Positions 1 through 64,000 of a stretch of 64,000 nt of DNA are shown here, piece after piece. This DNA is from an uncultured Gemmiger sp. GTDB taxonomy: Bacteria > Bacillota > Clostridia > Oscillospirales > Ruminococcaceae. Numbering within the stretch: position 1 is the stretch's first letter; every line of letters starts with the position of its first letter. Where the stretch lies: contig CALXHR010000001.1 of NCBI GenBank assembly GCA_944388175.1, positions 434,001 to 498,000 on the forward strand, written 5' to 3'. A model generated the notes under the pieces. That model saw nothing but the letters and a program-made list of their open reading frames with translations. It ran no database searches and was not told the origin of the DNA. The position numbers were made by a program, and so were the translations under genes.

Positions 1-319
1 GCTGACGCTCATACTCCGGGTTGCGGATGCGCGCAATGGTATGCTGGGTGCCGATTTTTTTGGCCATTAGGCAGGCCAGCATGTTGATTTCGTCACTGGA
101 CGTGGTGGCGATCAGCAGGTCGGCGCCGCTTTCAAACGCTTCCTTTTGCACGTCGTAGCAGGCGCCGTTGCCCACCACGCCGCGCACATCATAGATATTG
201 ACGATGGTTTCGACCAGTTCGGGCTTATGGTCGATGACGACGATATCATGCCCTTCCTCGGTCAGCTGGGCCGTCAGGGCGCGGCCCACTTTGCCTGCGC
301 CGACAACAATGATCTGCAT
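1..319 (-). CDS. trkA: TrkA-type potassium uptake regulatory protein, partial
   Basis: Only the first 106 codons lie in the window; the gene runs off the left edge. The N-terminus MQIIVVGAGKVGRALTAQL is the Rossmann GxGxxG fold of TrkA/KtrA RCK-N domains, which bind NAD(H) or ATP on the cytoplasmic face of Trk/Ktr potassium channels and gate them. An acidic residue ends the second strand (VVIDH), and GNGACYDV followed by DLLIATTSSDEINMLAC is the usual RCK-N core. The start is the ATG complementary to 317-319, with an AGAGGAACC ribosome binding site upstream. A TrkH-type partner would be expected outside the window. Whether the full protein has one or two RCK units cannot be seen. Confidence 0.88.
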   Translation of the reverse strand, partial: MQIIVVGAGKVGRALTAQLTEEGHDIVVIDHKPELVETIVNIYDVRGVVGNGACYDVQKEAFESGADLLIATTSSDEINMLACLMAKKIGTQHTIARIRNPEYERQ

Positions 320-395
320 ACAGGGTTCCTCTTTTCCCGGGGTATGGCCGCCCCGCCGGCGGCCGCCCCCCTTCGACATATTTTGTTTTTACCCC

Positions 396-424
396 ATTGT
401 AATACGAAGCGGCGCGCAAAACAA
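396..424 (-). promoter_or_regulatory. Putative sigma-A promoter of trkA
   Basis: On the minus strand a TTGTTT -35 (419-424) is 17 nt from a TACAAT -10 (396-401), about 70 nt upstream of the trkA start. Confidence 0.6.
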
Positions 425-465
425 GCATACTTTCTTTCGATCTTGTATTTTTCCGCGTTGCAACG

Positions 466-498
466 CAAAAGCCCGCGGTTTGTGGCCAAACCGCGGGC
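466..498 (-). terminator. Intrinsic terminator of guaB
   Basis: A GC-rich hairpin (GCCCGCGGTTT with its complement AAACCGCGGGC, 471-498) is followed on the minus strand by TTTT, just after the guaB stop codon. Confidence 0.8.
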
Positions 499-517
499 GG
501 GAAGCACCAGAGTGCGA

Positions 518-2023
518 TCAGGTATTGGGGGAGCTATTTTTGAGGATGACGTCGTGGCTGCCGCCCTCGACAATGGAGGTGGAGGAGACGACAGTCAGGC
601 GGGCTTTCTGCTGCAGTTCGGGGATGGAGAGCGCGCCGCAGTTGCACATGGTGGAGCGCACTTTGTACAGCGTGGTCTGCACGCCCTCGGCCAGCGGGCC
701 GGCGTACGGCACGTAGGAGTCGACGCCTTCCTCAAAGCTGAGTTTCTGCGCGCCGCCCAGGTCATAGCGCTGCCAGTTGCGGGCGCGGTTGGAACCTTCG
801 CCCCAGTACTCTTTGACATAGTTGCCGTTGACGCGCAGGCGGTTGGTCGGCGCTTCGTCAAAGCGGGCGAAGTAGCGGCCCAGCATGACGAAGTCGGCGC
901 CCATGGCCAGCGCCAGCGTGATGTGGTAGTCCTGCACGATGCCGCCGTCGGAGCAGATGGGCACGTAGATGCCGGTCTGCTCATAGTATTCGTCGCGGGC
1001 TTTGGCGACCTCGATGACCGCCGTGGCCTGGCCGCGGCCGATGCCCTTGGTCTCGCGCGTGATGCAGATGGAACCGCCGCCGATGCCGATCTTGACAAAG
1101 TCCGCGCCCGCTTTGGCCAGGAAGAGGAAGCCCTCGCGGTCGACGACGTTGCCGGCGCCGATCTTGACTTTGTCGCCGTAATGCTCGCGCACCCAGGCCA
1201 GCGTGCGGGCCTGCCACTCGGAGTAGCCTTCGGAAGAGTCGATGCACAGCACATCGGCGCCGGCTTCGACGAGGGCGGGCACGCGCTCGGCGTAATCGCG
1301 GGAGTTGATGCCCGCGCCGACAACATAGCTCTTGTTGGCGTCCAGCAGTTCGTTGACGTTCTCTTTGTGGCTGTCGTAGTCCTTGCGGAACACCATGTAC
1401 TGCAAACGGCCTTCGTCGTCGATCAGGGGCAGGGTGTTGATCTTGTTGTCCCAGATGATGTCGTTGCAGTCATGCAGGCTGGTGGTGGCGGGGGCGGTGA
1501 CGAGCTTGTCGATGGGGGTCATGAACTCGGTGACTTTGAGGTCGTTCGTCATGCGGGAGAGACGGTAGTCGCGCGAAGCGACGATGCCCAGCAGCTTGCC
1601 GTGTGCGCTGCCGTCGTCGGTGATGGCGACGGTGGAGTGGCCGGTGCGGGTCTTGAGGTCCAGCACGTCGCCGAGGGTTGCCTCCGGCGGGAGGTTGGAG
1701 TCCGAGGTGACGAAGCCTTTTTTGTAGGCTTTGACACGGCGCACCATGTCGGCTTCCTGCTCAACGGTCTGGGAACCGTAGATGAAGGACACGCCGCCCT
1801 GTTTGGCCAGCGCGATGGCGAGCTTTTCGCCCGAGACCGACTGCATGATGGCCGAGACCATCGGGATGTTCATCTCCAGCGGGCAGGGTTCCTCGCCCTT
1901 GCGGAACTTGACCAGCGGCGTTTTCAGGCTGACGGCCGTGGGCACGCACTCGGCCGAAGTATAGCCGGGGACCAGCAGATACTCGCCAAAAGTGCGGGAC
2001 GGTTCAGAAAAATAGTATGCCAT
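518..2023 (-). CDS. guaB: IMP dehydrogenase
   Basis: Oxidises IMP to XMP with NAD+, the committed step of GMP synthesis. The 501-residue protein is a TIM barrel interrupted by a CBS-domain pair (roughly residues 95-220). The catalytic loop reads [10 protein letters not shown], whose Cys forms the thioimidate intermediate, followed by [10 protein letters not shown]; the phosphate-site strands KIGAGNV and [10 protein letters not shown] are present. The loop is [12 protein letters not shown] rather than the GIGPGSICTTR of the B. subtilis/E. coli type, so it belongs to a divergent IMPDH branch. I chose the ATG at 2021-2023 because AAGGAG lies 9 nt upstream; an ATG nine codons earlier has no such site. 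The gene is transcribed alone, between its own promoter and terminator. Confidence 0.94.
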
Positions 2024-2080
2024 ACATGCACGCTCCTTACCTTGCTGCAAAAAACCAATACGTTTTCTATGATTAGACAG

Positions 2081-2109
2081 ATTGTATCACATCTGCGCAC
2101 AAAACACAA
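2081..2109 (-). promoter_or_regulatory. guaB promoter
   Basis: On the minus strand TTGTGT (2104-2109), a 17-nt spacer, then an extended -10 TGATACAAT (TACAAT at 2081-2086). It lies about 60 nt upstream of the guaB ATG. Confidence 0.65.
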
Positions 2110-2130
2110 AAGATTTTGCAGAAAATCTTT
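2109..2130. promoter_or_regulatory. Perfect inverted repeat at the guaB promoter, candidate operator
   Basis: AAAGATTTT and AAAATCTTT are exact complements separated by GCAG. The dyad abuts and overlaps by one base the guaB -35 hexamer, a position suited to a repressor or activator. It does not resemble the known Firmicutes PurBox. No T-run follows, so a terminator is unlikely. Confidence 0.45.
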
Positions 2131-2262
2131 CTTGCACGGGCGGCACAAAAGTTGTGGAATTTGCACCAAGGGCGCCCCAAAAAGTATGACTTTGTGCGTT
2201 TGGGATGCCTTTTGCGGCGCCTTTGCGCCCTGCGCCGGCCTTTGCGGGGTGCGGGCGGGCTG

Positions 2263-2291
2263 TTCCCTGCCGGGACAAAATATGCTATAAT
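2263..2291 (+). promoter_or_regulatory. Putative extended -10 promoter with a 175-nt leader
   Basis: TGCTATAAT (TATAAT at 2286-2291) is a near-perfect extended -10; the -35 (about 2263-2268) is poor. Transcription would start near 2298, leaving a 175-nt leader before the ATG at 2474. The leader contains a TTGCCG/CGGCAA hairpin around 2334-2366 and no recognisable riboswitch. Confidence 0.5.
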
Positions 2292-2473
2292 AGCCGCAAA
2301 CGCGGTTATTCTGCTGTTTTTGCGCGGCGGCTTGCCGTTCTGGCAAAACGCCAACCCGGCAAGGCTTTGGATGCACAGTTCTTTCACTCCGCTGCGCGCC
2401 ATGGCAGAATCGCCGCAGGAAACGGCTGCTGTCCCCTGTAGCGCCGCAAACCACAAGAAAGGACCCCCGTTCC

Positions 2474-3673
2474 ATGCTGCTGCAACGATGCAAACCGCTG
2501 GACCCCGGCGCCGCCAGGCGGCAGGCGCTGGCCCAACAGTGTTTTACCCTGGCGCTGGCGCTGTTGCTGGTGCTCTCAGAAGTGTTCAGTTCCAACCTCC
2601 AGGCCACGCTGCCAACGTTGAGCCACCTGGCCCGCCTGGCGCTGACCGGCGGCGCGGTGCTGCTGCTGGGCGCCAAAATTTTGCTGCTGACCGACTACGA
2701 GCGCCGCTGGCAGCCGGTATTGGCCGCGGCTGTGCTGGGCTACACTGCGTTTGCCGCCTGGTATGGTGACGACGTGTGGTTTTTTTTGGCGGCGCTGGTG
2801 GGCCTGGCCGCCAAAGACACCGACCTGCGCGCCGCGCTGCGCGTTTACCTGGCGGTGGCGGTGGCCGGGCTGCTGGCCGTGCAGCTTTTGCACTTTGCCA
2901 CGCCGCTGATGCCCTACAACTTTTACTGCCGCAACTGGGATTTCGGCTACGGCCACTACAACGGCTTTGGCGCGCGGCTGGCCGGCGTGTTTTTTGCCTG
3001 GGCCTGGCTGCGGCACGACGCCATGCGCTGGTGGGACTGGCTGGGCCTGGCGGCGCTGGGGCTGTTCACCTACCTGGTGCCGGGCAGCCGCGGCGCGGCG
3101 GGCGCTATGGCCGTGCTGCTGGGGCTGTTTGCCGTGCAGCGGTTTTTGCCCCGTTTGTTCGACAACAAGGTCTGGTATGCGCTGGCGCTGGCGCTGCCCG
3201 TGGGGCTGGCAGCGTTCAGCCTGTATGCCGGGTATGTGTACAATCCCGTCTGGCCGTATGATCGCATGGCCCTGCTGCTGTTGAGCATCGCGCTCTCGGG
3301 CCGGTTCGAAATCTGGCATAACGTGTTTTGGTCCGCCGACCTCTCGCTGCTGGGCGGGCTGCCCACCGACGGCGACGAACACCACGCCATCGACAATACG
3401 TTTTTGGCGGTGCCCATGAACAAAGGCTACCTGGGGGCCGTGCTGGTGGCGGTGTTCTTTTTGCTGCTGCTGTGGCGGCTGGCCAAACACCGCCACGCCA
3501 CCGAGGTGCTGTGCCTGGTGGCGCTGACGCTGTATCTGTTTATGGAGAACAAACCGTTTTTGCTTTCAGCCAACCCGTTTTTGCTGCTGGCCCCCTGTGT
3601 GTTTTTTGGCAGCGGCAAAACCGACGCCGCGCAGCCTTTGCCGGCGGTATGCAAGCGGGCGAACGACCCGTAA
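2474..3673 (+). CDS. O-antigen ligase/polymerase-like polytopic membrane protein
   Basis: A 399-residue, very hydrophobic protein with about ten predicted membrane helices. It has the general look of the Wzy/WaaL family: many short helices and one long extracytoplasmic loop late in the protein (about residues 275-315), here containing DGDEHHAIDNTFLAVPMNKGYLG, which recalls the H-N-x-L...G-x-x-G segment of O-antigen ligases. Such proteins join lipid-linked oligosaccharides on the outer face of the membrane. The start is supported by AAAGGA ten bases upstream. It stands alone with its own promoter and a strong terminator, not inside a polysaccharide cluster, so the substrate is unknown. Family assignment is by pattern only. 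Confidence 0.6.
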   Translation: MLLQRCKPLDPGAARRQALAQQCFTLALALLLVLSEVFSSNLQATLPTLSHLARLALTGGAVLLLGAKILLLTDYERRWQPVLAAAVLGYTAFAAWYGDDVWFFLAALVGLAAKDTDLRAALRVYLAVAVAGLLAVQLLHFATPLMPYNFYCRNWDFGYGHYNGFGARLAGVFFAWAWLRHDAMRWWDWLGLAALGLFTYLVPGSRGAAGAMAVLLGLFAVQRFLPRLFDNKVWYALALALPVGLAAFSLYAGYVYNPVWPYDRMALLLLSIALSGRFEIWHNVFWSADLSLLGGLPTDGDEHHAIDNTFLAVPMNKGYLGAVLVAVFFLLLLWRLAKHRHATEVLCLVALTLYLFMENKPFLLSANPFLLLAPCVFFGSGKTDAAQPLPAVCKRANDP

Positions 3674-3690
3674 TCAACTTTTTATTACAG

Positions 3691-3724
3691 GACGCTGTAC
3701 CGTGTGGTGCAGCGTCTTTTTTTA
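3691..3724 (+). terminator. Intrinsic terminator
   Basis: An 11-bp stem (GACGCTGTACC with GGTGCAGCGTC, one G-U pair, GTGT loop) followed by seven T residues, 17 nt after the stop of the membrane protein gene. Confidence 0.9.
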
Positions 3725-3775
3725 GCGCTTTGTTTTGCGACGCCCGGGCGGGTGTGCGCTTTTGTATACCGCCCC

Positions 3776-3804
3776 TTGACGGCTGTTTGGGCCGGTGTTA
3801 CACT
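3776..3804 (+). promoter_or_regulatory. Promoter of the ABC exporter operon
   Basis: TTGACG (3776-3781), 17-nt spacer, TACACT (3799-3804) with a TG one base before the -10. It is about 90 nt upstream of the ATPase start. Confidence 0.65.
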
Positions 3805-3896
3805 CTGTGCGCAATGGGCCGCCCCACCACCCGGGGGGGGGCGGCGCACCGCAACGAAATTTCCCCTGCCGCCGGCAGGGGCAGGGGGCGCCTGCC

Positions 3897-4886
3897 ATGG
3901 AGATTATCACCGTACAAAACCTGACCAAAGTGTTCACCTACGCCGCCAAGGAAAAAGGCCTGAAAGGCTCGCTGCGCGACTTGTTCGCGCGCAAAACGCT
4001 GCAAAAAACCGCCGTCGAAAACGTCAGCTTCACCGTGCAAAAAGGCGAAGCCGTCGGCCTGCTGGGCCCCAACGGCGCGGGCAAGACGACGACGCTGAAG
4101 ATGCTTTCGGGCATTTTGTACCCCACAAGCGGCAGCGCGACGGTGGCGGGCTACGTGCCGTGGCAGCGCCAGCGCGCCTACCAGCGGCGGTTCGCCATCG
4201 TCATGGGGCAGAAAAGCCAGCTGTGGCCCGACCTGCCGGCCGTGGACACCTTTGAGCTCAACCGCCGAATCTATGAGGTCGACGCCGACGCTTACCGCCG
4301 CACGCTGGACGAGCTGACCGACCTTTTGGACGTGCGCGAGCTGTTGCAGGTGCAGGTGCGGCGGCTTTCGCTGGGCGAGCGGATGAAGATGGAGCTGATT
4401 GCCGCGCTGCTGCACCGGCCCGAGATTCTCTACCTGGACGAACCGACAATCGGGCTGGATATTTTGTCGCAGCGCAGCATCCGGGATTTTTTGAAGTACT
4501 ATAACGAGCAGACCCGCACGACGCTGCTGCTGACGAGCCACTACACCGCTGACATTGAAGCGCTGTGCCCGCGCAGCATCATCATCAACCACGGCAGCGT
4601 CGTGTTTGACGGCCCGCTGGCCGAAGTCAGCGAGGTGTTCGGCCACAAAAAGCTCGTGGCGCTCAAAGCGCAGCGCGATCTGACGGCGGCGGAACTCGCC
4701 GCCTTTGGCACGGTGCGGGCCTGCCAGCACAACACCGCCCTGCTGGAAGTGGAGCGCGACCGCCTGCAGCCCTGCTTGCAACGGCTGTTCGGCGCGCTGC
4801 CGGTGGTGGACCTGGACGTCAAGGATATCCCGCTGGAGGAAGGCATCGCCTATTTTTACCAGAAAGCCGGGGTGAGCGCACCGTGA
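3897..4886 (+). CDS. ABC-2 type exporter, ATP-binding subunit
   Basis: The ATPase of an ABC exporter of the COG4586 kind, which works with two ABC-2 permeases (COG4587 and COG3694); both follow directly. In the 329-residue protein Walker A is GPNGAGKTTT (about residue 56), the Q-loop lies in MGQKSQLWPDL, the signature is LSLGERMKME, Walker B is ILYLDEPTIGLD and the switch histidine is in TSHYTADIE. A C-terminal extension of about 80 residues is typical of the group. The start ATG (3897) is preceded by AGGGGG. The stop overlaps the next start by 4 nt (GTGA). Substrates of this family are poorly known; drug or lipid export is often proposed. Confidence 0.9.
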   Translation: MEIITVQNLTKVFTYAAKEKGLKGSLRDLFARKTLQKTAVENVSFTVQKGEAVGLLGPNGAGKTTTLKMLSGILYPTSGSATVAGYVPWQRQRAYQRRFAIVMGQKSQLWPDLPAVDTFELNRRIYEVDADAYRRTLDELTDLLDVRELLQVQVRRLSLGERMKMELIAALLHRPEILYLDEPTIGLDILSQRSIRDFLKYYNEQTRTTLLLTSHYTADIEALCPRSIIINHGSVVFDGPLAEVSEVFGHKKLVALKAQRDLTAAELAAFGTVRACQHNTALLEVERDRLQPCLQRLFGALPVVDLDVKDIPLEEGIAYFYQKAGVSAP

Positions 4887-5680
4887 AACCCTACGGCTAT
4901 GTGTTTGGCATGGGGCTGCAGAAAGCCCTGGCCTACCGCGCGGATTTTTTGCTGACGCTGGCCAGCTGCATCTTCCCCATTTTGATGCAGGTCTGCCTGT
5001 GGACTGCGCTGTACGCGGCCGGCGCGGCCGATACCGGCGGTTATACCTATGAGCAGATGATCCTGTACACGCTGCTGGCGGGCATCACAGCGCGCATTGT
5101 GGCCACCGGCTTTGAGAACGACGTCGCGCAGGATATCAAGGACGGCGGGCTGAACAAATACCTGGTCAAGCCGGTGGATTACGGCGGGTACTATTTCGCG
5201 CAGTTCCTGGGCGGTAAGGCCGGGCCCATCGCCTTTTTGCTGGCCGTGACCACCGCCGTGCTGGCGGGGGCCGCCGCGGTGCTGGGCACGGCGTTTTCGC
5301 CGCTACGGCTGGGGTTGTACGCGCTCTCGCTGGCGGGGGCGACCGTCTTGAACTTTGTGCTGTTTTACGCCATTGCGCTGCTGGGCTTTTGGCTGACTGA
5401 GATCCGCCAGCTGTTCGGCACCATCGCCATCGTCATTCTGGTCGCCAGCGGCGGCGTGTTCCCGCTGGATATTTTCGGCCCGGTGGGCCGGTGGATGGCC
5501 GCCGCGCTGCCGTTTGGCTATACGACGCAGTTCTGCGTCAACATCGTGACCGGGCGGCTGGCCCCCGGGCAGATCGCCCTGGGGTTTGCCGCGCAGTGGC
5601 TGTGGGCGGGCGCGTTCGCAGCGCTGTGCGCCGTGCTGTGGCGGCAGGGCGCCAAGCGCTACACCGCCGTGGGTGGGTAA
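4883..5680 (+). CDS. ABC-2 type exporter permease, first subunit
   Basis: A 265-residue integral membrane protein with six predicted helices, of the ABC-2_membrane_6 type (COG4587-like). It starts at a GTG that overlaps the ATPase stop, with GGGGTGAG as ribosome binding site, a sign of translational coupling. The order ATPase, permease, permease identifies it as one half of the membrane channel. The segment DIKDGGLNKYLVKPVDY after helix 2 matches the conserved 'G.L...L.KPV' of the family and is also seen, altered, in the next gene. Substrate not predictable. Confidence 0.85.
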   Translation: MKPYGYVFGMGLQKALAYRADFLLTLASCIFPILMQVCLWTALYAAGAADTGGYTYEQMILYTLLAGITARIVATGFENDVAQDIKDGGLNKYLVKPVDYGGYYFAQFLGGKAGPIAFLLAVTTAVLAGAAAVLGTAFSPLRLGLYALSLAGATVLNFVLFYAIALLGFWLTEIRQLFGTIAIVILVASGGVFPLDIFGPVGRWMAAALPFGYTTQFCVNIVTGRLAPGQIALGFAAQWLWAGAFAALCAVLWRQGAKRYTAVGG

Positions 5681-5695
5681 AGGAGGGATGCGCCG

Positions 5696-6505
5696 ATGAA
5701 ACACCTTGCCAAGCGCCTGCGGTATTACCTGGGCCTGCTGGGGCTGTTTGCCAAATACTCGCTGATGGAGCAGATGGCCTACCGCATCAATTTTATCGCC
5801 GGCATCGCGGTGGAATGCGGGTACATGCTAATCAAGCTGATGTACGCGGTGCTGATTTTGCGCGCCGGGGCCGAGATCAACGGCCTGACCGCCCACGAGA
5901 TGCTGATGTGCATTGGCACCTACATCATGGTGACCGGCGTGTACATGGGCATCTACCCCAACTACTGGGCGCTGCCGCTCTCGGTGCGGGACGGCAGTTT
6001 GGACATGCAGCTAACCAAACCGGTGAACACGCAGTTTCTGGTGACGCTGCGCAAGCTCGATTTCGGCATGCCGATCCCCGACGTGGCGTGCGGGCTGGCG
6101 CTGATCGTGTACGGCTGGCAGCGCGCGGGGTTGCCCGTAACGCCCGGCGCAGTGGCCGGGTTTGCCGTGTACTGCCTGGCCGGCTGGTTTTTGACCTACT
6201 GCCTGTTTTTGATCCCCGAGTTGCTGTCATTCTGGTTTGTCTCGACCAACGGGGTGCAGGCGCTTTCCAGCGCGGTGTTCGACTTTAACAACACGCCGAT
6301 GAACCTCTACCCTAAATGGGTGCAGCGGCTGGGCATCTTGCTTCTGCCGGTGTTTTTGATTACGAACTTCCCCACCCTGTATGTGATGGGTGCGCTCTCC
6401 CCCGCCATGCAGGTCTGGGGCCTGGCTGCGCCGCTGGCGGTGTTTGGCATCCAGCGCGCGATCTGGCGGCGCGCCATGCGGCAGTACACCAGCGCCAGCG
6501 GGTGA
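5696..6505 (+). CDS. ABC-2 type exporter permease, second subunit
   Basis: A 269-residue protein with six predicted helices, the COG3694-like partner of the preceding permease; the two would form a heterodimer bound to two copies of the ATPase. The motif VRDGSLDMQLTKPVNT corresponds to the cytoplasmic coupling segment in its sister. Start is supported by AGGAGGG 8 nt upstream; the spacing to the previous gene is 15 nt, so the three genes form one operon. No terminator is obvious until the bidirectional hairpin at 6645. Confidence 0.85.
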   Translation: MKHLAKRLRYYLGLLGLFAKYSLMEQMAYRINFIAGIAVECGYMLIKLMYAVLILRAGAEINGLTAHEMLMCIGTYIMVTGVYMGIYPNYWALPLSVRDGSLDMQLTKPVNTQFLVTLRKLDFGMPIPDVACGLALIVYGWQRAGLPVTPGAVAGFAVYCLAGWFLTYCLFLIPELLSFWFVSTNGVQALSSAVFDFNNTPMNLYPKWVQRLGILLLPVFLITNFPTLYVMGALSPAMQVWGLAAPLAVFGIQRAIWRRAMRQYTSASG

Positions 6506-6644
6506 AGCGCCGCGTTTTGCCAGGGGCCGCCCAAACTGCGGCGGACACGGTGGGGGCGACGGGGTTCTTGTGGGCAGGCTTTCCCGCAGGGCTGTTGCTT
6601 GCGCGCTGCGGCGCGCCGCCCTGTTCTCGTCCGCCCATCCTTCG

Positions 6645-6695
6645 CCACCAAACAGAGAAGCCCGCCGGGATACGGCGGGCTTCTCTGTTTGGTGG
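6645..6695. terminator. Bidirectional terminator made of a perfect 23-bp inverted repeat
   Basis: CCACCAAACAGAGAAG plus CCCGCCG on one side pairs perfectly with the other arm across a GGATA loop. On the minus strand it ends tRNA-Val transcription, and one arm overlaps the last six bases of the tRNA (CCACCA). On the plus strand it can stop the ABC exporter transcript. The 6506-6644 stretch between permease stop and hairpin holds nothing recognisable. Confidence 0.75.
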
Positions 6696-6766
6696 AGGAT
6701 GGGGGACTCGAACCCTCGACCTCTGCGATGTGAACGCAGCGCTCTAACCAGCTGAGCTAATCATCC
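6690..6766 (-). tRNA. tRNA-Val (anticodon CAC), with two stem mismatches
   Basis: A 77-nt cloverleaf with encoded CCA. The anticodon stem CTGCG/CGCAG encloses TTCACAT, giving anticodon CAC. D-stem GCTC/GAGC and loop AGCTGGTTA are normal. Two positions do not pair: acceptor 4:69 is U:C (5' GGATGAT against ATCCTCC) and T-stem 50:64 is A:C (GAGGG against CCCCC). Both would be repaired if the 3' segment read CCCTC and ATCATCC. A consensus promoter makes expression likely. Confidence 0.88.
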
Positions 6767-6787
6767 ATAATGGGGTCAACAACAGGT

Positions 6788-6816
6788 ATTATACGGCATC
6801 TGGGCCGGTTTGTCAA
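6788..6816 (-). promoter_or_regulatory. Consensus sigma-A promoter of tRNA-Val
   Basis: Minus strand TTGACA (6811-6816), exactly 17 nt, TATAAT (6788-6793), a perfect match to both consensus hexamers, about 20 nt before the tRNA. Confidence 0.9.
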
Positions 6817-6847
6817 CCCCATTTTGGGAGTTTTTATACGGTGCGCA

Positions 6848-8002
6848 TCAGCCCTGCAGGGCGGCGGCCAGCGCTTTGAGCTGCGCCTCGCTGGCGGCGT
6901 CCAGTGCGCTCTTGATCGTCACGGTAGGCGCGGCAAAGGTCAGGTTCTTGCAGCCTTCCAGCATCTTGGTCATGACGCGGGCGGCCGTGGGGGCCCAGGT
7001 ACCGTTTTCGATCAGCGCGACGGTGCGGTTCTGGTAGTTGCGCTCGGTCAGGTGTTCGATAAAGGCACGGGTGAACGGGAACACATCGCCGTTGTAGGTC
7101 GGCGTGGCCAGCACCAGCTTGCTGTAGCGGAACGCCTGGGCCACGGCTTCGGGCAGGTCGCAGCGGGCCAGGTCCAGCACCGTCACGTCGGTGCCGGCGG
7201 CGCGCAGGGTCTCGCCCAGCTGCTCGGCCACCGCTTTGGTGTGGCCGTAGATGGAGCTGTAGGCCACCAGCACGCCCTCGGTCTCGGGGCGGTAGGCGCT
7301 CCAGGCGTCGTAGGCGGCCAGCACATCGGGCAGCTGCTCTTTGTGCAGCACGGGGCCGTGCAGCGAGCAGACGGTCTCAATGTCCAGCCCGGCGGCTTTT
7401 TTGAGCACCGCCTGCACCTGCGCGCCGTATTTGCCCACGATGCCGATATAGTAGCGGCGGGCTTCAGGCAGCCATTCCTCTTCGACATCCAGCGCGCCGA
7501 ACTTGCCGAACGCGTCGGCGCTGAACAGCACCTTGTCGGCGTCGTCATAGCTCAGGATGACCTCCGGCCAGTGGACCATCGGCGCGGTGACGAAGTGCAG
7601 CGTATGACGGCCCAGCGGCAGCGTATCGCCCTCTTTGACAGGCAGGCTGCGGGCCGTATAATCAACGCCGAAAAACTGCTGCATCATGGCGATGGCCTTG
7701 GCCGAAGCGACGATCTGCGCGCTGGGGTAGGCCTGCGCAAACGCCGCCACCGAGCCGGAATGGTCGGGTTCCATGTGCTGCACGACGAGGTAGTCGGGCG
7801 CACGGCCGCCGAGCTCGGCGGCAATGTTGGTGAGCCAGGCGTCGGTGAAATGCGCGTCGACGCTGTCCATGACCGCGACCTTTTCGTCGCAGATCAGGTA
7901 GGAATTGTACGCCATGCCGTTGGGCACCTTGTACTGGCCTTCAAACAGGTCGATGTCGTGGTCGTTGACGCCCACATACAAAATATCGTTGGTGATGTTC
8001 AT
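6848..8002 (-). CDS. fprA: A-type flavoprotein FprA (flavodiiron oxygen/NO reductase)
   Basis: A 384-residue flavodiiron protein that reduces O2 to water (or NO to N2O) in the cytoplasm using electrons from rubredoxin or NADH:rubredoxin oxidoreductase, a common protection in anaerobes. The N-terminal metallo-beta-lactamase-like domain carries the diiron ligands H76-x-E78-x-D80-H81 in HMEPDHSGS, a further His in MVHWPE and an Asp in FSADAFGK. The C-terminal flavodoxin domain starts near residue 250 with the FMN phosphate loop YSSIYGHTKA. The start has CAGGAGGG 9 nt upstream. It is monocistronic and follows the Rnf operon terminator. Confidence 0.93.
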   Translation of the reverse strand: MNITNDILYVGVNDHDIDLFEGQYKVPNGMAYNSYLICDEKVAVMDSVDAHFTDAWLTNIAAELGGRAPDYLVVQHMEPDHSGSVAAFAQAYPSAQIVASAKAIAMMQQFFGVDYTARSLPVKEGDTLPLGRHTLHFVTAPMVHWPEVILSYDDADKVLFSADAFGKFGALDVEEEWLPEARRYYIGIVGKYGAQVQAVLKKAAGLDIETVCSLHGPVLHKEQLPDVLAAYDAWSAYRPETEGVLVAYSSIYGHTKAVAEQLGETLRAAGTDVTVLDLARCDLPEAVAQAFRYSKLVLATPTYNGDVFPFTRAFIEHLTERNYQNRTVALIENGTWAPTAARVMTKMLEGCKNLTFAAPTVTIKSALDAASEAQLKALAAALQG

Positions 8003-8043
8003 CTATATACCCTCCTGGTACGGTTGCGTTGTTTCCGTTCCCC

Positions 8044-8075
8044 AGTATAGCACAACCGCGGCGCGCTGTCGCGCC
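8044..8075 (-). promoter_or_regulatory. fprA promoter with an overlapping palindrome
   Basis: Minus strand extended -10 TGCTATACT (TATACT at 8044-8049) with a weak -35 GCGACA (8067-8072) 17 nt away. A perfect palindrome GGCGCG-N4-CGCGCC (8060-8075) covers the -35 region and could be an operator. Confidence 0.55.
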
Positions 8076-8091
8076 TTTTTACAAAAAAGTT

Positions 8092-8138
8092 GCAAAAAAA
8101 GTCCGGCCGCTCTGCCAAATCACGCAGAACAACCGGAC
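8092..8138 (-). terminator. Intrinsic terminator of the Rnf operon
   Basis: A 15-bp stem (arms 8101-8115 and 8124-8138, with G-U pairs) followed on the minus strand by seven T residues, 14 nt after the rnfB stop. Confidence 0.9.
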
Positions 8139-8152
8139 AAGGGGGTAAGGAT

Positions 8153-8989
8153 TTAGAGCACTTCGTGTTCGGGCACCGGCGCGTCGATGGGACGCGGCGC
8201 GCCCTCGACCCACTGGATGGCCTTTTTGGGGCACTTGGTCACGCAGGTACCGCAGCCGTTGCACTTGGTGTAGTCAATGGCGGCGACGTTATCCTTGAGG
8301 AAAATTGCCTGCTGCGGGCAGTTGCGCACGCACAGGCCGCAGGCGATGCAGCCGACTTTGCAGATTTTGTTGACGGCCGCGCCTTTGTCGCGGTTGGAGC
8401 ACTTGACGGCCGGCTGCGGCGCGATGGGTTTCATCTGGATGACGCCGCGCGGGCAGACTGCCGTGCAGGCCGTGCATCCGGTGCATTTGCTGCGGTCGAC
8501 GACCGCGACGCCGTTGACGACATGGATGGCGTCGAATTTGCAGGCGCGGGTGCAGTCGCCCAGGCCCAGGCATCCGTAAGCACAGGCGCTGGGGCCGCCG
8601 GCCACTGCCGCGGCCGCGGCACAGGTCTGGACGCCCTGGTAATCAAAGCGGGTGCCGCAGTTTTCGCCGCCCGCGCACAATACAGTCGCGCGCAGGCTGG
8701 GGCGGTCGGATTCCTCCGCCCCCATGATGCGGTTGATGGCGTCGGCCGTCTTGTCGCCGCCGGGGGCGCATTTATACGTGGGCGCGCCGTCCTCGACGAT
8801 GGCTTTGGCGTAGTCGGCACAGCCGGCATAGCCGCAGCCGCCGCAGTTGGCGCCGGCCAGGCAGTCGGTGATCTGCGCAATGCGCGGGTCCTCATACACG
8901 GCCATGAACTTGGCCGCCAGCACCAGGATAAAGCCGCCGGCCAGGCCCAGCACCACCAGCACCACGATAGCCAATACGATCGGGTTCAT
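8153..8989 (-). CDS. rnfB: Rnf complex subunit B, electron-entry iron-sulfur protein
   Basis: Receives electrons from reduced ferredoxin and passes them through multiple Fe-S clusters in the ion-pumping ferredoxin:NAD+ oxidoreductase. The 278-residue protein has one N-terminal membrane helix (about residues 4-27), the RnfB-specific cluster site in CLAGANCGGCGYAGC, and then several ferredoxin motifs: CLGLGDCTRAC, CTGCTACTAVCP, CIACGLCVRNCP and CNGCGTCVTKCP. It is last in the operon (rnfCDGEAB order, as in clostridia), 17 nt after rnfA. The start has GAAAGGGGAAGAAAC upstream. Confidence 0.95.
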   Translation of the reverse strand: MNPIVLAIVVLVVLGLAGGFILVLAAKFMAVYEDPRIAQITDCLAGANCGGCGYAGCADYAKAIVEDGAPTYKCAPGGDKTADAINRIMGAEESDRPSLRATVLCAGGENCGTRFDYQGVQTCAAAAAVAGGPSACAYGCLGLGDCTRACKFDAIHVVNGVAVVDRSKCTGCTACTAVCPRGVIQMKPIAPQPAVKCSNRDKGAAVNKICKVGCIACGLCVRNCPQQAIFLKDNVAAIDYTKCNGCGTCVTKCPKKAIQWVEGAPRPIDAPVPEHEVL

Positions 8990-9006
8990 GTGTTTCTTCC
9001 CCTTTC

Positions 9007-9648
9007 TTACAGGATCGCGTTGATGATGTTTTCCACCAGACCGCCGAATCCCATAAAGCTCAACGAGGTGATGGCCGCCGCGACCAGCGTGATGGGCAGG
9101 CCCTTGAAGCTTTCGGGCGGGTTGGCGTTTTCAACGCGCTGGCGCACGCCGCAGAACAGCAGCATGGCGACCAGGAAGCCCACGCCCGCGCCGGCCGCGC
9201 AGACCAGCGCCTGGGCGAAAGCCAGGCCGAAACCGGATTCCTGCACAATGGCCGAGTAGTCCTGCACGGCCAGGATGGTGACGCCCAGCACGCAGCAGTT
9301 GGTGGTGATGAGCGGCAGGTAGACGCCCAGCGACTGGTACAGCGCCGGGATGTAGCGCTTGAGCGTGATCTCGATGAGCTGCACAAGCACCGCAATGACG
9401 AGGATGAAGATGATCGTCTGCATGTAGCCCAGGGCAAAGGCGTCCAGCAGGAAGATCTGCAGCGGGAAGGTCACCGCCGTGGCAATGACCATGACCGCAA
9501 TGACCGCCATGCCCATGCCGAAGGAGGAATCCAGCTTTTTGGAGACGCCCAAAAACGGGCAGATGCCCAAAAACTGCACAAGGACGTAGTTGTTGACCAG
9601 GATCATGCTGAAAAAGATCGTGGCAAACGTTGCGATCTGTTCGCTCAT
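9007..9648 (-). CDS. rnfA: Rnf complex membrane subunit A
   Basis: A 213-residue protein with six predicted helices, one of the two pseudo-symmetric membrane core subunits (A and E) that coordinate an intramembrane [2Fe-2S] cluster and take part in Na+ or H+ translocation. The cluster-binding segments are visible as GICPFLG in the first half and TNCCVLG in the second. It overlaps the rnfE stop by 4 nt (ATGA), indicating translational coupling. Confidence 0.95.
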   Translation of the reverse strand: MSEQIATFATIFFSMILVNNYVLVQFLGICPFLGVSKKLDSSFGMGMAVIAVMVIATAVTFPLQIFLLDAFALGYMQTIIFILVIAVLVQLIEITLKRYIPALYQSLGVYLPLITTNCCVLGVTILAVQDYSAIVQESGFGLAFAQALVCAAGAGVGFLVAMLLFCGVRQRVENANPPESFKGLPITLVAAAITSLSFMGFGGLVENIINAIL

Positions 9649-10337
9649 GCCAGCTCGCCCCCTTCCTGTTGCTGTTTGGCGGCGTCGATCTGCTCGAGCA
9701 TGACGTCGCCGCAGGTCTTGCGCTCAATGGGTTTGTTGAGTTTGCGCTCCAGCCAGATACAGCCGGCCATCAGGCAGCCAAAGACGAAGAAGCCGCCGGG
9801 GGCCGAGTTCATGACCGTCATGCGGTCGATGTTCTCGGGCACGATCTGTATGCCCAGCCAGCTGCCGCCGCCGATGATCTCACGGATGGAGGACATCAAC
9901 GTCATGGTCAGGATATAGCCCAGGCCCATGCCCAGGCCGTCGAGCGCCGAGTCCACGACGGTGTTTTTACAGGCGAACATCTCGGCGCGGCCGAGGATGA
10001 TGCAGTTGACGACGATGAGCGCCAAAAACACGCCCAGCGACTTATACAAGTCGGGCACAAAGGCCTGCAGCACCATCTGCACCACCGTGACGAAGGTGGC
10101 AATGATGACGATGTAGCACGGCAGGTGCACCTTGGCGGGGATGACTTTGCGCAGCGCCGAGATGACGATGTTGGAGCACACCAGCACAAAGGTCATCGAC
10201 AGGCCCATGCCCACCGCGCCGGAAACCGTGGTGGTGATGGCCAGCGCAGAGCAGCAGCCCAGCACCAGGCGCAGCACGGGGTTTTCGCGGAGAATGCCCG
10301 CGGTAAAGACTTTCCATTTGCTCGGTTTTTCCGCCAT
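9645..10337 (-). CDS. rnfE: Rnf complex membrane subunit E
   Basis: A 230-residue six-helix protein, the inverted partner of RnfA. LVLGCCSALAITTT and VNCIILGRAE hold the cysteines that complete the membrane iron-sulfur cluster with RnfA. I chose the ATG at 10335-10337, since the AGGGGGG ribosome binding site is about ten bases away; a GTG two codons earlier overlaps the rnfG stop and is also possible. Fifth of the six genes in transcription order is rnfA, directly coupled. Confidence 0.93.
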   Translation of the reverse strand: MAEKPSKWKVFTAGILRENPVLRLVLGCCSALAITTTVSGAVGMGLSMTFVLVCSNIVISALRKVIPAKVHLPCYIVIIATFVTVVQMVLQAFVPDLYKSLGVFLALIVVNCIILGRAEMFACKNTVVDSALDGLGMGLGYILTMTLMSSIREIIGGGSWLGIQIVPENIDRMTVMNSAPGGFFVFGCLMAGCIWLERKLNKPIERKTCGDVMLEQIDAAKQQQEGGELA

Positions 10338-10339
10338 CG

Positions 10340-10915
10340 TCACACACCCCCCTGCAGTTCATTGGTATAGCAGTCGATGGCCGCGTTGACGGCGGCAAAG
10401 ACCGCATTGCTGGAATAAGTCGCGCTGGCGATGGTATCGACCGGCGCGCCGCTGGCGACCGGCCCGCCGGACCAGCCCAGGAAGCCGGAAGTGAAATTCT
10501 CCTCGCCCACTTTGGAACCGATGCCGGTGGTCTGGGTGGACGCGTCGACGCTGAGATTGCTGATGGCGCCGCTGGCGTCAAACGCCACATACACGGTCAC
10601 ATCCTTGCCGGAGTAGCCAACCGCCGCCGCTTTGACGGCCGCCGCACCGCCGGCGGTGGTGACGGCGCCCTCCACCCCGGGGGTGGTCAGGCCGGTGTGT
10701 TCGGTCATGTCGGCTTCGGTCGTGCCTTCCGGCAGAACCGAGAGGTAGGAAGCCAGCGTTTCGGCCCGCGTGTTTTCCACAATGATGGGGGCGGTGATGT
10801 CGTTGAGCACCGCCAGCAGCGCACTGCACACCAGGCAGATGGCCACCAGCACGATGACCGGCAGCACCAGCTCTTTAAACGCGCTCTGCTTTTCGGCAGT
10901 CTGGTTGTTTGCCAT
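10340..10915 (-). CDS. rnfG: Rnf complex FMN-binding subunit G
   Basis: A 191-residue protein with one N-terminal membrane helix (about residues 16-40) and an extracytoplasmic FMN domain. The covalent flavin attachment threonine is in DTIASATYSSNAV, matching the S(G/A)AT-x-(S/T)S signature of RnfG/NqrC. The flavin is normally attached by ApbE, which is not in this window. Start ATG overlaps the rnfD stop by one base (TGATG). Confidence 0.92.
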   Translation of the reverse strand: MANNQTAEKQSAFKELVLPVIVLVAICLVCSALLAVLNDITAPIIVENTRAETLASYLSVLPEGTTEADMTEHTGLTTPGVEGAVTTAGGAAAVKAAAVGYSGKDVTVYVAFDASGAISNLSVDASTQTTGIGSKVGEENFTSGFLGWSGGPVASGAPVDTIASATYSSNAVFAAVNAAIDCYTNELQGGV

Positions 10916-11877
10916 CAGGCGTCGCCCCCTTTCTGTTTGGCCTTTTTGGCTTTTTGGTAGCCCAACGGCACCTGGCGGCCCCACACGTTGAACCACGGCA
11001 CCATCAGGTTGCCCAGCAGGATGGCAAAGCTCATGCCCTCGTTCATGCTGGCAAAATGACGGATGAGGAAGGTCAGCAGGCCGATGAAGATGCCATAAAA
11101 CAGCTTGCCTTTGGTGGTAAAGGGGCTGGTGACGTAGTCCGTCGCCATGAACACCGCGCCGAACAGCAGGCCGCCGCCCATGCACTCCAGCAGGGCGACA
11201 TAGGGGTCGCCGGTGTACAGCGCCGTCAGGATGTAGGCCGTGGCCACAATGCTGACGGGGATGGTGGCCTGGATGGTGCCGGTGGCCAGCAGAATGGCGA
11301 AACCGGCCAGAATGGCGAGGATGCAGGTCTCGCCCAGCATGCCGCCGTGCAGGCCTAGGAACATATCCATAAAGCTGACGGCGGACAGGTCGACGTTGGG
11401 GTTCAGCGGCGTGGCCGAAGCCAGCGCGTCGACGGCCATGTCGGGGTAGACGTAGGCCGTCATGCGGGTGGTAAAGCCGAGGAACAGCACGATGCGCCCG
11501 ACGAGCGCCGGGTTGGCGAAGTTATACCCCAGGCCGCCAAACAGCTGCTTGGTGATGACGATGGCCACAAAAGCGCCGACCACCGCGATCCACAGCGGCA
11601 TGCCGACCGGCATGTTAAGCGCCAGAATGATACCGGTGACGACGGCGGAAAGGTCGCCCACCGTGTTGGGCTTGTGCAGCAGTACCTCGTACAGATACTC
11701 AAACGCCACGCAGGCAAAGGCCGTTACCGCCACCAGCAGCAGCGCGCGCAGGCCGAAGATCAGCGCCGAGGCCAGCACGCAGGGCAGCAGGGCAATGACG
11801 ACATAGCCCATCAGGCCGCGGGTGGTGGAATGGTCGCGGATATGCGGCGAGGCGGTTACGAGCAAACGTTCTTCCAT
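10915..11877 (-). CDS. rnfD: Rnf complex membrane subunit D
   Basis: A 320-residue protein with about nine helices that carries a second covalent FMN. The attachment motif is in VDALASATPLN (family pattern S-x-AT). It links RnfC/RnfG electron carriers to the ion channel. The start is preceded by AAAGGGGGC inside the end of rnfC, 3 nt after that gene. NPALVGRIVLFLGF and other conserved RnfD/NqrB segments are present. Confidence 0.94.
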   Translation of the reverse strand: MEERLLVTASPHIRDHSTTRGLMGYVVIALLPCVLASALIFGLRALLLVAVTAFACVAFEYLYEVLLHKPNTVGDLSAVVTGIILALNMPVGMPLWIAVVGAFVAIVITKQLFGGLGYNFANPALVGRIVLFLGFTTRMTAYVYPDMAVDALASATPLNPNVDLSAVSFMDMFLGLHGGMLGETCILAILAGFAILLATGTIQATIPVSIVATAYILTALYTGDPYVALLECMGGGLLFGAVFMATDYVTSPFTTKGKLFYGIFIGLLTFLIRHFASMNEGMSFAILLGNLMVPWFNVWGRQVPLGYQKAKKAKQKGGDA

Positions 11878-11880
11878 GGT

Positions 11881-13218
11881 TTACTTGCCCCCTTTCCGCA
11901 ATTCGCCCAGGTACCACGCTTTGGCCAAAGCCATCGTCTGGCTGACCGGGCGCTTGGCCGGGCAGGCATAGCTGCAGCTGCCGCAGGCCACGCACAGGTC
12001 GACGCAGTGGACTTTCAGGGCGTCAAAGTCTTTGTTGTTGAACGCTTCCACCGTCGCAACGGGCTCCAGGCCCATCGGGCAGGCGTCGATGCAGCGGCCG
12101 CAGCGGATGCAGGCCGAAGGTTCCGGCAGCGCGGCGGCCTGTTTGCTGAACAGCAGCAGGCCGTTGTTCTGCTTGAGCACCGGGAAATCGGCACTGGGCG
12201 CAGCGCCGCCCATCATGGGGCCGCCAAAGATGATCTTGCCCAGTTCCACGCCCGGCTTGATGCCGCCGCACGCTTCGATGAGGTCACGGTACAGCGTGCC
12301 GATGGGCGCTTCGACGTTCTGCGGCTTGGCGATGGCGTCGCCCTCGACGGTGACGCGCTTGGTCGTCAGCGGCAGGCCGGTCTTGAGGTATTTGCCCAGC
12401 GTCGAGACCGTCGTCACGTTCATGATGACGCAGCCGACGTCGGCCGGCAGGCCCGGTTTGCCGGAGGGGCCGGTCTGCGGCACCTCGCGGCCGGTGCAGG
12501 TCTCCACCAGCGTCTTTTCGGCGCCCTGCGGGTAGCGCATGGGCAGCGGCTTGACGCTGACGCCCTGCATGCCGCGCACCAGCGAACACATCAGGTCGAT
12601 GCACTCGGGCTTGTTGCGCTCAATGCCGATGATGCACTTGGGAATCTCGCAATACTGCATCACGGCCTGGATGCCGGAGATGATGGTGTCGCTGCACTCC
12701 AGCATTTCGCGGCAGTCGGTAGTCAGGTAAGGTTCGCACTCGGCCGCGTTGATCAGCAGCGTGTCGATGGTATCGGCCGCGAGCTTGACGTGCGTCGGGA
12801 AGCCCGCGCCGCCGACGCCCACCAGGCCGCAGGCCTGGATGGCGGCCAGCAGGCTGGCTTTGTCGGTGACGGTGGGCGGCACGCAGGCCGGGTCGACGGT
12901 CTGGCTGCCGTCCGTCTTGATGGCGACAGCGGTCGTCATGGCGCCGTTGACCATGCGCATCGGCGCGACGTCAAGCACGGTGCCCGACACGCTGGAATGT
13001 ACGTTGGCGCTGACGAAGCCTTTGGCCTGGCCGATCAGCGTGCCGACCAGCACTGCGTCGCCTTTTTTTACAACCGGTTCCGCCGGGGCGCCGATGTGCA
13101 TCGACATGGGTATGACGACATGCTCGGGCACCGGCATCTGTACCGTGGGCTGCCCGGCCGTCGCTTTGCCATGCGGCACTTCCGCGCCTTTGGCGGAACG
13201 TTTCAGGGACTTGAACAA
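11881..13218 (-). CDS. rnfC: Rnf complex subunit C, NADH-binding iron-sulfur flavoprotein
   Basis: The peripheral subunit where NAD+ is reduced. The 445-residue protein contains the NADH/FMN-binding core with GLVGVGGAGFPTHVK and INAAECEPYL, a SLBB-type region, and two [4Fe-4S] sites near the C-terminus: CIRCGRCIDACPMGL and CVACGSCSYACP. I place the start at TTG (13216-13218, reading L/M-FKSLKRS), because GGGGGAG lies 5 nt upstream; the longer frame opening at 13293 has no ribosome binding site and extra unconserved residues. First gene of rnfCDGEAB. Confidence 0.93.
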   Translation of the reverse strand: MFKSLKRSAKGAEVPHGKATAGQPTVQMPVPEHVVIPMSMHIGAPAEPVVKKGDAVLVGTLIGQAKGFVSANVHSSVSGTVLDVAPMRMVNGAMTTAVAIKTDGSQTVDPACVPPTVTDKASLLAAIQACGLVGVGGAGFPTHVKLAADTIDTLLINAAECEPYLTTDCREMLECSDTIISGIQAVMQYCEIPKCIIGIERNKPECIDLMCSLVRGMQGVSVKPLPMRYPQGAEKTLVETCTGREVPQTGPSGKPGLPADVGCVIMNVTTVSTLGKYLKTGLPLTTKRVTVEGDAIAKPQNVEAPIGTLYRDLIEACGGIKPGVELGKIIFGGPMMGGAAPSADFPVLKQNNGLLLFSKQAAALPEPSACIRCGRCIDACPMGLEPVATVEAFNNKDFDALKVHCVDLCVACGSCSYACPAKRPVSQTMALAKAWYLGELRKGGK

Positions 13219-13303
13219 GCGATCTCCCCCATTTCTTTTTCCCGGAAAGCGACGTACCACGGCCGTTTTACCGTCGGTCGATGCACTTTCCATAATACCC
13301 TAT

Positions 13304-13331
13304 ATTTTACCATTTCCTGTCGGCAAGTCAA
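13304..13331 (-). promoter_or_regulatory. Promoter of the Rnf operon
   Basis: Minus strand TTGACT (13326-13331), 16-nt spacer, TAAAAT (13304-13309), about 80 nt upstream of the proposed rnfC TTG start. Confidence 0.7.
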
Positions 13332-13427
13332 GGCTTTTCAGGCTGACAAATCTTTCTTTTTGACCATTTTAGGCGAAAATGCTTAAATTTGTACGCATGT
13401 GCAAATGTTGCACCGGATGGACTTTGC

Positions 13428-13455
13428 TTGCATTCCCCGGCTTTTGTGGTATCGT
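13428..13455 (+). promoter_or_regulatory. Putative promoter of the small membrane protein gene
   Basis: TTGCAT (13428-13433), 16-nt spacer, TATCGT (13450-13455), about 60 nt before the ATG at 13515. The 13332-13427 stretch between this and the Rnf promoter shows nothing else. Confidence 0.45.
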
Positions 13456-13514
13456 ATTTAAAGAAAAGATACATTTTTTGCGGCAGGTTTGCCGCAGCCA
13501 CAAAGGAGGCTGGC

Positions 13515-13646
13515 ATGAAACGTTTTTGCGAGTTTTTGGCTTTTGCGGCCCTCTGCTGCAGCGTGGCCGCTGTTGTGGTTTTGCTGCTGCGCCGCGCAAA
13601 GCGGCGCCGGCCGGCCCCCTACCTGACGCTGTACAACCACGATTGA
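13515..13646 (+). CDS. Small single-pass membrane protein, function unknown
   Basis: A 43-residue protein: MKRFCEF, a hydrophobic helix of about 22 residues, then a strongly basic stretch RRAKRRR and a short tail. The ATG follows AAAGGAGG with 6-nt spacing, and a promoter and a very strong terminator frame it, so it is probably expressed. Positive-inside logic places the N-terminus outside or the basic tail in the cytoplasm. No family recognised. It is divergent from the Rnf operon. Confidence 0.55.
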   Translation: MKRFCEFLAFAALCCSVAAVVVLLLRRAKRRRPAPYLTLYNHD

Positions 13647-13658
13647 ACTGCAAACGCA

Positions 13659-13703
13659 CCGCCGCCCCGGCGCAAAGCACCGGGGCGGCGGGTTTTGTTT
13701 TTT
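13659..13703 (+). terminator. Intrinsic terminator
   Basis: A 12-bp GC stem (CCGCCGCCCCGG with CCGGGGCGGCGG) followed by GTTTTGTTTTTT, 13 nt after the small membrane protein gene. Confidence 0.9.
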
Positions 13704-13716
13704 AGAGGTGTGCGGG

Positions 13717-15114
13717 TCAGAAATCGATTTTCTGCAAGCGCAGCAGCGCCAGGATGTAGATTTTAAGCGCTTCGATCATCTTGTCAAACGGCGCACCCTC
13801 GTTGGCGCCATGCATGGGGCCGGCAAAGTTCGGCAGGGGCAGGTCGGTGTGCTCGGGGCCAAAGCTGACCGCATACGGGAAGTGGCGCGCATAGGTGCCG
13901 CCGCCCATCGTAAAGGGGGTCTTGTGCTCGCCCGTGACCTCGTTGTAGGTGCCAATCAGTGTCTGGATGGCCGGGCTTTCGGCGTCGATATAAAACGGTA
14001 CCCGGCTGCTGAGGTTTTCGAGCGTTGCCGCTGTACCGCAGACGGCCTGCAGCGCGGCGGTCATTTTCTCGGGGTCGGTGTTGGTGGGGTAGCGGCAGTC
14101 AAAGCTCTGGCGCAGCGCGCCGTCGCGCAGCTCAATCGTACCGCCGATGATGGTCAGCGGGTCAAACAGGCCATCGTCGGCCGCAATGCCCACGCCGCTG
14201 CCGTCGGTGGCGGCGTGCAGCGCATGCAGCACGCGCAGGTAGGCTTTTTCCTGCTCGGTGCCGATGTCGTTTTGCAGCAGGCAGTCCACCAGCAGGCCGA
14301 TGGCGTTGACGGTGCCCTGCGGCATCGCGGCGTGGCCGCTCTTGCCCCAGCCGTGCAGCACGGCGGTGCCGTCGGGGGCGGCTTCCACCGTCACGCCGTC
14401 GATGGGGCGGATGGCGTCCGCCGGCACGCGCACGGTGCAGCTGGCGCGGTCGGGCACGGCGTTGTGCGCCACACCGCCCGCAAAGTCGACGATGACGCCG
14501 TTTTCCAGCTTGGGGCTGACGATCTCGCCGTTAAAACCGCCTTTTTCGCCGTTGCACACCGGGAACTCGGCGTCCGGCGTAAAGCAGAACGCGGGCATGG
14601 CGAAATGCTCGGCATAATAGTCGACGTCCAGCATGCCGGTTTCCTCATTGGTGCCCAGCAGCGCTCGCACGGGGTAGCGCAATGCCACGCCGCTGTCTTT
14701 GAGGTACTTGAGCGCGTACAGGCACAGGATGCTGGGGCCTTTGTCGTCGGCCACGCCGCGGCCCAGCAGCCAGCCGTCGCGCACGCGCACGGTGTAGGGG
14801 TCGGCGTCCCAGCCGTTGCCCTCGGGCACGACGTCGGTGTGGGTGATGGTGGCCAGGTACTTCTGCCCCTCGGCCATGGGGCCGGTCTGCGCCCAGCCGA
14901 TGTACCCCTCGGCGTTATGGGTGGCAAGGCCCAGCTCGGCGGCGATCTCCAGCGCTTTGTCCAGCGCGGCTTTGGGGCCGGCGCCAAACGGTGCGCCCGG
15001 CTCCGGCGCGCCCTCAACACTGGGCACCGCCACCAGGCGGGAGATATCCCGCAGGATGTTATCGCGGTTTTGTTCGGCAAAGGCGTCAATGGACGCCCAA
15101 CGCGGATCGTTCAT
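13717..15114 (-). CDS. M20 family dipeptidase (Sapep/PepV type)
   Basis: A cytoplasmic zinc peptidase of 465 residues that hydrolyses dipeptides. Metal and catalytic residues of clan MH are visible: THTDVVPEG (His and catalytic Asp), GRGVADDKGP (bridging Asp), NEETGMLD (catalytic Glu pair), and a further Asp in TPDAEFPV. The lid domain lies about residues 185-370, with GHAAMPQG, and MGGGTYARHFP near the end holds the last His. Start ATG (15112-15114) has GAGG 8 nt upstream. Monocistronic, with an unusually long structured leader. PepV-like proteins take many dipeptides, so the substrate is open. Confidence 0.88.
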   Translation of the reverse strand: MNDPRWASIDAFAEQNRDNILRDISRLVAVPSVEGAPEPGAPFGAGPKAALDKALEIAAELGLATHNAEGYIGWAQTGPMAEGQKYLATITHTDVVPEGNGWDADPYTVRVRDGWLLGRGVADDKGPSILCLYALKYLKDSGVALRYPVRALLGTNEETGMLDVDYYAEHFAMPAFCFTPDAEFPVCNGEKGGFNGEIVSPKLENGVIVDFAGGVAHNAVPDRASCTVRVPADAIRPIDGVTVEAAPDGTAVLHGWGKSGHAAMPQGTVNAIGLLVDCLLQNDIGTEQEKAYLRVLHALHAATDGSGVGIAADDGLFDPLTIIGGTIELRDGALRQSFDCRYPTNTDPEKMTAALQAVCGTAATLENLSSRVPFYIDAESPAIQTLIGTYNEVTGEHKTPFTMGGGTYARHFPYAVSFGPEHTDLPLPNFAGPMHGANEGAPFDKMIEALKIYILALLRLQKIDF

Positions 15115-15159
15115 GGTAAAAACCTCCTCATTCTGCGCGGGCAGCCGCGCCGCAGGATA

Positions 15160-15342
15160 CGCGCGTGATATAAGAAAACGAAGGTTCTGCAAGAACTGCG
15201 CAGCACCGCAAAACCGCTGCAAAGCGGCAGATGCAAGGCAGCGGGGCGCAGCGCCCCTTGGCGGAACGCAAGACCCGATAGCGCAGCAGATGCCCCTTTG
15301 CAGGCAGATTTTTGCGGCTTTGTTTTCTTGGGGAACCGCGCG
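15160..15342. repeat. Imperfect palindrome of about 185 nt in the leader of the M20 peptidase
   Basis: The two ends are related inverted copies: the left end reads CGCGCG, six bases, AAGAAAAC, G, AAG; the right end on the other strand reads CGCGCG, seven bases, AAGAAAAC, AAAG. The similarity continues inward (CCGCAAAA...CTGCAAAG...GCA...TGC on both arms). Inner hairpins include GGGGCG-CA-GCGCCCC near 15240 and CCGCTGC-AAA-GCGG near 15212. It lies wholly inside the predicted transcript leader. It could be a MITE-like element or a structured RNA. Confidence 0.5.
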
Positions 15343-15360
15343 ATACGCTCATTCTTTTTT

Positions 15361-15388
15361 AGTATAGCACAGCGCAGCCAAAAGTAAA
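15361..15388 (-). promoter_or_regulatory. Promoter of the M20 peptidase
   Basis: Minus strand TTTACT (15383-15388), 16-nt spacer, extended -10 TGCTATACT (TATACT at 15361-15366). The start site would be near 15354, giving a leader of about 240 nt. Confidence 0.6.
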
Positions 15389-15403
15389 GCGGCGCTTGGC
15401 CGC

Positions 15404-15432
15404 TTGACGCCGCTTTTCATTTGTGATATACA
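15404..15432 (+). promoter_or_regulatory. Promoter of the padR operon
   Basis: TTGACG (15404-15409), 17-nt spacer, TATACA (15427-15432). Confidence 0.65.
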
Positions 15433-15453
15433 ATACTTAGTAAAACAAAGTAT
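15433..15453. promoter_or_regulatory. Candidate PadR operator
   Basis: ATACTT-N9-AAGTAT is a perfect dyad directly after the -10, between promoter and ribosome binding site of padR. PadR repressors commonly bind such AT-rich palindromes in their own promoters. Confidence 0.55.
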
Positions 15454-15472
15454 CAGAAAGGGAGGCCGCGCC

Positions 15473-15835
15473 ATGCCCGGGGAGGAACGCTTTGCCCGCC
15501 AGCTGAAAAAAGGCGTGCTGGAAATGCTGGTGCTGCGCCTGCTGGCCGCGCAGCCCGCCCACGGGTATGCGCTGATTGTGCGGCTGCGGGCGGCCAGCGG
15601 CGGGCAGCTGGACCTGAAAGAGGGCACGCTGTACCCCATTTTGTACCGGCTGGAGGAGGAAGGCTGCATCACCTCGACCTGGGACAGCCCCGACGGGCGC
15701 GCAGGCGTGGGCAAGGTGCCGCGGCGCGTGTATACGGTGACGGACGCCGGGCGCGCCGCGCTGGCGCAGCAGACGGAAATTTGGCGGCAGTTCGCCGCCT
15801 GTGTGGAACAGGTATTGGGGAGGGACGACGGATGA
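15473..15835 (+). CDS. PadR family transcriptional regulator
   Basis: A 120-residue winged-helix repressor. It opens with the PadR pattern QLKKGVLEMLVLRLLA, then HGYALIVRL, the recognition region EGTLYPILYRLEEEG and the wing ending RRVYTVTDAGRAAL. Only a short dimerisation helix follows, as in PadR subfamily 2. The ATG at 15473 follows AGGGAGG. The stop overlaps the next start (ATGA), so it is translated together with the HAAS membrane protein, the usual PadR partner. Autoregulation through the dyad at 15433 is likely; the inducer is unknown. Confidence 0.9.
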   Translation: MPGEERFARQLKKGVLEMLVLRLLAAQPAHGYALIVRLRAASGGQLDLKEGTLYPILYRLEEEGCITSTWDSPDGRAGVGKVPRRVYTVTDAGRAALAQQTEIWRQFAACVEQVLGRDDG

Positions 15836-16584
15836 AGTGGAAGATCGGCCGCACGACACTGGACGTACTGCCGCCGGTGAAGCGGTATATGCACGCCATC
15901 GAGCGGCGGCTGCACGCCGACCGCCAAACGCGCGTGCGCATCATGACGGAACTGGCCGGGGACTTCCAGAGCCGGCGCGAAGCCGGGCAGCGCGACGAGG
16001 AGATCATGGCCGAGCTGGGCACGCCCGAGGAGGTGGCCGCCCAGTTTAACGAGGCCCTGGGCGGCGAGGGCGCACGTCCCGCCAGCCGCTGGCGGTGGGC
16101 GTTTGTGGTGTTGGCCGTGCTGGTAGCGGCGGCTGTGTTGGGGCCGGATCTGGTCACCCTGCTTGCCGCAAGGCAGGCGGAGTCCATCGGGATCATCGGC
16201 GGCGCCGACGGACCTACCGCCATTTATGTGGCGGCCGGGCCGGCCGCAGGGTTTTCTCCCCTGGTGTTCTTGCCCTGGCTGCTGGGGTGCGCCGCCGGTT
16301 TTCTGCTGCCTACCTGGCGGGACCCCAACGCTTGCCAAGGGTATGCGCCCTCCCTGCTGTTGAGCGGGCTGGGTCTGCTGCCCCTTCCTGTCCTCGCATT
16401 GCTTTTTGCTGCCATAAGCGTTGCAGACGGTTTTCACGTTGGCGACTGGGTATCCTCTCTTCCCCTCTTGCTCGGCCTTTCGGCCTATTGCGGGGCGCTG
16501 TTGAGTGGGATTGTTTTTTGCCGGGCTTTGTATACCCGGCGCCGGAACCGTAAGAACGCCGGGCAGGGTGCCGAAAAAAAGTAA
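15832..16584 (+). CDS. HAAS-domain membrane protein with a GIIGGADGPTAIY motif
   Basis: A 250-residue protein. Residues 1-75 form a HAAS/DUF1700-like helical domain (ELGTPEEVAAQFNEAL), the standard partner of PadR in operons such as this. It is followed by four predicted helices (about 86-108, 140-160, 172-195, 208-230) and a basic tail. After the first helix comes SIGIIGGADGPTAIYVA (about 118-134), which matches the Na+-site motif of oxaloacetate decarboxylase beta subunits, although the rest is unrelated and far too short. Function unknown; PadR-HAAS pairs often control envelope stress or transport genes. Confidence 0.75.
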   Translation: MKWKIGRTTLDVLPPVKRYMHAIERRLHADRQTRVRIMTELAGDFQSRREAGQRDEEIMAELGTPEEVAAQFNEALGGEGARPASRWRWAFVVLAVLVAAAVLGPDLVTLLAARQAESIGIIGGADGPTAIYVAAGPAAGFSPLVFLPWLLGCAAGFLLPTWRDPNACQGYAPSLLLSGLGLLPLPVLALLFAAISVADGFHVGDWVSSLPLLLGLSAYCGALLSGIVFCRALYTRRRNRKNAGQGAEKK

Positions 16585-16590
16585 AGAAAA

Positions 16591-16622
16591 ATGCAAAGCG
16601 GGATTGACAACCCCGCTTTTGC
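16591..16622 (+). terminator. Hairpin after the HAAS gene, overlapping the tRNA-Ser promoter
   Basis: AAAGCGGG and CCCGCTTT form an 8-bp stem followed by TTGCTT. The loop contains the TTGACA -35 of the tRNA-Ser promoter. Confidence 0.6.
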
Positions 16623-16632
16623 TTGCTATAAT
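16604..16632 (+). promoter_or_regulatory. Consensus sigma-A promoter of the tRNA-Ser pair
   Basis: TTGACA (16604-16609), 17 nt, TATAAT (16627-16632), a perfect match to consensus. Confidence 0.92.
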
Positions 16633-16660
16633 AATACACGCATTTGGCGGCAGCCACTGT

Positions 16661-16751
16661 GGAGAGGTGTCCGAGTGGTTTATGGAACTGGTCTTGAAAA
16701 CCAGCGATCTGCGCGAGCGGACCATGGGTTCGAATCCCATCCTCTCCGCCA
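16661..16751 (+). tRNA. tRNA-Ser (anticodon TGA)
   Basis: A 91-nt class II tRNA with a long variable arm and encoded CCA. Acceptor GGAGAGG pairs with CCTCTCC, and the anticodon stem CTGGT/ACCAG encloses CTTGAAA, giving UGA, which reads UCN serine codons. Confidence 0.96.
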
Positions 16752-16790
16752 TTTTATATAAAAAAGTGAATAATCTATCACTTTGACTGT

Positions 16791-16881
16791 GGAGTAATAC
16801 TCAAGAGGTCGAAGAGGCGCCCCTGCTAAGGGCGTAGGGTGCGAAAGTGCCGCGAGGGTTCAAATCCCTCTTACTCCGCCA
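16791..16881 (+). tRNA. tRNA-Ser (anticodon GCT)
   Basis: A 91-nt class II tRNA with encoded CCA. Acceptor GGAGTAA pairs with TTACTCC; the anticodon stem CGCCC/GGGCG encloses CTGCTAA, giving GCU for AGC/AGU serine codons. It lies 39 nt after the first tRNA-Ser without its own promoter, so both are likely cut from one transcript. Confidence 0.96.
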
Positions 16882-16886
16882 AAAGA

Positions 16887-16937
16887 AAAACCCGCATAAC
16901 AGCCTATAAAAGGCGTAGTTATGTGGGTTTTCTTGCT
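16887..16937 (+). terminator. Terminator after the tRNA-Ser pair
   Basis: AAACCCGCATAAC (16888-16900) pairs with GTTATGTGGGTTT with one G-U, followed by TTCTTGCTTTCTT. Confidence 0.85.
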
Positions 16938-17249
16938 TTCTTATTGTTCCGTTTTGTGCCGTTTTGCGGCTGTTTTCGGGTCGTAAATGGGTCGTAAACG
17001 GGGCAAAAGGTCGTAAAAAGGTCGTAAGATTTGAGACCGTTGCAGTCCCCCGTTTTGCACTTGCATATCCCACATTTATACAGTTTTGCGTGCTTTTTGC
17101 GCAAAGCGCCTTGCCCCTGTACCCTTTTGCCGAGGTGCAGGAGCAGGGTCGTGGTTTTCAGTTGGCAAAATGAACCATTCTAGATTGTGCAGGCAGCACA
17201 AAAGGCCCCTGATGCAAAAATATTCGATTTGGGTAGGAGTGGCGTGACG
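16938..17249. other. AT-rich intergenic stretch with repeated GGTCGTAA, possible integration scar
   Basis: No convincing gene. GGTCGTAA occurs four times at 16979, 16990, 17009 and 17020, spaced 11, 19 and 11 nt; just before, GCCGTTTTG-like units repeat (16949-16968). Position directly after tRNA genes and the change in base composition suggest the edge of an old integrated element. No second copy of a tRNA 3' end is visible downstream. Short open frames here look incidental. Confidence 0.4.
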
Positions 17250-17275
17250 TCAGCGGTGCCACTCCTGTTTTTCTT
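17234..17275 (+). terminator. Hairpin with a T-run in the IS remnant
   Basis: AGGAGTGGC (17236-17244) pairs with GCCACTCCT, followed on the plus strand by GTTTTTCTTT. It overlaps the end of the decayed transposase and may be part of the IS terminus or a terminator. Confidence 0.5.
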
Positions 17276-17441
17276 TAGATAGACGCGCTTGTATGTAATA
17301 ATGGATATAAAACTTAGCTTCTAAGAAGGTTACTGGTTTGTGGCGGTAAATACATTCTGCTTTGAGGAAAGAAAAGAAATTTTCTGTCATTGCATTGCTA
17401 TACGAGTTTCCACGCCTTGACATCGAAGGTGTAATGCCGTA
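17250..17441 (-). pseudogene. IS3-family transposase, C-terminal remnant
   Basis: Translation of the minus strand gives Y-GITPSMSRRGNSYSNAMTEN, then FFSFLKAECIYRHKP and TFLEAKFYIHYY. This is the end of the DDE integrase core of IS3/IS150-type transposases, with the conserved SMSR.GN...N...E.FF..LK. including the final catalytic Glu. An in-frame TAA lies directly upstream (17442-17444), nothing recognisable precedes it, and the usual Y-N-x-x-R-x-x C-terminus is lost through an apparent frameshift. No inverted terminal repeats could be placed. It is a dead fragment and marks past insertion in this island. Confidence 0.7.
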
Positions 17442-17531
17442 TTATTGAGTTAGGTTAAAGCACACTTCTGAAATATAATATATAGAATAGAACCCCTTGG
17501 TCGTTGTGGAACTATAACTTCGCGGGGAAAA

Positions 17532-18263
17532 GTGATTGTAATAATGAATGTGGAGGAACTAAAAATACACGCAGCAAAAATTGCGACTGTATTGCTTTCC
17601 GGCGGTATGCTAGTGGCCTGCGGTCAAGAAGCCACCGCGCCGGAAATCCAGATGCAGGTCGCGGACGGCTACATACAATATTTTAACGGCGCCGATTGGG
17701 AGAATCTGATTGCTGTTGAAGATCTTCGCGGCCCGCAGGGTGAACCCGGCCAGGACGGCAAAGATGGCAAAGATGGCAAAGACGGTGCCGACGGCATTGA
17801 TGGTAAAGATGGCGCGACAGGCGCGCAAGGTCCTGCCGGAGCCAAAGGTGAAACGGGCGCTACCGGTCCCGCCGGGCAGGATGGTGTAAACGGTGCGAAC
17901 GGCCGGGATGGGCGCGACGGCTCTGACGGGTCCGGCGCGGTGCCTTGCAACCATGTCTACCGCCAAGTCTCACAAGTTGTCAATACTCTCGAATCCTATG
18001 AGGACGGAAGTAGCTTACTCCGCAGGACCTACACGCTAATTTGTGATAAGTGTGGCACGCAGACCATCATGTACTACGACTTTGATAAGCCGGCCCTCAC
18101 ATCGCCGTCCTCTCCAACCTCTGAGGTAACGCCGACACCAGAAACAACTCCAACATCAGCTCCTGATCCAACGCCAGGACCTACAGCAACCTTACCCTCA
18201 CCTTCTCCAATCCCTTCTCCGTCACCCTCGCCTACCCCCTCGGTCAACGAAAACAATTGCTGA
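17532..18263 (+). CDS. Collagen-like lipoprotein
   Basis: A predicted surface lipoprotein of 243 residues. A short signal region ends in the lipobox LLSGGMLVACG (Cys about 30). After a linker come 23 uninterrupted Gly-X-Y triplets (GPQ GEP GQD GKD ... about residues 66-134) rich in Lys-Asp, a composition used by bacterial collagens to stabilise triple helices without hydroxyproline. Then follows a small domain with four or five Cys/His (PCNHVY, CDKCG), perhaps metal-binding, and a Pro-Thr-Ser tail. The start is uncertain: GTG at 17532 or ATG at 17544, neither with an ideal ribosome binding site. It lies in the AT-rich island beside an IS remnant, suggesting acquisition. Likely a surface or adhesion role. 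Confidence 0.75.
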   Translation: MIVIMNVEELKIHAAKIATVLLSGGMLVACGQEATAPEIQMQVADGYIQYFNGADWENLIAVEDLRGPQGEPGQDGKDGKDGKDGADGIDGKDGATGAQGPAGAKGETGATGPAGQDGVNGANGRDGRDGSDGSGAVPCNHVYRQVSQVVNTLESYEDGSSLLRRTYTLICDKCGTQTIMYYDFDKPALTSPSSPTSEVTPTPETTPTSAPDPTPGPTATLPSPSPIPSPSPSPTPSVNENNC

Positions 18264-18265
18264 AA

Positions 18266-18302
18266 GCAGCGCCGCATCCCCTTTGCAGGGGTGCGGCGCT
18301 GC
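18266..18302. terminator. Convergent terminator between the collagen-like gene and the DUF898 gene
   Basis: GCAGCGCCGCA and TGCGGCGCTGC form a long stem with a CCCC/GGGG extension and a TTTG loop. It sits between two converging genes. Confidence 0.75.
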
Positions 18303-18326
18303 GTTTCGCTTATGAATTTTTATGCA

Positions 18327-18632
18327 TCAGCTCGCAAAGTGCGTGTGCTTGGTTTTCCATTTGCGCAGCGCGATAGCCAGCCAGAAGCTGAAAATGCCCA
18401 GCGTTATGATGGTCAGCAGCAGCCATTTGATCCAGTTGCCGAACAGTTGCAGCGCCGTGCCGTCGAAATACAGGCGGCGGCCGTCGATGACCGTGTGCTT
18501 GACCTCCCAGTTGTAGACCATGCAAAACGCCCACGGGTAGCAGATGCCGAACGTGCAGACCGTGATGAGGATACCCAGCAGCCGCCAGCCGATGAGCTGT
18601 AACAGGCCGCCGTCAAAGTACGAGTTTCCCAT
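18327..18632 (-). CDS. DUF898-like small membrane protein
   Basis: A 101-residue protein with two halves that look alike: SYFDGGLLQLIGWRLLGILI followed by a helix, then YFDGTALQLFGNWIKWLLLT followed by a helix, each beginning with the Y-F-D-G that marks DUF898 (YjgN) repeats. Function is unknown. The start has AGGGAGG. It is 25 nt downstream of ansA and is the last gene of the nifS-thiI-cinA-SpoIID-ansA string. Confidence 0.7.
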   Translation of the reverse strand: MGNSYFDGGLLQLIGWRLLGILITVCTFGICYPWAFCMVYNWEVKHTVIDGRRLYFDGTALQLFGNWIKWLLLTIITLGIFSFWLAIALRKWKTKHTHFAS

Positions 18633-18657
18633 AACTTCCTCCCTGTTTTTGCCTTGT

Positions 18658-19677
18658 TTATGTTTGCGCCGGTTCCTCGGCCGGCAGCAGGATATCGCTG
18701 GCCACCGGCGTCAAAAACCGCGTGCGGAACGCCGCGAGGTCGGGGCATTGCGGCAGCAGGTGCATCGTCTTGGTGACGACGGCTTCCAGCGTCATATCGT
18801 AGGCTTCGATGACGCCGTAGGCCTGCTTGATCTGGTGGCCCACCTGGTAGACGCTCATGTCGCTGCCCTCGTAGATGACCTGCGTCGTCATGATGACGAC
18901 CTTGCCGGCCTCAACCCAGGCGCCGACTTCCTGCGCAAAATCGGCCGTGGCGTAGTACGGCACGCCGCCGACGCCGAAACCTTCGACAATGAGGGCGCGG
19001 TGGGCCGGGCGCAGCAGGCGCAGCACGTCGGGCCGGATGCCGGGGATGAGTTTGAGCACAAACACCGCCGGGTCCAGCGCCAGGCTGGCCTGCGGCACGC
19101 CCAGGCCCTGCGGCATGGGCAGCACGGGGTAGACTTTGCCGTCGCGGATGTGGGCGACCTCCGGGTAGCCGATGCTGGAAAAAGCATGGTAGCTTTTGGT
19201 GCGCAGCTTTTTGGCGCGGGTGCCCAGCATGACCTGGCCGTCGAACACGATGGTGACACCCCACGCGCAGGACGATGCCGCGTAGCGGAAGGCGTCCAGC
19301 AAATTGCGGCGGCCGTCGGTCTCGCGCTCGCCGATGGAGTTCTGCGCGCCGGTGAGCACGATGGGCTTGCGCGAAGCGGGCAGCATATAGCTGAGCGCGG
19401 CGGCCGTGTAGGCCATGGTATCGGTGCCGTGGGTGATGACGAAGCCGTCGTAGGCGTCGTAGGCATCGCGGATGGCGGCCGCGATGGTGCGCCAGTGGTC
19501 CGGGTGGACGTTGGTGCTGTCGAGCTGGAACAGTTGCCGCGTCTCGACCTGGCAGACGTCCTCGATCTCGGGCACGGTGCGCAGCAGTTCCCGGGAAGTC
19601 AGCTGCGGGACTTTGCCCTCGTCGGTTTTTAAAGTAGCGATGGTGCCGCCGGTGGCCAGCATCAGAATCTTTTTCAT
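18658..19677 (-). CDS. ansA: Type I (cytoplasmic) L-asparaginase
   Basis: Hydrolyses L-asparagine to aspartate and ammonia. The 339-residue protein carries both signature loops: MLATGGTIAT near the N-terminus with the nucleophilic Thr, and VITHGTDTMAYTA with the second Thr-Asp pair; a conserved Lys-containing segment VLTGAQNS follows. No signal peptide is present, which fits type I. The start at 19675-19677 (MKKILMLATGG) follows GAAAGGACC. It is about 105 nt downstream of the SpoIID composite with a hairpin in between. Confidence 0.92.
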   Translation of the reverse strand: MKKILMLATGGTIATLKTDEGKVPQLTSRELLRTVPEIEDVCQVETRQLFQLDSTNVHPDHWRTIAAAIRDAYDAYDGFVITHGTDTMAYTAAALSYMLPASRKPIVLTGAQNSIGERETDGRRNLLDAFRYAASSCAWGVTIVFDGQVMLGTRAKKLRTKSYHAFSSIGYPEVAHIRDGKVYPVLPMPQGLGVPQASLALDPAVFVLKLIPGIRPDVLRLLRPAHRALIVEGFGVGGVPYYATADFAQEVGAWVEAGKVVIMTTQVIYEGSDMSVYQVGHQIKQAYGVIEAYDMTLEAVVTKTMHLLPQCPDLAAFRTRFLTPVASDILLPAEEPAQT

Positions 19678-19734
19678 CGGGCAGGTCCTTTCCTCTCCCC
19701 TGCTGCGTCCGGGCAGCCCGGCGCAGGTCACACG

Positions 19735-19767
19735 TTTGCCCCGCTGTTGGTTTCGCAGCGGGGCAAA
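19735..19767. terminator. Hairpin between the SpoIID composite and ansA
   Basis: A perfect 12-bp stem, TTTGCCCCGCTG with CAGCGGGGCAAA. No T-run follows on the minus strand, so it may be an attenuator or RNA processing/stability element rather than a full terminator. Confidence 0.5.
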
Positions 19768-19783
19768 GGTAGGTATTTGGGTT

Positions 19784-22700
19784 TTAATAGGTCGTGATGG
19801 ATGCGCCGGGGTAGTAGTGCAGCAAAATATCCTGGTAGCCCCAGCCGTTTTGCGCATAGCCGATGGCGCCCCACTGGCTCATACCGCAGCCGTGGCCGTA
19901 GCCGTACACATCAAAGATAAAGCAGTCGGAACCGGCATCGTAGCTGACGGTGAAGCACTGGCTGCGCAGGCTGCGGCCGTCGACACTCTGGCGTGCAAGC
20001 AGGTTTTCGCGGAACCAGCGGCCGCTGACGGTATCGCAGTTGCCGTCCGGCCCGACCTGGATCTTAGCCACCCAGCCGTACTGGTTGGCCGACACGATCT
20101 TGAACCAGTTGTTGGGGTCGACGCCCGAAAGGTCGATGTCCATTTCGGCCTTGATGCGGTCCTGCAGCGTCTGGCGCGAGAAGCGCGCCGTGCCGCTGGT
20201 ATTGCCGTTGGTGTTCCAGTTGCTGGCCACCGACTGGTCATAGGGGCTGTCCACCGCCTGCAGCCAGGGGCGGTCGTTGCCCCAGACGTCGGCCGCCGAC
20301 GCCGTTCCGGTGCTGGCCGACGCAAAATACGGCGTAAAGCAGACCTGGCCGTTGTAGGTCAGCAGCACGCGCGCGACTTCCCGCGCAGCGGACAGGGCTG
20401 TCTCTCCCGGCGTGGTGCCGGCCACCGACGGATAGCCCGACTGGCTGAGAATCCAGCAATGGGTGGCGACGCACTGCGCCTTGTAGGCTTCGGCCGGGGC
20501 GTTGGAACCGAGCTCGTTCTGGGCGACCATGGCCAGGCACTGCACCAGGTCCATCGTCTGGGCGGTGCCGTTCATCGTCACGTTGATGGTCTCGCCTTCC
20601 GCCGTTGCGCCGCCCTCCGGCGTGGGGGTACTTTCGCTTGCGGGGGCGCTCTCACTCTGCGCAGCGCTTTCGCTTTCCGGCGGGGTTTCGGTCGGCGCCG
20701 GGGTCGCGGTCGGCGTTGGTGTAGCCGCGACCTGGTCCACCGTGACGGTCTGCTCGGGCAGACTGCCCTCGGCCCCCTGATTGAGGTCGGACTCGGTCTC
20801 GTTGCCGGACCCCGCCACGTCGGTCAGGCCGGCCAGCAGCTTGTCGGCGCCGGCCAGCAGCGCGTCGGTCGTTGCCTGCAGGTCGTCGATCGCATCGCCT
20901 ATGTCGCTGTTGTCAGTACTGCCCCCGGCAGTTCCCTGCGGCTGGCCGCGGTTGGCCGCAGCCGCCGCGCTCTGCTGGGCGTAGCGGTCGACGCTGGCCC
21001 CCAGCAGGCTGGCGACGGCCGGCATCGGCTGGTTTTTGCGCTGGTACTGCAAAGCCGTCAGCAGCGGCTGCTCGGTCGCCGTGATGGAAGCGCCGTCCAG
21101 CGCTGCGGTTTCTTCCTCTTCGATCAGGCGGCCGGTGATGCAGAGCCGCACGTCCTGTTCGTCGGTGGTGGTCGTCAGCGTCAGGAACTGCGAGCGGTCG
21201 CCGACTTCCACGCCGGTATCCCACAGGCTGCGCGTCTGGATGCCCGCCACAAACGAAAGGTAGTCGTAATACTGCGAAAGATCGGTGCTGCCGTAGAGGT
21301 CAAACGCGCCCTCGCCTTCCTCGGCCGGGTCCCAATAGTAGACGGCCAGCACCTTAAAGCGGTACGACGTCCCCGGCAGATACAGCGTGAAGCCGCTGTT
21401 TTCTTTGATGGCATCCTCCTGCGCCAGAACGGCGTAGGTATCGCCGGTGCATTCCAGCACGGTGTTGCCGGGCGTCGGCTGCGCCAGCGCGTTGGCGGTG
21501 GCAAAGCGCGTAAGGGGCTGCACGCTGCCGTCCTGCTTCGGTTCCGGCTGGGTGCCGGCGGCATAGACCAGCGCGCCGTCCAGCCCGGGCCAGCCCAGGT
21601 ACCCGACCGTGCCGGGACGCTTTTGCAGGGCTTTGTCCAGGTAGGCTGCAGCGGTTTCGTCATACAGCGTGGTGCCGTAGCTGCGAGCGGCCGGGCGCGC
21701 GCCAAGGTCATTGCGGAAGAACCACCACAGCGCCCCGGCCCCGGCCAGCACCAGCAACAGCAGCACGACCAGAACCAGAATTACGCTGCGCCGGCGGCGG
21801 CGCTCGCTGCGTTCGATCATGGCCAGGCTGCGGTTGCGCAGGCTTTGGGCGGGGTCGGCGTCCTGCGGCGCGGGCTGCGGTTTGCGGCTGCGGGGTTGGG
21901 GGGTGTCTGCCTGGACGGCGGCGGCTTCTTCCTCCGAGAACAGGCGCGTGGCGGCGCGGCTGAAATCCCGCGCGCTGGTGGTGCGCCCGGCCGCCGCGTC
22001 GGCGTCATCGGCTGCCTGGGCGGCGGCCAGCGTCTGCGGGTCCAACTCTGCCGAGAAATCCGGGATATCGCCGTCCAGAATCGACGGCGCCGGTGTTTCG
22101 TGCGCAGCAGGACGGGGCGCCGCGGCAGGCTGGCGCACAATGCGGCGGCTGCGCGACGCAGCGGCTGCCTGCGGGCCGGCGGTCTCGATCTGCAGCGGGT
22201 CGGCGGCGGGCTGCGCTGCCTGCACTGGGGAGAGATCGGTCTCAAACTGGATGGTGCCCACCGGCACCGCCGGGGACGGACCGGTATGCAGGCGGCGGCC
22301 CGGCTGCTGCGGCTGCTGCGGCTGCGACGGCGGGCTGGCCGGCTGGGGCGGTTCGGCGGTATCAAAGTCCATCATGGGTTCAAAATCCGCCGTGTGGTCG
22401 GGTTCTTTGGTGGCGGGGGTGCGCCGCCGCAGCGAAAAACGCACGGTGTTGCCGCGCGGCTGGCCGGCTTCCGACACGAGCAGCAGCGGGCGCTCTTTGC
22501 CGGGGCGGAACGTGATGCAGGCATCGGTCAGGCGCAGCCCCTGCAGGCGGCGGCGCAACAGGTCCAGAATCTGGTTGGCGATGGCGGCGTCGCTGCGCTC
22601 GGGCGGCAGCGCGCAGGCCACGGCCCCGCTGCGGTCGCAGAGGAGCACAAACGGCCCCTGCCCCACCGTAGCCGGCATGTAGGCGGCGGCAAAATCGGCG

Positions 22701-23209
22701 CCGGTAGCCTGCAGCGCCGTGACAGCGCGGCCGGCCGCCGCCTGCACGACGTCACCGGGGAATTTTTTGAGCAGCTGCGGCGGCACCTGAATTTGCCGCT
22801 GATGCTGGGGATCGGCATAACTCTCGGTGCCAAAGTCAAAGACGGCCTCGCTGTGGGGCAGCGGCTGCAGCACACTGCCCAGCAGGCGGCCGGTGGTCTC
22901 GTCCACCGCCACCAGCAGTTTGCGCTTTTTCAGCAGCAGGTCCAGCGTGGCCTGGGCCAGACTGGTCTCGCCCTCAGCAAAAACATCATCGCCAAACTTG
23001 GCGCGCAGTTTCTGGACCCAGCGGTCGCAGTACTGCTCGGCCATGGCGCGGTTGGGCGCGCTGACCTGCACGCAGACGGCAAACTCGCCGTCGCGTTCCA
23101 GCAGGCGCAGCCCGGGGCAGCCGTCCGCGCGGGCCTGGCGCAAAACCGCCGACACCTCGGCGGCCGTCGGGCCAAAAACGCGCAGGATTTTGAGTTGTGT
23201 GTTGACCAT
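19784..23209 (-). CDS. Composite membrane protein: CinA-like pseudodomain, TM helix, sortase-B-like pseudodomain, SpoIID/LytB domain
   Basis: A 1141-residue protein. Residues about 10-225 resemble the KH-like and C-terminal amidohydrolase parts of the neighbouring CinA, but the nucleophile motif ESCTGG is replaced by DETTGR (103-108). Residues 230-470 are Pro/Gln/Ala-rich and probably disordered. A transmembrane helix follows after RRRRR (about 475-498). Residues about 510-700 look like a class B sortase fold, ending FLTLTTTTDEQDVRL, where the family has STC, so the catalytic Cys is absent. A Pro/Thr/Ser linker leads to a SpoIID/LytB domain (about 870-1141) with the catalytic-type Glu in AQNELG (899), FYHSSSGG-like YFASASTG and GYGHGCGMSQWGA. 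SpoIID domains are lytic transglycosylases acting on peptidoglycan stripped of stem peptides. The start follows GAAAGG, 21 nt after cinA. Domain calls other than SpoIID are by-eye comparisons. Confidence 0.75.
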   Translation of the reverse strand: MVNTQLKILRVFGPTAAEVSAVLRQARADGCPGLRLLERDGEFAVCVQVSAPNRAMAEQYCDRWVQKLRAKFGDDVFAEGETSLAQATLDLLLKKRKLLVAVDETTGRLLGSVLQPLPHSEAVFDFGTESYADPQHQRQIQVPPQLLKKFPGDVVQAAAGRAVTALQATGADFAAAYMPATVGQGPFVLLCDRSGAVACALPPERSDAAIANQILDLLRRRLQGLRLTDACITFRPGKERPLLLVSEAGQPRGNTVRFSLRRRTPATKEPDHTADFEPMMDFDTAEPPQPASPPSQPQQPQQPGRRLHTGPSPAVPVGTIQFETDLSPVQAAQPAADPLQIETAGPQAAAASRSRRIVRQPAAAPRPAAHETPAPSILDGDIPDFSAELDPQTLAAAQAADDADAAAGRTTSARDFSRAATRLFSEEEAAAVQADTPQPRSRKPQPAPQDADPAQSLRNRSLAMIERSERRRRRSVILVLVVLLLLVLAGAGALWWFFRNDLGARPAARSYGTTLYDETAAAYLDKALQKRPGTVGYLGWPGLDGALVYAAGTQPEPKQDGSVQPLTRFATANALAQPTPGNTVLECTGDTYAVLAQEDAIKENSGFTLYLPGTSYRFKVLAVYYWDPAEEGEGAFDLYGSTDLSQYYDYLSFVAGIQTRSLWDTGVEVGDRSQFLTLTTTTDEQDVRLCITGRLIEEEETAALDGASITATEQPLLTALQYQRKNQPMPAVASLLGASVDRYAQQSAAAAANRGQPQGTAGGSTDNSDIGDAIDDLQATTDALLAGADKLLAGLTDVAGSGNETESDLNQGAEGSLPEQTVTVDQVAATPTPTATPAPTETPPESESAAQSESAPASESTPTPEGGATAEGETINVTMNGTAQTMDLVQCLAMVAQNELGSNAPAEAYKAQCVATHCWILSQSGYPSVAGTTPGETALSAAREVARVLLTYNGQVCFTPYFASASTGTASAADVWGNDRPWLQAVDSPYDQSVASNWNTNGNTSGTARFSRQTLQDRIKAEMDIDLSGVDPNNWFKIVSANQYGWVAKIQVGPDGNCDTVSGRWFRENLLARQSVDGRSLRSQCFTVSYDAGSDCFIFDVYGYGHGCGMSQWGAIGYAQNGWGYQDILLHYYPGASITTY

Positions 23210-23230
23210 GATGTGCCTTTCTTTCGTAAG

Positions 23231-24532
23231 TTACAGGTCCATTGGTTCCGGCGGGGTCTGCCGGGTGATCGCCGTTGCGTCGGGTACCGGCAGCCCCAGC
23301 GCCATGCGGCGCAAAAGGTCCAGCGCGTACATGGCCGCGCGGGTGCGGATGACGTCGCGGTCATGGTAACCGCCCAGCGCCAGCCGCAGCAGCCAGCCGG
23401 TGCCGGTGCGGGCGTCGGCCCCCGCCAGGTAGACGGTGCCGACCGGTTTGCCGGGCAGCGCCCCGCCGGGGCCGGCAATGCCGGTGATGCCGACGGCCAG
23501 TTCCGCCCCCGAAGTCTGCGCCGCGCCAAAGGCCATGGCCGCCGCCACCGGACCGGAGACGACATTCCAGCGTGCAATGCGCGCCGCGTCGACGCCCAGC
23601 AGTTTCTGTTTGGCTTCCTCGGAATAGGTGACGAAGCCGTAGGCGAATACCTCGCTGGCGCCGGGGACGTTCGTCAGCCGCTCGGCAACCATGCCGCCGG
23701 TGCAGCTTTCGGCCGTGGCAGCGTGCAGGCCGCGCTCGCGCAATACGCGCACGACGGTATATTCCAGCGCGGGCACGTCGACGTCGTAGGCGGCGTCGCC
23801 CAAAATGTCACGGAATTTTTGCAGATAGGCTTTGCAGTCGGCTTCGGCCTGCTGCGCCGTGGCAGCGCGGGCCGTGACGCGGATTTCGCTCTCGCCAGTT
23901 TTGCAGTAGATGGCCGCCGTGGGGTTGGCGCTGGCAAACAGCGGCGCAACCTTGCTGGCGATGCTGCTCTCGCCCCCCAGCACGCGCAGCGTGTGGGAGT
24001 GGATGGTGCAGTTCTGCCGCCGCTGCAAAGCGGGGCGGACCTGCTCGGTCCACATGGCTTTCATCTCGCGCGGGACGCCGGGCATCAGCACGGCGCAGTG
24101 GCCGGCGTCATCCTCAAACCAGGCGCCGGGGGCCGTGCCGTGGGCGTTGGGGATTTTGTGCCCGCGGGTGGGCACCATGGCCTGTTTGCGGTTGTTGGGC
24201 GTGGGCTGGCGGCCGGTGCGGGCAAAAAACGCCGTGATCTTGGCCCACTCGTCGGCATCAAAATGCAGCGTGTCGCCAAAAGCGGCGGCCACTGTCTCTT
24301 TGGTCAGGTCGTCCTCGGTGGGGCCCAGCCCGCCCGAGAACACCAGCAGTTCGCTGCGGGCGCGCGCCTGGGCGACGAGTTCCCGCAGGCGCGCGGGGTT
24401 GTCGCCAATGACGTGCTGGTGCAGCACGCTGACGCCCAGCTCGGCCAGTTCGCGGCTTAAAAACTGCGCGTTGGTGTTGACGATATCGCCCAGCAGCAGT
24501 TCGGTGCCGACGCAGATGATCTCAGCCGTCAC
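23231..24532 (-). CDS. cinA: CinA: nicotinamide-nucleotide amidohydrolase / ADP-ribose pyrophosphatase
   Basis: A pyridine nucleotide salvage enzyme of 433 residues. The N-terminal COG1058 half has IICVGTELLLGDIVNTN and FSGGLGPTEDDLTKE (67-80); a KH-like linker follows; the C-terminal deamidase half has the nucleophile motif ESCTGG (275-280), YSEEAKQKLLGV and GITGIAGPGG. It recycles NMN to nicotinate mononucleotide. The start is a GTG overlapping the thiI stop by 4 nt (GTGA), with GGAGG about ten bases upstream. The next gene begins with a decayed copy of this protein's second half. Confidence 0.93.
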   Translation of the reverse strand: MTAEIICVGTELLLGDIVNTNAQFLSRELAELGVSVLHQHVIGDNPARLRELVAQARARSELLVFSGGLGPTEDDLTKETVAAAFGDTLHFDADEWAKITAFFARTGRQPTPNNRKQAMVPTRGHKIPNAHGTAPGAWFEDDAGHCAVLMPGVPREMKAMWTEQVRPALQRRQNCTIHSHTLRVLGGESSIASKVAPLFASANPTAAIYCKTGESEIRVTARAATAQQAEADCKAYLQKFRDILGDAAYDVDVPALEYTVVRVLRERGLHAATAESCTGGMVAERLTNVPGASEVFAYGFVTYSEEAKQKLLGVDAARIARWNVVSGPVAAAMAFGAAQTSGAELAVGITGIAGPGGALPGKPVGTVYLAGADARTGTGWLLRLALGGYHDRDVIRTRAAMYALDLLRRMALGLPVPDATAITRQTPPEPMDL

Positions 24533-25722
24533 AGCAGTTCATCCTCCCCCATGCGGACCGCGATCTTTTCCACCTCGTCTGCGGCCTGCGCTTCCAGCGC
24601 CGACAGGTCCGGCATGGCGGCTTCGGCCGCCAGAATCTCCGCCAGCGCCGGGTTGGTTTTGGGGTGCGGCGGGGTAAAGATCGTGCAGCAATCCTCGTAC
24701 GGTTCAATGGACGTCTCAAACGTGCCGATGCGGCGCGAAAGCGCGATGATCTCGGTCTTGTCCATGCCGATGCAGGGGCGCAGCACCGGCAGGTCCTGCG
24801 CGGCGTCGGTGCACGCCAGCGCCGCCATCGTCTGGCTGGCCACCTGGGCCAGGCTTTCGCCAGTAATCAGGGCCTGCAGTTCCAGCTTTTTGGCCACGCG
24901 GTTAGCGATGCGCAGCATGCTGCGGCGCATCAGCACCGTGAACAGCACGTCGGGCGCGTGGTCGCGGATGTACTCCTGCGGTTTGGTGTAGGGCACGACG
25001 AACAGCGTGCAGTTGCCGGTGTACTCGACCAGCTGCTGCGCGAGCTTTTGCACCTTGAGCTTGGCGCGCAGGCTGGTATACGGCGGGCTGGCAAAGTGGA
25101 TATGGTGCAGCGCCAGGCCGCGGCGCGCCATGCACCAGGCCGCGACGGGGCTGTCGATACCGCCCGAGAGCAGGTTCAGTGCCCGGCCGCTGGTGCCCAC
25201 CGGCAGGCCGCCGGCGGCGTCCACTTTGGGGCCGTGCACATAGGCGGCGTGGTCGCGGATTTCGACCATGATCTCCAGCTGGGGGTGGTGGACGTCGACG
25301 CGCAGATGGTGGTGTTTGTCCAGCAGGTAGGCGCCCAGTTCGCGGCAGATTTCGGGGCTTTTCATCGGGTAGGCTTTGTCGGCGCGCTTGGCTTCCACCT
25401 TGAAAGTGCGCAGGCCGCGCAGCGTCGGGCCCAGGTAGGCCTCGGCCGTCTCGCAGATGGCGGCGAAATCCTTGCTGCACTCGACCGCGCGGCTCATCTT
25501 GACGATGCCGAACACGCAGGAGACGCGGCGGAACGCTTCGTCGATGTCCAGGCCGTCCTCCATTGGTTCGATAAAAACGGTGCTCTGCGCCTGGTGGATT
25601 TTGAACTTGCCCAGCGGTTCCAACCGCCAGCGGATGATCTTGGCCAGGCGGGCTTCAAATTTGCCGCGGTTCAGGCCTTTCAGGGTCATTTCGCCCTGGT
25701 AGGCCAGGATGATCTCTTTCAT
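24529..25722 (-). CDS. thiI: tRNA 4-thiouridine synthase ThiI
   Basis: Adenylates U8 of tRNA and inserts sulfur, and in some species also feeds thiazole synthesis. The 397-residue protein has a ferredoxin-like N-terminus, a THUMP domain (about 60-165) and a PP-loop ATPase domain with LLSGGIDSPVAAW. It lacks the C-terminal rhodanese domain of the E. coli protein, as is usual in Firmicutes, where a dedicated cysteine desulfurase supplies sulfur. That gene, nifS, lies directly upstream with a 26-nt gap. A conserved Cys pair is in YEDCCTIFTP. Start ATG at 25720-25722 follows AAAGG. Confidence 0.94.
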   Translation of the reverse strand: MKEIILAYQGEMTLKGLNRGKFEARLAKIIRWRLEPLGKFKIHQAQSTVFIEPMEDGLDIDEAFRRVSCVFGIVKMSRAVECSKDFAAICETAEAYLGPTLRGLRTFKVEAKRADKAYPMKSPEICRELGAYLLDKHHHLRVDVHHPQLEIMVEIRDHAAYVHGPKVDAAGGLPVGTSGRALNLLSGGIDSPVAAWCMARRGLALHHIHFASPPYTSLRAKLKVQKLAQQLVEYTGNCTLFVVPYTKPQEYIRDHAPDVLFTVLMRRSMLRIANRVAKKLELQALITGESLAQVASQTMAALACTDAAQDLPVLRPCIGMDKTEIIALSRRIGTFETSIEPYEDCCTIFTPPHPKTNPALAEILAAEAAMPDLSALEAQAADEVEKIAVRMGEDELL

Positions 25723-25748
25723 ATAAGGTGCTGCCTTTCTATGGTGTT

Positions 25749-26906
25749 TCAGATATGCTGTAGCTCCTGCAGCCCGGCGCGCAGCCCTTCCAGCAGGGCG
25801 TCGACGTCCTCGGGCGTGTTGTCGGCGCAAAAGCTGACGCGCAGCGCCGTGCGGATGACGCGCTCGTCGCAGCCCATGGCCTGCAGGGTATGGCTGGGTT
25901 CGCCTTTGTCGCAGGCGCTGCCGCCCGAGACATAGACCCCCCGCGTGCCGAGGTAGTTGATAAAGGTCTGGCTGTTGACGCAGCCGGTGGAGAAGTTGAG
26001 CACTTCCGGCACGGCGTTTTGCGGCGAATTGACCGTGATGCCGGGCAGCTGCGCCAGCCCGGCGCGCAGGCGGGCGTTGAGGTCCGCCATCTGGTTGGCG
26101 CGCACGCGCAGCGTCTGCTGCCCTTTGGCGGCCGCCGCGCCCAGGCCGGCGATGTAGGGCGTGTTCTCGGTACCGGGGCGCAGGCCGCGCTCCTGGTGGC
26201 CGCCGCGGTAGGGCGGGCACAGCGTCTGGCGCTGGCTGTCGCGCACGAACAGCGCGCCGACGCCCTTGGGCGCGTGCACTTTATGGCCCGAGACGGCCAG
26301 CGAGTCCACCCCGGCCCAGGCCTGCAGGTCGATGGGCAGGCGCAGCCAGGCCTGCACGGCGTCGACATGGAAATGCGCGCGGGCGTTGCGCGCCTTGACG
26401 CCGGCGGCCAGCGCGGCGATGTCCTGCACGGCGCCGGTCTCGTTGTTGACAGCCATGCAGGCGGCCAGCACGGTATTTTTGTCGACCTGGGCGAGGAATT
26501 TGCCGGTGTCCAGCGTGCCGTCGGCTTCGGGCGGGATTTCCACAACGGTAAAGCCCTCGCCGCGCAGCGCGCGGGCCGCCAGCTGGACGCTGGGGTGCTC
26601 GAACCCGGTGACGACGACCTTGCGCCCCCAGGCGCGCCGCGGGATGGCCGCACCCCACAGGGCCATGTTGTTGCTCTCGGTACCGCAGGCGGTAAAATAG
26701 ACTTCGTCGCTGCGGCAGCGCAGCGTTTTGGCTACGCGGGCACGGGCGGTGTCGATGACCTGCTGGGCCTCGACCGCCGGGTCGTACAGGCTGCTGGGGT
26801 TGGCCCACAGCGTTTCGACAGCCCGGGCGATGACCTTGGCCACTTCCGGGTCCACCATGGTGGTGGCGGCGTTATCCAGATAATGAAGATGCGGGTCGGT
26901 GCGCAT
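25749..26906 (-). CDS. nifS: Cysteine desulfurase (NifS/IscS family)
   Basis: A PLP enzyme that takes sulfur from cysteine as a persulfide. The 385-residue protein has the fold-type I pattern: YLDNAATT at the N-terminus, GTESNN for cofactor binding, NNETGA, the Schiff-base lysine in VSGHKVHAPKG, and the persulfide cysteine in GGSACDKGEPSH. Its position before thiI, without an iscU-like scaffold gene, suggests it is the ThiI-dedicated desulfurase (NifZ type in B. subtilis) rather than the general Fe-S assembly enzyme. Start supported by GAGGGA upstream. Confidence 0.93.
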   Translation of the reverse strand: MRTDPHLHYLDNAATTMVDPEVAKVIARAVETLWANPSSLYDPAVEAQQVIDTARARVAKTLRCRSDEVYFTACGTESNNMALWGAAIPRRAWGRKVVVTGFEHPSVQLAARALRGEGFTVVEIPPEADGTLDTGKFLAQVDKNTVLAACMAVNNETGAVQDIAALAAGVKARNARAHFHVDAVQAWLRLPIDLQAWAGVDSLAVSGHKVHAPKGVGALFVRDSQRQTLCPPYRGGHQERGLRPGTENTPYIAGLGAAAAKGQQTLRVRANQMADLNARLRAGLAQLPGITVNSPQNAVPEVLNFSTGCVNSQTFINYLGTRGVYVSGGSACDKGEPSHTLQAMGCDERVIRTALRVSFCADNTPEDVDALLEGLRAGLQELQHI

Positions 26907-26946
26907 CGGAATCCCTCACATTTTTGCACAGAATAATACAGAGTAA

Positions 26947-26975
26947 ATTATACACGCCCCGGCCGCGAAAAACAA
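26947..26975 (-). promoter_or_regulatory. Promoter of the nifS-thiI-cinA operon
   Basis: Minus strand TTGTTT (26970-26975), 17-nt spacer, TATAAT (26947-26952), about 40 nt before the nifS start. Confidence 0.75.
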
Positions 26976-27006
26976 CCTTCCCGGCAAAAATTTCCTGTAC
27001 CTCCAC

Positions 27007-27039
27007 ACAAAAAGCAGAGCGGGCATGGCCGCTCTGCTT
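27007..27039 (-). terminator. Terminator of the aldo/keto reductase gene
   Basis: AAGCAGAGCGG (27012-27022) pairs with CCGCTCTGCTT (27029-27039) and is followed on the minus strand by TTTTTGTG. Confidence 0.85.
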
Positions 27040-27058
27040 GCAGGTTCGTATTCTGTGT

Positions 27059-28072
27059 TTATTCGCCAAAATCTTCGGCCGCCTGCTTCATCATCTGGCG
27101 GATGGGCAGGTTATAGGGGCAGCGCGTCTCGCACGCGCCGCACTGGATGCAGGCGCCCGCTTTGACTTTGAGCGTGGCGTACCGCGCGCGCCCCCAATCT
27201 TGCAGGCCGTACCGGTTGAGGTAGCCCTGGAACAAAAACACGCTGGGGATCTGGATGCCCACCGTGCAGGGTGCGCAGTAGTTGCAGCGGCGGCAGAACT
27301 GGGTGCCCAGCGCATCGCGCACTTTCTGGCAGGCGGCCTGCTCCTCCGCCGTCAGCGGGGCGGTGTCGGCCGCGCCGGCCACGTTGCGCTCCAGTTCCTC
27401 CGGCGCGGCCATGCCGGGGATGGCCACCGTGACGTTGGGGTCCGACAGGACATACCGCAGCGCCAGGCGGCCGTCCTCAATGGCGCCGCCGGCCAGCGGT
27501 TTCATGGCGATAAAGCCTTTGCCGGCCGCATGGCAGCGGGCGATGAGCTCGGCACCCTGCTGCTCGACGATGTTATAGGGGAACATGATGGTCTCGATTT
27601 CCGGCACGTCGAGCGCGGCCGCAAACACGGCGGCCAGGTGCGCCGTGATGCCGATATGCCCAACGACGCCTTTCTCTTTGGCGGCGAGCAGCGCTTCCAG
27701 CGCGCCGCCGGGGGCCAGGATCGTTTTGAGGTCGTCGAGACTGGGGTTGTGGAACTGGTAGAGTTCGATGTGGTCGGTGCGCAGGTCGGCCAGGCTTTGG
27801 GCCAGCTGCGTTTCCATCTCGGCGCGGGTCAGCGCGCGGCATTTGGTGGCCAGCACAAATTCGTCGCGCAGGCCCAGTTCCTGCAGCGACTGGCCGATCC
27901 ACGCTTCGCTGACCGTGTAGGCGCGGGCGGTGTCGATGTAGTTGATGCCGGCCTCGTGCGCCGCTTTAAGCAGCGCGCGGGTGCCGGGCTGGTCGATGCG
28001 CTGGATGGGGATGCCGCCGAACCCCAGGCGGGAAATTTGCAGGCCGGTCTGGCCCAGTTGCACAGTTTGCAT
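27059..28072 (-). CDS. Aldo/keto reductase with C-terminal iron-sulfur domain
   Basis: A 337-residue protein. The N-terminal TIM barrel has the AKR tetrad residues: Asp and Tyr in YIDTARAYT, Lys in LATKC and His in YQFHN. The C-terminal ~75 residues carry Fe-S ligands FCRRCNYCAPC and CIQCGACETRCPYN, as in the COG1453 group of ferredoxin-containing aldo/keto reductases common in anaerobes. Substrates of this group are mostly unknown. The start at 28070-28072 has GAGG upstream. Monocistronic, divergent from the glycosyltransferase-like gene. Confidence 0.9.
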   Translation of the reverse strand: MQTVQLGQTGLQISRLGFGGIPIQRIDQPGTRALLKAAHEAGINYIDTARAYTVSEAWIGQSLQELGLRDEFVLATKCRALTRAEMETQLAQSLADLRTDHIELYQFHNPSLDDLKTILAPGGALEALLAAKEKGVVGHIGITAHLAAVFAAALDVPEIETIMFPYNIVEQQGAELIARCHAAGKGFIAMKPLAGGAIEDGRLALRYVLSDPNVTVAIPGMAAPEELERNVAGAADTAPLTAEEQAACQKVRDALGTQFCRRCNYCAPCTVGIQIPSVFLFQGYLNRYGLQDWGRARYATLKVKAGACIQCGACETRCPYNLPIRQMMKQAAEDFGE

Positions 28073-28115
28073 ACTATACGCCTCGTTTCTTTGCCGTATT
28101 TTGCTCTGTACCCTT

Positions 28116-28121
28116 ATTATA
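28116..28121 (-). promoter_or_regulatory. -10 element of the aldo/keto reductase promoter
   Basis: Minus strand TGCTATAAT extended -10 (TATAAT at 28116-28121); a weak TGGAAA -35 lies 16 nt upstream. About 45 nt before the start codon. Confidence 0.6.
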
Positions 28122-28166
28122 GCAAATTTCGCGGGGATTTCCAGCCCCCTGCCCTGCCGCTTTTGG

Positions 28167-28195
28167 TTGACAAAGCGCGCGCATCCTTTTATTAT
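28167..28195 (+). promoter_or_regulatory. Promoter of the glycosyltransferase-like gene
   Basis: TTGACA (28167-28172), 17-nt spacer, TATTAT (28190-28195). Confidence 0.75.
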
Positions 28196-28249
28196 GATGG
28201 TACAAGATTGTTGCCGGCCTTTGCCCGGCGCCGAAAAGGAGAATGGCCG

Positions 28250-29059
28250 ATGCCCCGCCCCACCTGCCCGCAGGACCTGTGCCTTCTGGTGGTCTCTTGC
28301 GATAAATACGCCGATTGCTGGGAGCCGTTTTCGCTTTGCCTGCAAAAATTCTGGCCGGATTGCCCCTACCCCGTGTACCTGGCAACCGAGACGAAGGACG
28401 CGCCGGCGCACACCGTCTACCAAAAAGCCCTGCACAGCAAGAACCCTTCCTGGACGGGGCGTTTGCGGGAGATTTGCCAGCAGATTGCGGAACCTTACAT
28501 TTTTATAGTGCTTGAGGATCATTGGCTGGCTGCCCCCCTGGCTACGGAAACGGTCCGTGCTCCCCTGCAACTGTTCTCCCGCACGCCGGATCTCGGCGTC
28601 ATTTACTTCGATTATCCCGTCCGGAACAAACTGCGGTATCCTCTGGACAGTTCTTACTATGTAATCCCCCCCGGCGCGCCGTATCGGTTCTCGGCCGGGC
28701 CTTCCATCTGGCGCAAAGACTTTTTGCTGCTTGCCTGTGCAGAGGACGCAGACGCCTGGAATTTTGAGCGGGTAAAGTCTTTTTCCCCCGCCACATTTTC
28801 TTATACCGTTTTGACCTGCGCCGATAGCCGATATCCCCGAATCCATCCTGCCGGCGCCATCCAGCGCGGCAAGTGGCAGACGTTTGTTGCCAAATTTGCA
28901 AAAGAAAACGGCTTTTCGATCGACTTTTCCGCCCGAAAAACCATGAGCCCGCTGGACAATTTTAAAATTTCCGCCAAGTCCTTTGTCTACAACCTCAACC
29001 CCGCGCTGATTGTAAAAGTGCAAAACGGGCTGTACCACCTGCGCCATAAAGAAAATTGA
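28250..29059 (+). CDS. Glycosyltransferase-like protein of capsule-locus type
   Basis: A 269-residue soluble protein. It begins CLLVVSCDKYADCWEPF and continues with FWPDCPYPVYLATET and VLEDHWLA, a layout seen in uncharacterised glycosyltransferases of polysaccharide loci, where an opening SCDKY strand binds the nucleotide-sugar and an acidic E-D pair lies after about 90 residues. Start ATG follows AAAAGGAG. It is monocistronic with its own promoter and terminator, with no other polysaccharide gene nearby. The codon and base usage is less GC-biased in the second half than in its neighbours, suggesting more recent arrival. Activity is an inference from the N-terminal pattern. Confidence 0.55.
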   Translation: MPRPTCPQDLCLLVVSCDKYADCWEPFSLCLQKFWPDCPYPVYLATETKDAPAHTVYQKALHSKNPSWTGRLREICQQIAEPYIFIVLEDHWLAAPLATETVRAPLQLFSRTPDLGVIYFDYPVRNKLRYPLDSSYYVIPPGAPYRFSAGPSIWRKDFLLLACAEDADAWNFERVKSFSPATFSYTVLTCADSRYPRIHPAGAIQRGKWQTFVAKFAKENGFSIDFSARKTMSPLDNFKISAKSFVYNLNPALIVKVQNGLYHLRHKEN

Positions 29060-29060
29060 C

Positions 29061-29094
29061 CAAGCCCCCAGCCGCCGGCCGGGGGCTTGCTTTT
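29061..29094 (+). terminator. Terminator after the glycosyltransferase-like gene
   Basis: AAGCCCCC pairs with GGGGGCTT, followed by GCTTTTG. Confidence 0.75.
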
Positions 29095-29106
29095 GCCGCC
29101 CGCACA

Positions 29107-29136
29107 TTGACAAACACCCTGCCGGTGCGCTACCAT
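29107..29136 (+). promoter_or_regulatory. Putative promoter of proCBA
   Basis: TTGACA (29107-29112) is clear. The -10 is probably TACCAT (29131-29136, 18-nt spacer); an AT-rich run TATATTATATATAA follows. No T-box-like leader is present. Confidence 0.55.
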
Positions 29137-29190
29137 ATATTATATATAACTTGCACCCACCTGTAACCGACATACACAAAGGAGACCACC

Positions 29191-29994
29191 ATGAAATACG
29201 GTTTTATTGGCTGCGGCAACATGGGCGGCGCAGTGGCGCGCGCCGTCTGCAAAGGGGCCGGGGCCGGCGACGTGCTGCTGGCCAACCGCACGCCCGCCAA
29301 GGCGGAAGCCCTGGCGGCCGAACTGGGCTGCGCCTGCGGCACCAACGAGCAGGTGGCCGGCATCTGCGACTTTATTTTTCTGGGCGTCAAGCCCCAGATG
29401 ATGGAAGATATGTTGGACGAACTGACCCCCGTGCTGGAAGCCCGCGCCGAGGACCGCCCCTTTGTGCTGGTGACGATGGCCGCCGGGCTGACCATCAACC
29501 AGATCCGCCAGATGGCCGGCAGCGGGTACCCGGTGATCCGCATGATGCCCAACACGCCGGTGGCGCTGGGCGCGGGCATGATCCAATACTGCTATGACGA
29601 CGTCGAGCCCGAGCAGCTGGCCGAATGGCTGAACGCGATGGCCCCCGCCGGCTGCCTGGACGAAGTGCCCGAGCACCTGATCGACGCGGCGAGCGCGGTG
29701 TCCGGCTGCGGGCCGGCCTGGTGCTACCAGTTTATGGAAGCATTGGCCGACGGCGGCGTGGCCGCCGGGTTGCCGCGCGCCAAAGCGCAGGAATACGCCG
29801 CCCAGATGGTGCTGGGCAGTGCGCGCATGGTGCTGGAGAGCGGCCTGCACCCCGGCGCGCTGAAAGACGCCGTGTGCAGCCCCGGCGGGTCGACCATCCA
29901 GGGCGTGCGCCTGCTGGAGGAACGCGCGTTCCGCGGCGCGGTGACCGACGCCGTGCTGGCCGCCTATGAAAAGACAAAGGAATTGGGGAAGTAA
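29191..29994 (+). CDS. proC: Pyrroline-5-carboxylate reductase
   Basis: The last step of proline synthesis: reduces pyrroline-5-carboxylate with NAD(P)H. The 267-residue protein begins KYGFIGCGNMGGAVARA (dinucleotide-binding GxGxxG), has VIRMMPNTPV in the middle and the family signature near the C-terminus (SPGGSTIQGVRLLEE). Start follows AAAGGAG. First of three proline genes; proB starts 4 nt after its stop. Confidence 0.95.
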   Translation: MKYGFIGCGNMGGAVARAVCKGAGAGDVLLANRTPAKAEALAAELGCACGTNEQVAGICDFIFLGVKPQMMEDMLDELTPVLEARAEDRPFVLVTMAAGLTINQIRQMAGSGYPVIRMMPNTPVALGAGMIQYCYDDVEPEQLAEWLNAMAPAGCLDEVPEHLIDAASAVSGCGPAWCYQFMEALADGGVAAGLPRAKAQEYAAQMVLGSARMVLESGLHPGALKDAVCSPGGSTIQGVRLLEERAFRGAVTDAVLAAYEKTKELGK

Positions 29995-29998
29995 CGTT

Positions 29999-30784
29999 AT
30001 GCGCATCGTCGTCAAAGTCGGTACCAGCACGCTGGCCCACCCGGGCGGGCTGCTGAACATCCGCCATACCGAAGCCCTCGTCAAGGTGTGGAGCGATATC
30101 AAAAACGCCGGCCATGAACTGATCGTCGTGTCGTCGGGCGCGACGGGGCTGGGCGTGGGCAAGCTGCAGATTGCGCGCCCGCAGGACATCACCACCAAAC
30201 AGGCGGCGTCCGCCGTGGGCCAGTGCGAGCTGATGTACACCTACGACCGGCTGTTTGGCCAGTACAACCACACCGTGGCCCAGATGCTGCTGACGTGGGA
30301 GGATTTCGACCACGAGACCCGCCTGCGCAACCTGCGCAGCACGCTGGAACGCCTGCTGGAACTGGGGGCCATCCCCATCATCAACGAAAACGACTCCGTC
30401 GCGTGCGAGGAATACTCGCTGGGCGACAACGACACCCTGGCGGCGCTGGTCGCCCAGTGCATCCACGCCGACCTTGTGGTGCTGCTGTCCGACATTGACG
30501 GGCTGTACACCGCCGACCCGCACAGCGACCCCGACGCGCGGCCCATCCCGGTGGTGGAGGAAGTCACGCCCGAGATTGAGCGCCTGGCCGGCGGGGCGGG
30601 AAGCACGCTGGGGACGGGCGGCATGCTGACCAAAGTGGTGGCCGCCAAGCGCGCCAACAGGGCCGGGGTGGATTTGATTATTGCCAACGGCGCTCGCGCC
30701 GAAGTGTTGTACGATATCCTGGACGGCAAGCCCGTAGGCACACGGTTTATTGGCAAAAAGGAGGTCCCCTATGACCACGCATGA
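29999..30784 (+). CDS. proB: Glutamate 5-kinase
   Basis: Phosphorylates glutamate, the first and feedback-regulated step of proline synthesis. The 261-residue protein has the amino acid kinase fold: VVKVGTSTLAHPGG for phosphate binding, VVSSGATGLG, INENDSV and the substrate segment GTGGMLTKVVAA. It lacks the C-terminal PUA domain of the E. coli enzyme, a short form also found in other Firmicutes. GGGGAAG precedes the ATG. Its end overlaps proA by 14 nt. Confidence 0.94.
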   Translation: MRIVVKVGTSTLAHPGGLLNIRHTEALVKVWSDIKNAGHELIVVSSGATGLGVGKLQIARPQDITTKQAASAVGQCELMYTYDRLFGQYNHTVAQMLLTWEDFDHETRLRNLRSTLERLLELGAIPIINENDSVACEEYSLGDNDTLAALVAQCIHADLVVLLSDIDGLYTADPHSDPDARPIPVVEEVTPEIERLAGGAGSTLGTGGMLTKVVAAKRANRAGVDLIIANGARAEVLYDILDGKPVGTRFIGKKEVPYDHA

Positions 30785-32063
30785 GATTCTGCTGGCCGCC
30801 CAGGCCGCCCGCATGCCGCTGGCCCTGGCCGACGCCCACGCCAAAAACGCCGCGCTGGAAGCGATGGCGGTGGCGCTGATTGCCGCGCAGGACGAGATTC
30901 TGGCGGCCAACCGCCGCGATGTGGAAGCCGCCCGCGGCCACACCACCGACGTGATGCTGGACCGCCTGGCTCTGACGCCCGGGCGCCTGACCGACATGGC
31001 CAAGGGCATGCGCGAGGTAGCCGCCCTGCCCGACCCCGTGGGCGCAGTGCTGCGCAAGATTGTGCGGCCTAACGGGTTGCTGATTGAAAAGACCGCGGTG
31101 CCGATGGGCGTGATCGCCATTATTTACGAGAGCCGCCCCAATGTGACGAGCGACGCCGCCGCGCTGGCTTTAAAAGCCGGCAGCGCCTGCGTGCTGCGCT
31201 GCGGGCGCGAAGCCTGGGGCAGCTGCCACGCCATTGTGGAAGCGCTGCGCGCCGGGCTGCGCAAAGCCCACCTGCCGGAGTGCGCCATCAGCCTGGTTGA
31301 GGACACGACCCACGCCAGCGCCAACGAACTGATGACCGCCGACGGGCTGGTGGACCTGCTGATCCCCCGCGGCGGGGCGGGGCTGATCCGCGCCTGTGTG
31401 CAGAACGCCACCGTGCCCTGCATCCAGACCGGCACCGGCGTCTGCCATGTGTATGTGGATGCCGCGGCCGACCTTGCCATGGCGCTGGACATTGTGGACA
31501 ACGCCAAGACCAGCCGCCCCAGCGTCTGCAACGCCGCGGAAGCGCTGTTGGTGCACCGCGACGTGGCCGCCGCCTTTTTGCCGGCGCTGAAACAGCGCCT
31601 GGTCGACGACCGCACCGCCGCCGGGCTGGCGCCGGTGGAGTTGCACCTGGACGAGCGCGCCGCCGCCATCCTTGACGGCGTGCCGGCCGCCCCCGCCGAC
31701 TTTGACACCGAGTACCTCGACTACAAGCTCAGCGTGGCGGTCGTGGATTCTTTGCAGGACGCCGTCGAGCACATTGCCCGGCACTCGACCCACCACAGCG
31801 ACGCCATCGTGACCGGCGACAAAGTCGCCGCCGCCCGCTTTGCGGCCTGTGTGGACAGCGCGGCCGTGTATATCAACGCCAGCACCCGCTTTACCGACGG
31901 CGGCGAGTTCGGCCTGGGGTGCGAGATGGGCATCAGCACCCAAAAGCTGCACGCCCGCGGCCCCATGGGCCTGGCCGAACTGTGCACCTACAAGTATATC
32001 ATCCACGGCAGCGGGCAGGTGCGCGGCGGCGCGGCCGCCAAACTGCAGACGCCCTGCGGGTGA
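30771..32063 (+). CDS. proA: Glutamate-5-semialdehyde dehydrogenase
   Basis: Reduces glutamyl-5-phosphate to the semialdehyde, the second step of proline synthesis. In the 430-residue protein the catalytic Cys is in TSRPSVCNAAEALLV; the segment VIYESRPNV-like IIYESRPNVTSDAA and the C-terminal TRFTDGGEFGLGCEMGIS are typical. The ATG at 30771 is preceded by AAAGGAGG and lies inside the end of proB, so translation is coupled. ProB and ProA are expected to work together because the acyl phosphate is labile. Confidence 0.95.
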   Translation: MTTHEILLAAQAARMPLALADAHAKNAALEAMAVALIAAQDEILAANRRDVEAARGHTTDVMLDRLALTPGRLTDMAKGMREVAALPDPVGAVLRKIVRPNGLLIEKTAVPMGVIAIIYESRPNVTSDAAALALKAGSACVLRCGREAWGSCHAIVEALRAGLRKAHLPECAISLVEDTTHASANELMTADGLVDLLIPRGGAGLIRACVQNATVPCIQTGTGVCHVYVDAAADLAMALDIVDNAKTSRPSVCNAAEALLVHRDVAAAFLPALKQRLVDDRTAAGLAPVELHLDERAAAILDGVPAAPADFDTEYLDYKLSVAVVDSLQDAVEHIARHSTHHSDAIVTGDKVAAARFAACVDSAAVYINASTRFTDGGEFGLGCEMGISTQKLHARGPMGLAELCTYKYIIHGSGQVRGGAAAKLQTPCG

Positions 32064-32142
32064 GCCGCCGCTTCCCTACAGCCCCCCGGCCGGGGATGCT
32101 CCCCGCGCCCTCACAGCTGCGGGTGGACCGCTGTTTCCATAC

Positions 32143-32174
32143 AAAAACCACCGCCCGGCCGGGCGGTGGTTTTT
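32143..32174 (+). terminator. Terminator of proCBA, a perfect 32-nt palindrome
   Basis: AAAAACCACCGCCCGG is followed at once by its exact complement ending in TTTTT. Symmetric, so it works on either strand. The rest of 32064-32279 is non-coding and holds nothing recognisable. Confidence 0.88.
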
Positions 32175-32279
32175 CGTGTGCGGGCAGACCAGAGCGCGGG
32201 CCGGACGGGTTTTCTCCCCTCTGCCCGGCGGGCCCCTGGCCCGGGGCGCCCCTGCTGCCTCACCCCCCCCCATCTGCTT

Positions 32280-32732
32280 TTAGCGGTGGATATACATTCT
32301 TGTCATTTCGGGATCGTTGTCCCCCTGGACCATGCACAAAAATTCCCAGCCGTACCGCTCGTAAAAATGGGTATGATCAGTGATCAAATAGACCGGCGTG
32401 ATCCCTTTGGATCTCAGATCCTCTACGGCCATAGCCAGCAGCCGCCCTGCGATGCCCTGGCCGCGGTAGGCAGGCTCTGTATATACGGCACAGACATTGG
32501 GCGCAAGGTCTTTCCGGTCATGGAAATCATTTTCGATCACGCCCAGGCCGCCCGCAATGCACCCGCCGTCCAGGCAGAGATACCAGCCGTATTCCGTTTT
32601 GCCCGCGAGGTAATCGTCCATGCATGCCAGATAAGCTTTCTGCGGCACGCCCCATTTGTCATGGAACCATGCGGCTGCTGTTTGCCTGACCTCGGGCCTT
32701 TGCCGCAAAGTCACATACGCATACGGTTTCAT
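32280..32732 (-). CDS. GNAT family N-acetyltransferase
   Basis: A 150-residue acetyl-CoA-dependent acyltransferase. Motif A, which binds the CoA pyrophosphate, is VYTEPAYRGQGIAGRLL (R-G-Q-G-I-A), and motif B is in LITDHTHFYERYGWEFL. The start has GGGAGG 6 nt upstream. It stands alone between two convergent/divergent neighbours. The acceptor is not predictable from sequence; small-molecule or antibiotic acetylation is common in such stand-alone members. Confidence 0.85.
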   Translation of the reverse strand: MKPYAYVTLRQRPEVRQTAAAWFHDKWGVPQKAYLACMDDYLAGKTEYGWYLCLDGGCIAGGLGVIENDFHDRKDLAPNVCAVYTEPAYRGQGIAGRLLAMAVEDLRSKGITPVYLITDHTHFYERYGWEFLCMVQGDNDPEMTRMYIHR

Positions 32733-32820
32733 CGTATCCTCCCAACATTTTACTTGGTCTTTCGCAGTGAACCAGCCCGGCAGCTTGCGCTGCCGGGCTG
32801 GCGTTTTGTTGTCTGCGGGA

Positions 32821-34896
32821 TCAGCCGATGTTCATATCGACGGCGGTCGAGATGCCGTTGACGCGGCCCGAACCGGTGTACTGCCAGATGTTGTAATGGT
32901 AGTTAAAGTCCAGCGTGTCGCGGTACTGGGCGATCCAGATATTGTACTTGCTGATGTTGGCAAAATTGAGGGCGTTGTAGAACCAGCTGGCGTAGGAGTA
33001 GACGCCCGCCTGGTAGCCCGCGTTACGGATGGTCTCGCAGAAGGCGACGGCGCAGGCCGTGCGCTCGCTGGCGCTGATGGCGTTGGCGCGGCCGCCGGCG
33101 ACGGTCTCGGTGTCATAGTAGACGCCCAGCGGCAGCGAATACCCGCTGACCAGGCTGAGGACCATGCTGGCTTCCTCGACAGCTTCGGCTTCGTTGATGG
33201 CCTGGCTGTAGAAGTAGACGCCGACGCGCAGGCCCGCGTTGATAGCACCCTGGATGTTCTGGCGGAAGGTCGCATCCTCGACCAGCGCGCCCGTGCCGTA
33301 GCCGCGGTAGCCGCAGCGGATGATGGCAAAGGTGATGCCGTCCGCCTTGACGGCGTTCCAGTCAATGCTGCCCTGGAACTTGGAGACGTCGATGCCGCGC
33401 GAGGTGCGGTTGAGCGCGCCGTCGGCCCCAAAGGTGTAGACGTTGCCCTGGATGACCTGGCTGCCGGTGACCGGCTGGTGGGTGGCCGGGTCATAGTAAT
33501 AGGTCGCGCCGTCGATCTCCTGCCAGCCGGTATATATGTACTCGACTTTTTCGGTGGTGGTGACGGCAAAGTTATACTCCGCCAGCTGGGCGGCGTCGAT
33601 GCTATCCGGCCAGTCCGCCGTTTTGTCCGGCGTGGGGGTGGGGGTCGGTTCCGGCGTCGGGGTAGGTGTCGGCGTCGGGGTAGGTGTCGGCGTAGGCGTG
33701 AGTGTGGGCGTCGGTGTAGGGGTAGGTGTCGGCTCCGGCGTCGGAGTCGGAGTCGGTTCCGGGGTGGGGGTCGGCGCAGGCGTCGGCGTCGGTGTGGGTT
33801 CCGGGGTCGGCGTCGGCGTCACCTCCGGGCTTGGGGAGGGCGAAGTGCTCGGCTCCGCGGAAGCATCCGGGGTGGAGGTGGGTTCCGTCCCGTCCGCCCC
33901 GGTGTCCTCCAGCAGGTTGACCTCCCCGCTCTGCGGTTCGTCGTTGCGGTGGGCCATCGCCATCGTGCGGCCGTTGCGGCCCAGCGTCACGATGGAATCG
34001 GCCGCGCCGGGCAGCCAGACCGACATGGCGTTGGCCGAAGCATTGGCGTCGCGCTTCGCGCCGATGAGTTCCTGGGTGCCGTCCTTGTAGACGGGCAGAT
34101 ACGGCGACTCGCTGCCGTCGTTGAACAGCAGATGGCCGCTGCTGCTGAGTTTGGCGGTGTAGACCGTCTTGCGCTCGCCTTCCTGCTGGGAACTCTCGGC
34201 ATACTGGACGGTGTCCACCACTTCCTGCGCGATGGGCGCCGCAGCGCCGCCGGAATCCTCGGCGCTTTCGTTGACTTCGCTGGCCTGCTTAATCTTCTCT
34301 TTAACGGCTTCCACGTCCGCCTTGTAGACGACTTTTTCCTGCACTTCCACCGTGGAAGCTTCGGGCAGGATGTACCCCTCAATGGGCTGGACGGCCACGG
34401 TGTACTCGCCGGGTTCGACGTCCTCGGCCAGGGCGGTGCCGGTCTCGGGGTCGACGGCGTACTCGGTCACCGCGCCCTCGGGATCGGTCAGCGTGATGGC
34501 CGCTTCCACGCCCAGCAGCGGCTGTTTGTTGGGCAGCGTCTCGCCCTTGCCTTCTTCCGCCGGGGTCGGCGTGGGGGCGCTTTCGGGCGTTTCTTCGGGC
34601 ATGGTATACAGCTGCACGCCGATATCCTGCTGGATGACGGTGATGTCCGCCAGCAGCGGGATATCCGGTTCCGGCGTAGGCGTCGGCGTGGGGGTAGCCG
34701 TTTCCGGGGTGACCACCGGCGTGGGCGTCGGGGTTGCTTCGGGCGCGGGGGCCGGCCCAAAGGAAGCCGCAAACGCCCCCAGGCCGACGCTGGCCGTGAG
34801 CGCGGCCGCCGTGCCGCCGGCGACCAGCTTGTACAGCGGCAGCCGCGCAAAGGCGCTGCCGGAGAAATATTTCATGGGATTGCGCTTGTTGAACAT
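32821..34896 (-). CDS. Secreted GH25 lysozyme with PT-repeat linker
   Basis: A 691-residue cell-wall hydrolase. A membrane/signal segment (about 22-45) is followed by a Pro-Thr-rich stretch, a beta-rich region with prealbumin-like [15 protein letters not shown] (about 120-180), a long low-complexity linker of repeated PTPTPEPTP (about 345-425), one choline-binding-like repeat ([14 protein letters not shown]) and a C-terminal GH25 domain (about 500-691). GH25 residues are clear: [14 protein letters not shown] with the first catalytic Asp, YFYSQA, VYYDTE, and IWQYTGSG near the end. It cuts the MurNAc-GlcNAc bond. Start ATG follows GAGGT. The repeat DNA (33625-33830) is prone to length change. 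Confidence 0.9.
33625..33830. repeat. Low-complexity tandem repeat coding for Pro-Thr linker
   Basis: Variants of GTCGGCGTAGG and GTCGGTTCCGGCGTCGG repeat here; on the minus strand they encode alternating Pro-Thr and Pro-Glu-Pro. Coding repeat within the GH25 gene, likely variable between strains. Confidence 0.9.
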
Positions 34897-34941
34897 GCTG
34901 ACCTCACTGTTTGCCGCAAACAATATAACATTATGTATAGA

Positions 34942-34970
34942 ATCATAGCACAAAGCGCCCCGCGCCGCAA
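34942..34970 (-). promoter_or_regulatory. Promoter of the GH25 lysozyme
   Basis: Minus strand TTGCGG (34965-34970), 17-nt spacer, extended -10 TGCTATGAT (TATGAT at 34942-34947). The stretch from here to 35173 holds no gene. Confidence 0.6.
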
Positions 34971-35173
34971 GGGTCAAAACGCGCCAAAAGCCGCGTTTTT
35001 CCTGTAAAAAACTGCCAATTTTTTGGTCGAAGCCCTGTCGGCTTTCCCGGTTTTTGGGGGTTCTACGCTTTGTATTTTGCCTATGTGGTGGCGGCGGGCA
35101 GGGCAGGATACTACAAGTTGTATTGGCACAACTGCCATAGGGGCCGGCGCGCGCAAAAATGCGGCGGCAGCGC

Positions 35174-35201
35174 TTGACAAAACGCCCGCAGTGTGTATAC
35201 T
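35174..35201 (+). promoter_or_regulatory. Promoter of thiT
   Basis: TTGACA (35174-35179), 16-nt spacer, TATACT (35196-35201), directly ahead of the TPP riboswitch. Confidence 0.8.
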
Positions 35202-35217
35202 GGTGGTTGGACATAAA

Positions 35218-35318
35218 AACAGGGGCGCTGGGGGGCATCCCCGGCTGAGATCGAAGCGAACAGCAGCTTCGGGTCACCTTGAACCTGATCCGGATAATGC
35301 CGGCGTAGGGAGTTTGAC
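35218..35318 (+). ncRNA. TPP riboswitch (THI element)
   Basis: The conserved parts of the thiamine pyrophosphate aptamer are present: GGGGCGCTGG at the 5' side, CGGCTGAGA (THI box part), a variable P3a arm, then CACCTTGAACCTGATC, CGGATAATGCCGGCGTAGGGA. TPP binding stabilises P1 and should favour the terminator hairpin at 35342, shutting off thiT. Confidence 0.95.
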
Positions 35319-35341
35319 CCATAAGAAGTCATACTGCGTTT

Positions 35342-35380
35342 GCGCCTGCGTTTTTTGCAGGCGCTTTTTCTTGTTTTTAT
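35342..35380 (+). terminator. Riboswitch-controlled terminator before thiT
   Basis: GCGCCTGC-GTTTTTT-GCAGGCGC followed by TTTTTCTTGTTTTT, between the TPP aptamer and the thiT ribosome binding site; the likely expression platform. Confidence 0.88.
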
Positions 35381-35409
35381 GTACTTTACTTTTTTGGGAG
35401 GACTGACCC

Positions 35410-35976
35410 ATGACCAAGACCTACTCCAAAACGCGCACCCTGGTAGAGTGCGCCCTGATGATCGCCCTGGGCACCGTGCTGGCGAACATCAAAATCTATG
35501 AGCTGCCCAACGGCGGTTCGGTGACGCTGTTCAGTATGCTGCCGTTTGTGCTGATCTCGTTCCGCCACGGCGTCAAATGGGGGTTGTTCACCGGTTTTGT
35601 GAACAGCCTGTTGCAGATGCTGCTGGGCTTTTACGCGCCGCCGGCTCCCGGCCTGCTGCCGCTGGTGGGCATGATTTTGCTGGATTACGTGCTGGCCTTT
35701 ACGCTGCTGGGCCTGGCCGACGCCTTCGCCAAGCCGTTCGCCAACCGGATGGTGGGCGTCGCCGTGGGCACCGCGGCCGTCTGCCTGATCCGCTACCTGT
35801 GCAGCTTCCTGTCCGGCGTGCTGATCTGGGGCAACTTGAGCGAGGGCCTGCCCGCCTGGGTGTACAGCCTGGGTTACAACGGCAGCTACATGATCCCCGA
35901 GACCATTTTGACGACCGTGGCCGCCGTGCTGATCTGCAAGGCTGCGCCGCAGCTGTTCCGCGCGCAGGAAGCGTAA
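35410..35976 (+). CDS. thiT: Thiamine transporter substrate-binding subunit ThiT
   Basis: The S-component of an ECF-type vitamin transporter: a 188-residue membrane protein with six helices that binds thiamine with high affinity and uses a shared EcfAA'T module encoded elsewhere. Typical features are LVECALMIALGTVLANIKI at the N-terminus, the PNGGSVTLFSMLPF segment (thiamine-site residues), FRHGVKWGL and YNGSYMIPE near the end. Start follows GGGAGG. The upstream TPP riboswitch confirms the assignment. No thiamine biosynthesis genes are near, so it serves uptake. Confidence 0.95.
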   Translation: MTKTYSKTRTLVECALMIALGTVLANIKIYELPNGGSVTLFSMLPFVLISFRHGVKWGLFTGFVNSLLQMLLGFYAPPAPGLLPLVGMILLDYVLAFTLLGLADAFAKPFANRMVGVAVGTAAVCLIRYLCSFLSGVLIWGNLSEGLPAWVYSLGYNGSYMIPETILTTVAAVLICKAAPQLFRAQEA

Positions 35977-36022
35977 CGCCCCCTGCCCTGCTTGGCACAC
36001 AACCTTATATACATAAAAACGT

Positions 36023-36072
36023 CCCCGGCCGCTTCCTTTGCTGTTCCGAAAGCGGCCGGGGGCTTTGTTTTT
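36023..36072 (+). terminator. Terminator of thiT
   Basis: A perfect 12-bp stem (CCCCGGCCGCTT with AAGCGGCCGGGG) followed by GCTTTGTTTTTG. Confidence 0.88.
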
Positions 36073-36090
36073 GCCCGCCGGGGCGCGGCG

Positions 36091-36216
36091 GCCAAAAGTT
36101 GAATTTCTTACGATTTTGTGTACCCGCATAAAAATATTTTTCAACTTTTTGCAAAACCGCCGCGCCATACCGCGCAAAAATGGCGCGTTTTGTTCGCATA
36201 TTGCCCAACTTTTGGC
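36091..36216. promoter_or_regulatory. Inverted GCCAAAAGTTG motifs upstream of nagE
   Basis: GCCAAAAGTTG at 36091-36101 recurs as its exact complement at 36206-36216, and a related inverted copy CAACTTTTTGC lies at 36142-36152. The stretch is AT-rich and non-coding. The spacing suggests paired protein-binding sites or RNA hairpins in the nagE upstream region. Confidence 0.4.
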
Positions 36217-36254
36217 AGGTTTTTTCGGCTTTTTGCCAAATCGGCCAAATATGC

Positions 36255-36283
36255 TTTCTTTTTTATGAAAATTGTGTTAAGAT
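36255..36283 (+). promoter_or_regulatory. Putative nagE promoter
   Basis: Extended -10 TGTTAAGAT (TAAGAT at 36278-36283) with a weak TTTCTT -35 17 nt upstream (36255-36260). Confidence 0.45.
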
Positions 36284-36369
36284 GAAACCAACAGGGCGGA
36301 CCGCTGCGCGAACCAGGGCGGCGGCGCGCCACGTTAAGCAACCCATCACAATTTTGGAGGAATGCTTTT

Positions 36370-37839
36370 ATGATGAAATATCTGCAGAAGCTCGGCAAGG
36401 CGCTTATGCTGCCTGTTGCCGCGCTGCCCATCTGCGGCATCCTGATGGGCCTGGGCTACGCCCTGGCTCCCGCCGCCATGGGCGCCGCGGGCGCGACCGA
36501 AGGTCTCGCCTACACCACCGGCTTTATCCTGATCAAAGCCGGCGGCGCGTTGATCGACAATATGTCCTGGCTGTTCGCCGTCGGCGCGGCCGTCGGCCTG
36601 TCTGACGACCACGACGGCACGTCCGCCCTGGCGGGCCTGGTCAGCTACCTGATGATGACCCAGCTGCTCTCCACCGGCGTTGTGGGCGCGATCATGACCC
36701 TGGAAGAAGGCTCTTCCACCTTCATCGCGTTCCAGAAAACCGCCGGCAACGCCTTCATCGGCATCCTGGCTGCCATCATCGGCTCCACCTGCTACAACAA
36801 GTTCAAGAACACCCAGCTGCCTGACTGGCTGGCCTTCTTCAGCGGCAAGCGCTGCGTCGCCATCGTCACCGGCCTGGTTTCCATCGTGGCGTCCGTCATC
36901 CTGCTGTTCCTGTGGCCGTTGATCTTCAACGCCCTGGTTGCGCTGGGCGACGGCATCGTGGGCCTGGGCGGCATCGGCGCCGGCCTGTACGCCTTCTTCA
37001 ACCGTCTGCTGATCCCCACCGGCCTGCACCACGCGCTGAACAACGTGTTCTGGTTCGACACCATCGGCCTGGGCGACCTGACCCACTTCTGGGCCGGTGA
37101 GACTTCCGCCGACGTCAGCTGGGATCTCGGCATGTACATGTCCGGCTTCTTCCCCTGCATGATGTTCGGTATCCCCGGTGCGGCGCTGGCCATGGTCCAC
37201 ACCGCCAAGAACAAGAAAGCCGCCATCGGCCTGGTCACCTCCGCCGCCATCTGCGCGTTCGTCTGCGGCGTGACCGAGCCCTTCGAGTTCGGTTTCATGT
37301 TCCTGTGCTTCCCGCTGTACGTTGTGTACGCGGTGCTGTACGGCATCTTCACCGTCATTACCTACTACGTTGGTTTCCGCGCGGGCTTCTTGTTCTCTGC
37401 CGGTGCCACGGACCTGGTCTTCTCCGCTTCCCTGCCCGCCGCCGCTAAGACCTGGATGATCCTGCCTTTGGGCATTGCGGCTTTTGTGGTGTTCTACGTG
37501 GTGTTCCGCTTCGCCATCACCAAGTTTGACCTGGTCACCCCGGGCCGCGAGGATGAGGACGCCGAGGCGGCCGAGGCCAACATCACCCTGGCCAACAACG
37601 ACTTTACCGCCATTGCCAGCGGCGTGCTGGCGGCCATCGGCGGCAAGGCCAACGTGGCCAACGTCGACTACTGCGCGACCCGCCTGCGTTTTGAGGTCAA
37701 GGATTCCACCGCCGTCAACGAGAAGGCCGTCAAGGCCGCTGGCGCCGCCGGTGTCATCCGCCCGAGCAAGAACGCCTGCCAGGTCGTCATCGGCCCCAAG
37801 GTGCAGTTCGTCTACGATGAATTGAAGAAGATGCTGTAA
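36370..37839 (+). CDS. nagE: PTS transporter EIICB, N-acetylglucosamine type
   Basis: Imports and phosphorylates an amino sugar, most likely N-acetylglucosamine given nagB and nagA next. In the 489-residue protein the EIIC domain (about 1-400) has some ten helices and the family landmarks LMLPVAALPICGILMGLG, TGLHHALNNVFWF, FMMFGIPGA-like FGIPGAALA and VCGVTEPFEFGFMF, where Glu binds sugar. The EIIB domain (about 410-489) has the phosphorylated Cys in VDYCATRLRF (Cys 435). No EIIA is fused, so EIIA must come from another gene. Start follows TTGGAGG; the adjacent ATG (36373) is an alternative. Confidence 0.92.
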   Translation: MMKYLQKLGKALMLPVAALPICGILMGLGYALAPAAMGAAGATEGLAYTTGFILIKAGGALIDNMSWLFAVGAAVGLSDDHDGTSALAGLVSYLMMTQLLSTGVVGAIMTLEEGSSTFIAFQKTAGNAFIGILAAIIGSTCYNKFKNTQLPDWLAFFSGKRCVAIVTGLVSIVASVILLFLWPLIFNALVALGDGIVGLGGIGAGLYAFFNRLLIPTGLHHALNNVFWFDTIGLGDLTHFWAGETSADVSWDLGMYMSGFFPCMMFGIPGAALAMVHTAKNKKAAIGLVTSAAICAFVCGVTEPFEFGFMFLCFPLYVVYAVLYGIFTVITYYVGFRAGFLFSAGATDLVFSASLPAAAKTWMILPLGIAAFVVFYVVFRFAITKFDLVTPGREDEDAEAAEANITLANNDFTAIASGVLAAIGGKANVANVDYCATRLRFEVKDSTAVNEKAVKAAGAAGVIRPSKNACQVVIGPKVQFVYDELKKML

Positions 37840-37850
37840 GTTCCACTTAC

Positions 37851-37905
37851 AGCCCCGGTGGGAAGGTTCTGGTTCCCTTTCCGCCAACTCCGCCGGGGGC
37901 GGGCG
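37851..37905 (+). other. Nested hairpin between nagE and nagB
   Basis: An outer CCCCGG/CCGGGG pair encloses GGGAA-N8-TTCCC. There is no long T-run directly after it, so it may be a processing or attenuation structure. It is not a glmS ribozyme. Confidence 0.4.
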
Positions 37906-37972
37906 TCAAGCCTGTCCCCGGCATTCTTTGCAATTTTCCCATTTTTCTGCTGCTTCTTTTTAGTATTTGTGC

Positions 37973-37978
37973 TATAAT
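37973..37978 (+). promoter_or_regulatory. -10 element of the nagB promoter
   Basis: TGCTATAAT is an extended -10 with TATAAT at 37973-37978; no good -35 is seen. It lies 50 nt before the nagB start, so nagBA can be transcribed apart from nagE. Confidence 0.55.
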
Positions 37979-38028
37979 AGAAACGATCATACGGGCGGCC
38001 CGCCCCGCCCAAGCAGGAGGTTTTTGCC

Positions 38029-38757
38029 ATGAGAATTATCCGCGCCAAAGACTACGACGATATGTCCCGCAAGGCAGCCCACATCATTGCCGCCCAGGTC
38101 ATCCTGAAACCGGACTGCGTGCTGGGCCTGGCCACCGGCGGCACGCCGGTAGGCACCTACAAACAGCTGGTGGAATGGTATAACCAGGGCGAGCTGGATT
38201 TTTCGGAAGTGACGTCGGTCAACCTGGACGAGTACCGCGGCCTGCCGCGCGAGCATCCCGAGAGTTACTGGAGCTTTATGCACCGCAACCTGTTTGACCA
38301 TGTCAACATCGACCCCGCCGCCATCAACCTGCCCGACGGCACCAACATGGACGCCGCGGCCGAGTGCGCGCGCTACGACGAAGTGATTCGCCGTGTGGGC
38401 GGCGTCGATTTGCAGCTGCTGGGCATCGGCCATGACGGGCACATCGGCTTTAATGAGCCGAGCGACGCCTTTGACCTGGGCACCCACTGCGTCGACCTCA
38501 AGCCCGAAACCATCGAAGCCAACAAGCGCTTCTTTGACGGCAACGTCGACCTCGTCCCCAAACAGGCGTACACGATGGGCACCCGCACCATTTTGCAGGC
38601 GCGCAAGGTGCTGATGGTCGTCAACGGCAAAGCCAAGGCCGAGATCGTCAAAAAGTCCTTCTTCGGCCCCGTCACGCCGGAAGTGCCGGCCAGCATTTTG
38701 CAGATGCACCCTGACTTTGTGCTGGTGGGCGACGAGGAAGCGCTGAGCCTGATCTGA
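38029..38757 (+). CDS. nagB: Glucosamine-6-phosphate deaminase
   Basis: Converts glucosamine-6-phosphate to fructose-6-phosphate and ammonia. The 242-residue protein has LGLATGGTPVGTYKQL (phosphate loop), VNLDEYRGLP with the catalytic Asp, and LLGIGHDGHIGFNEP with the ring-opening His. It lacks the C-terminal allosteric tail of E. coli NagB, as in B. subtilis. Start follows CAGGAGG. Followed 24 nt later by nagA. Confidence 0.95.
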   Translation: MRIIRAKDYDDMSRKAAHIIAAQVILKPDCVLGLATGGTPVGTYKQLVEWYNQGELDFSEVTSVNLDEYRGLPREHPESYWSFMHRNLFDHVNIDPAAINLPDGTNMDAAAECARYDEVIRRVGGVDLQLLGIGHDGHIGFNEPSDAFDLGTHCVDLKPETIEANKRFFDGNVDLVPKQAYTMGTRTILQARKVLMVVNGKAKAEIVKKSFFGPVTPEVPASILQMHPDFVLVGDEEALSLI

Positions 38758-38781
38758 GCGCTGCGCAGGAGGGAAACGGCT

Positions 38782-39909
38782 ATGATCGTACGCAATGCCA
38801 AAGTATTTACCGACGGCTGCCGCTTTGTGGAAAAAGACCTGGTGATCCGCGACGGGCGCATCGTGTTTGGCGCAGCGCCCCGCGCGGATGAGGAGATCAT
38901 CGACGCCGGCGGCGCCTATGCCCTGCCGGGGCTGGTGGATATCCACTTCCACGGCGCGGTGGGCCATGATTTCTGCGACGCCGACGAGGCGGGCCTGCAG
39001 GCCATCGCCGATTTTGAGGCCAGCAAGGGCGTGCTGGCCATCTGCCCGGCCACGATGACTTTCAATGAAGAGATTTTGAACGGCATCATGGACGTGGCCG
39101 CCGCCCACAGGAACGGCCGCGGCGCCGACCTGGTGGGCATCAACATGGAAGGCCCCTACATCAGCCCCAGCAAGGTGGGCGCGCAGAACCCCAAATACGT
39201 CATGGGCGCCGACGCCGGCATGTTCCGCCGCTTGCAGGCGCGCAGCGGCGGACTGATTAAGCTGGTGGACGTTGCGCCGGAGGAACCCGGTAACCTGGAT
39301 TTCATCCGCGCCTGCCATGACGAGGTGCGCATCTCGATTGCGCATACCTGCGCCGACTACGACACCGCCAAGGCCGCGTTTGCCGCGGGCGCGTCGCACA
39401 TGACGCACCTGTACAACGCCATGCCGGGCATCACCCACCGCGCGCCGGGGCCCATCATCGCCGCACTGGAGGAGGGCGCCGAGGTGGAACTGATCACCGA
39501 CGGCATCCACATCCACCCCGCGATGGTGCGCTTTACCTTCAACACCTTTGGCGACGACCATGTGATCCTGATTGCCGACAGCATGATGGCCTGCGGCCTG
39601 CCCGACGGCCAGTACAGCCTGGGCGGCCAGGCCGTGACGGTGAAGGGGGCGCTGGCCACGCTGACCGAGCACCCCGGCACCATTGCCGGCAGCGCCACCT
39701 GCCTGTACGACTGCATGCGCCATGCTGTTTTGGACATGGGCGTGCCGCTGGCCAGCGCCGTGCGCGCCGCCACGCTGAACCCCGCGCGCAGCATTGGCAT
39801 CGACGCCGACTACGGCAGCCTGGAGCCGGGCCGCTGGGGCAACGTGGTGCTGGCCGACGAACAGCTGAACATCCAAAAGGTCATCCAGAAGGGTGTTGTC
39901 CTGCACTGA
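38782..39909 (+). CDS. nagA: N-acetylglucosamine-6-phosphate deacetylase
   Basis: Removes the acetyl group from GlcNAc-6-P to give the NagB substrate. The 375-residue amidohydrolase-fold protein has the metal motif in VDIHFHGAVGHDF, the Glu ligand in INMEGPYISPSK, HTCADYDTA and SHMTHLYNAM with metal histidines, and the catalytic Asp in ILIADSMMA. Start follows GGAGGG. The order nagE-nagB-nagA completes uptake and breakdown of GlcNAc. Confidence 0.95.
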   Translation: MIVRNAKVFTDGCRFVEKDLVIRDGRIVFGAAPRADEEIIDAGGAYALPGLVDIHFHGAVGHDFCDADEAGLQAIADFEASKGVLAICPATMTFNEEILNGIMDVAAAHRNGRGADLVGINMEGPYISPSKVGAQNPKYVMGADAGMFRRLQARSGGLIKLVDVAPEEPGNLDFIRACHDEVRISIAHTCADYDTAKAAFAAGASHMTHLYNAMPGITHRAPGPIIAALEEGAEVELITDGIHIHPAMVRFTFNTFGDDHVILIADSMMACGLPDGQYSLGGQAVTVKGALATLTEHPGTIAGSATCLYDCMRHAVLDMGVPLASAVRAATLNPARSIGIDADYGSLEPGRWGNVVLADEQLNIQKVIQKGVVLH

Positions 39910-39952
39910 CAGACAAATTTCACAAGAATGTGTAAAAAAATTGTCGAAAGCA

Positions 39953-39981
39953 TTGCAATGCGCCAGCCAAGTTGGTATAAT
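39953..39981 (+). promoter_or_regulatory. Promoter of ireB
   Basis: TTGCAA (39953-39958), 17-nt spacer, extended -10 TGGTATAAT (TATAAT at 39976-39981). Confidence 0.8.
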
Positions 39982-40015
39982 AAGGCTAGATTTTGCTGAG
40001 AAAGGGGAATTGGAT

Positions 40016-40267
40016 ATGCCGATCTCTGAGCCGACTGCTGTATTTTCCATCCGGGACGACCATGATATGGAGATCAAACAGGCAGTGCTGCAAGTCTATC
40101 GCGCGCTGGAAGAGAAGGGCTACAACCCCATCAACCAACTGGTAGGCTACATCCTGTCGGAAGATCCCACCTATATCACGACCTACAAAAACGCCCGCGC
40201 GATCATCCGCCGCATCGACCGCGACGATCTTTTGCAGGCGCTGGTGCGTGATTACGTCAAGGGCTGA
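40016..40267 (+). CDS. ireB: IreB family regulatory phosphoprotein (DUF965)
   Basis: An 83-residue cytoplasmic protein. In Enterococcus faecalis IreB is phosphorylated by the PASTA kinase IreK and acts as a negative regulator of cephalosporin resistance. The family core is visible as LQVYRALEEKGYNPINQLVGY, then ILSEDPTYITTYKNAR and IRRIDRDDLLQALV. The usual conserved phosphosite lies in the flexible N-terminal stretch before FSI. Start ATG at 40016 follows AAGGGG. The commonly linked ruvX is not present here; the gene is alone. Confidence 0.92.
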   Translation: MPISEPTAVFSIRDDHDMEIKQAVLQVYRALEEKGYNPINQLVGYILSEDPTYITTYKNARAIIRRIDRDDLLQALVRDYVKG

Positions 40268-40282
40268 CCCGCTTACAACCGC

Positions 40283-40318
40283 AAAAAATCCCGTGTGCGC
40301 AGGCACACGGGATTTTTT
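40283..40318. terminator. Bidirectional terminator between ireB and the gamma-lyase-like gene
   Basis: Perfect 16-bp arms (AAAAAATCCCGTGTGC and complement) around GCAG, with T-runs on both strands; it serves two converging genes. The following 40319-40430 holds nothing recognisable. Confidence 0.92.
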
Positions 40319-40430
40319 GTGGTGTTTTGCATAGCCACAGGCGGCGGGGGCGTTTGCCGCCCGGCGTTGGGGTCCCCCATGGGTGCCGCCTACCGGCGTG
40401 TGGACGTCGTTTGGCCGCCGGACGTTTTTG

Positions 40431-41693
40431 TTACCCGGCAAAAAAGGCGTTTTGCACGGCGTTGAGCACGGCCGCGCGCCCCGCCGTAAAGTTGACGCCC
40501 CCCTGCAGATAGCAGGTGTAGGGCGGGCGCAGCGGGCCGTCACAGCTGATCTCGATGGTGCTGCCCTCGGTAAAGCTGCCGGAAGCCATGACGACTTTGT
40601 CGGTGTAGCCGGGCTCATCGGCCGGTTCCGGCGAGGCGAAGCTGTCGATGGGGCTGTTGTGCTGGATACCGGCGCAGAAGCCCGTCAGCGCCGCCGCGCT
40701 GCCGGAGTCAAAGCAGGTGACAATGTCGTTGTGGTCGGCCGTATAGCGCGGCACCGGGTGCACGCCGGCCAGCTCCAGCAGGCACTGGGCGTAGATGGCG
40801 GTCTTGAGGGCTTCGCACACGACGCCGGGGGCGTAGTAGAAGCCCAGGAAGGTATCGCGCAGGCTGTCCTGCGTGCAGCCCAAGTCGGCGCCGATGCCGG
40901 GCGCCGTAAAGCGGTGGCTGCATTTTTCCACGAGGTCCGCCCGGCCGGCAATGTAGCCGCCGGTGGGCGTGATGCCGCCGCCGGGGTTTTTGATAAAGCT
41001 GCCGGCGATGAGGTCAGCCCCCACGGCCAGCGGTTCCTGCGTCTGGGTAAACTCGCCGTAGCAGTTGTCCACAAAGATGACGGCGTGCGGGTTGGCCGCG
41101 CGCGCGACCTCGGTCACTTTGCGGAGGGTTGCCAGGTCAAAGGCGTTGCGCTGGGTGTAACCGCGGCTGCGCTGGATGTGCACAACGGTAGCCGTTTTGG
41201 CCTTTTGGGCGATCAGGGCATAGTCGGGCGTAAAATCCGGCCGCAGCGGGCATTCGTCATACTGCACGCCGTACTCGCGCAGGGTGCCGCAGCCCTTGCC
41301 GGCGTCGCCCAGGCCGATCACGCCTTCCAATGTGTCATAGGGGCGGCCGGTGGCGGCCAGCAGCGTGTCGCCGGTGCGCAGCAGGCCAAACAGCGCCACC
41401 GTCAGCGTGTGGGTGCCGCTCATGAACTGGGGGCGCACCAGGGCGGCCTCGGCCCCCATGCAGCGGGCAAAGACTTCCTCCAGCTTGTTGCGGCTGTCGT
41501 CCCAGACGCCGTAGCCGCTGGAACCCCAGAAATGCCGCGCTTCGACGCCGCAATCGGTGAAGGCGCGCAGCATTTTGAGCTGGTTGTAGTCGCGGATCTC
41601 CTCGACATGCGCAAACTGCGCGCGGCAGAGGTCCAGCGCCTGGCGGTCCAGCGCCAGGACTTCGGGTTTCAGGTCGTAAAACTGTTCAAGCAT
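40431..41693 (-). CDS. Methionine gamma-lyase family protein (YnbB/aluminium resistance type)
   Basis: A 420-residue PLP enzyme of the Cys/Met metabolism fold, annotated in Bacillus as YnbB. The Schiff-base lysine is in AGSFIKNPGGGITPTGGY; substrate and cofactor segments include FMSGTHTLTVALFGLL, GRPYDTLEGVIG and VIFVDNCYGEF. Members have been linked to aluminium tolerance and to gamma-lyase activity, but the true substrate is unsettled. It is the last gene of a murD-GNAT-ynbB string, with a 40-nt gap to the GNAT gene. Confidence 0.88.
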   Translation of the reverse strand: MLEQFYDLKPEVLALDRQALDLCRAQFAHVEEIRDYNQLKMLRAFTDCGVEARHFWGSSGYGVWDDSRNKLEEVFARCMGAEAALVRPQFMSGTHTLTVALFGLLRTGDTLLAATGRPYDTLEGVIGLGDAGKGCGTLREYGVQYDECPLRPDFTPDYALIAQKAKTATVVHIQRSRGYTQRNAFDLATLRKVTEVARAANPHAVIFVDNCYGEFTQTQEPLAVGADLIAGSFIKNPGGGITPTGGYIAGRADLVEKCSHRFTAPGIGADLGCTQDSLRDTFLGFYYAPGVVCEALKTAIYAQCLLELAGVHPVPRYTADHNDIVTCFDSGSAAALTGFCAGIQHNSPIDSFASPEPADEPGYTDKVVMASGSFTEGSTIEISCDGPLRPPYTCYLQGGVNFTAGRAAVLNAVQNAFFAG

Positions 41694-41733
41694 GGGTGTA
41701 TCGTATCCTTTTGCAGCGTACTTGTTGCGGGAT

Positions 41734-42501
41734 TTATGCGGTTGCTTCTTCTACATGGAAGCAGTGCAGGGTGCCGGCTGGCGCAAAGCCCAGCTGGCGG
41801 TAAAACGGCAGGTTGTGCGGCTCGCTGAAAAAGTCGCAGCGCCAGCCGTCGGCCGTCAACGCGTTGGCCATGGCCGTCACCAGCCAGCCGCCCAGCCCGC
41901 GGCGGCGGAACGCCGGGTCGGTGTGCAGCAGCGAAAGGTAGGCCCGCCCCTCAAAAAGGGCGTCCGCACCCATGCTGGCGACCAGGCGGCCGGCGGCGTC
42001 CCGCAGGCCCCACAGCCGGGCCAGGCCATGGTTGACCGCCGTGGCAGTACGGGAGTAAAATCCGTCCCGGTAAGCGGACGTCGTGGGGAACAGCAGGTCG
42101 GCCGTCTCCCCTACCGGCACGTTACGGTCCACCGCAAAGCCCGGGGGCAGCGGCGGCTGGGGCAGCGCCGCGCCGGGCGCTAGCTGCAGCAGGGTCTCCT
42201 GCCCGCTCTCCCGCAGGCCCGGCTGGCCGCCCAAGGCCTGGGGGGTCTGCAGCGTGTGCACCCCTGCAAACCGCAGAAAGCTGACCAGCTCTTCGGGGTC
42301 GTCCGGCCTGCCGGCCAGCCAGGCGTAATCGTCTGTCAGGGACAGGACCGCCTGCCCCGCCAGAAACAGCCGCACCGGCGCGCCGGGATTGTCGGCCCAC
42401 AGGGTCAGGTCGCGGCCCAGCAGGGCGTGCAGCGCCGGTTCCCGCCGGGCGGCGGCAAGGTAACGCTGCTTGTGCGCATCGGTAGAGACCGCTTCGATCA
42501 T
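41734..42501 (-). CDS. GNAT family N-acetyltransferase
   Basis: A 255-residue protein of two parts. The N-terminal half (about 1-120) is a degenerate GNAT-like or substrate domain with no clear motif. The C-terminal half holds an acetyl-CoA site, LLHTDPAFRRRGLGGWLV (R-R-R-G-L-G), and the usual ending FYRQLGF. The ATG at 42499-42501 follows GAGAGGAGC, 28 nt after murD, so it shares that transcript. Substrate unknown. Confidence 0.82.
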   Translation of the reverse strand: MIEAVSTDAHKQRYLAAARREPALHALLGRDLTLWADNPGAPVRLFLAGQAVLSLTDDYAWLAGRPDDPEELVSFLRFAGVHTLQTPQALGGQPGLRESGQETLLQLAPGAALPQPPLPPGFAVDRNVPVGETADLLFPTTSAYRDGFYSRTATAVNHGLARLWGLRDAAGRLVASMGADALFEGRAYLSLLHTDPAFRRRGLGGWLVTAMANALTADGWRCDFFSEPHNLPFYRQLGFAPAGTLHCFHVEEATA

Positions 42502-42529
42502 TTGGCAGGGGCTCCTCTCTTGCTTTGGT

Positions 42530-43933
42530 TTACCGTGTTTGCAGCGCGTTGACGATGCGTTTGTAGTCGCGGCCGCGGACTTCAAAATTGGGGTACAGGT
42601 CAAAGGAAGCCGACGCCGGGGACAGGCTGACAACGTCCCCCGGCGCCGCGGCGGCGCGGGCTTTTTCGACGGCGTCCTGCATGCCGTCGGCGTGCAGGAT
42701 CGTCAGCCCGCTGGCGGCAAAGTCCGGGTGCTCGCGCACCGCTTTTTCGATGCGCGGGCCGGTTGCGCCCATCAGGATGAGCGTCTTGACATGGGCCAGA
42801 ATCTCCGGCGCCAGCGGCTCGTAGGGGATTTTTTTGTCGTAGCCGCCGGCGATGAGGATGATCTTCTGGTCAAAGCTGCGCAGCCCGGCGATGGTGCGCG
42901 TGGGGCTGGACGCGATGGAGTCGTTATAGTAGGTGACGCCGTCCAGCGTGCGCACCGGCTCGATGCGGTGCTCGACGCCGGTAAAGGTGGAAGCAACCCG
43001 GCGCATGGCTTCGACCGGGACGCGACCCCAGACGGCGGCGATGGCGGCCAGCAGGTTTTCGACGTTGTGCAGCCCGCGCAGCTGGACGTCGGCGCGCGCC
43101 ACGACCGGCGTGACGACGCCGTTTTCGGCATAGCAGAGCGTATCGTCGGACGCACGCAGGAACGCGCCGTTGTCGGTCTCATGCAGGCGGGTAAACCAGA
43201 CCTGCTCGCCCTTGCAGTCGGCCTGCATGGCGCGGCTGACGTCGTTCTCGTACCCGAGGACGGCGCGGCAGGGCGGGGTCTGCCACAGCAGAATGTTGCG
43301 CTTGGCGTCGATGTACTCCTGCATATCCTTGTGGTGGTCCAGGTGGTTGGGCGTCACGTTGGTGACGACGGCCACATTGGGGCTGCGGCGCATGCTGATG
43401 AGCTGGAAGCTGGAAAGTTCCACCACGGCCACGGCGTCGGGCGTGACGTCGGCCAGCTGCGGCAGCAGCGCCGCGCCGATGTTGCCGCCCAGAAAGACCT
43501 TGCGGCCGGCGGCTTCCATCATTTTGGCAATCAGCGTCGTGGTGGTCGTCTTGCCGTCGGAGCCGGTCACGGCCAAAATCTCGCAGGGGCAGAACTCGAA
43601 GAACAGTTCCACCTCGCTGGTGACCATCGCACCGGCCTGCAGGGCGGCCTGCAGTTCCGGTTTGTAGTACTCGTACCCCGGCGTGCGCATGATGATGTCC
43701 TGCTCGGCAAAACCGTCGGTGTAGTGCGCGCCCAGGCTCAGGCGCACTTGCAGGCGGCGCAGCGTGTCGGCGTAGTCGCCGAAGGCTTCGAGGGTTGCTT
43801 TCTGGTCGCACAGCGTGAGCTGCGCGCCCAGTTCGACGAACTGTTCGATGCAGCGCTTATGGCTGACGCCGGCGCCGATAAAGGCCACTTTTTTGCCCTG
43901 GATTAATTGTTGCAGACGTTCGATGGGCTGCAT
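42530..43933 (-). CDS. murD: UDP-N-acetylmuramoyl-L-alanine--D-glutamate ligase
   Basis: Adds D-glutamate to the peptidoglycan precursor in the cytoplasm. The 467-residue Mur ligase has an N-terminal UDP-binding domain (KVAFIGAGVSH), the ATP P-loop ILAVTGSDGKTTTT (about 120), ELSSFQL, NHLDHHKDMQEY and the third-domain GVEHRIEPV and YNDSIASSP. Start ATG at 43931-43933 follows GGGGAGAG. It is outside any dcw cluster, followed by two metabolic genes. Confidence 0.95.
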   Translation of the reverse strand: MQPIERLQQLIQGKKVAFIGAGVSHKRCIEQFVELGAQLTLCDQKATLEAFGDYADTLRRLQVRLSLGAHYTDGFAEQDIIMRTPGYEYYKPELQAALQAGAMVTSEVELFFEFCPCEILAVTGSDGKTTTTTLIAKMMEAAGRKVFLGGNIGAALLPQLADVTPDAVAVVELSSFQLISMRRSPNVAVVTNVTPNHLDHHKDMQEYIDAKRNILLWQTPPCRAVLGYENDVSRAMQADCKGEQVWFTRLHETDNGAFLRASDDTLCYAENGVVTPVVARADVQLRGLHNVENLLAAIAAVWGRVPVEAMRRVASTFTGVEHRIEPVRTLDGVTYYNDSIASSPTRTIAGLRSFDQKIILIAGGYDKKIPYEPLAPEILAHVKTLILMGATGPRIEKAVREHPDFAASGLTILHADGMQDAVEKARAAAAPGDVVSLSPASASFDLYPNFEVRGRDYKRIVNALQTR

Positions 43934-43973
43934 GGTGCCACTCTCCCCTGTTTGGTGAAATATTGTCTTTCCC

Positions 43974-44002
43974 ATTATACTCCGGCTGTGCGCCGGGCGC
44001 AA
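43974..44002 (-). promoter_or_regulatory. Promoter of the murD operon
   Basis: Minus strand TTGCGC (43997-44002), 17-nt spacer, TATAAT (43974-43979). Confidence 0.75.
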
Positions 44003-44030
44003 CTGCAGGCCGGCCGGGCGGCCGGGCAGC

Positions 44031-44055
44031 AAAATCGGCCCGCCTGCGCGGGCCG
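44031..44055 (-). terminator. Terminator of prs
   Basis: CGGCCCGC (44036-44043) pairs with GCGGGCCG (44048-44055); on the minus strand it is followed by ATTTTG. Downstream of prs and upstream of murD. Confidence 0.75.
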
Positions 44056-44071
44056 AAGCTGTGGGTCTTGC

Positions 44072-45241
44072 TTACTCCTGACCGCCGATGGGGATGCCGT
44101 GCTTTTCAAGCAGGGCGCGAATCTTGGTCATGGGGTCGATGATGCTGGAAACGCTCTTGTCATGGTTGATGGCGGCGATGAAGTACGCCGTGTACTTGGA
44201 GACGTCGACGTCGTAGTACCACTCGCGCTCGAGCAGTTCGGGCTTGCGGTAGGTCAGGTTGGTGCCCAGCACCGCCTTGAGGATGCCGTCGTGGTAGGCT
44301 TTGTCGAACTTGTCCAGCCCGGCGGTGAACAGCGGGAAAGTCGCGCAGGTGAAGATGTTGCGCGCGCCGCGCATCTTGAGCTCGTAGGCGATGTCCAGCA
44401 TGCTCTCGCCGGAAGCGATGATGTCGTCGGCAATAAAGACGTCCTTGTCCTTGACGCTCTCGCCGAGGTACTCATGCGCGACGATGGGGTTGCGGCCGTT
44501 GACGACGCGGCTGTAGTCGCGACGCTTGTAGAACATGCCCAGGTTACAGCCCAGCACGCTGGAATAGTACATGTTGCGGTTCATGGCGCCTTCGTCGGGC
44601 GAGACGACCATGAAATGCTCTTTGCGGAAGCTGACGTCGGGCACATGGTGCAGCAGGCACTTGAGCACCTGGTAGGTGGGCATGACGTTGTCAAAGCTCA
44701 TCGTGGGCACGGCGTTCATGACGCGGGGGTCATGGGCGTCGAAGGTGATGATGTTCTTGACGCCGACCGAGCGCAGCTGCTGCAGCGCGAACGCGCAGTC
44801 AAGGCTTTCGCGGCTGACGCGGCGGTGCTGGCGGCCGCCGTACAGGCTGGGCATGATGACGCTGATGCGGTGGGCGCGGCCCGCCACGGCCTGGATCAGG
44901 CGCAGCAGGTTCTGGAAATGGTCGTCGGGAGAGAGGTGGTTCTCGTACCCGAAGAGCTGGTAGGTAACGCTGTAGTTGCCCGGGTCGACGAACAGGAACA
45001 GGTCGTCGCCACGGGTCGAGGTCTTGACAAGGCCCTTGGCGTCGCCGGACTGGAAACGCGGGCAGTCGGACGGGATGATAAAGGTGTCGACGTTCATGCC
45101 GACTTCCTGCGCCCAGCGGACGAGGTGACCGTCCACCAGTTTGCAGAGTTCTTCGGCGCCGGGGCAGGCAATCAGCCCCAGGTCGGCGATCGCATCTTCT
45201 TTGGCAAAGAAATCGCGCGGGCCAAGGTTTTGTTCAGCCAT
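44072..45241 (-). CDS. prs: Ribose-phosphate pyrophosphokinase (PRPP synthase), long clostridial form
   Basis: Makes PRPP from ribose-5-phosphate and ATP for purine, pyrimidine, NAD, His and Trp synthesis. The 389-residue protein is longer than the usual ~315 residues. It keeps the Prs core: YGGRQHRRVSRE-like flexible loop, ITFDAHDPRVM (usual D-x-H), DEGAMNRN, and the PRPP-binding loop DVFIADDIIASGESMLD. The loop sequence SGESM replaces the more common TAGT, marking a divergent subfamily. Start ATG at 45239-45241 follows AAGGAG. Confidence 0.85.
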   Translation of the reverse strand: MAEQNLGPRDFFAKEDAIADLGLIACPGAEELCKLVDGHLVRWAQEVGMNVDTFIIPSDCPRFQSGDAKGLVKTSTRGDDLFLFVDPGNYSVTYQLFGYENHLSPDDHFQNLLRLIQAVAGRAHRISVIMPSLYGGRQHRRVSRESLDCAFALQQLRSVGVKNIITFDAHDPRVMNAVPTMSFDNVMPTYQVLKCLLHHVPDVSFRKEHFMVVSPDEGAMNRNMYYSSVLGCNLGMFYKRRDYSRVVNGRNPIVAHEYLGESVKDKDVFIADDIIASGESMLDIAYELKMRGARNIFTCATFPLFTAGLDKFDKAYHDGILKAVLGTNLTYRKPELLEREWYYDVDVSKYTAYFIAAINHDKSVSSIIDPMTKIRALLEKHGIPIGGQE

Positions 45242-45278
45242 ACGTGTTTGCTCCTTACTTCCATGACAAGATGTTGTT

Positions 45279-45313
45279 GGGGCAGGCGCACTGCCCCACT
45301 TACCAATATTGTA
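45279..45313 (-). promoter_or_regulatory. prs promoter -10 and leader hairpin
   Basis: Minus strand extended -10 TGTTACAAT (TACAAT at 45308-45313) with no good -35. A perfect 7-bp hairpin GGGGCAG-GCGCA-CTGCCCC (45279-45297) lies just after the expected start site. Confidence 0.5.
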
Positions 45314-45501
45314 ACACAGCCGGTAAAGAAAACCAGCCCTGCGGCGCAACTTTTTGTGTGTTTATGGCATTTTCTGCATTTTACCCAGCCGCACTTTGCC
45401 GCCCCGGCGCGAAATCTGTCGCATTTTACAAAAAATTTGCAATTCTTTCACAAGGGTGCTTCTTTACAGGGTGGGTTATGGGCGCGCGGCCGCCCGGGCG
45501 C

Positions 45502-45537
45502 AAAAAAGCAGCGCCTGCCGGTGGGCAGGCGCTGCTT
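45502..45537 (-). terminator. Terminator of the S10-spc-alpha ribosomal operon
   Basis: AAGCAGCGCCTGCC and its complement GGCAGGCGCTGCTT (45506-45537), followed on the minus strand by T residues (to 45502), 20 nt after rplQ. Confidence 0.92.
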
Positions 45538-45557
45538 GGTTTTGCCGTCAGGGCTGA

Positions 45558-45899
45558 TCAGACCAGCTCCAGGATGGCCATCTCGGCGGCATCGCCGCGG
45601 CGGGGGCCGATCTTGTAGATGCGGGTGTAACCGCCGTTGCGGTCGGCATATTTGGGGCCGTACTCGTCGATGACCTTCTTGGCGACATCCTCCTTGGTGA
45701 TGTAGGAGAAGATCTGGCGCTTGGCGTGCAGGCCTTCCTGCTTGCCAAGGGTGACCATCTTTTCGGCCATGGAACGAACTTCCTTGGCGCGGGTCACGGT
45801 GGTCTCGATCTTGCCGTTCTCAAACAGATAGGTCACCATCGCGCGCAGCATGGCGTTGCGGCTGTCGGTGGTACGACCGAGTTTTCTGGTACCGGGCAT
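45558..45899 (-). CDS. rplQ: 50S ribosomal protein L17
   Basis: 113 residues, starting [18 protein letters not shown], the conserved L17 N-terminus, with the central segment [21 protein letters not shown]. It lines the exit-tunnel surface of the large subunit. Last gene of the cluster, 44 nt after rpoA, as in most Firmicutes. Confidence 0.97.
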
Positions 45900-45943
45900 T
45901 CCGTTTCACTCCTTATGAATTGGTATCCGCGTGTCGCGGGGGG

Positions 45944-46903
45944 TTAGTTTTCGTCCTCCTTGGTCAGAGAGAAACCAAGGCTGTCCAGTTTGGACATGAC
46001 TTCCTCCAGGCTCTTGCGGCCCAGATTGCGCACCTTCATCATTTCGTCTTCGCTCTTGTTGATGAGGTCGCCGACGGTATTGATGCCGGCGCGCTTGAGG
46101 CAGTTGAAGGAACGGACGCTGAGGTCCAGCTCTTCGATGGTCATCTCCAGCGCTTTCTCGCGGCCCTGGTTGTCGTTGTCGACCATGATCTCGGTCTCGC
46201 CGGTATCATCGCTGAGGTTGACAAACAGGTTCAGGTGCTCGGTCAGCACGCGGGCCGCCAGGCTCAGGGCTTCCTGCGCGTTGCAGGTGCCGTCGGTCCA
46301 GACTTCGATGATGAGCTTGTCATAGTCGGTGATCTGGCCTACGCGGGTGTTGTCCACCGTGTAGTTGGCTTTGAGCACCGGGGTGTAGATGCTGTCGACC
46401 GGCAGCGTGCTGACGTCGTTCTTTTCGACCAGCGCCAGCTTGTTGCGCTCGGCAGGCACATACCCGCGGCCTTTGTCGAACGTCAGCTCCATGACGAGCT
46501 TGGCCCCCTCGCCCAGGGTGGCGATGTGCCACTCGGGGTTGAGGATTTCGAGGTCATCGCCGCCTTTAATGGAACCGGCGGTGAGCTCGCAGGGGCCGAC
46601 GGCCTCTACACGGACGGTCTTGGGGCCGTCGCCGTAGATTTTGGCGGCAATGCCCTTGAGGTTGAGGACGATCTCGGTCACATCCTCGCGCACGCCCTCG
46701 ATGGTGGAAAACTCATGCACCACGCCGTCGATCTTGACGCTGGTGACCGCCACACCGGGCAGAGAGGACAAAAGCACACGACGCAAGCTGTTGCCCAAGG
46801 TCGTGCCGAAACCGCGTTCCAGCGGCTCGACGACGAACTTCCCGTAGCGGCCGTCCGGCGAAAGGCTGACCGTCTCGATCTTGGGGCGTTCGATCTCCAT
46901 CAT
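45944..46903 (-). CDS. rpoA: RNA polymerase alpha subunit
   Basis: 319 residues. The N-terminal assembly domain begins [13 protein letters not shown] and has [20 protein letters not shown] for dimer and beta contacts. The C-terminal DNA-binding domain (about 245-310) has [19 protein letters not shown] and [15 protein letters not shown], which contacts UP elements and activators. Two adjacent ATG codons exist; the first aligns with Bacillus RpoA. It is 75 nt downstream of rpsD. Confidence 0.97.
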
Positions 46904-46978
46904 AAAAACCCTCCTTGTTTCGCTGGCGCATAGCGGCGCCAGGCAGGTTGTAAAAGACGTAGAAGCAAGCTGAGAGGA

Positions 46979-47581
46979 TTACTTGGAGTACAACTCGACG
47001 ATGAGGTGCTCGGCGATGGGCACATCGATGTCCTCACGCACGGGCATCTTGACGACGGTGCCTTTCAGGGCGTTCTTGTCACGCTCCAGCCAGGAGGGCA
47101 GCAGCACGACGGGGGCGTCCTCGCCCAGCAGTTTGCTGAACTTGACGGAGGAACGGCTGGACTCGATGACTTCGATGACATCGCCCGGCTTGACCTGGTA
47201 GGAGGGGATGTTGACACGCTTGCCATTCACAGTGAAATGGTTGTGGGAGACCAGCTGGCGGGCGTCGCGGCGGGTCTTGGCAAAGCCCAGACGGTAGACG
47301 ACGTTGTCGAGACGGCGCTCGACGAGGACCAGCAGGTTGACGCCGGTCTGACCCGGCATGCGGGCGGCCTTTTCGTAGTAGGTGTGGAACTGGTTTTCCA
47401 GGATGCCGTAGACGAACTTGACCTTCTGCTTTTCATTCAGCTGGGTGGCGTACTCGCTCTTTTTCTTTCTCATCTGGCCGCCGGGGTTACGGTTGGTGGT
47501 CTTTTTGCCATACCCCATAACAGCAGGAGAAATGCCGAGAGCACGGCAACGCTTGGCGATCGGTTGGGTATTTTTAGCCAT
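46979..47581 (-). CDS. rpsD: 30S ribosomal protein S4
   Basis: 200 residues. The central S4 RNA-binding domain (about 90-150) reads ERRLDNVVYRLGFAKTRRDARQLVSHNHFTVNG. S4 starts 30S assembly. The N-terminal region has only one Cys (CRALG), so this is the zinc-free form. Its placement in the alpha operon differs from B. subtilis, where rpsD is separate, but is normal for clostridia. S4 often represses its own operon. Confidence 0.97.
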   Translation of the reverse strand: MAKNTQPIAKRCRALGISPAVMGYGKKTTNRNPGGQMRKKKSEYATQLNEKQKVKFVYGILENQFHTYYEKAARMPGQTGVNLLVLVERRLDNVVYRLGFAKTRRDARQLVSHNHFTVNGKRVNIPSYQVKPGDVIEVIESSRSSVKFSKLLGEDAPVVLLPSWLERDKNALKGTVVKMPVREDIDVPIAEHLIVELYSK

Positions 47582-47601
47582 AACTCAAATTCTCCTTTCA
47601 A

Positions 47602-48006
47602 TCAAACGCGGCGGCGTTTGGGCGGGCGGCAGCCATTGTGCGGGATGGGGGTCACATCACGGATCATGGTGACTTCCAGGCCGGTGGCCTGCAGGGCGCG
47701 GATGGCGCTTTCACGGCCGGAACCGGGGCCTTTGACGTAGACCTCGACGGTTTTCATGCCATGCTCGATAGCGGCCTTGGCGGCGACCTCAGCGGCGCTC
47801 TGGGCGGCGTAAGGGGTGCTCTTGCGGGAGCCGCGGAAGTTCAGCGCGCCCGTGCTGCACCAGGAGACGGTGTTGCCCTGGGTGTCGGTGATGGTCACAA
47901 TGGTATTGTTAAACGTGCTCTGGATGTGAGCAGCACCGGCGCTGATATTCTTGCGCTCTCTTTTCTTGGTGCGGGCTTTTGCCGCAGTAGCTTTGTTAGC
48001 AGCCAT
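47602..48006 (-). CDS. rpsK: 30S ribosomal protein S11
   Basis: 134 residues with a basic, lysine-rich N-terminal extension before [19 protein letters not shown]; the family end [10 protein letters not shown] is present. It sits on the 30S platform near the E site. It is 15 nt after rpsM. Confidence 0.97.
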
Positions 48007-48021
48007 GTCTTGCGTTCCTCC

Positions 48022-48393
48022 TTACTTCTTCTTATTCGCGACAGTGCGTTTGGGACCTTTGCGGGTACGCGCATTGGTCTTTGTGCGCTGGCCGCGGCAA
48101 GGAAGGCCCTTGCGATGGCGCACACCACGGTAGCACTGGATTTCCGTCAGGCGCTTGATGTCCAGCGCCACATTGCGGCGCAGGTCGCCTTCCACCATGA
48201 TGTTGTTTTTGTCGATGTAGTCACGGATCTTGGCTTCTTCCTCAGAAGTCAGGTCCTTGACGCGGGTATCAGGGTTAATTCCGGTTCCGGCGAGAATCTC
48301 GTCGGCAGTGGACTGACCAATACCATAAACATAAGTCAGACCAACCTCGATCCGCTTCTCGCGAGGCAGATCAACACCAGCAATACGTGCCAT
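48022..48393 (-). CDS. rpsM: 30S ribosomal protein S13
   Basis: 123 residues from [18 protein letters not shown], the helix-two-turn-helix [14 protein letters not shown] and the basic tail [15 protein letters not shown] that reaches the P-site tRNA. I start it at 48393, since the upstream frame to 48420 is unconserved and GGAGGTG sits just before the ATG. It opens the alpha-operon part after a 113-nt non-coding gap. Confidence 0.97.
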
Positions 48394-48506
48394 AAAGCAC
48401 CTCCATAGATAACATCCCATGTCCTGGTCGGGGCCTGCGCCGGGAATCTACGCACTTGGCCCCCAAGCGTTTTGGGTACGGTTTCCGCGGTAGAAGCCGC
48501 GGACCT
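48394..48506 (-). other. Leader-like gap before rpsM with hairpin
   Basis: 113 nt without a gene in an otherwise tight operon. On the minus strand CCGCGG-N6-CCGCGG forms a hairpin directly after rpmJ. In other bacteria S4 regulates the alpha operon at a structure before rpsM, so a similar regulatory RNA is possible here. Confidence 0.4.
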
Positions 48507-48620
48507 TTAGCCCTGACGCTGCTTATGCTTCGGATTGGCGCAGATGACCATCACGCGACCTTTGCGCTTGATGACCTTGCACTTCTCGCAAATGGGTTTC
48601 ACGGAAGGTTTTACCTTCAT
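48507..48620 (-). CDS. rpmJ: 50S ribosomal protein L36
   Basis: 37 residues: [15 protein letters not shown]...[16 protein letters not shown]. The zinc ligands CxxC and C...H are all present, so this is the C+ form. Too short for a typical length cut-off but unmistakable. Between infA and rpsM as usual; TTAACATC precedes a GGAGG ribosome binding site. Confidence 0.96.
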
Positions 48621-48651
48621 GATGTTAACCTCCTTCTATAACACAAGGCGT

Positions 48652-48888
48652 TTATTTGGAACGCCAGGTGATCCGGGCTTTGGTCAGGTCGTAGGGCGAC
48701 ATTTCCATCGTGACCTTATCCCCGGGCAGGATACGGATGAAGTTCGTCCGCAGTTTGCCGGAAATGTGGGCCAACACCATGTGGCCGTTGGGCTTGCCCT
48801 CTTTGTTGAGCAGCTCGACCTTGAAAACGGTGTTGGGCATGGCCTCCCGTACGATACCTTCTACTTCAATGACATCTTCTTTAGACAA
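48652..48888 (-). CDS. infA: Translation initiation factor IF-1
   Basis: 78 residues, an S1-like OB fold: [39 protein letters not shown] and [11 protein letters not shown]. It binds the 30S A site during initiation. Slightly longer than the usual 72 residues because of an insertion (EGKPNGH). 27 nt after the KOW gene. Confidence 0.97.
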
Positions 48889-48915
48889 GCTGATTGCCTC
48901 CTTGGAAGGGTTGCG

Positions 48916-49167
48916 TCAGTTTGCACAGTCCGCCTCATAGGCGGCGATGGCATTCCTGAGTGATTGGTCGCTATTCAGAAGCTCGTTTTCCAGGACGGTG
49001 GACGTGGGCGCCACATGCCGGGCCTTTTTGCGTTTGGGGTCCCCTACTTTGCGCAGGTCCCCGTCCGCCAGCCAGAGCATCGGCCCCTCTACCGCCAGGA
49101 CCGCCAGGATGCGGGTCTTGTCCCGCCCGGCCTTGGAGCGCACCAGTTGACCTCTTACAAAGTCCAT
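48916..49167 (-). CDS. KOW-domain RNA-binding protein (L14e-like)
   Basis: 83 residues, starting MDFVRGQLVRSKAGRDKTRIL, a KOW motif like that of eukaryotic/archaeal L14e, then LWLADGDLRKVGDPKRKKARHV. Small KOW proteins of this kind sit between map and infA in many clostridia and are presumed to bind rRNA, but their role is not established. The start lies 13 nt inside map, so translation is coupled. Confidence 0.82.
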   Translation of the reverse strand: MDFVRGQLVRSKAGRDKTRILAVLAVEGPMLWLADGDLRKVGDPKRKKARHVAPTSTVLENELLNSDQSLRNAIAAYEADCAN

Positions 49168-49928
49168 CCCGGTTCCTCCCAGCCTTGGGTCAGGATCTCC
49201 GCCCCGCCTGCGGTGATGGCGACGGTGTGCTCAAAATGAGCCGCCAGGCCGCCGTCGCAGGTCTTGACGGTCCAACCGTCCTTCAACGTCTTTACCGCGT
49301 ACTTATACTGGCATACCATCGGCTCGATGGCGATGCACATCCCCGGCACCAGGCGCGGGCCGCGCCCGGCGTTGCCGTAGTTGGGGACCTCGGGGTCCTC
49401 GTGCAGTTCTTTGCCGACGCCATGGCCGACAAAGCTGCGCACCACCGAGAAGCCGTTTTCCTCGACATAGGCCTGGACGGCATGGCTGATATCGCCGATG
49501 CGGTTGCCGCCGCAGGCCATTGCAATGCCGCGGTGCAGGCTCTCTTTGGTGACGTCCAGCAGGCGCTGCGCTTCGAGGTCGAGTTTGCCGCAGCCGTAGG
49601 TGCAGGCATTGTCGCCGTTGAAGCCGTCGATCTTGCACCCGGTGTCGATGGATACGATGTCGCCGGGGCGGATCTGCTGCTGGTGGTTGGGGATGCCGTG
49701 GATGACGGTGTCGTTCACGCTGATGCACGCCGTGGCCGGGAAGCCGTACAGGTGCAGGAAGTTGGGCCTGGCACCGTGGCGCACGATAAAGTCGTAGATG
49801 ATTTTGTCGATCTCCGCCGTGGTGATCCCGGGTTCGATCGCCTCGCCGCCGGCCTTGAGCGCGGCCGCGCTGATGGCGCAGGCTTTGCGCATCTTTTCCA
49901 GCTCAGCGGCATTTTTGATTTGGATCAT
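49155..49928 (-). CDS. map: Methionine aminopeptidase, type I
   Basis: 257 residues. It removes N-terminal Met from new proteins. The five metal ligands of the pita-bread fold are in IDTGCKIDGFNGDNACT (Asp, Asp), GHGVGKELHEDPEVPNYG (His), CIAIEPM (Glu) and the final EHTVAI (Glu); the substrate His is in LHLYGFPATACIS-type context. 7 nt after adk. Confidence 0.96.
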   Translation of the reverse strand: MIQIKNAAELEKMRKACAISAAALKAGGEAIEPGITTAEIDKIIYDFIVRHGARPNFLHLYGFPATACISVNDTVIHGIPNHQQQIRPGDIVSIDTGCKIDGFNGDNACTYGCGKLDLEAQRLLDVTKESLHRGIAMACGGNRIGDISHAVQAYVEENGFSVVRSFVGHGVGKELHEDPEVPNYGNAGRGPRLVPGMCIAIEPMVCQYKYAVKTLKDGWTVKTCDGGLAAHFEHTVAITAGGAEILTQGWEEPGWTL

Positions 49929-49935
49929 GGATGGA

Positions 49936-50568
49936 TCAAGCCTCCAAAAGCTTGAGAAGGAACGCGGTGGTGGCCTCGATGGAACCCTGGTCGGGCACCT
50001 CGACGAGCTTGCCGCGCTGGCGGTAGAACGCGACCAGCGGTTCGGTCTGCTCGTGATAAGCTTTCAGCCGTTCCAGCACGGTGGCCGGCTCGTCGTCCTT
50101 GCGGATGACGAGCGCGCCGCCGCAGCGGTCACACACGCCTTCTTTGGCGCTGGGTTTGTTGATGATATGATAGCTTGCGCCGCACTGGGCACAGACGCGG
50201 CGGCCCGACATGCGCCGGGTAATCGCCTCGTCGGACACAACCAAGTCAATAACCTTGTCGATCTCCACGCCCATCTTCTCCAGGGCTTCGCCCTGGGCGA
50301 TGGTGCGCGGCATGCCGTCGAGGATAAAACCGTTCGCGCAGTCCGGCTGCGCCAGACGCTCTTTGACGATGCCGACGATGACGTCGTCGGGCACCAGAGC
50401 GCCAGCGTCCATAAAGCTCTTTGCCTTTTGGCCCATCGGCGTGCCTTCCTTGACGGCGGCGCGCAGGATATTACCGGTCGAAATGGTGGGGATGCCCAGC
50501 TTGTCGCAGAGGATCTCTGCCTGGGTACCCTTACCGGCGCCAGGGGCGCCCAAAAGGATCAATTTCAT
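49936..50568 (-). CDS. adk: Adenylate kinase
   Basis: 210 residues. It equilibrates AMP, ADP and ATP. P-loop GAPGAGKGTQAEIL, AMP site STGNILRAAVKEGT and GFILDGMPRT, and a zinc-type LID with four cysteines (CAQC and CDRC), typical of Gram-positive enzymes. Between secY and map as in most Firmicutes. Confidence 0.97.
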   Translation of the reverse strand: MKLILLGAPGAGKGTQAEILCDKLGIPTISTGNILRAAVKEGTPMGQKAKSFMDAGALVPDDVIVGIVKERLAQPDCANGFILDGMPRTIAQGEALEKMGVEIDKVIDLVVSDEAITRRMSGRRVCAQCGASYHIINKPSAKEGVCDRCGGALVIRKDDEPATVLERLKAYHEQTEPLVAFYRQRGKLVEVPDQGSIEATTAFLLKLLEA

Positions 50569-50585
50569 CGCACATTCCCTTTCTG

Positions 50586-51890
50586 TTATTCCAGGAACCC
50601 TTTGTGGTGACGGGCGGTCATGTAGCCTTCCAGCGAACGGCCGGTCTCCAGCGCCACGCCGACGACGATCAGCAGGCTGGTACCACCCAGCTGGATGGAC
50701 GTGCCGGTGACGTTGCCGAGGATGATGGGCAGGCCCGCGACGATGGCCAGGAAGATCGCGCCGATGAGGGTGATCTTGGACAGCGTCTTGGTGATGAAAT
50801 CACTGGTGGGCTTGCCCGGGCGAATGCCGGGGATGGTGCCGTTGTTCTTGCGCAGCTGGTTGGCGATGTCAACGGGATTGTACTGGATTGCAACGTAGAA
50901 GTAGTTGAACGCAACGATCAGCAGCACATAAACGATGAGGTAGAGAACGCTGTTGTAGTTGAACGCGCTGAAGAACCCGTACAGAAGCGGGTGCGCCGCG
51001 GCGTCGATGTTGATGAAGCGGAAAATCAGGCCCGGCAGGCTGCACAGCGTCGAGGCAAAGATGATCGGCATGACGCCGGACATATTGACCTTGATGGGGA
51101 TGTAGCTGGCCTGGCCGCCGTACATCTTGCGGCCGACCACGCGCTTGGCGTACTGCACCGGGATGCGGCGCTCGGCGTTGGTCAGGATGACCACGAAAAC
51201 CACCGCAGCCAGCGCCAGCAGGATGAGCGCGGGCAGGAAGACGTAGAACTGGGGTTCCCCGTTCTGCGCGCGGCCCACGATGTTGGTCACCGCACTGTAG
51301 ATGGAGGACCAGCGGGCCACAATACCGGCGAAGATCAGCATGGACAGGCCGTTGCCGATGCCCTTGGAATCAATCTGGTTGCCCAGCCAGGTGCACAGCT
51401 GCGAACCGGCGGTGAACGCCAGAACGATGACCACGGCGCTGAAGATGCCGGCAAAGCCGTCGGTATAGGCGAGCGCGCCCATGTTGCGGATGATGAAGTA
51501 GTAGCCGATGGACAGCATCAGGCCGATGCCCGCGCCCACGTAGTTGGTGATGCGGCGCATCTTGCGCTGGCCTTCCTCGCCTTCTTTGGTGAGGTTTTCC
51601 AGGTACGGGATGGCCACCGCCAGCAGCTGCATGATGATGGACGCGTTGATGGCGGGCTGCACGCCGAGCGCGAAGATGGTGCACTCGCTCAGGGCGCCGC
51701 CGGACATCATGTTCAGGTACTCCAGCATGTCGCCGGTGCCGCCGGCAAACATGGTGGACAGCGCGTCGGCCGTGATGTAGGGCACGGGGGTCGCGCAGCC
51801 CAGGCGGAACAGGACCAGGATCAGGAAGGTGAACAGGAGCCGCTTGCGAAGATCGTCGATCTTCCAGGCATTGCGGAAGGTTTCAAACAC
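50586..51890 (-). CDS. secY: Protein translocase channel subunit SecY
   Basis: 434 residues, ten membrane helices. The plug region and conserved segments such as LGVQPAINASIIMQLL, YYFIIRNMG, GIGNGLSMLIFAGI and IPGIRPGKPTSDFI are present. It forms the SecYEG pore. It starts 1 nt after the rplO stop, so it is translationally coupled to the ribosomal genes. Confidence 0.97.
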   Translation of the reverse strand: MFETFRNAWKIDDLRKRLLFTFLILVLFRLGCATPVPYITADALSTMFAGGTGDMLEYLNMMSGGALSECTIFALGVQPAINASIIMQLLAVAIPYLENLTKEGEEGQRKMRRITNYVGAGIGLMLSIGYYFIIRNMGALAYTDGFAGIFSAVVIVLAFTAGSQLCTWLGNQIDSKGIGNGLSMLIFAGIVARWSSIYSAVTNIVGRAQNGEPQFYVFLPALILLALAAVVFVVILTNAERRIPVQYAKRVVGRKMYGGQASYIPIKVNMSGVMPIIFASTLCSLPGLIFRFINIDAAAHPLLYGFFSAFNYNSVLYLIVYVLLIVAFNYFYVAIQYNPVDIANQLRKNNGTIPGIRPGKPTSDFITKTLSKITLIGAIFLAIVAGLPIILGNVTGTSIQLGGTSLLIVVGVALETGRSLEGYMTARHHKGFLE

Positions 51891-51891
51891 C

Positions 51892-52329
51892 TTACATCAC
51901 CTCAGCCTTCCCGCCCGCTTTCTCGATTTTTTCCTTGGCAGAGGCGGTGTAGGCAGCCGCTTTGACGTTGACGGCCTTGGTCAGCTCACCGTTGCCCAGC
52001 ACCTTGACGCCGTCCAGCGTCTTGGAGATGACGCCGGCTTTCAGCAGGGCCTCGGCGTCGACGGTGGCGCCGGCCTCGAACTTCTCGAGGTCAGACACCT
52101 TGATGGTAACATACTTGGTGGCGAAAATGTTGTTGAAACCGCGTTTCGGCAGGCGGCGCTGCAGCGGCATCTGGCCGCCTTCAAAACCGGCCTTCTTGAC
52201 GCCGGAACGGGCTTTCTGGCCCTTGTGGCCGAAGCCGGCGGTCTTGCCGTTGCCGGAGCCGGCACCGCGGCCCTTGCGGGTCACGGCCTTGCGGGCGCCC
52301 GCAGACGCTTTGAGTTCATGAAGTTTCAT
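51892..52329 (-). CDS. rplO: 50S ribosomal protein L15
   Basis: 145 residues. N-terminal glycine/basic extension [21 protein letters not shown] inserts into 23S rRNA, and [17 protein letters not shown] is diagnostic. Late assembly protein of the large subunit. Confidence 0.97.
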
Positions 52330-52346
52330 GCTTGCACCTCCTTGCG

Positions 52347-52526
52347 TTACGCCTTGGTCACTTCGACCAGGTGGGAGATCTTGGCGATCTTGCCGCGGGT
52401 AGCCGCGTTGTCAGGCTGCTCGGTGACCTCGCCAGGGCGGTTGAGACCCAGAGAGTGCGCAACGGCGATCTGCTCTTTGCCGCGGCCGATCAGGCTTTTG
52501 GCAAGACGAATGGTAAGTTTCTCCAT
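52347..52526 (-). CDS. rpmD: 50S ribosomal protein L30
   Basis: 59 residues from [19 protein letters not shown], with [16 protein letters not shown] start it at 52526, after AAGGAGG; the longer frame to 52559 is unconserved. Confidence 0.95.
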
Positions 52527-52539
52527 GGTGGTAGCCTCC

Positions 52540-53043
52540 TTAACCCAGGATCTCGGCAACGGTCTTGCCGCGCTTGGCCGCGACGCTTTCGGCGTCGGTC
52601 AGGCCGCACAGACCCGCGAAGGTGGCGGCGGTCACGTTGATGGGGTTGTTGGAGCGCAGGCTCTTGGCGCGGATGTCCTTGATGCCGGCGCATTCCAGCA
52701 CCGCACGCACCGGGCCGCCGGCCAGAACGCCGGTACCGGGGGCGGCGGGGCGCATCAGGACGCGGCCCGCGCCAAAGACGCCGACGATCTCATGGGGGAT
52801 CGTGGTGCCTTTCATGGCGACCTTGTGCATATTCTTCTTGGCGGCGCCTTCGCCCTTGCGGATGGCCTCGGGCACTTCGCCGGACTTGCCGACGCCGTAG
52901 CCGATGTTGCCCTTGCCGTCGCCGACGACGATCAGCGCGGCAAATTTCATGACGCGGCCGCCCTTGACGGTCTTGGAAACGCGGTTGATGGAGACGACCT
53001 TGGTGATCATGCCGTCATCTTGTTCTCTATTACGCATGGCCAT
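52540..53043 (-). CDS. rpsE: 30S ribosomal protein S5
   Basis: 167 residues. The dsRBD-like half has [19 protein letters not shown], and the second half has the signature [19 protein letters not shown]. It affects decoding fidelity; ram-type positions cannot be judged here. Confidence 0.97.
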
Positions 53044-53061
53044 TGTATCTTCTCCCTCCTT

Positions 53062-53421
53062 TTACAGTTTCAGGCCGGCTTCGCGGGCGCCCTCAGCAAG
53101 CGCCTGGACGCGGCCCTGGTAGATGAAACCGCCGCGGTCGTAGACCACTTCGGTGATGCCTTTTTCCAGGCACTTTTTGGCGATGGCTTCGCCGACTTTC
53201 TTGGCAGCCTCGATGTTGCCGCCGTAAGCGCCGAAGTCCTTGTCCATGCTGGACGCGCTGGCCAGGGTCACGCCCTTGGTATCGTCGATGACCTGAGCGT
53301 AGATGTGCTTGGCAGAGCGGAAAACATCCAGACGGGGACGCTCGGCAGTGCCGCTGATCTTACCGCGAACGCGGCGGTGACGGCGAAGACGAGCTTCGTT
53401 CTTATCAGGCTTGTTGACCAT
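53062..53421 (-). CDS. rplR: 50S ribosomal protein L18
   Basis: 119 residues with [21 protein letters not shown] near the start and [21 protein letters not shown] at the end. It carries 5S rRNA into the large subunit together with L5. Confidence 0.97.
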
Positions 53422-53439
53422 AATGCTTCTCCCCTCCTA

Positions 53440-53988
53440 TTATTTACCCTTGCCGGCTTTGCCTTCCTTGCGGATGACATACTCGCCAACATAGCGGATG
53501 CCCTTGCCCTTGTACGGCTCGGGCGGGCGCTTGCCGCGCACTTCGGCGGCAAACTGACCGACTTCCTGCTTGTCGATACCGACGATGCTGAAATGCAGCG
53601 CGTCTTTGAGCTCGATCTTGATGGTGTCGGTCTCCTCGACCTCAACAGGATGAGAGAAGCCCAGCGTCAGGACCAGCTTGTTGCCCTGCTTGGCGGCACG
53701 GTAGCCGACGCCCTGGATCTCGAGGTCTTTCTTGAAGCCTTCGGTGACGCCGACGACCATGTTGTGGACGATGGTGCGGGTCAGGCCGTGGAGGCTGCGG
53801 GCCTCCTTCTCGTCATTGGGGCGGGTAACCAAAATCTCATTGCCCTCGATCTTGATGTTCATGAGGGGATGGTATTTGGAATGCAGGGTACCCTTGGGGC
53901 CCTTCACGGTGATGGTGTGCTCGGCCTCGTCGACCTTGACTTCCACCCCCGCGGGAATGACGATGGGTTTTCTTCCAATTCTCGACAT
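53440..53988 (-). CDS. rplF: 50S ribosomal protein L6
   Basis: 182 residues from MSRIGRKPIVIPAGV; the C-terminal signature is RPPEPYKGKGIRYVGE. Located near the factor-binding stalk base. Start at 53988 chosen over an upstream in-frame ATG because it aligns with the family N-terminus and follows AAAGGGG. Confidence 0.97.
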   Translation of the reverse strand: MSRIGRKPIVIPAGVEVKVDEAEHTITVKGPKGTLHSKYHPLMNIKIEGNEILVTRPNDEKEARSLHGLTRTIVHNMVVGVTEGFKKDLEIQGVGYRAAKQGNKLVLTLGFSHPVEVEETDTIKIELKDALHFSIVGIDKQEVGQFAAEVRGKRPPEPYKGKGIRYVGEYVIRKEGKAGKGK

Positions 53989-54005
53989 TGTCTGTTGCCC
54001 CTTTC

Positions 54006-54404
54006 TTACCACACAAAGGCGAGGACTTCACCGCCGACATGCGCCGCGCGGGCAGCCTTGTCGGTCATGACGCCTTTCGAGGTGGAGATGATCGCGGTGC
54101 CCAGGCCTTTCATGACCTTGGGCATCTCTTCGCAGTTGGTGTAGATGCGCAGGCCCGGCTTGGACACGCGCTTGAGGCCGGCGATGACCGGCATACCGTT
54201 GTCCTGGTATTTGAGGGTCAGGGTGATGGTCCCCTGCTTGTTGTCCTCGGTCACTTTCATACCCTTGATGTAGCCCTCATCAACCAGGATCTGGCAAATC
54301 GCCTTCTTCAGGTTGGAAGCGGGGATATCCACGGAAGGGTGTTTGGCAGTGCTCGCGTTGCGGATGCGGGTGAGCAGGTCCGCGATGGGATCGGTGATTT
54401 GCAT
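54006..54404 (-). CDS. rpsH: 30S ribosomal protein S8
   Basis: 132 residues, starting [18 protein letters not shown] and ending with the family segment [20 protein letters not shown]. In E. coli S8 is the translational repressor of the spc operon; such a role here would involve the preceding rplE/rpsN region. Confidence 0.97.
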
Positions 54405-54465
54405 GCCACTAACCTCCTTAGGTTGTGTTGAGTGTGTTGTTTCGTTCTAACAAGCAGCCAAGGGC

Positions 54466-54651
54466 TTACCAGGAAGCTTTCTTGACGCCGGGGATCTCGC
54501 CCTTGTAGGCCAGCTCACGGAAGCAGATACGGCAGATGCCGTACTTGCGCAGGTAAGCGTGGGGACGGCCGCAGATCTTGCAGCGGTTGTACGCGCGGGT
54601 CGAGAACTTGGCGGGGCGCTGCTGTTTGAGCTTCATAGAAGTTTTTGCCAT
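54466..54651 (-). CDS. rpsZ: 30S ribosomal protein S14, zinc type (Z)
   Basis: 61 residues with both zinc knuckle pairs, CKICGRPH and [12 protein letters not shown], so this is the short C+ form of S14. 61 nt upstream of rpsH, a gap with no obvious feature. Confidence 0.96.
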
Positions 54652-54666
54652 GGTAAGTTCCCTCCC

Positions 54667-55206
54667 TTAGTTAGCGAACGGGGCGCCCAGAGCCTTGAGC
54701 AGCTCCTTGGCTTCCTCGTCGGTCTTGGCGGTGGTGACGAAGCAGATGTCCATGCCGCGGATGGCGTCGACCTTGTCGAAGTCGATCTCGGGGAAGATAA
54801 TCTGCTCTTTCAGGCCGAAGGCGTAGTTGCCACGGCCGTCGAAGGAGTTGCCGTTGATACCGCGGAAGTCGCGCACGCGGGGCAGCGCAACATTGAACAG
54901 GCGGTCGACAAACTCGTACATACGCTCACCACGCAGGGTGACCTTGGCGCCGATGGGCATGCCCTGGCGCAGCTTGAAGTTCGCAACGCTCTTTTTGGCT
55001 TTGCAGACGATGGCCTTCTGGCCGGTGATCTGGCCAAGGTCCTTGACGATGGCGTCAATGACCTTGGCGTTCTCTTTGGCTTCGCCGGCGGCAACATTGA
55101 TGATGACCTTGTCCAGCTTGGGGATCTGCATCACGCTCTTGTAGCCGAACTTTTTGTTCAGGGCCGGAGCGATCTCGTTGACATACTGTTCTTTCAAACG
55201 TGCCAT
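54667..55206 (-). CDS. rplE: 50S ribosomal protein L5
   Basis: 179 residues. Key segments are [32 protein letters not shown] and [15 protein letters not shown]. It binds 5S rRNA and the P-site tRNA elbow. Confidence 0.97.
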
Positions 55207-55220
55207 TGTGTACTCCTCCC

Positions 55221-55535
55221 TTACAGTTCAGCGCCGCACTTGCGGCAGACGCGGACGTTCTTGCCGTCCTTGATGGTATGGGCAACGCGGGTGGGCTTGC
55301 CGCACTTGGGGCAGACAGGCTGCACCTTGCAGGCGTAGATGGCGCCCTCGGCCTTGACGATGCCGCCCTGCTCGCCCTGACGGCGAGGTTTGACGTGCTT
55401 GGTAACCATGTTCAGGCCCTCGACAATGACCTTGCCCTCTTTGGGGGAGGTCTGCAGGACCTTGCCGGTCTTGCCCTTATCCTTGCCGGAGATGATCATA
55501 ACGTTGTCGCCGGTTTTAACATGAAGATTGTTCAT
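55221..55535 (-). CDS. rplX: 50S ribosomal protein L24
   Basis: 104 residues with the N-terminal KOW motif [19 protein letters not shown]. The C-terminal region has CPKCGKP and CRKCG, a zinc-ribbon-like set not found in all L24 proteins. It is an assembly initiator of the large subunit. Confidence 0.97.
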
Positions 55536-55551
55536 TCTTATTAAAACCTCC

Positions 55552-55920
55552 TTACAGCGATTCGGGAGCCAGGCTCAGGATCTTGGTGAAGCCGGCGTCG
55601 CGCAGCTCGCGCGCCACAGGTCCAAAGATACGGGTGCCCTTGGGGCTCTTGTCGGCCATGACGATGACGGCGGCGTTCTCGTCAAAACGGATGTAGCTGC
55701 CGTCGTCGCGGCGCAGGCCGTGCTTGCTACGGACGATGACGGCCTTGACCACGTCGCCCTTCTTCACGGTGCCACCGGGCGCAGCCTTTTTGACGCTGCA
55801 GACCACGATGTCGCCGATGTTGGCATATCTCTTGCGGGTACCGCCCAGTACACGGAAGCACATTAACTCCTTGGCACCGGTATTGTCGGCCACTTTGAGA
55901 TAAGTTTGCATCTGAACCAT
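55552..55920 (-). CDS. rplN: 50S ribosomal protein L14
   Basis: 122 residues from [19 protein letters not shown], ending with [14 protein letters not shown]. It binds near the intersubunit face. Confidence 0.97.
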
Positions 55921-55953
55921 CTTTCAGGTCCTCCTTTCAAAGTACCAGGCTGA

Positions 55954-56208
55954 TTATTTCGCTTTCTCGACGATCTTGACCAGGCGCCAGTTGACATCCT
56001 TGGAAAGTTTGCGGGTCTCCATGATCTCGACGCGGTCGCCGATGCCGGCTTCGTTGTTTTCGTCATGGGCCTTGAACTTCTTGGTACGCTTCAAGATCTT
56101 TTTGTAGAGGGGGTGCTGGACGCTGTCCTTGACGGCGACGACGATGGTCTTGTCCATCTTGTCGGAGACAACAGTGCCCACACGGGTCTTTCTCAGATTA
56201 CGTTCCAT
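55954..56208 (-). CDS. rpsQ: 30S ribosomal protein S17
   Basis: 84 residues, an OB-fold protein with [19 protein letters not shown] and [16 protein letters not shown]. Primary 16S rRNA binder. Confidence 0.97.
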
Positions 56209-56223
56209 GTCTTACCCTCCCTC

Positions 56224-56421
56224 TTACGCGTTTTTGGCATTCTTCTCGGCCAGGACGGTCATCACGCGGGCGATGTCCTTCTTGACGGTATCGATCCGAA
56301 TGGGGTTGTCCAACTGGTTGATGGCGTGCTGAAAGCGCAGGTTGAAGAGCTCGGCCTTCAGGTCTTTGAGCTGCTTGTTCAGCTCGACGTCGGTCATTTC
56401 ACGCAGTTCCGTGGCTTTCAT
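56224..56421 (-). CDS. rpmC: 50S ribosomal protein L29
   Basis: 65 residues, two antiparallel helices, with [16 protein letters not shown] and the end [13 protein letters not shown]. Overlaps the rplP stop by 4 nt. Confidence 0.97.
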
Positions 56422-56858
56422 TCAGCGTCACCCTCCTTTACGGTGCCAAGCTCTTCACGCTTGACGAATTTGCAGCGCACCGGCAGCTTGTGGCTGGCCA
56501 GGCGCAGGGCCTCGCGGGCGGTCTCCTCGCTGACGTCGGCCAGTTCAAAGAGCACGCGGCCCGGCTTGACGACGGCCACCCAGTACTCGGGGCTGCCTTT
56601 ACCGGAACCCATGCGGGTGCCGGCGGGCTTTTCGGTAACAGGCTTGTCGGGGAAGATCTTGATCCAGACCTTGCCGCCGCGCTTGATATAACGGGTCATG
56701 GCAACACGGGCCGCCTCGATCTGGTTGGAGGTGATCCAGGCCGGCTCCAGCGCGATCAGGCCGTAATCGCCCTGATTGACTTTGTTGCCGCGCATGGCCT
56801 TGCCGGTCATGCGGCCGCGCTGCACGCGGCGGTACTTAACACGTTTGGGCAGTAACAT
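56418..56858 (-). CDS. rplP: 50S ribosomal protein L16
   Basis: 146 residues from [20 protein letters not shown], with [18 protein letters not shown] and [19 protein letters not shown]. The start ATG shares one base with the rpsC stop (TAATG). It contacts the A-site tRNA elbow. Confidence 0.97.
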
Positions 56859-57562
56859 TACTGTTTGCCTCCTTCCTTCTTGGCGGGGGCTTTGGCGCCC
56901 TTCAGGATCTCGCCTTTGTAGACCCACACTTTGACGCCGACCTTGCCGTAGGTGGTGTTGGCCTCGGCAAAGCCGTAGTCGATATCGGCGCGCAGCGTCT
57001 GCAGGGGGATGGTGCCCTCGTGGTAGCTTTCGGTGCGGGCGATATCGGCGCCGGCCAGACGGCCGGAGCAGGTGACCTTGATGCCCTTGGCCGGCGTGGC
57101 GCTGCGGTCACGCGGCTGCATGGCGTTGCGGATGGCCTGCTTCATCGCGCGGCGGAAGGCGATGCGGCGCTCCAGCTGGGAAGCGACGTCCTCGGCCACG
57201 AGCTGGGCGTTGGTGGTGGTGCCTTTGACCTCGATGATGTTGAGGTTGACAGCTTTGCCGGTCAGCTTGGCGAGCTGCTTTTCGAGCTTGGCGCTCTCCG
57301 CACCGCCCTTGCCAATGACCATGCCGGGCTTGGCGCAGAACACGTTGACCTTGACGCGGGGAGCGCCGGTCTGGCTGTCCACGGTACGCTCGATCTCGAT
57401 CTTGGGGATACCGGCGGAGTAGAGCTGCTTTTTCAGGGTCTTGCGGATCTTGTGATCCTCGACCAGGGTGTCGCCGAAGGCCTGCTTAGAGGTAAACCAG
57501 CGGCTGTCCCAATCTTTGATAACACCCACGCGCATGCCGTGGGGATTGACTTTCTGGCCCAT
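56858..57562 (-). CDS. rpsC: 30S ribosomal protein S3
   Basis: 234 residues from [20 protein letters not shown], with a KH domain containing [16 protein letters not shown] and a C-terminal half with [19 protein letters not shown]. It forms part of the mRNA entry helicase. 12 nt after rplV. Confidence 0.97.
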
Positions 57563-57574
57563 TTGTTTACCTCC

Positions 57575-57910
57575 TTACTCTTTCTCTTTCAGCACAACCG
57601 TCATGTGGCTGGTGCGCTTGAGGATGCGGTACGCACGGCCCTGGGCGCGCGGCATGATGCGCTTGAGCGTGGGGCCGGGGCAGACATAGCATTCTGCGAC
57701 GTACAGGTTGTTGCGGTCCATTTGGAAATTGTTTTCCGCGTTCGCGGCGGCAGAGTTCACCAGTTTGAGAAGGGGCTCGCAGGCGGCCTTCGGGGTGTAC
57801 TGCAGGATAGCCAGCGCTTCGTCCAGGGGTTTGTTACGGATGAGGTCCATCACGATCGAAACCTTGCGGGGACTGATGCGGGCGTAACGGAGAATAGCCC
57901 GTGCTTCCAT
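57575..57910 (-). CDS. rplV: 50S ribosomal protein L22
   Basis: 111 residues with [20 protein letters not shown] and the tunnel-lining hairpin [18 protein letters not shown]. Macrolide resistance changes in L22 occur in this loop; the visible sequence looks normal. Confidence 0.97.
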
Positions 57911-57927
57911 TCGATGTTCCTCCTCTC

Positions 57928-58203
57928 TTATTTGCCGGCGGTCTTGCCGCCGCCGTGGCCGGTGAATTTGCGGGTGGGGGCAAACTCGCCCAGCTTGTGG
58001 CCGACCATATCCTCGGTGACGTAGACGGGCACATGCTTGCGGCCGTCATGGACGGCGAAGGTGTGGCCGACAAACTCGGGGAAGATGGTGGAGGAACGGC
58101 TCCAGGTCTTGACGACGCTCTTTTTGCCGCTCTCGTTCATGGCCTCGACCTTTTTCATCAGGGAAGGCAGAACGTAAGGGCCCTTCTTGGTGCTTCTAGA
58201 CAT
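57928..58203 (-). CDS. rpsS: 30S ribosomal protein S19
   Basis: 91 residues from [19 protein letters not shown], ending [19 protein letters not shown]. It sits in the 30S head with S13. Confidence 0.97.
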
Positions 58204-58219
58204 TGTTCAATTACCTCCC

Positions 58220-59050
58220 TTAGCCGTTGGCGCGCTTGACGATGAACTTGTCGCTGCGCGCTTTGTGTTTGCGGGTCTTCAGGCCCAGAGCGGGCTTGCC
58301 CCACGGGGTACGCGGGCTGGAGTGACCGACCGGGGCGCGGCCCTCGCCGCCGCCGTGCGGGTGGTCGCAGGGGTTCATGACGGAACCGCGGCTGCCGGGG
58401 CGCACGCCGATGTGGCGCTTGCGGCCGGCCTTGCCCAGGTTGACGTTCTCGTGGTCGAGGTTGGAGACGACGCCCACGGTGGCGATGCAGTTCAGGCGGA
58501 CATTGCGCATCTCGCCGGAGGGCAGACGCACCAGCGCGTAGCCGTTCTCTTTCGCCATCAGCTGCGCCATGACGCCGGCGGAACGGACCAGCTGGCCGCC
58601 CTTGCCGGGGTAGAGCTCGATGTTGTGGATCATGGTACCGACGGGGATGTTCTCAAACGGCAGGGCGTTGCCGGGCTTGATGTCGGCGTTGGGGCCGGCC
58701 ATCACGGTGTCGCCGACCTTGAGGCCGTCGGGCGCCAGGATGTAGCTCTTGACGCCGTCCTCATACTCGATGAGGGCGATGAACGCGGAGCGGTTCGGGT
58801 CGTATTCCAGCGTCTTGACCGTGGCGGGGACGTCAAACTTGTTGCGCTTGAAGTCGATGACGCGGTACTTGACGCGGTTGCCGCCGCCGTGGTGGCGGAC
58901 GGTGATCTTGCCGGTGTTGTTGCGGCCGGCATGCTTTTTCTTGGGCTCGAGCAGGCTGCGCTCCGGCTCGACCTTGCTCAGCACGCTGTAGTCAGTCACA
59001 GTCATGCCGCGGCGGCCGGGGGTAGTCGGCTTGTACTTTTTAATAGCCAT
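58220..59050 (-). CDS. rplB: 50S ribosomal protein L2
   Basis: 276 residues. It is needed for peptidyl transferase activity and subunit joining. The C-terminal loop [17 protein letters not shown] carries the conserved His. Preceded by a 127-nt gap. Confidence 0.97.
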
Positions 59051-59177
59051 GGTGCTCTCCTTTGTAATATCTTATGAATTTTTGTCGGGGTCATATCCCC
59101 ATAGTCGAACCCCTCGGCGGGGTTCCATAGCGGGCCGCTGGGGCCCGGGGCGGCAGGCTTTGCTGCCGCAGGGGTCA
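59051..59177 (-). other. Structured gap before rplB
   Basis: 127 nt between rplW and rplB, unusual in this tight cluster. On the minus strand GGCAG-N6-CTGCC, a CCCGGG-centred palindrome and CCCC...GGGG pairs can form hairpins. No reading frame. Possible regulatory leader. Confidence 0.4.
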
Positions 59178-59474
59178 TCAGACCATGCTGTTGAAGAACT
59201 CGATCTCCTTGGAGTCGGGCGTCAGGGTCACGATGGCCTTTTTGCTCTTGGCGGTGTAACCGGCATGCATGCCCTGGCGGCGATAACGGCCGCGCACCGA
59301 GATGGTGTTGACCTTGGCGACCTTGACGCCGAACAGTTCTTCGACCGCGTTGGCGATGTCGACCTTGGTGGCGTCGGTTGCGACCTTGAAGGTGTACTTC
59401 TTATCGGCAATGCCGGCCATGGAGTTCTCGGTGATGACGGGGGCGAGAACGATGTCCTGTGCGAATTTCATCAC
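59178..59474 (-). CDS. rplW: 50S ribosomal protein L23
   Basis: 98 residues, with VLAPVITENSMAGIADKKYTF and the end RRQGMHAGYTAKSKKAIV. It lies at the tunnel exit and is the docking site of trigger factor and SRP. Overlaps the rplD stop by 4 nt. Confidence 0.97.
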   Translation of the reverse strand: MMKFAQDIVLAPVITENSMAGIADKKYTFKVATDATKVDIANAVEELFGVKVAKVNTISVRGRYRRQGMHAGYTAKSKKAIVTLTPDSKEIEFFNSMV

Positions 59475-60091
59475 GCATATACCTCCTCAAGTTTCTTGGC
59501 GGCGTCCAGGCTGAGGATCAGCTTGTCGGCGTTGACCACGTCGTAGGTGTTGACGCCGGTCGCGGCGGTCTTGACGCCGGGGATGTTGGCGGCGCTCTTG
59601 ACGAACTTCTCGTCCAGGGTGTCATTGACGATCAGGTTCTTTTTGCCGGCGCCGACGGCCGCCAGGAAGGCGACGACAGTCTTGGTCTTGTATTCATCGG
59701 CGGCGATCTTGTCGACGATGATCAGGTTGCCGTTGGCAGCCTTGTCAGACAGCGCGCTGAGCAGCGCCAGGCGCTTGACCTTTTTGTTGATGGTGTAGTA
59801 GTAGCTGCGGGGCTTGGGGCCGAGCGCAACGCCGCCGTGGGTCCACTGCGGCGCGCGGATGGAGCCCTGGCGCGCATGGCCGGTGCCCTTCTGGCGCCAA
59901 GGCTTCTTGCCGCCGCCGCGCACTTCCTTGCGGATCTTGGTGTTCTGGGTGCCCTGGCGCTGGTTGGCCAGGAAGTTGACGACTGCCTCGTGGACAGCCT
60001 TCTCGTTCGGGGTGATGCCGAACACGGCGTCGGAAAGCTCAACGGTGGAAACCTTCTTGCCGTTCATATCGACGACAGTAAACTGTGCCAT
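59471..60091 (-). CDS. rplD: 50S ribosomal protein L4
   Basis: 206 residues. The tunnel loop GGGKKPWRQKGTGHARQGS is intact. In E. coli L4 also represses the S10 operon. 14 nt after rplC. Confidence 0.97.
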   Translation of the reverse strand: MAQFTVVDMNGKKVSTVELSDAVFGITPNEKAVHEAVVNFLANQRQGTQNTKIRKEVRGGGKKPWRQKGTGHARQGSIRAPQWTHGGVALGPKPRSYYYTINKKVKRLALLSALSDKAANGNLIIVDKIAADEYKTKTVVAFLAAVGAGKKNLIVNDTLDEKFVKSAANIPGVKTAATGVNTYDVVNADKLILSLDAAKKLEEVYA

Positions 60092-60105
60092 TGTGTTTTC
60101 CTCCT

Positions 60106-60738
<633 letters not shown>

Positions 60739-60903
60739 TGTTGTTTCCTCCTGTAAAGGTTATTGGTTGGTGGTTTCCCATCAACATGACCTCTCCGCTG
60801 CTTGCGGCAGCGAGATGTTGCGGCAGCGCTTTGGTTTTACGCGGCCGGCCGTTCGCAGATCACGGCTGCGCGTGCCGGCATTATACTGTAAAACGTATAG
60901 CGC
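60739..60903 (-). other. Structured leader between rpsJ and rplC, with possible internal promoter
   Basis: 165 nt without a gene. On the minus strand a TATAAT lies at 60880-60885 just after the rpsJ stop (no good -35). Further on, nested pairs CAACAT...ATGTTG around GCTGC-CGCAA-GCAGC (about 60780-60825) form a clear stem-loop. Likely a ribosomal-protein regulatory leader. Confidence 0.5.
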
Positions 60904-61215
60904 TTACAGCTTGATCTCGATGTCGACGCCCGCGGGGAGCTGCAGGCTCATGAGAGCCTCGACCGTCTTGTTGGACGGCTTCAGAATGTCGATCAGACGC
61001 TTGTGGGTGCGGGTCTCGAACTGCTCGCGGCTGTCCTTGTATTTGTGGACCGCGCGCAGGATCGTGACGATCTCCTTATCGGTGGGCAGGGGGATCGGGC
61101 CGGACACGCGGGCGCCGGTGCGCTTTGCGGTCTCCACGATCTTCTGTGCCGCTGCATCGATGAGGGATGCATCGTAGCTCTTAAGACGGATTCTGATTTT
61201 TTCTTTGACTGCCAT
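60904..61215 (-). CDS. rpsJ: 30S ribosomal protein S10
   Basis: 103 residues with [21 protein letters not shown] and the family loop [19 protein letters not shown]. Also known as NusE, the transcription antitermination partner of NusB. First gene of the ribosomal cluster; AGGAGG lies before its ATG. Confidence 0.97.
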
Positions 61216-61562
61216 TACTTTCGCCTCCTACTAAAATTTGTGCCTTAGGCGAGCCGATAAATTACACACGTTTCCGGGTGTTTCACTGCTTCGCATGACA
61301 AAATCCGGTGAACCGCTGTGCGCAGTTCTCCCGGAAAGAATCATCACAAAGTAGCTGAACATTGGTCCGTGCCGCAGAATGCAGCGCCGTACATATCCCT
61401 TTGTTTCCGTAATTCTTTCGCCCGGTTCTAAGATCGGACATACTCCGCGGAAAAACCCGCCTGCCCTAAGGCGTAGCGGCGGCAACCTCCCGCATCAACG
61501 CATATCGCGGCTTGCGCAGAACGCTTGCAGCAATCTGCCCAAGCCTTTCGCAGCCGTGATTG
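61216..61562 (-). other. Long leader of the S10 operon
   Basis: About 340 nt from the predicted start site to rpsJ. It contains hairpin-forming segments such as GGCTTG...CAAGCC (about 61500-61540) and CGGGTGTTT-flanking repeats. An 84-codon frame at 61231..61485 on the minus strand has no ribosome binding site or family features. A regulatory RNA is plausible; no known class recognised. Confidence 0.4.
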
Positions 61563-61591
61563 ATTATAGCACACGTCCCCCGGCGTTGCAA
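61563..61591 (-). promoter_or_regulatory. Promoter of the S10-spc-alpha cluster
   Basis: Minus strand TTGCAA (61586-61591), 17-nt spacer, extended -10 TGCTATAAT (TATAAT at 61563-61568). The 61592-61761 region upstream is AT-rich and non-coding. Confidence 0.75.
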
Positions 61592-61761
61592 GTGTTTTTT
61601 GGGCGTTTTTCTAAATTTTTTTCTGAAATTTCTGCGTTTTGCCGAAAATCGCCCCCGCCGCCTCGCAAAGCAGCGAAGCCCATGCGGTTTTGCGCCGGGG
61701 CAGTCTGTTTCGTAGTATACATTATGTATATTTTCTTAAAAAAATACAAATCGGCGTCGCG

Positions 61762-62895
61762 TTATGGCAGTTCCCGCCTGTGCCAGCCGCCAGCATCCTT
61801 GACCCAGAGGGTCGTGCCCTCCCAGGCAACGCCCGGTTCCGCGCAGGGGATGACCTCGGCGCCGGTGGAATCCAGCAGGCCCCAAGTGTCGCCGCGGCGC
61901 ACGGCCGCATAGCCGTTTTGCAGCGGCGCGGCATAGAGCGGCGCTGCAGTAAAGTCCCCGGTGTCGGGGTCGCGGGTGCGGTCGTAGGTAGCGTCGTAGA
62001 CGGCATCGGTCACCGGCTCCTGGCTGTCGCGGCCCAGGTAAGCCCACGAACCGCTGGTCAGCCGGATGGGGGCCAGCGCTTCGTCAAAAAAGAAGCCGGC
62101 AAGCTGTACGTCGCGGGGGCTGTACAGGCTTCCCGCACGCGACGCATACTGGTAAATGATCTGACCGTCGTCCATCTCCGTTACGACCGGGTCGGAGGGA
62201 TAAAACGGGTCCGAGGGAGAGGGCGGGTAGAGGGAGTCCTCCCCTGTTTCCTGCACTTCATGTACCGTGCTGACCGGAAGCGGGTCGCCGTAGGCAGCCC
62301 ACATTTCTTCGGTGATCTCCTGGAAGGTGCCCGGACCGTCCGGCTCCACATAGACCCGCAGCGCCCCGGGGTCGTAGGCATGGACATCCCTGCCGGGGGC
62401 ATCCAGATCGTACACGAAACGGACCTGTACCCCGCCATGCCCGCCGCAGATCGCAGGCTCGCCCCCGGCGTCCAGGCGGGCCGTGAGCTCGTCGATCTCC
62501 GCCCAACTCATGCCGGTAACATCCCAGATCCAATGCTGCCCGCAGCTGCTCACCGGCGTATCGGCCCGGCAGGGCAGCAGTTCGGTGCCGTCAGCGCGGA
62601 TCAGCCCCCATTTGCCGTCTTTGCTGACGGTAAAGTACCCCTCAAGGGCGGTGGACGGCACGGCGTCGTGCACCGCCACGCTGCGCATCTCGTCGTAGTC
62701 CAAACCGGGCTCCGGCGTGGGACTGGGGGCCGGCGCGGGCTGCAGCGTCGCGGTGGGCGCGGGCGTCGCCGCTGGGGCGGCGGATGCCGCGGGCGCAGGC
62801 GTGGCGGCAGGCTGCGCCGGGGCGCAGGCCGCCAGCAGCGCGGCGGCCAGGGCCAGCGCGGGCAGGGCGCGAACGGTTTGCAGGCGGCGTTTCAT
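61762..62895 (-). CDS. WG-repeat lipoprotein
   Basis: A 377-residue exported protein. The signal peptide ends in a lipobox, LAAALLAACAP (Cys about 24), followed by an Ala-Pro-Thr linker. Two WG (KWG) repeat units are visible: GKWGLIRADGTELLPC and GDTWGLLDSTGAEVIPC, each a short beta motif found in bacterial surface proteins. The region between them shows no known fold. The start has AGGAGG upstream. It and the next gene are on the same strand and 71 nt apart, so they may be co-transcribed. Function unknown. Confidence 0.75.
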   Translation of the reverse strand: MKRRLQTVRALPALALAAALLAACAPAQPAATPAPAASAAPAATPAPTATLQPAPAPSPTPEPGLDYDEMRSVAVHDAVPSTALEGYFTVSKDGKWGLIRADGTELLPCRADTPVSSCGQHWIWDVTGMSWAEIDELTARLDAGGEPAICGGHGGVQVRFVYDLDAPGRDVHAYDPGALRVYVEPDGPGTFQEITEEMWAAYGDPLPVSTVHEVQETGEDSLYPPSPSDPFYPSDPVVTEMDDGQIIYQYASRAGSLYSPRDVQLAGFFFDEALAPIRLTSGSWAYLGRDSQEPVTDAVYDATYDRTRDPDTGDFTAAPLYAAPLQNGYAAVRRGDTWGLLDSTGAEVIPCAEPGVAWEGTTLWVKDAGGWHRRELP

Positions 62896-62966
62896 ACATG
62901 ACCTCCTGTTCCTGCGGCGCATCGAACTTTGCGGATGCACCTTATACCTCTTATATAGAGGGACCT

Positions 62967-64000
62967 TTACACGGCCAATTCGATCTCGGCCACCCGCCAG
63001 CCGTCGGCGGCGGGCGCCAGGCGGATGGTATGCCACACCGCCTGCACCGGCGCGGCCCCGTCGTCGAGGAGGTCGGCCTGTGTGCCGCGCTCCAGCCCCA
63101 GCAGGCCAAAGACGATGCTGCCGTCCGGCTGCGTTTGGGGCGCGGTGCACAGCTGCGCCAGCACCAGCAGGTTCGCGCCGCGCGCGCCGTTGCCAAAGCA
63201 GAGTTCGTCGTTTTCGCCGGGCAGGTAGCCGGTATAATATCCGTTTTGTTCGTCGTACCCGCCGCTGGCGTAGGCTGCGGCCAGTTCCGGGGTAAAAATC
63301 TGCTCCAGGTGGGCTTTGAGTTCGCTGTAGCGGGTAAACCGCGCGCCCTCGGCCGCGCGGTTGAGATTTTCCTCCTGCCCGGGCACCGGCTCCGCCGGGA
63401 AATACCCAAGGCGGACGTTGTAATGCCACAGGAAGTCCAGCGCTTCGGCCACCGTGACGGCCGCCTGGTGGTCAAGCTGTGCGGGTAGGCAGTAGCGGTG
63501 GATGCCCTGGTAATCCTCCCACGGGAGGTGGATCTGCACCACCCGCTGGGTGGTATCAGGCACCGGATAGCCCGGGTTGATCAGCAGCGTGCCAGCGCCG
63601 AGCAGGCCGTTTTCATCGGGCTGCACCTCGGGGTTCAGCGCCTGCAGGTCCGCCGCCGGGACGCCAAACCGTTCGGCGGCCTGCTGCCAGGTCAGCCCGC
63701 CGCCGTTTTCCGTGCCGGTCAGGTTGACTACCAGCGGCAATGCAGCCGGCAGGGGCTGCCCGTTTTTCAGGCGGACGCGCGTCTCCCAGGTCTGATACTC
63801 CGGCGTTTTGTCGCCGCCGGTCCAATCGGCGCGCAGGATGGCCCAGCTGCCGTCGCCGTTGGCGCGCATCGTGTACGTCACCTGCTGGCCGGGCTGCATC
63901 CACAGCGCGTTGGCCCCGCGGGCGATGGTCAGCGCGGCGGTGCCGTCGGCGTTTTGGGTGAAAGCGGTCATGCGCTGGTTGCGGCCGGTGTAACCGGGGC
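62967..64000 (-). CDS. Envelope protein with LysM-like segment, partial
   Basis: The reading frame is open to the right edge (upstream residues PGYTGRNQR precede the first ATG), so the true start lies outside; at least 344 residues are seen. A LysM-like unit LTWQQAAERFGVPAADLQALN is followed by GAGTLLINPGYPV, the usual end of a LysM repeat. The C-terminal ~150 residues (FLWHYNVRLGYFPAEP, YYTGYLPGENDELCFG) loosely recall IseA/DL-endopeptidase-inhibitor-like domains; this is weak. A cell-wall-binding role is the best guess. Confidence 0.6.
   Translation of the reverse strand, partial: PGYTGRNQRMTAFTQNADGTAALTIARGANALWMQPGQQVTYTMRANGDGSWAILRADWTGGDKTPEYQTWETRVRLKNGQPLPAALPLVVNLTGTENGGGLTWQQAAERFGVPAADLQALNPEVQPDENGLLGAGTLLINPGYPVPDTTQRVVQIHLPWEDYQGIHRYCLPAQLDHQAAVTVAEALDFLWHYNVRLGYFPAEPVPGQEENLNRAAEGARFTRYSELKAHLEQIFTPELAAAYASGGYDEQNGYYTGYLPGENDELCFGNGARGANLLVLAQLCTAPQTQPDGSIVFGLLGLERGTQADLLDDGAAPVQAVWHTIRLAPAADGWRVAEIELAV

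Follow-up and report, generated by a model that had tools for sequence, protein, structure and literature searches.

The window, a stretch of 64,000 nucleotides from an uncultured Gemmiger sp., carries on its minus strand an intact cinA gene and, directly downstream of it, an open reading frame of 1141 amino acids in which parts related to CinA, class B sortases and SpoIID are joined in a single chain. The cinA stop codon and the ATG of the fusion are separated by 21 nt containing GAAAGAAAGG. The following features were identified (window coordinates):

23231..24532, minus strand: intact full-length cinA (MoCF-KH-PncC, ESCTGG retained)
19784..23209, minus strand: fusion ORF, 1141 aa (KH and pseudo-PncC, transmembrane helix, pseudo-sortase B, SpoIID)
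22976..23191, minus strand: CinA_KH-like domain, residues 7-78 (Pfam E value 3.9e-4, under the Pfam cut-off; predicted fold agrees)
22505..22966, minus strand: pseudo-PncC (CinA C-terminal) domain, residues 82-235 (profile matches, predicted fold)
21728..21784, minus strand: single transmembrane helix, residues ~476-494, with RRRRR just before it (hydropathy 3.18; alignment)
21095..21697, minus strand: pseudo-sortase B domain, residues 505-705 (profile match, alignment, predicted fold)
20603..21094, minus strand: low-complexity linker, residues 706-869 (sequence; weaker constraint)
19787..20602, minus strand: SpoIID/LytB domain, residues 870-1141, catalytic Glu E899 (profile match, alignment)

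A preliminary description of this DNA had proposed CinA-C, sortase B and SpoIID parts in that order, the first two non-catalytic and the first coupled across the membrane to the other two. Profile matches were obtained for all three parts, and the CinA and sortase folds were found in structure predictions (AlphaFold/Foldseek). The KH and PncC half of CinA spans residues 1-235 and the MoCF domain is absent. One transmembrane helix lies between the CinA and sortase parts, in agreement with the proposed coupling. According to the positive-inside rule, arginines on the N-terminal side of a transmembrane helix place the N-terminus in the cytosol, and the fusion product is thus predicted to be a type II membrane protein.

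In the PncC domain of the fusion, ESCTGG is replaced by DETTGR (residues 103-108). A study on Agrobacterium tumefaciens CinA assigns catalysis to S31 and K63 and substrate contacts to Y58 and R145 (PMC5384747). At S31, Y58, K63 and R145 the window fusion shows E, Y, H and a gap, respectively, so only Y58 is retained; for R145, the gap falls in the first Arg column and an A occupies the second. Each of the four residues is kept in 62 or 63 of 63 aligned standalone CinA/PncC sequences. The fusion scores 32.8 bits against the NCBIfam model TIGR00200 (cut-off 243) and 15.3 bits against PncC TIGR00199 (cut-off 68.9), reaching neither, and passes Pfam PF02464 with 27 bits (cut-off 23.5). Its CinA part is 26% identical to the adjacent CinA. 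Judged by its residues, the fused pseudo-CinA is a decayed NAD-recycling enzyme without catalytic residues.

The sortase part is likewise non-catalytic by alignment, as the preliminary description had held: the columns of the class B catalytic His, Cys and Arg contain a gap, T and R in the window, His and Cys are absent from all Gemmiger sequences examined and the Arg is not conserved among orthologues. Against the class B sortase model TIGR03064, the fusion reaches 22 bits, below the cut-off of 153.75. Cys690 was considered as a new sortase nucleophile and rejected; it is nearly invariant, but lies two residues past the old Arg position and not at the Cys position. The SpoIID domain passes the SpoIID/LytB model TIGR02669 (114.4 bits, cut-off 83.3) and stays below the cut-off of the sporulation SpoIID equivalog TIGR02870 (110.4 bits, cut-off 234.75). 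E899 corresponds to the catalytic Glu of the family (C. difficile E101, B. subtilis E88) and aligns with the Glu of structures 5i1t (C. difficile) and 4rwr, in segments that are weak alone (8.2 bits for 5i1t, 0.5 bits for 4rwr) within whole-chain matches of E 8.6e-20 and 1.5e-21. This Glu is retained in 73 of 73 aligned domains scoring above 100 bits. Apparently, SpoIID is the only part of the fusion with an intact active site and, as a member of its family, it would cleave the glycan strands of peptidoglycan. SpoIIP is also present in the genus (25 of 26 genomes). Shorter SpoIID proteins are additionally encoded in other Gemmiger genomes.

All 24 other Gemmiger genomes searched carry the fusion, 20 as a single ORF and 4 as partial copies at contig ends; the gene start is seen in 23 of them and the remaining one has the gene in pieces across two contigs. 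In a contig profile search, the CinA-like domain was matched at 32 loci, the records of which carry the labels Gemmiger, Subdoligranulum, Faecalibacterium sp. UBA1360 and 'Oscillospiraceae bacterium'. That a sequencing, assembly or gene-calling artefact merged three genes has nothing in its favour, carries a virtually negligible probability and is ruled out by independent assemblies: the single ORF recurs in the 20 genomes mentioned, including the single-contig assembly G004, and homologous fusions are found in G060 and G091 (two contigs each).

Relatives within the same bacterial family display a readable series that starts with adjacent genes, passes through fusion and ends in a pseudo-enzyme. 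Unfused cinA, srtB and spoIID genes lie side by side in G158 (L166) and G108 (L216), a cinA gene stands next to a SrtB-SpoIID fusion in G148 (L151), and CinA-SrtB fusions stand next to a separate SpoIID gene in G122 and G187. Full fusions with live sortase motifs occur in G117, G091, G072, G103, G082, G186 and G154, with the sortase above the NCBIfam cut-off in all six that were scanned. The domain order along the fusion chain equals the gene order at unfused and part-fused loci, and the architecture expected beside cinA in relatives does occur in sister genera. Of 45 sequences with a fused sortase, 20 have a dead one, and the CinA part is dead in 37 of 52 fused sequences of known copy number. 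On the weakly supported CinA tree, the gene switches between fused and unfused at least eight times, and on the SpoIID tree the sortase changes state eight times, gains and losses being indistinguishable in both. Since 9 of 12 fetched standalone cinA loci have no sortase or SpoIID gene alongside, and the fetched 10-kb surroundings of the G058 and G114 cinA genes, among the nearest in the tree to Gemmiger's own, contain neither, the cinA-srtB-spoIID locus is one arrangement among several. Descent of the fusion from such a locus is most likely, judging by these arrangements, and we hold the architecture and descent of the fusion, taken jointly, with high confidence.

How the CinA part was acquired is a separate matter. 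The preliminary description had a local duplication of cinA supply the domain, which goes further than the data; unfused loci exist and three-part fusions are common in the family. A recent duplication within the species is ruled out by the 26% identity to the adjacent CinA and by a single clade (100/100) that unites the fused CinAs from six genera; any duplication therefore predates these six genera. An older event, in which an ancestor of the Gemmiger group gained a tandem copy of its own cinA and this copy shed MoCF and became joined to an adjacent sortase-SpoIID gene, is a serious possibility, though one we place somewhat below an even chance. It would account for the adjacency of cinA and the fusion, 21 nt apart, G148 offers a cinA beside a SrtB-SpoIID gene, and a clade of both Gemmiger-group copies survives the AU test (p 0.24). 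However, G081, the nearest lineage by SpoIID (99/96), already carries one full intact CinA in the same ORF as a dead sortase and SpoIID, and the best CinA tree, in which the fused copy sits on a long branch, places the fused Gemmiger copies with the fused CinA of G081 and the standalone CinA of G114, weakly (81/65). None of the four CinA groupings was rejected by AU tests, the others, among them descent with the G081 fused CinA (p 0.31), giving p values of 0.31, 0.35 and 0.25. The duplication scenario concerns origin and is compatible with each functional explanation.

The family provides a natural experiment in which the catalytic residues of fused CinA track copy number and the SpoIID Glu stays constant. 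Where the fused CinA is the only copy, defined as a single PF02464 match in the genome, catalytic residues are kept in 15 of 16 cases, the exception being G072 (91% complete), which retains S and K, not Y or R. Alongside another cinA or pncC they are kept in 0 of 36 (Fisher p 3.6e-12), a contrast that ignores kinship and includes the same-genus pairs G000/G004, G065/G176, G097/G191 and G088/G189. From the 65 aligned fused sequences, eight additional Gemmiger ones were set aside, as were five from genomes less than 90% complete, of which two are intact and three are not. In seven of the 36, almost the entire PncC part is missing, and their assignment as CinA-derived comes from custom HMMs (5 to 7 seeds, matches of 20 to 265 bits); leaving them out gives 0 of 29. 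The SpoIID tree contains 2 independent pairs on supported branches (5 on all), too few for significance, which agree with the rule in 1.9 of 2 cases on average and never oppose it.

Pairwise dN/dS ratios from nine Gemmiger gene pairs are rough, because they derive from a simple count over pairs that share a genome (6 of 9 include the window) and synonymous sites in the CinA part are well diverged (pS 0.24-0.52). The dead CinA domain gives 0.04-0.16, and KH and PncC of the adjacent live cinA give 0.07-0.16; SpoIID lies at 0.04-0.11, the pseudo-sortase at 0.16-0.29 and the linker, from 6 pairs, at 0.21-0.47. These ratios exclude reading the fusion as a pseudogene. The dead CinA domain being conserved as strongly as working CinA, a new regulatory role is most likely.

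Most likely, neighbours at an ancestral cinA, class B sortase and SpoIID locus fused in reading order and then decayed. The KH-PncC unit, stripped of MoCF and catalytic residues, would reside in the cytosol, the former anchor helix of the sortase would have become an internal transmembrane segment, the dead sortase and linker an extracellular stem, and the outer SpoIID domain would cut peptidoglycan glycan strands. The cytosolic part probably serves in regulation or docking. Taken as a whole, a fused three-gene descendant acting as an anchored glycan-cleaving enzyme, with its pseudo-CinA turned to regulation or docking, is an explanation to which we give slightly better than even odds. As the mechanism we favour, KH-PncC may form pairs, either among its own copies or with the product of the intact cinA 21 bp upstream, and thereby position or switch the outer domain, a rather speculative step that we regard as somewhat unlikely; in TtCinA (Thermus), KH and NMN-deamidase domains share the two-fold axis of the dimer (PMC4246079).

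The pseudo-CinA might instead be a ligand sensor, its NMN pocket re-cut for another small molecule that alters SpoIID across the membrane. The strong constraint on the domain is in keeping with this, as are the old pocket-loop replacements D103, T106, G107, H119, E121, PGD 151-153 and VGQ 182-184, invariant in 29 Gemmiger-type sequences. However, these residues might just as well be structural, the putative pocket has no known ligand, and Arg145, which contributes to binding the phosphate in the A. tumefaciens enzyme (PMC5384747), has no counterpart in the window, which leaves a sensor unlikely. Tight conservation could also be explained by folding or membrane insertion, and the CinA part may be a passive passenger, a folded cytosolic end providing stability or insertion, with the enzyme function left to the separate cinA. 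Fused CinAs accompanied by a second cinA did lose their catalytic residues in other genera, and because the seven PncC-poor fusions lost nearly all of PncC, the domain is dispensable to the SpoIID part. Nevertheless, the Gemmiger domain is constrained like a live enzyme and more tightly than the pseudo-sortase, and persists in 23 of 24 other genomes of the genus plus one in pieces, making a passive role improbable. More broadly, we tentatively suggest that the cinA-srtB-spoIID locus ties the recycling of NAD by-products to wall remodelling and that the pseudo-CinA of Gemmiger and its sister genera is an inside-out control end, pairing with live CinA or binding a new ligand. If pseudo-CinA does control the wall enzyme, common gut bacteria would have a link between NAD metabolism and the remodelling of their peptidoglycan, and CinA would gain a second context, testable in commensals.

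A CinA-sortase-SpoIID fusion was not found described in the literature searched, whose coverage left out most subscription papers and bioRxiv. Within that coverage, no paper on pseudosortases or on SpoIID in Gemmiger came up, and the titles of those treating SpoIID together with sortases point to no fusion. Each part can be compared with known systems. With CinA/PncC (NMN deamidase, with the COG1058 ADP-ribose pyrophosphatase; Thermus thermophilus 4uux and 4ct8, S. mutans 6mr3), the fusion shares the KH and PncC fold and domain order; however, it lacks the MoCF/COG1058 domain and the equivalents of S31, K63 and R145, and its chain continues into a membrane anchor and two additional domains. 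The sortase part has the fold of class B sortases (C. perfringens 5b23, S. aureus 1ng5, C. difficile 4ux7), likewise with a transmembrane helix directly before the domain, but the active-site His and Cys are missing in the Gemmiger sequences examined and the Arg is not conserved. The domain, catalytic Glu and GYGHG-GMSQ-GA motif are common to SpoIID/LytB lytic transglycosylases (4rwr, 5i1t, 5txu), whereas compared with sporulation SpoIID the Gemmiger domain falls under the equivalog cut-off and is attached to CinA and sortase parts. The G117 fusion (L104:2897-6259) has the same domain order and transmembrane position, but unlike the Gemmiger protein retains the MoCF domain and the sortase H, C and R.

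Profile searches of 148 genomes of the family, followed by fetching of loci, revealed a series of gene arrangements which by comparison supports the descent of the 1141-aa fusion protein (19784-23209, minus strand) from neighbouring genes. Unfused cinA, srtB and spoIID adjoin on one strand in G158 (locus L166) and G108 (L216), while pncC followed by three or four tandem class B srtB genes and then spoIID is found in G055 (L168), G133 (L165) and G171 (L164). Half-fused loci encode either CinA-SrtB followed by SpoIID (G122, G187) or cinA followed by SrtB-SpoIID (G148). Full fusions with live sortase motifs are present in G117, G091, G072, G103, G082, G186 and G154; in the six scanned, the N-terminal MoCF domain of CinA scored above the Pfam cut-off in G117, G091, G072 and G103, fell below it in G082 and was not found in G186. 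An intact PncC site is combined with a dead sortase in the full fusions of G081, G140, G057 and G054. The Gemmiger-like type, which carries KH-PncC alone and is preceded by a cinA, occurs in the genera of G000, G166, G060, G065/G176 and G097/G191; G149 is also Gemmiger-like, but its frame in front has only 190 aa. The fusion lies in pieces on different contigs in G048 (genus of G166) and G052 (a seventh genus). The domains follow one another in the fused chain as the genes do in the unfused loci. Beside SpoIID, L159-L163 (G163, G161, G157, G131 and G129) carry two or three consecutive class B sortase ORFs; the search of family genomes gave no CinA match in these five, so sortase and SpoIID can be linked where cinA is absent.

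Spread was measured by CinA matches lying in frames of 700 aa or more. These were found in at least 33 of 118 family genomes, a lower bound because decay hides some fused CinAs from the search (G082, G186, G154, G060, G166). Elsewhere in the order, 5 of 126 genomes had such frames (all four fetched being CinA-SrtB), and beyond the order 0 of 132 in the class. Among 12 standalone cinA loci fetched, srtB lies beside cinA in three (G108, G085 and G032, the last from another family), with spoIID as well in one (G108); the remaining nine have neither neighbour, which makes the three-gene locus only one of several arrangements.

Domain order and the fate of the active sites can be read directly from the fusion, and the folds of its domains are established as predictions. 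S31A, Y58A, K63A and R145A mutants of Agrobacterium tumefaciens CinA are reported to have undetectable activity (PMC5384747). These columns are kept in 62, 63, 63 and 62 of 63 standalone CinA/PncC rows from family, order and class, and read E, Y, H and gap in the window's fused CinA. The pseudo-sortase lacks His and Cys in the Gemmiger rows examined, among which Arg is not conserved. Cys690 (21140-21142, minus strand), two residues past the old catalytic Arg, is nearly invariant. A second class B sortase of the window's own genome (L032) has the motifs YGHN and LSTC as well as Arg; its 3.6-kb locus also holds a 482-aa open frame of surface- or pilin-type look. The catalytic Glu of SpoIID is kept in 73 of 73 SpoIID domains scoring above 100 bits.

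Loss of the CinA site follows copy number. All four residues are kept in 15 of 16 fused CinAs that are their genome's only CinA (12 from the family and 4 from the rest of the order), whereas they are kept in 0 of 36 accompanied by another cinA or pncC (Fisher p 3.6e-12, a figure that ignores kinship). The SpoIID tree offers only two supported independent pairs for this contrast, none contrary.

The fusion was found in 24 of 24 other same-genus genomes searched, as one ORF in 20 and as parts cut by contig ends in 4; the relatives' records (32 loci) are Gemmiger, plus a few labelled Subdoligranulum, Faecalibacterium sp. UBA1360 or Oscillospiraceae bacterium. Pairwise dN/dS over nine Gemmiger gene pairs was 0.04-0.16 for the dead CinA domain, 0.04-0.11 for SpoIID and 0.16-0.29 for the pseudo-sortase, with 0.16-0.47 for the linkers (in six pairs). 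The window contributes to six of the nine pairs and synonymous positions have diverged considerably (pS 0.24-0.52 over the CinA part), which makes all these ratios rough. The dead CinA domain is thus constrained like a working enzyme, KH and PncC of the adjacent live cinA giving 0.07-0.16 over the nine pairs. Two plus-strand frames were also recorded:

19472-24460, plus strand: 1662-codon open frame, covering the fusion and the greater part of cinA in antisense

17532-18263, plus strand: 243-aa ORF resembling a small lipoprotein, with a collagen-like G-x-x repeat run and a Thr/Pro-rich tail

In relatives L062 and L087 the antisense frame stays fully open over the fusion gene, and in L078 almost fully; it is broken in all six remaining relatives checked, worst in L069 and L072. 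The frame is probably a side effect of G+C-rich codon usage.

The fused CinA of Gemmiger may go back to the old fusion or may have arisen from the resident cinA by tandem duplication, and topology tests reject neither origin (AU p 0.31 for a clade with the old fused CinA, 0.24 for the tandem-duplicate clade). In a quick tree, 19 of 19 distant standalone cinAs from fused-copy genomes fall in one clade of 24 (support 99), separate from the bulk of operon-type and fused CinAs. The separate cinA of the Gemmiger group, located at the fusion locus, lies outside this clade, among operon-type and fused CinAs; no sortase was found beside the cinAs of G058 and G114, both near it in the tree. The nearest SpoIID lineage, G081 (99/96), carries an intact CinA in its fusion and no other CinA in its genome.

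No CinA-sortase-SpoIID protein or locus is described by title or abstract among the literature matches listed. A survey of NMN deamidases mentions that CinA is sometimes fused to other domains and sets such proteins aside; its main text does not contain the word sortase (PMC3855486). The component domains are of known kinds, and their combination and history appear undescribed.

The protein would lie N-in/C-out in the membrane, and its SpoIID domain may cleave glycan strands, by analogy with the activity reported for SpoIID of Bacillus subtilis and of Waddlia, which is no spore former (PMC6635528), and of Clostridioides difficile, where an amidase must act first (PMC6221140). SpoIIP is present in 25 of 26 genomes of the genus and other Gemmiger genomes also encode shorter SpoIID proteins, so the fusion looks like an extra SpoIID protein rather than a stand-in; a second SpoIID was not found in its own genome, which is 69% complete. 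The cytosolic part could serve a regulatory or docking role. In Thermus CinA, one two-fold axis is reported to relate the KH and NMN-deamidase domains of both chains (PMC4246079), and exactly this axis-sharing pair is retained in the fusion; the simplest mechanism would therefore be pairing of the cytosolic part with itself or with the neighbouring CinA.
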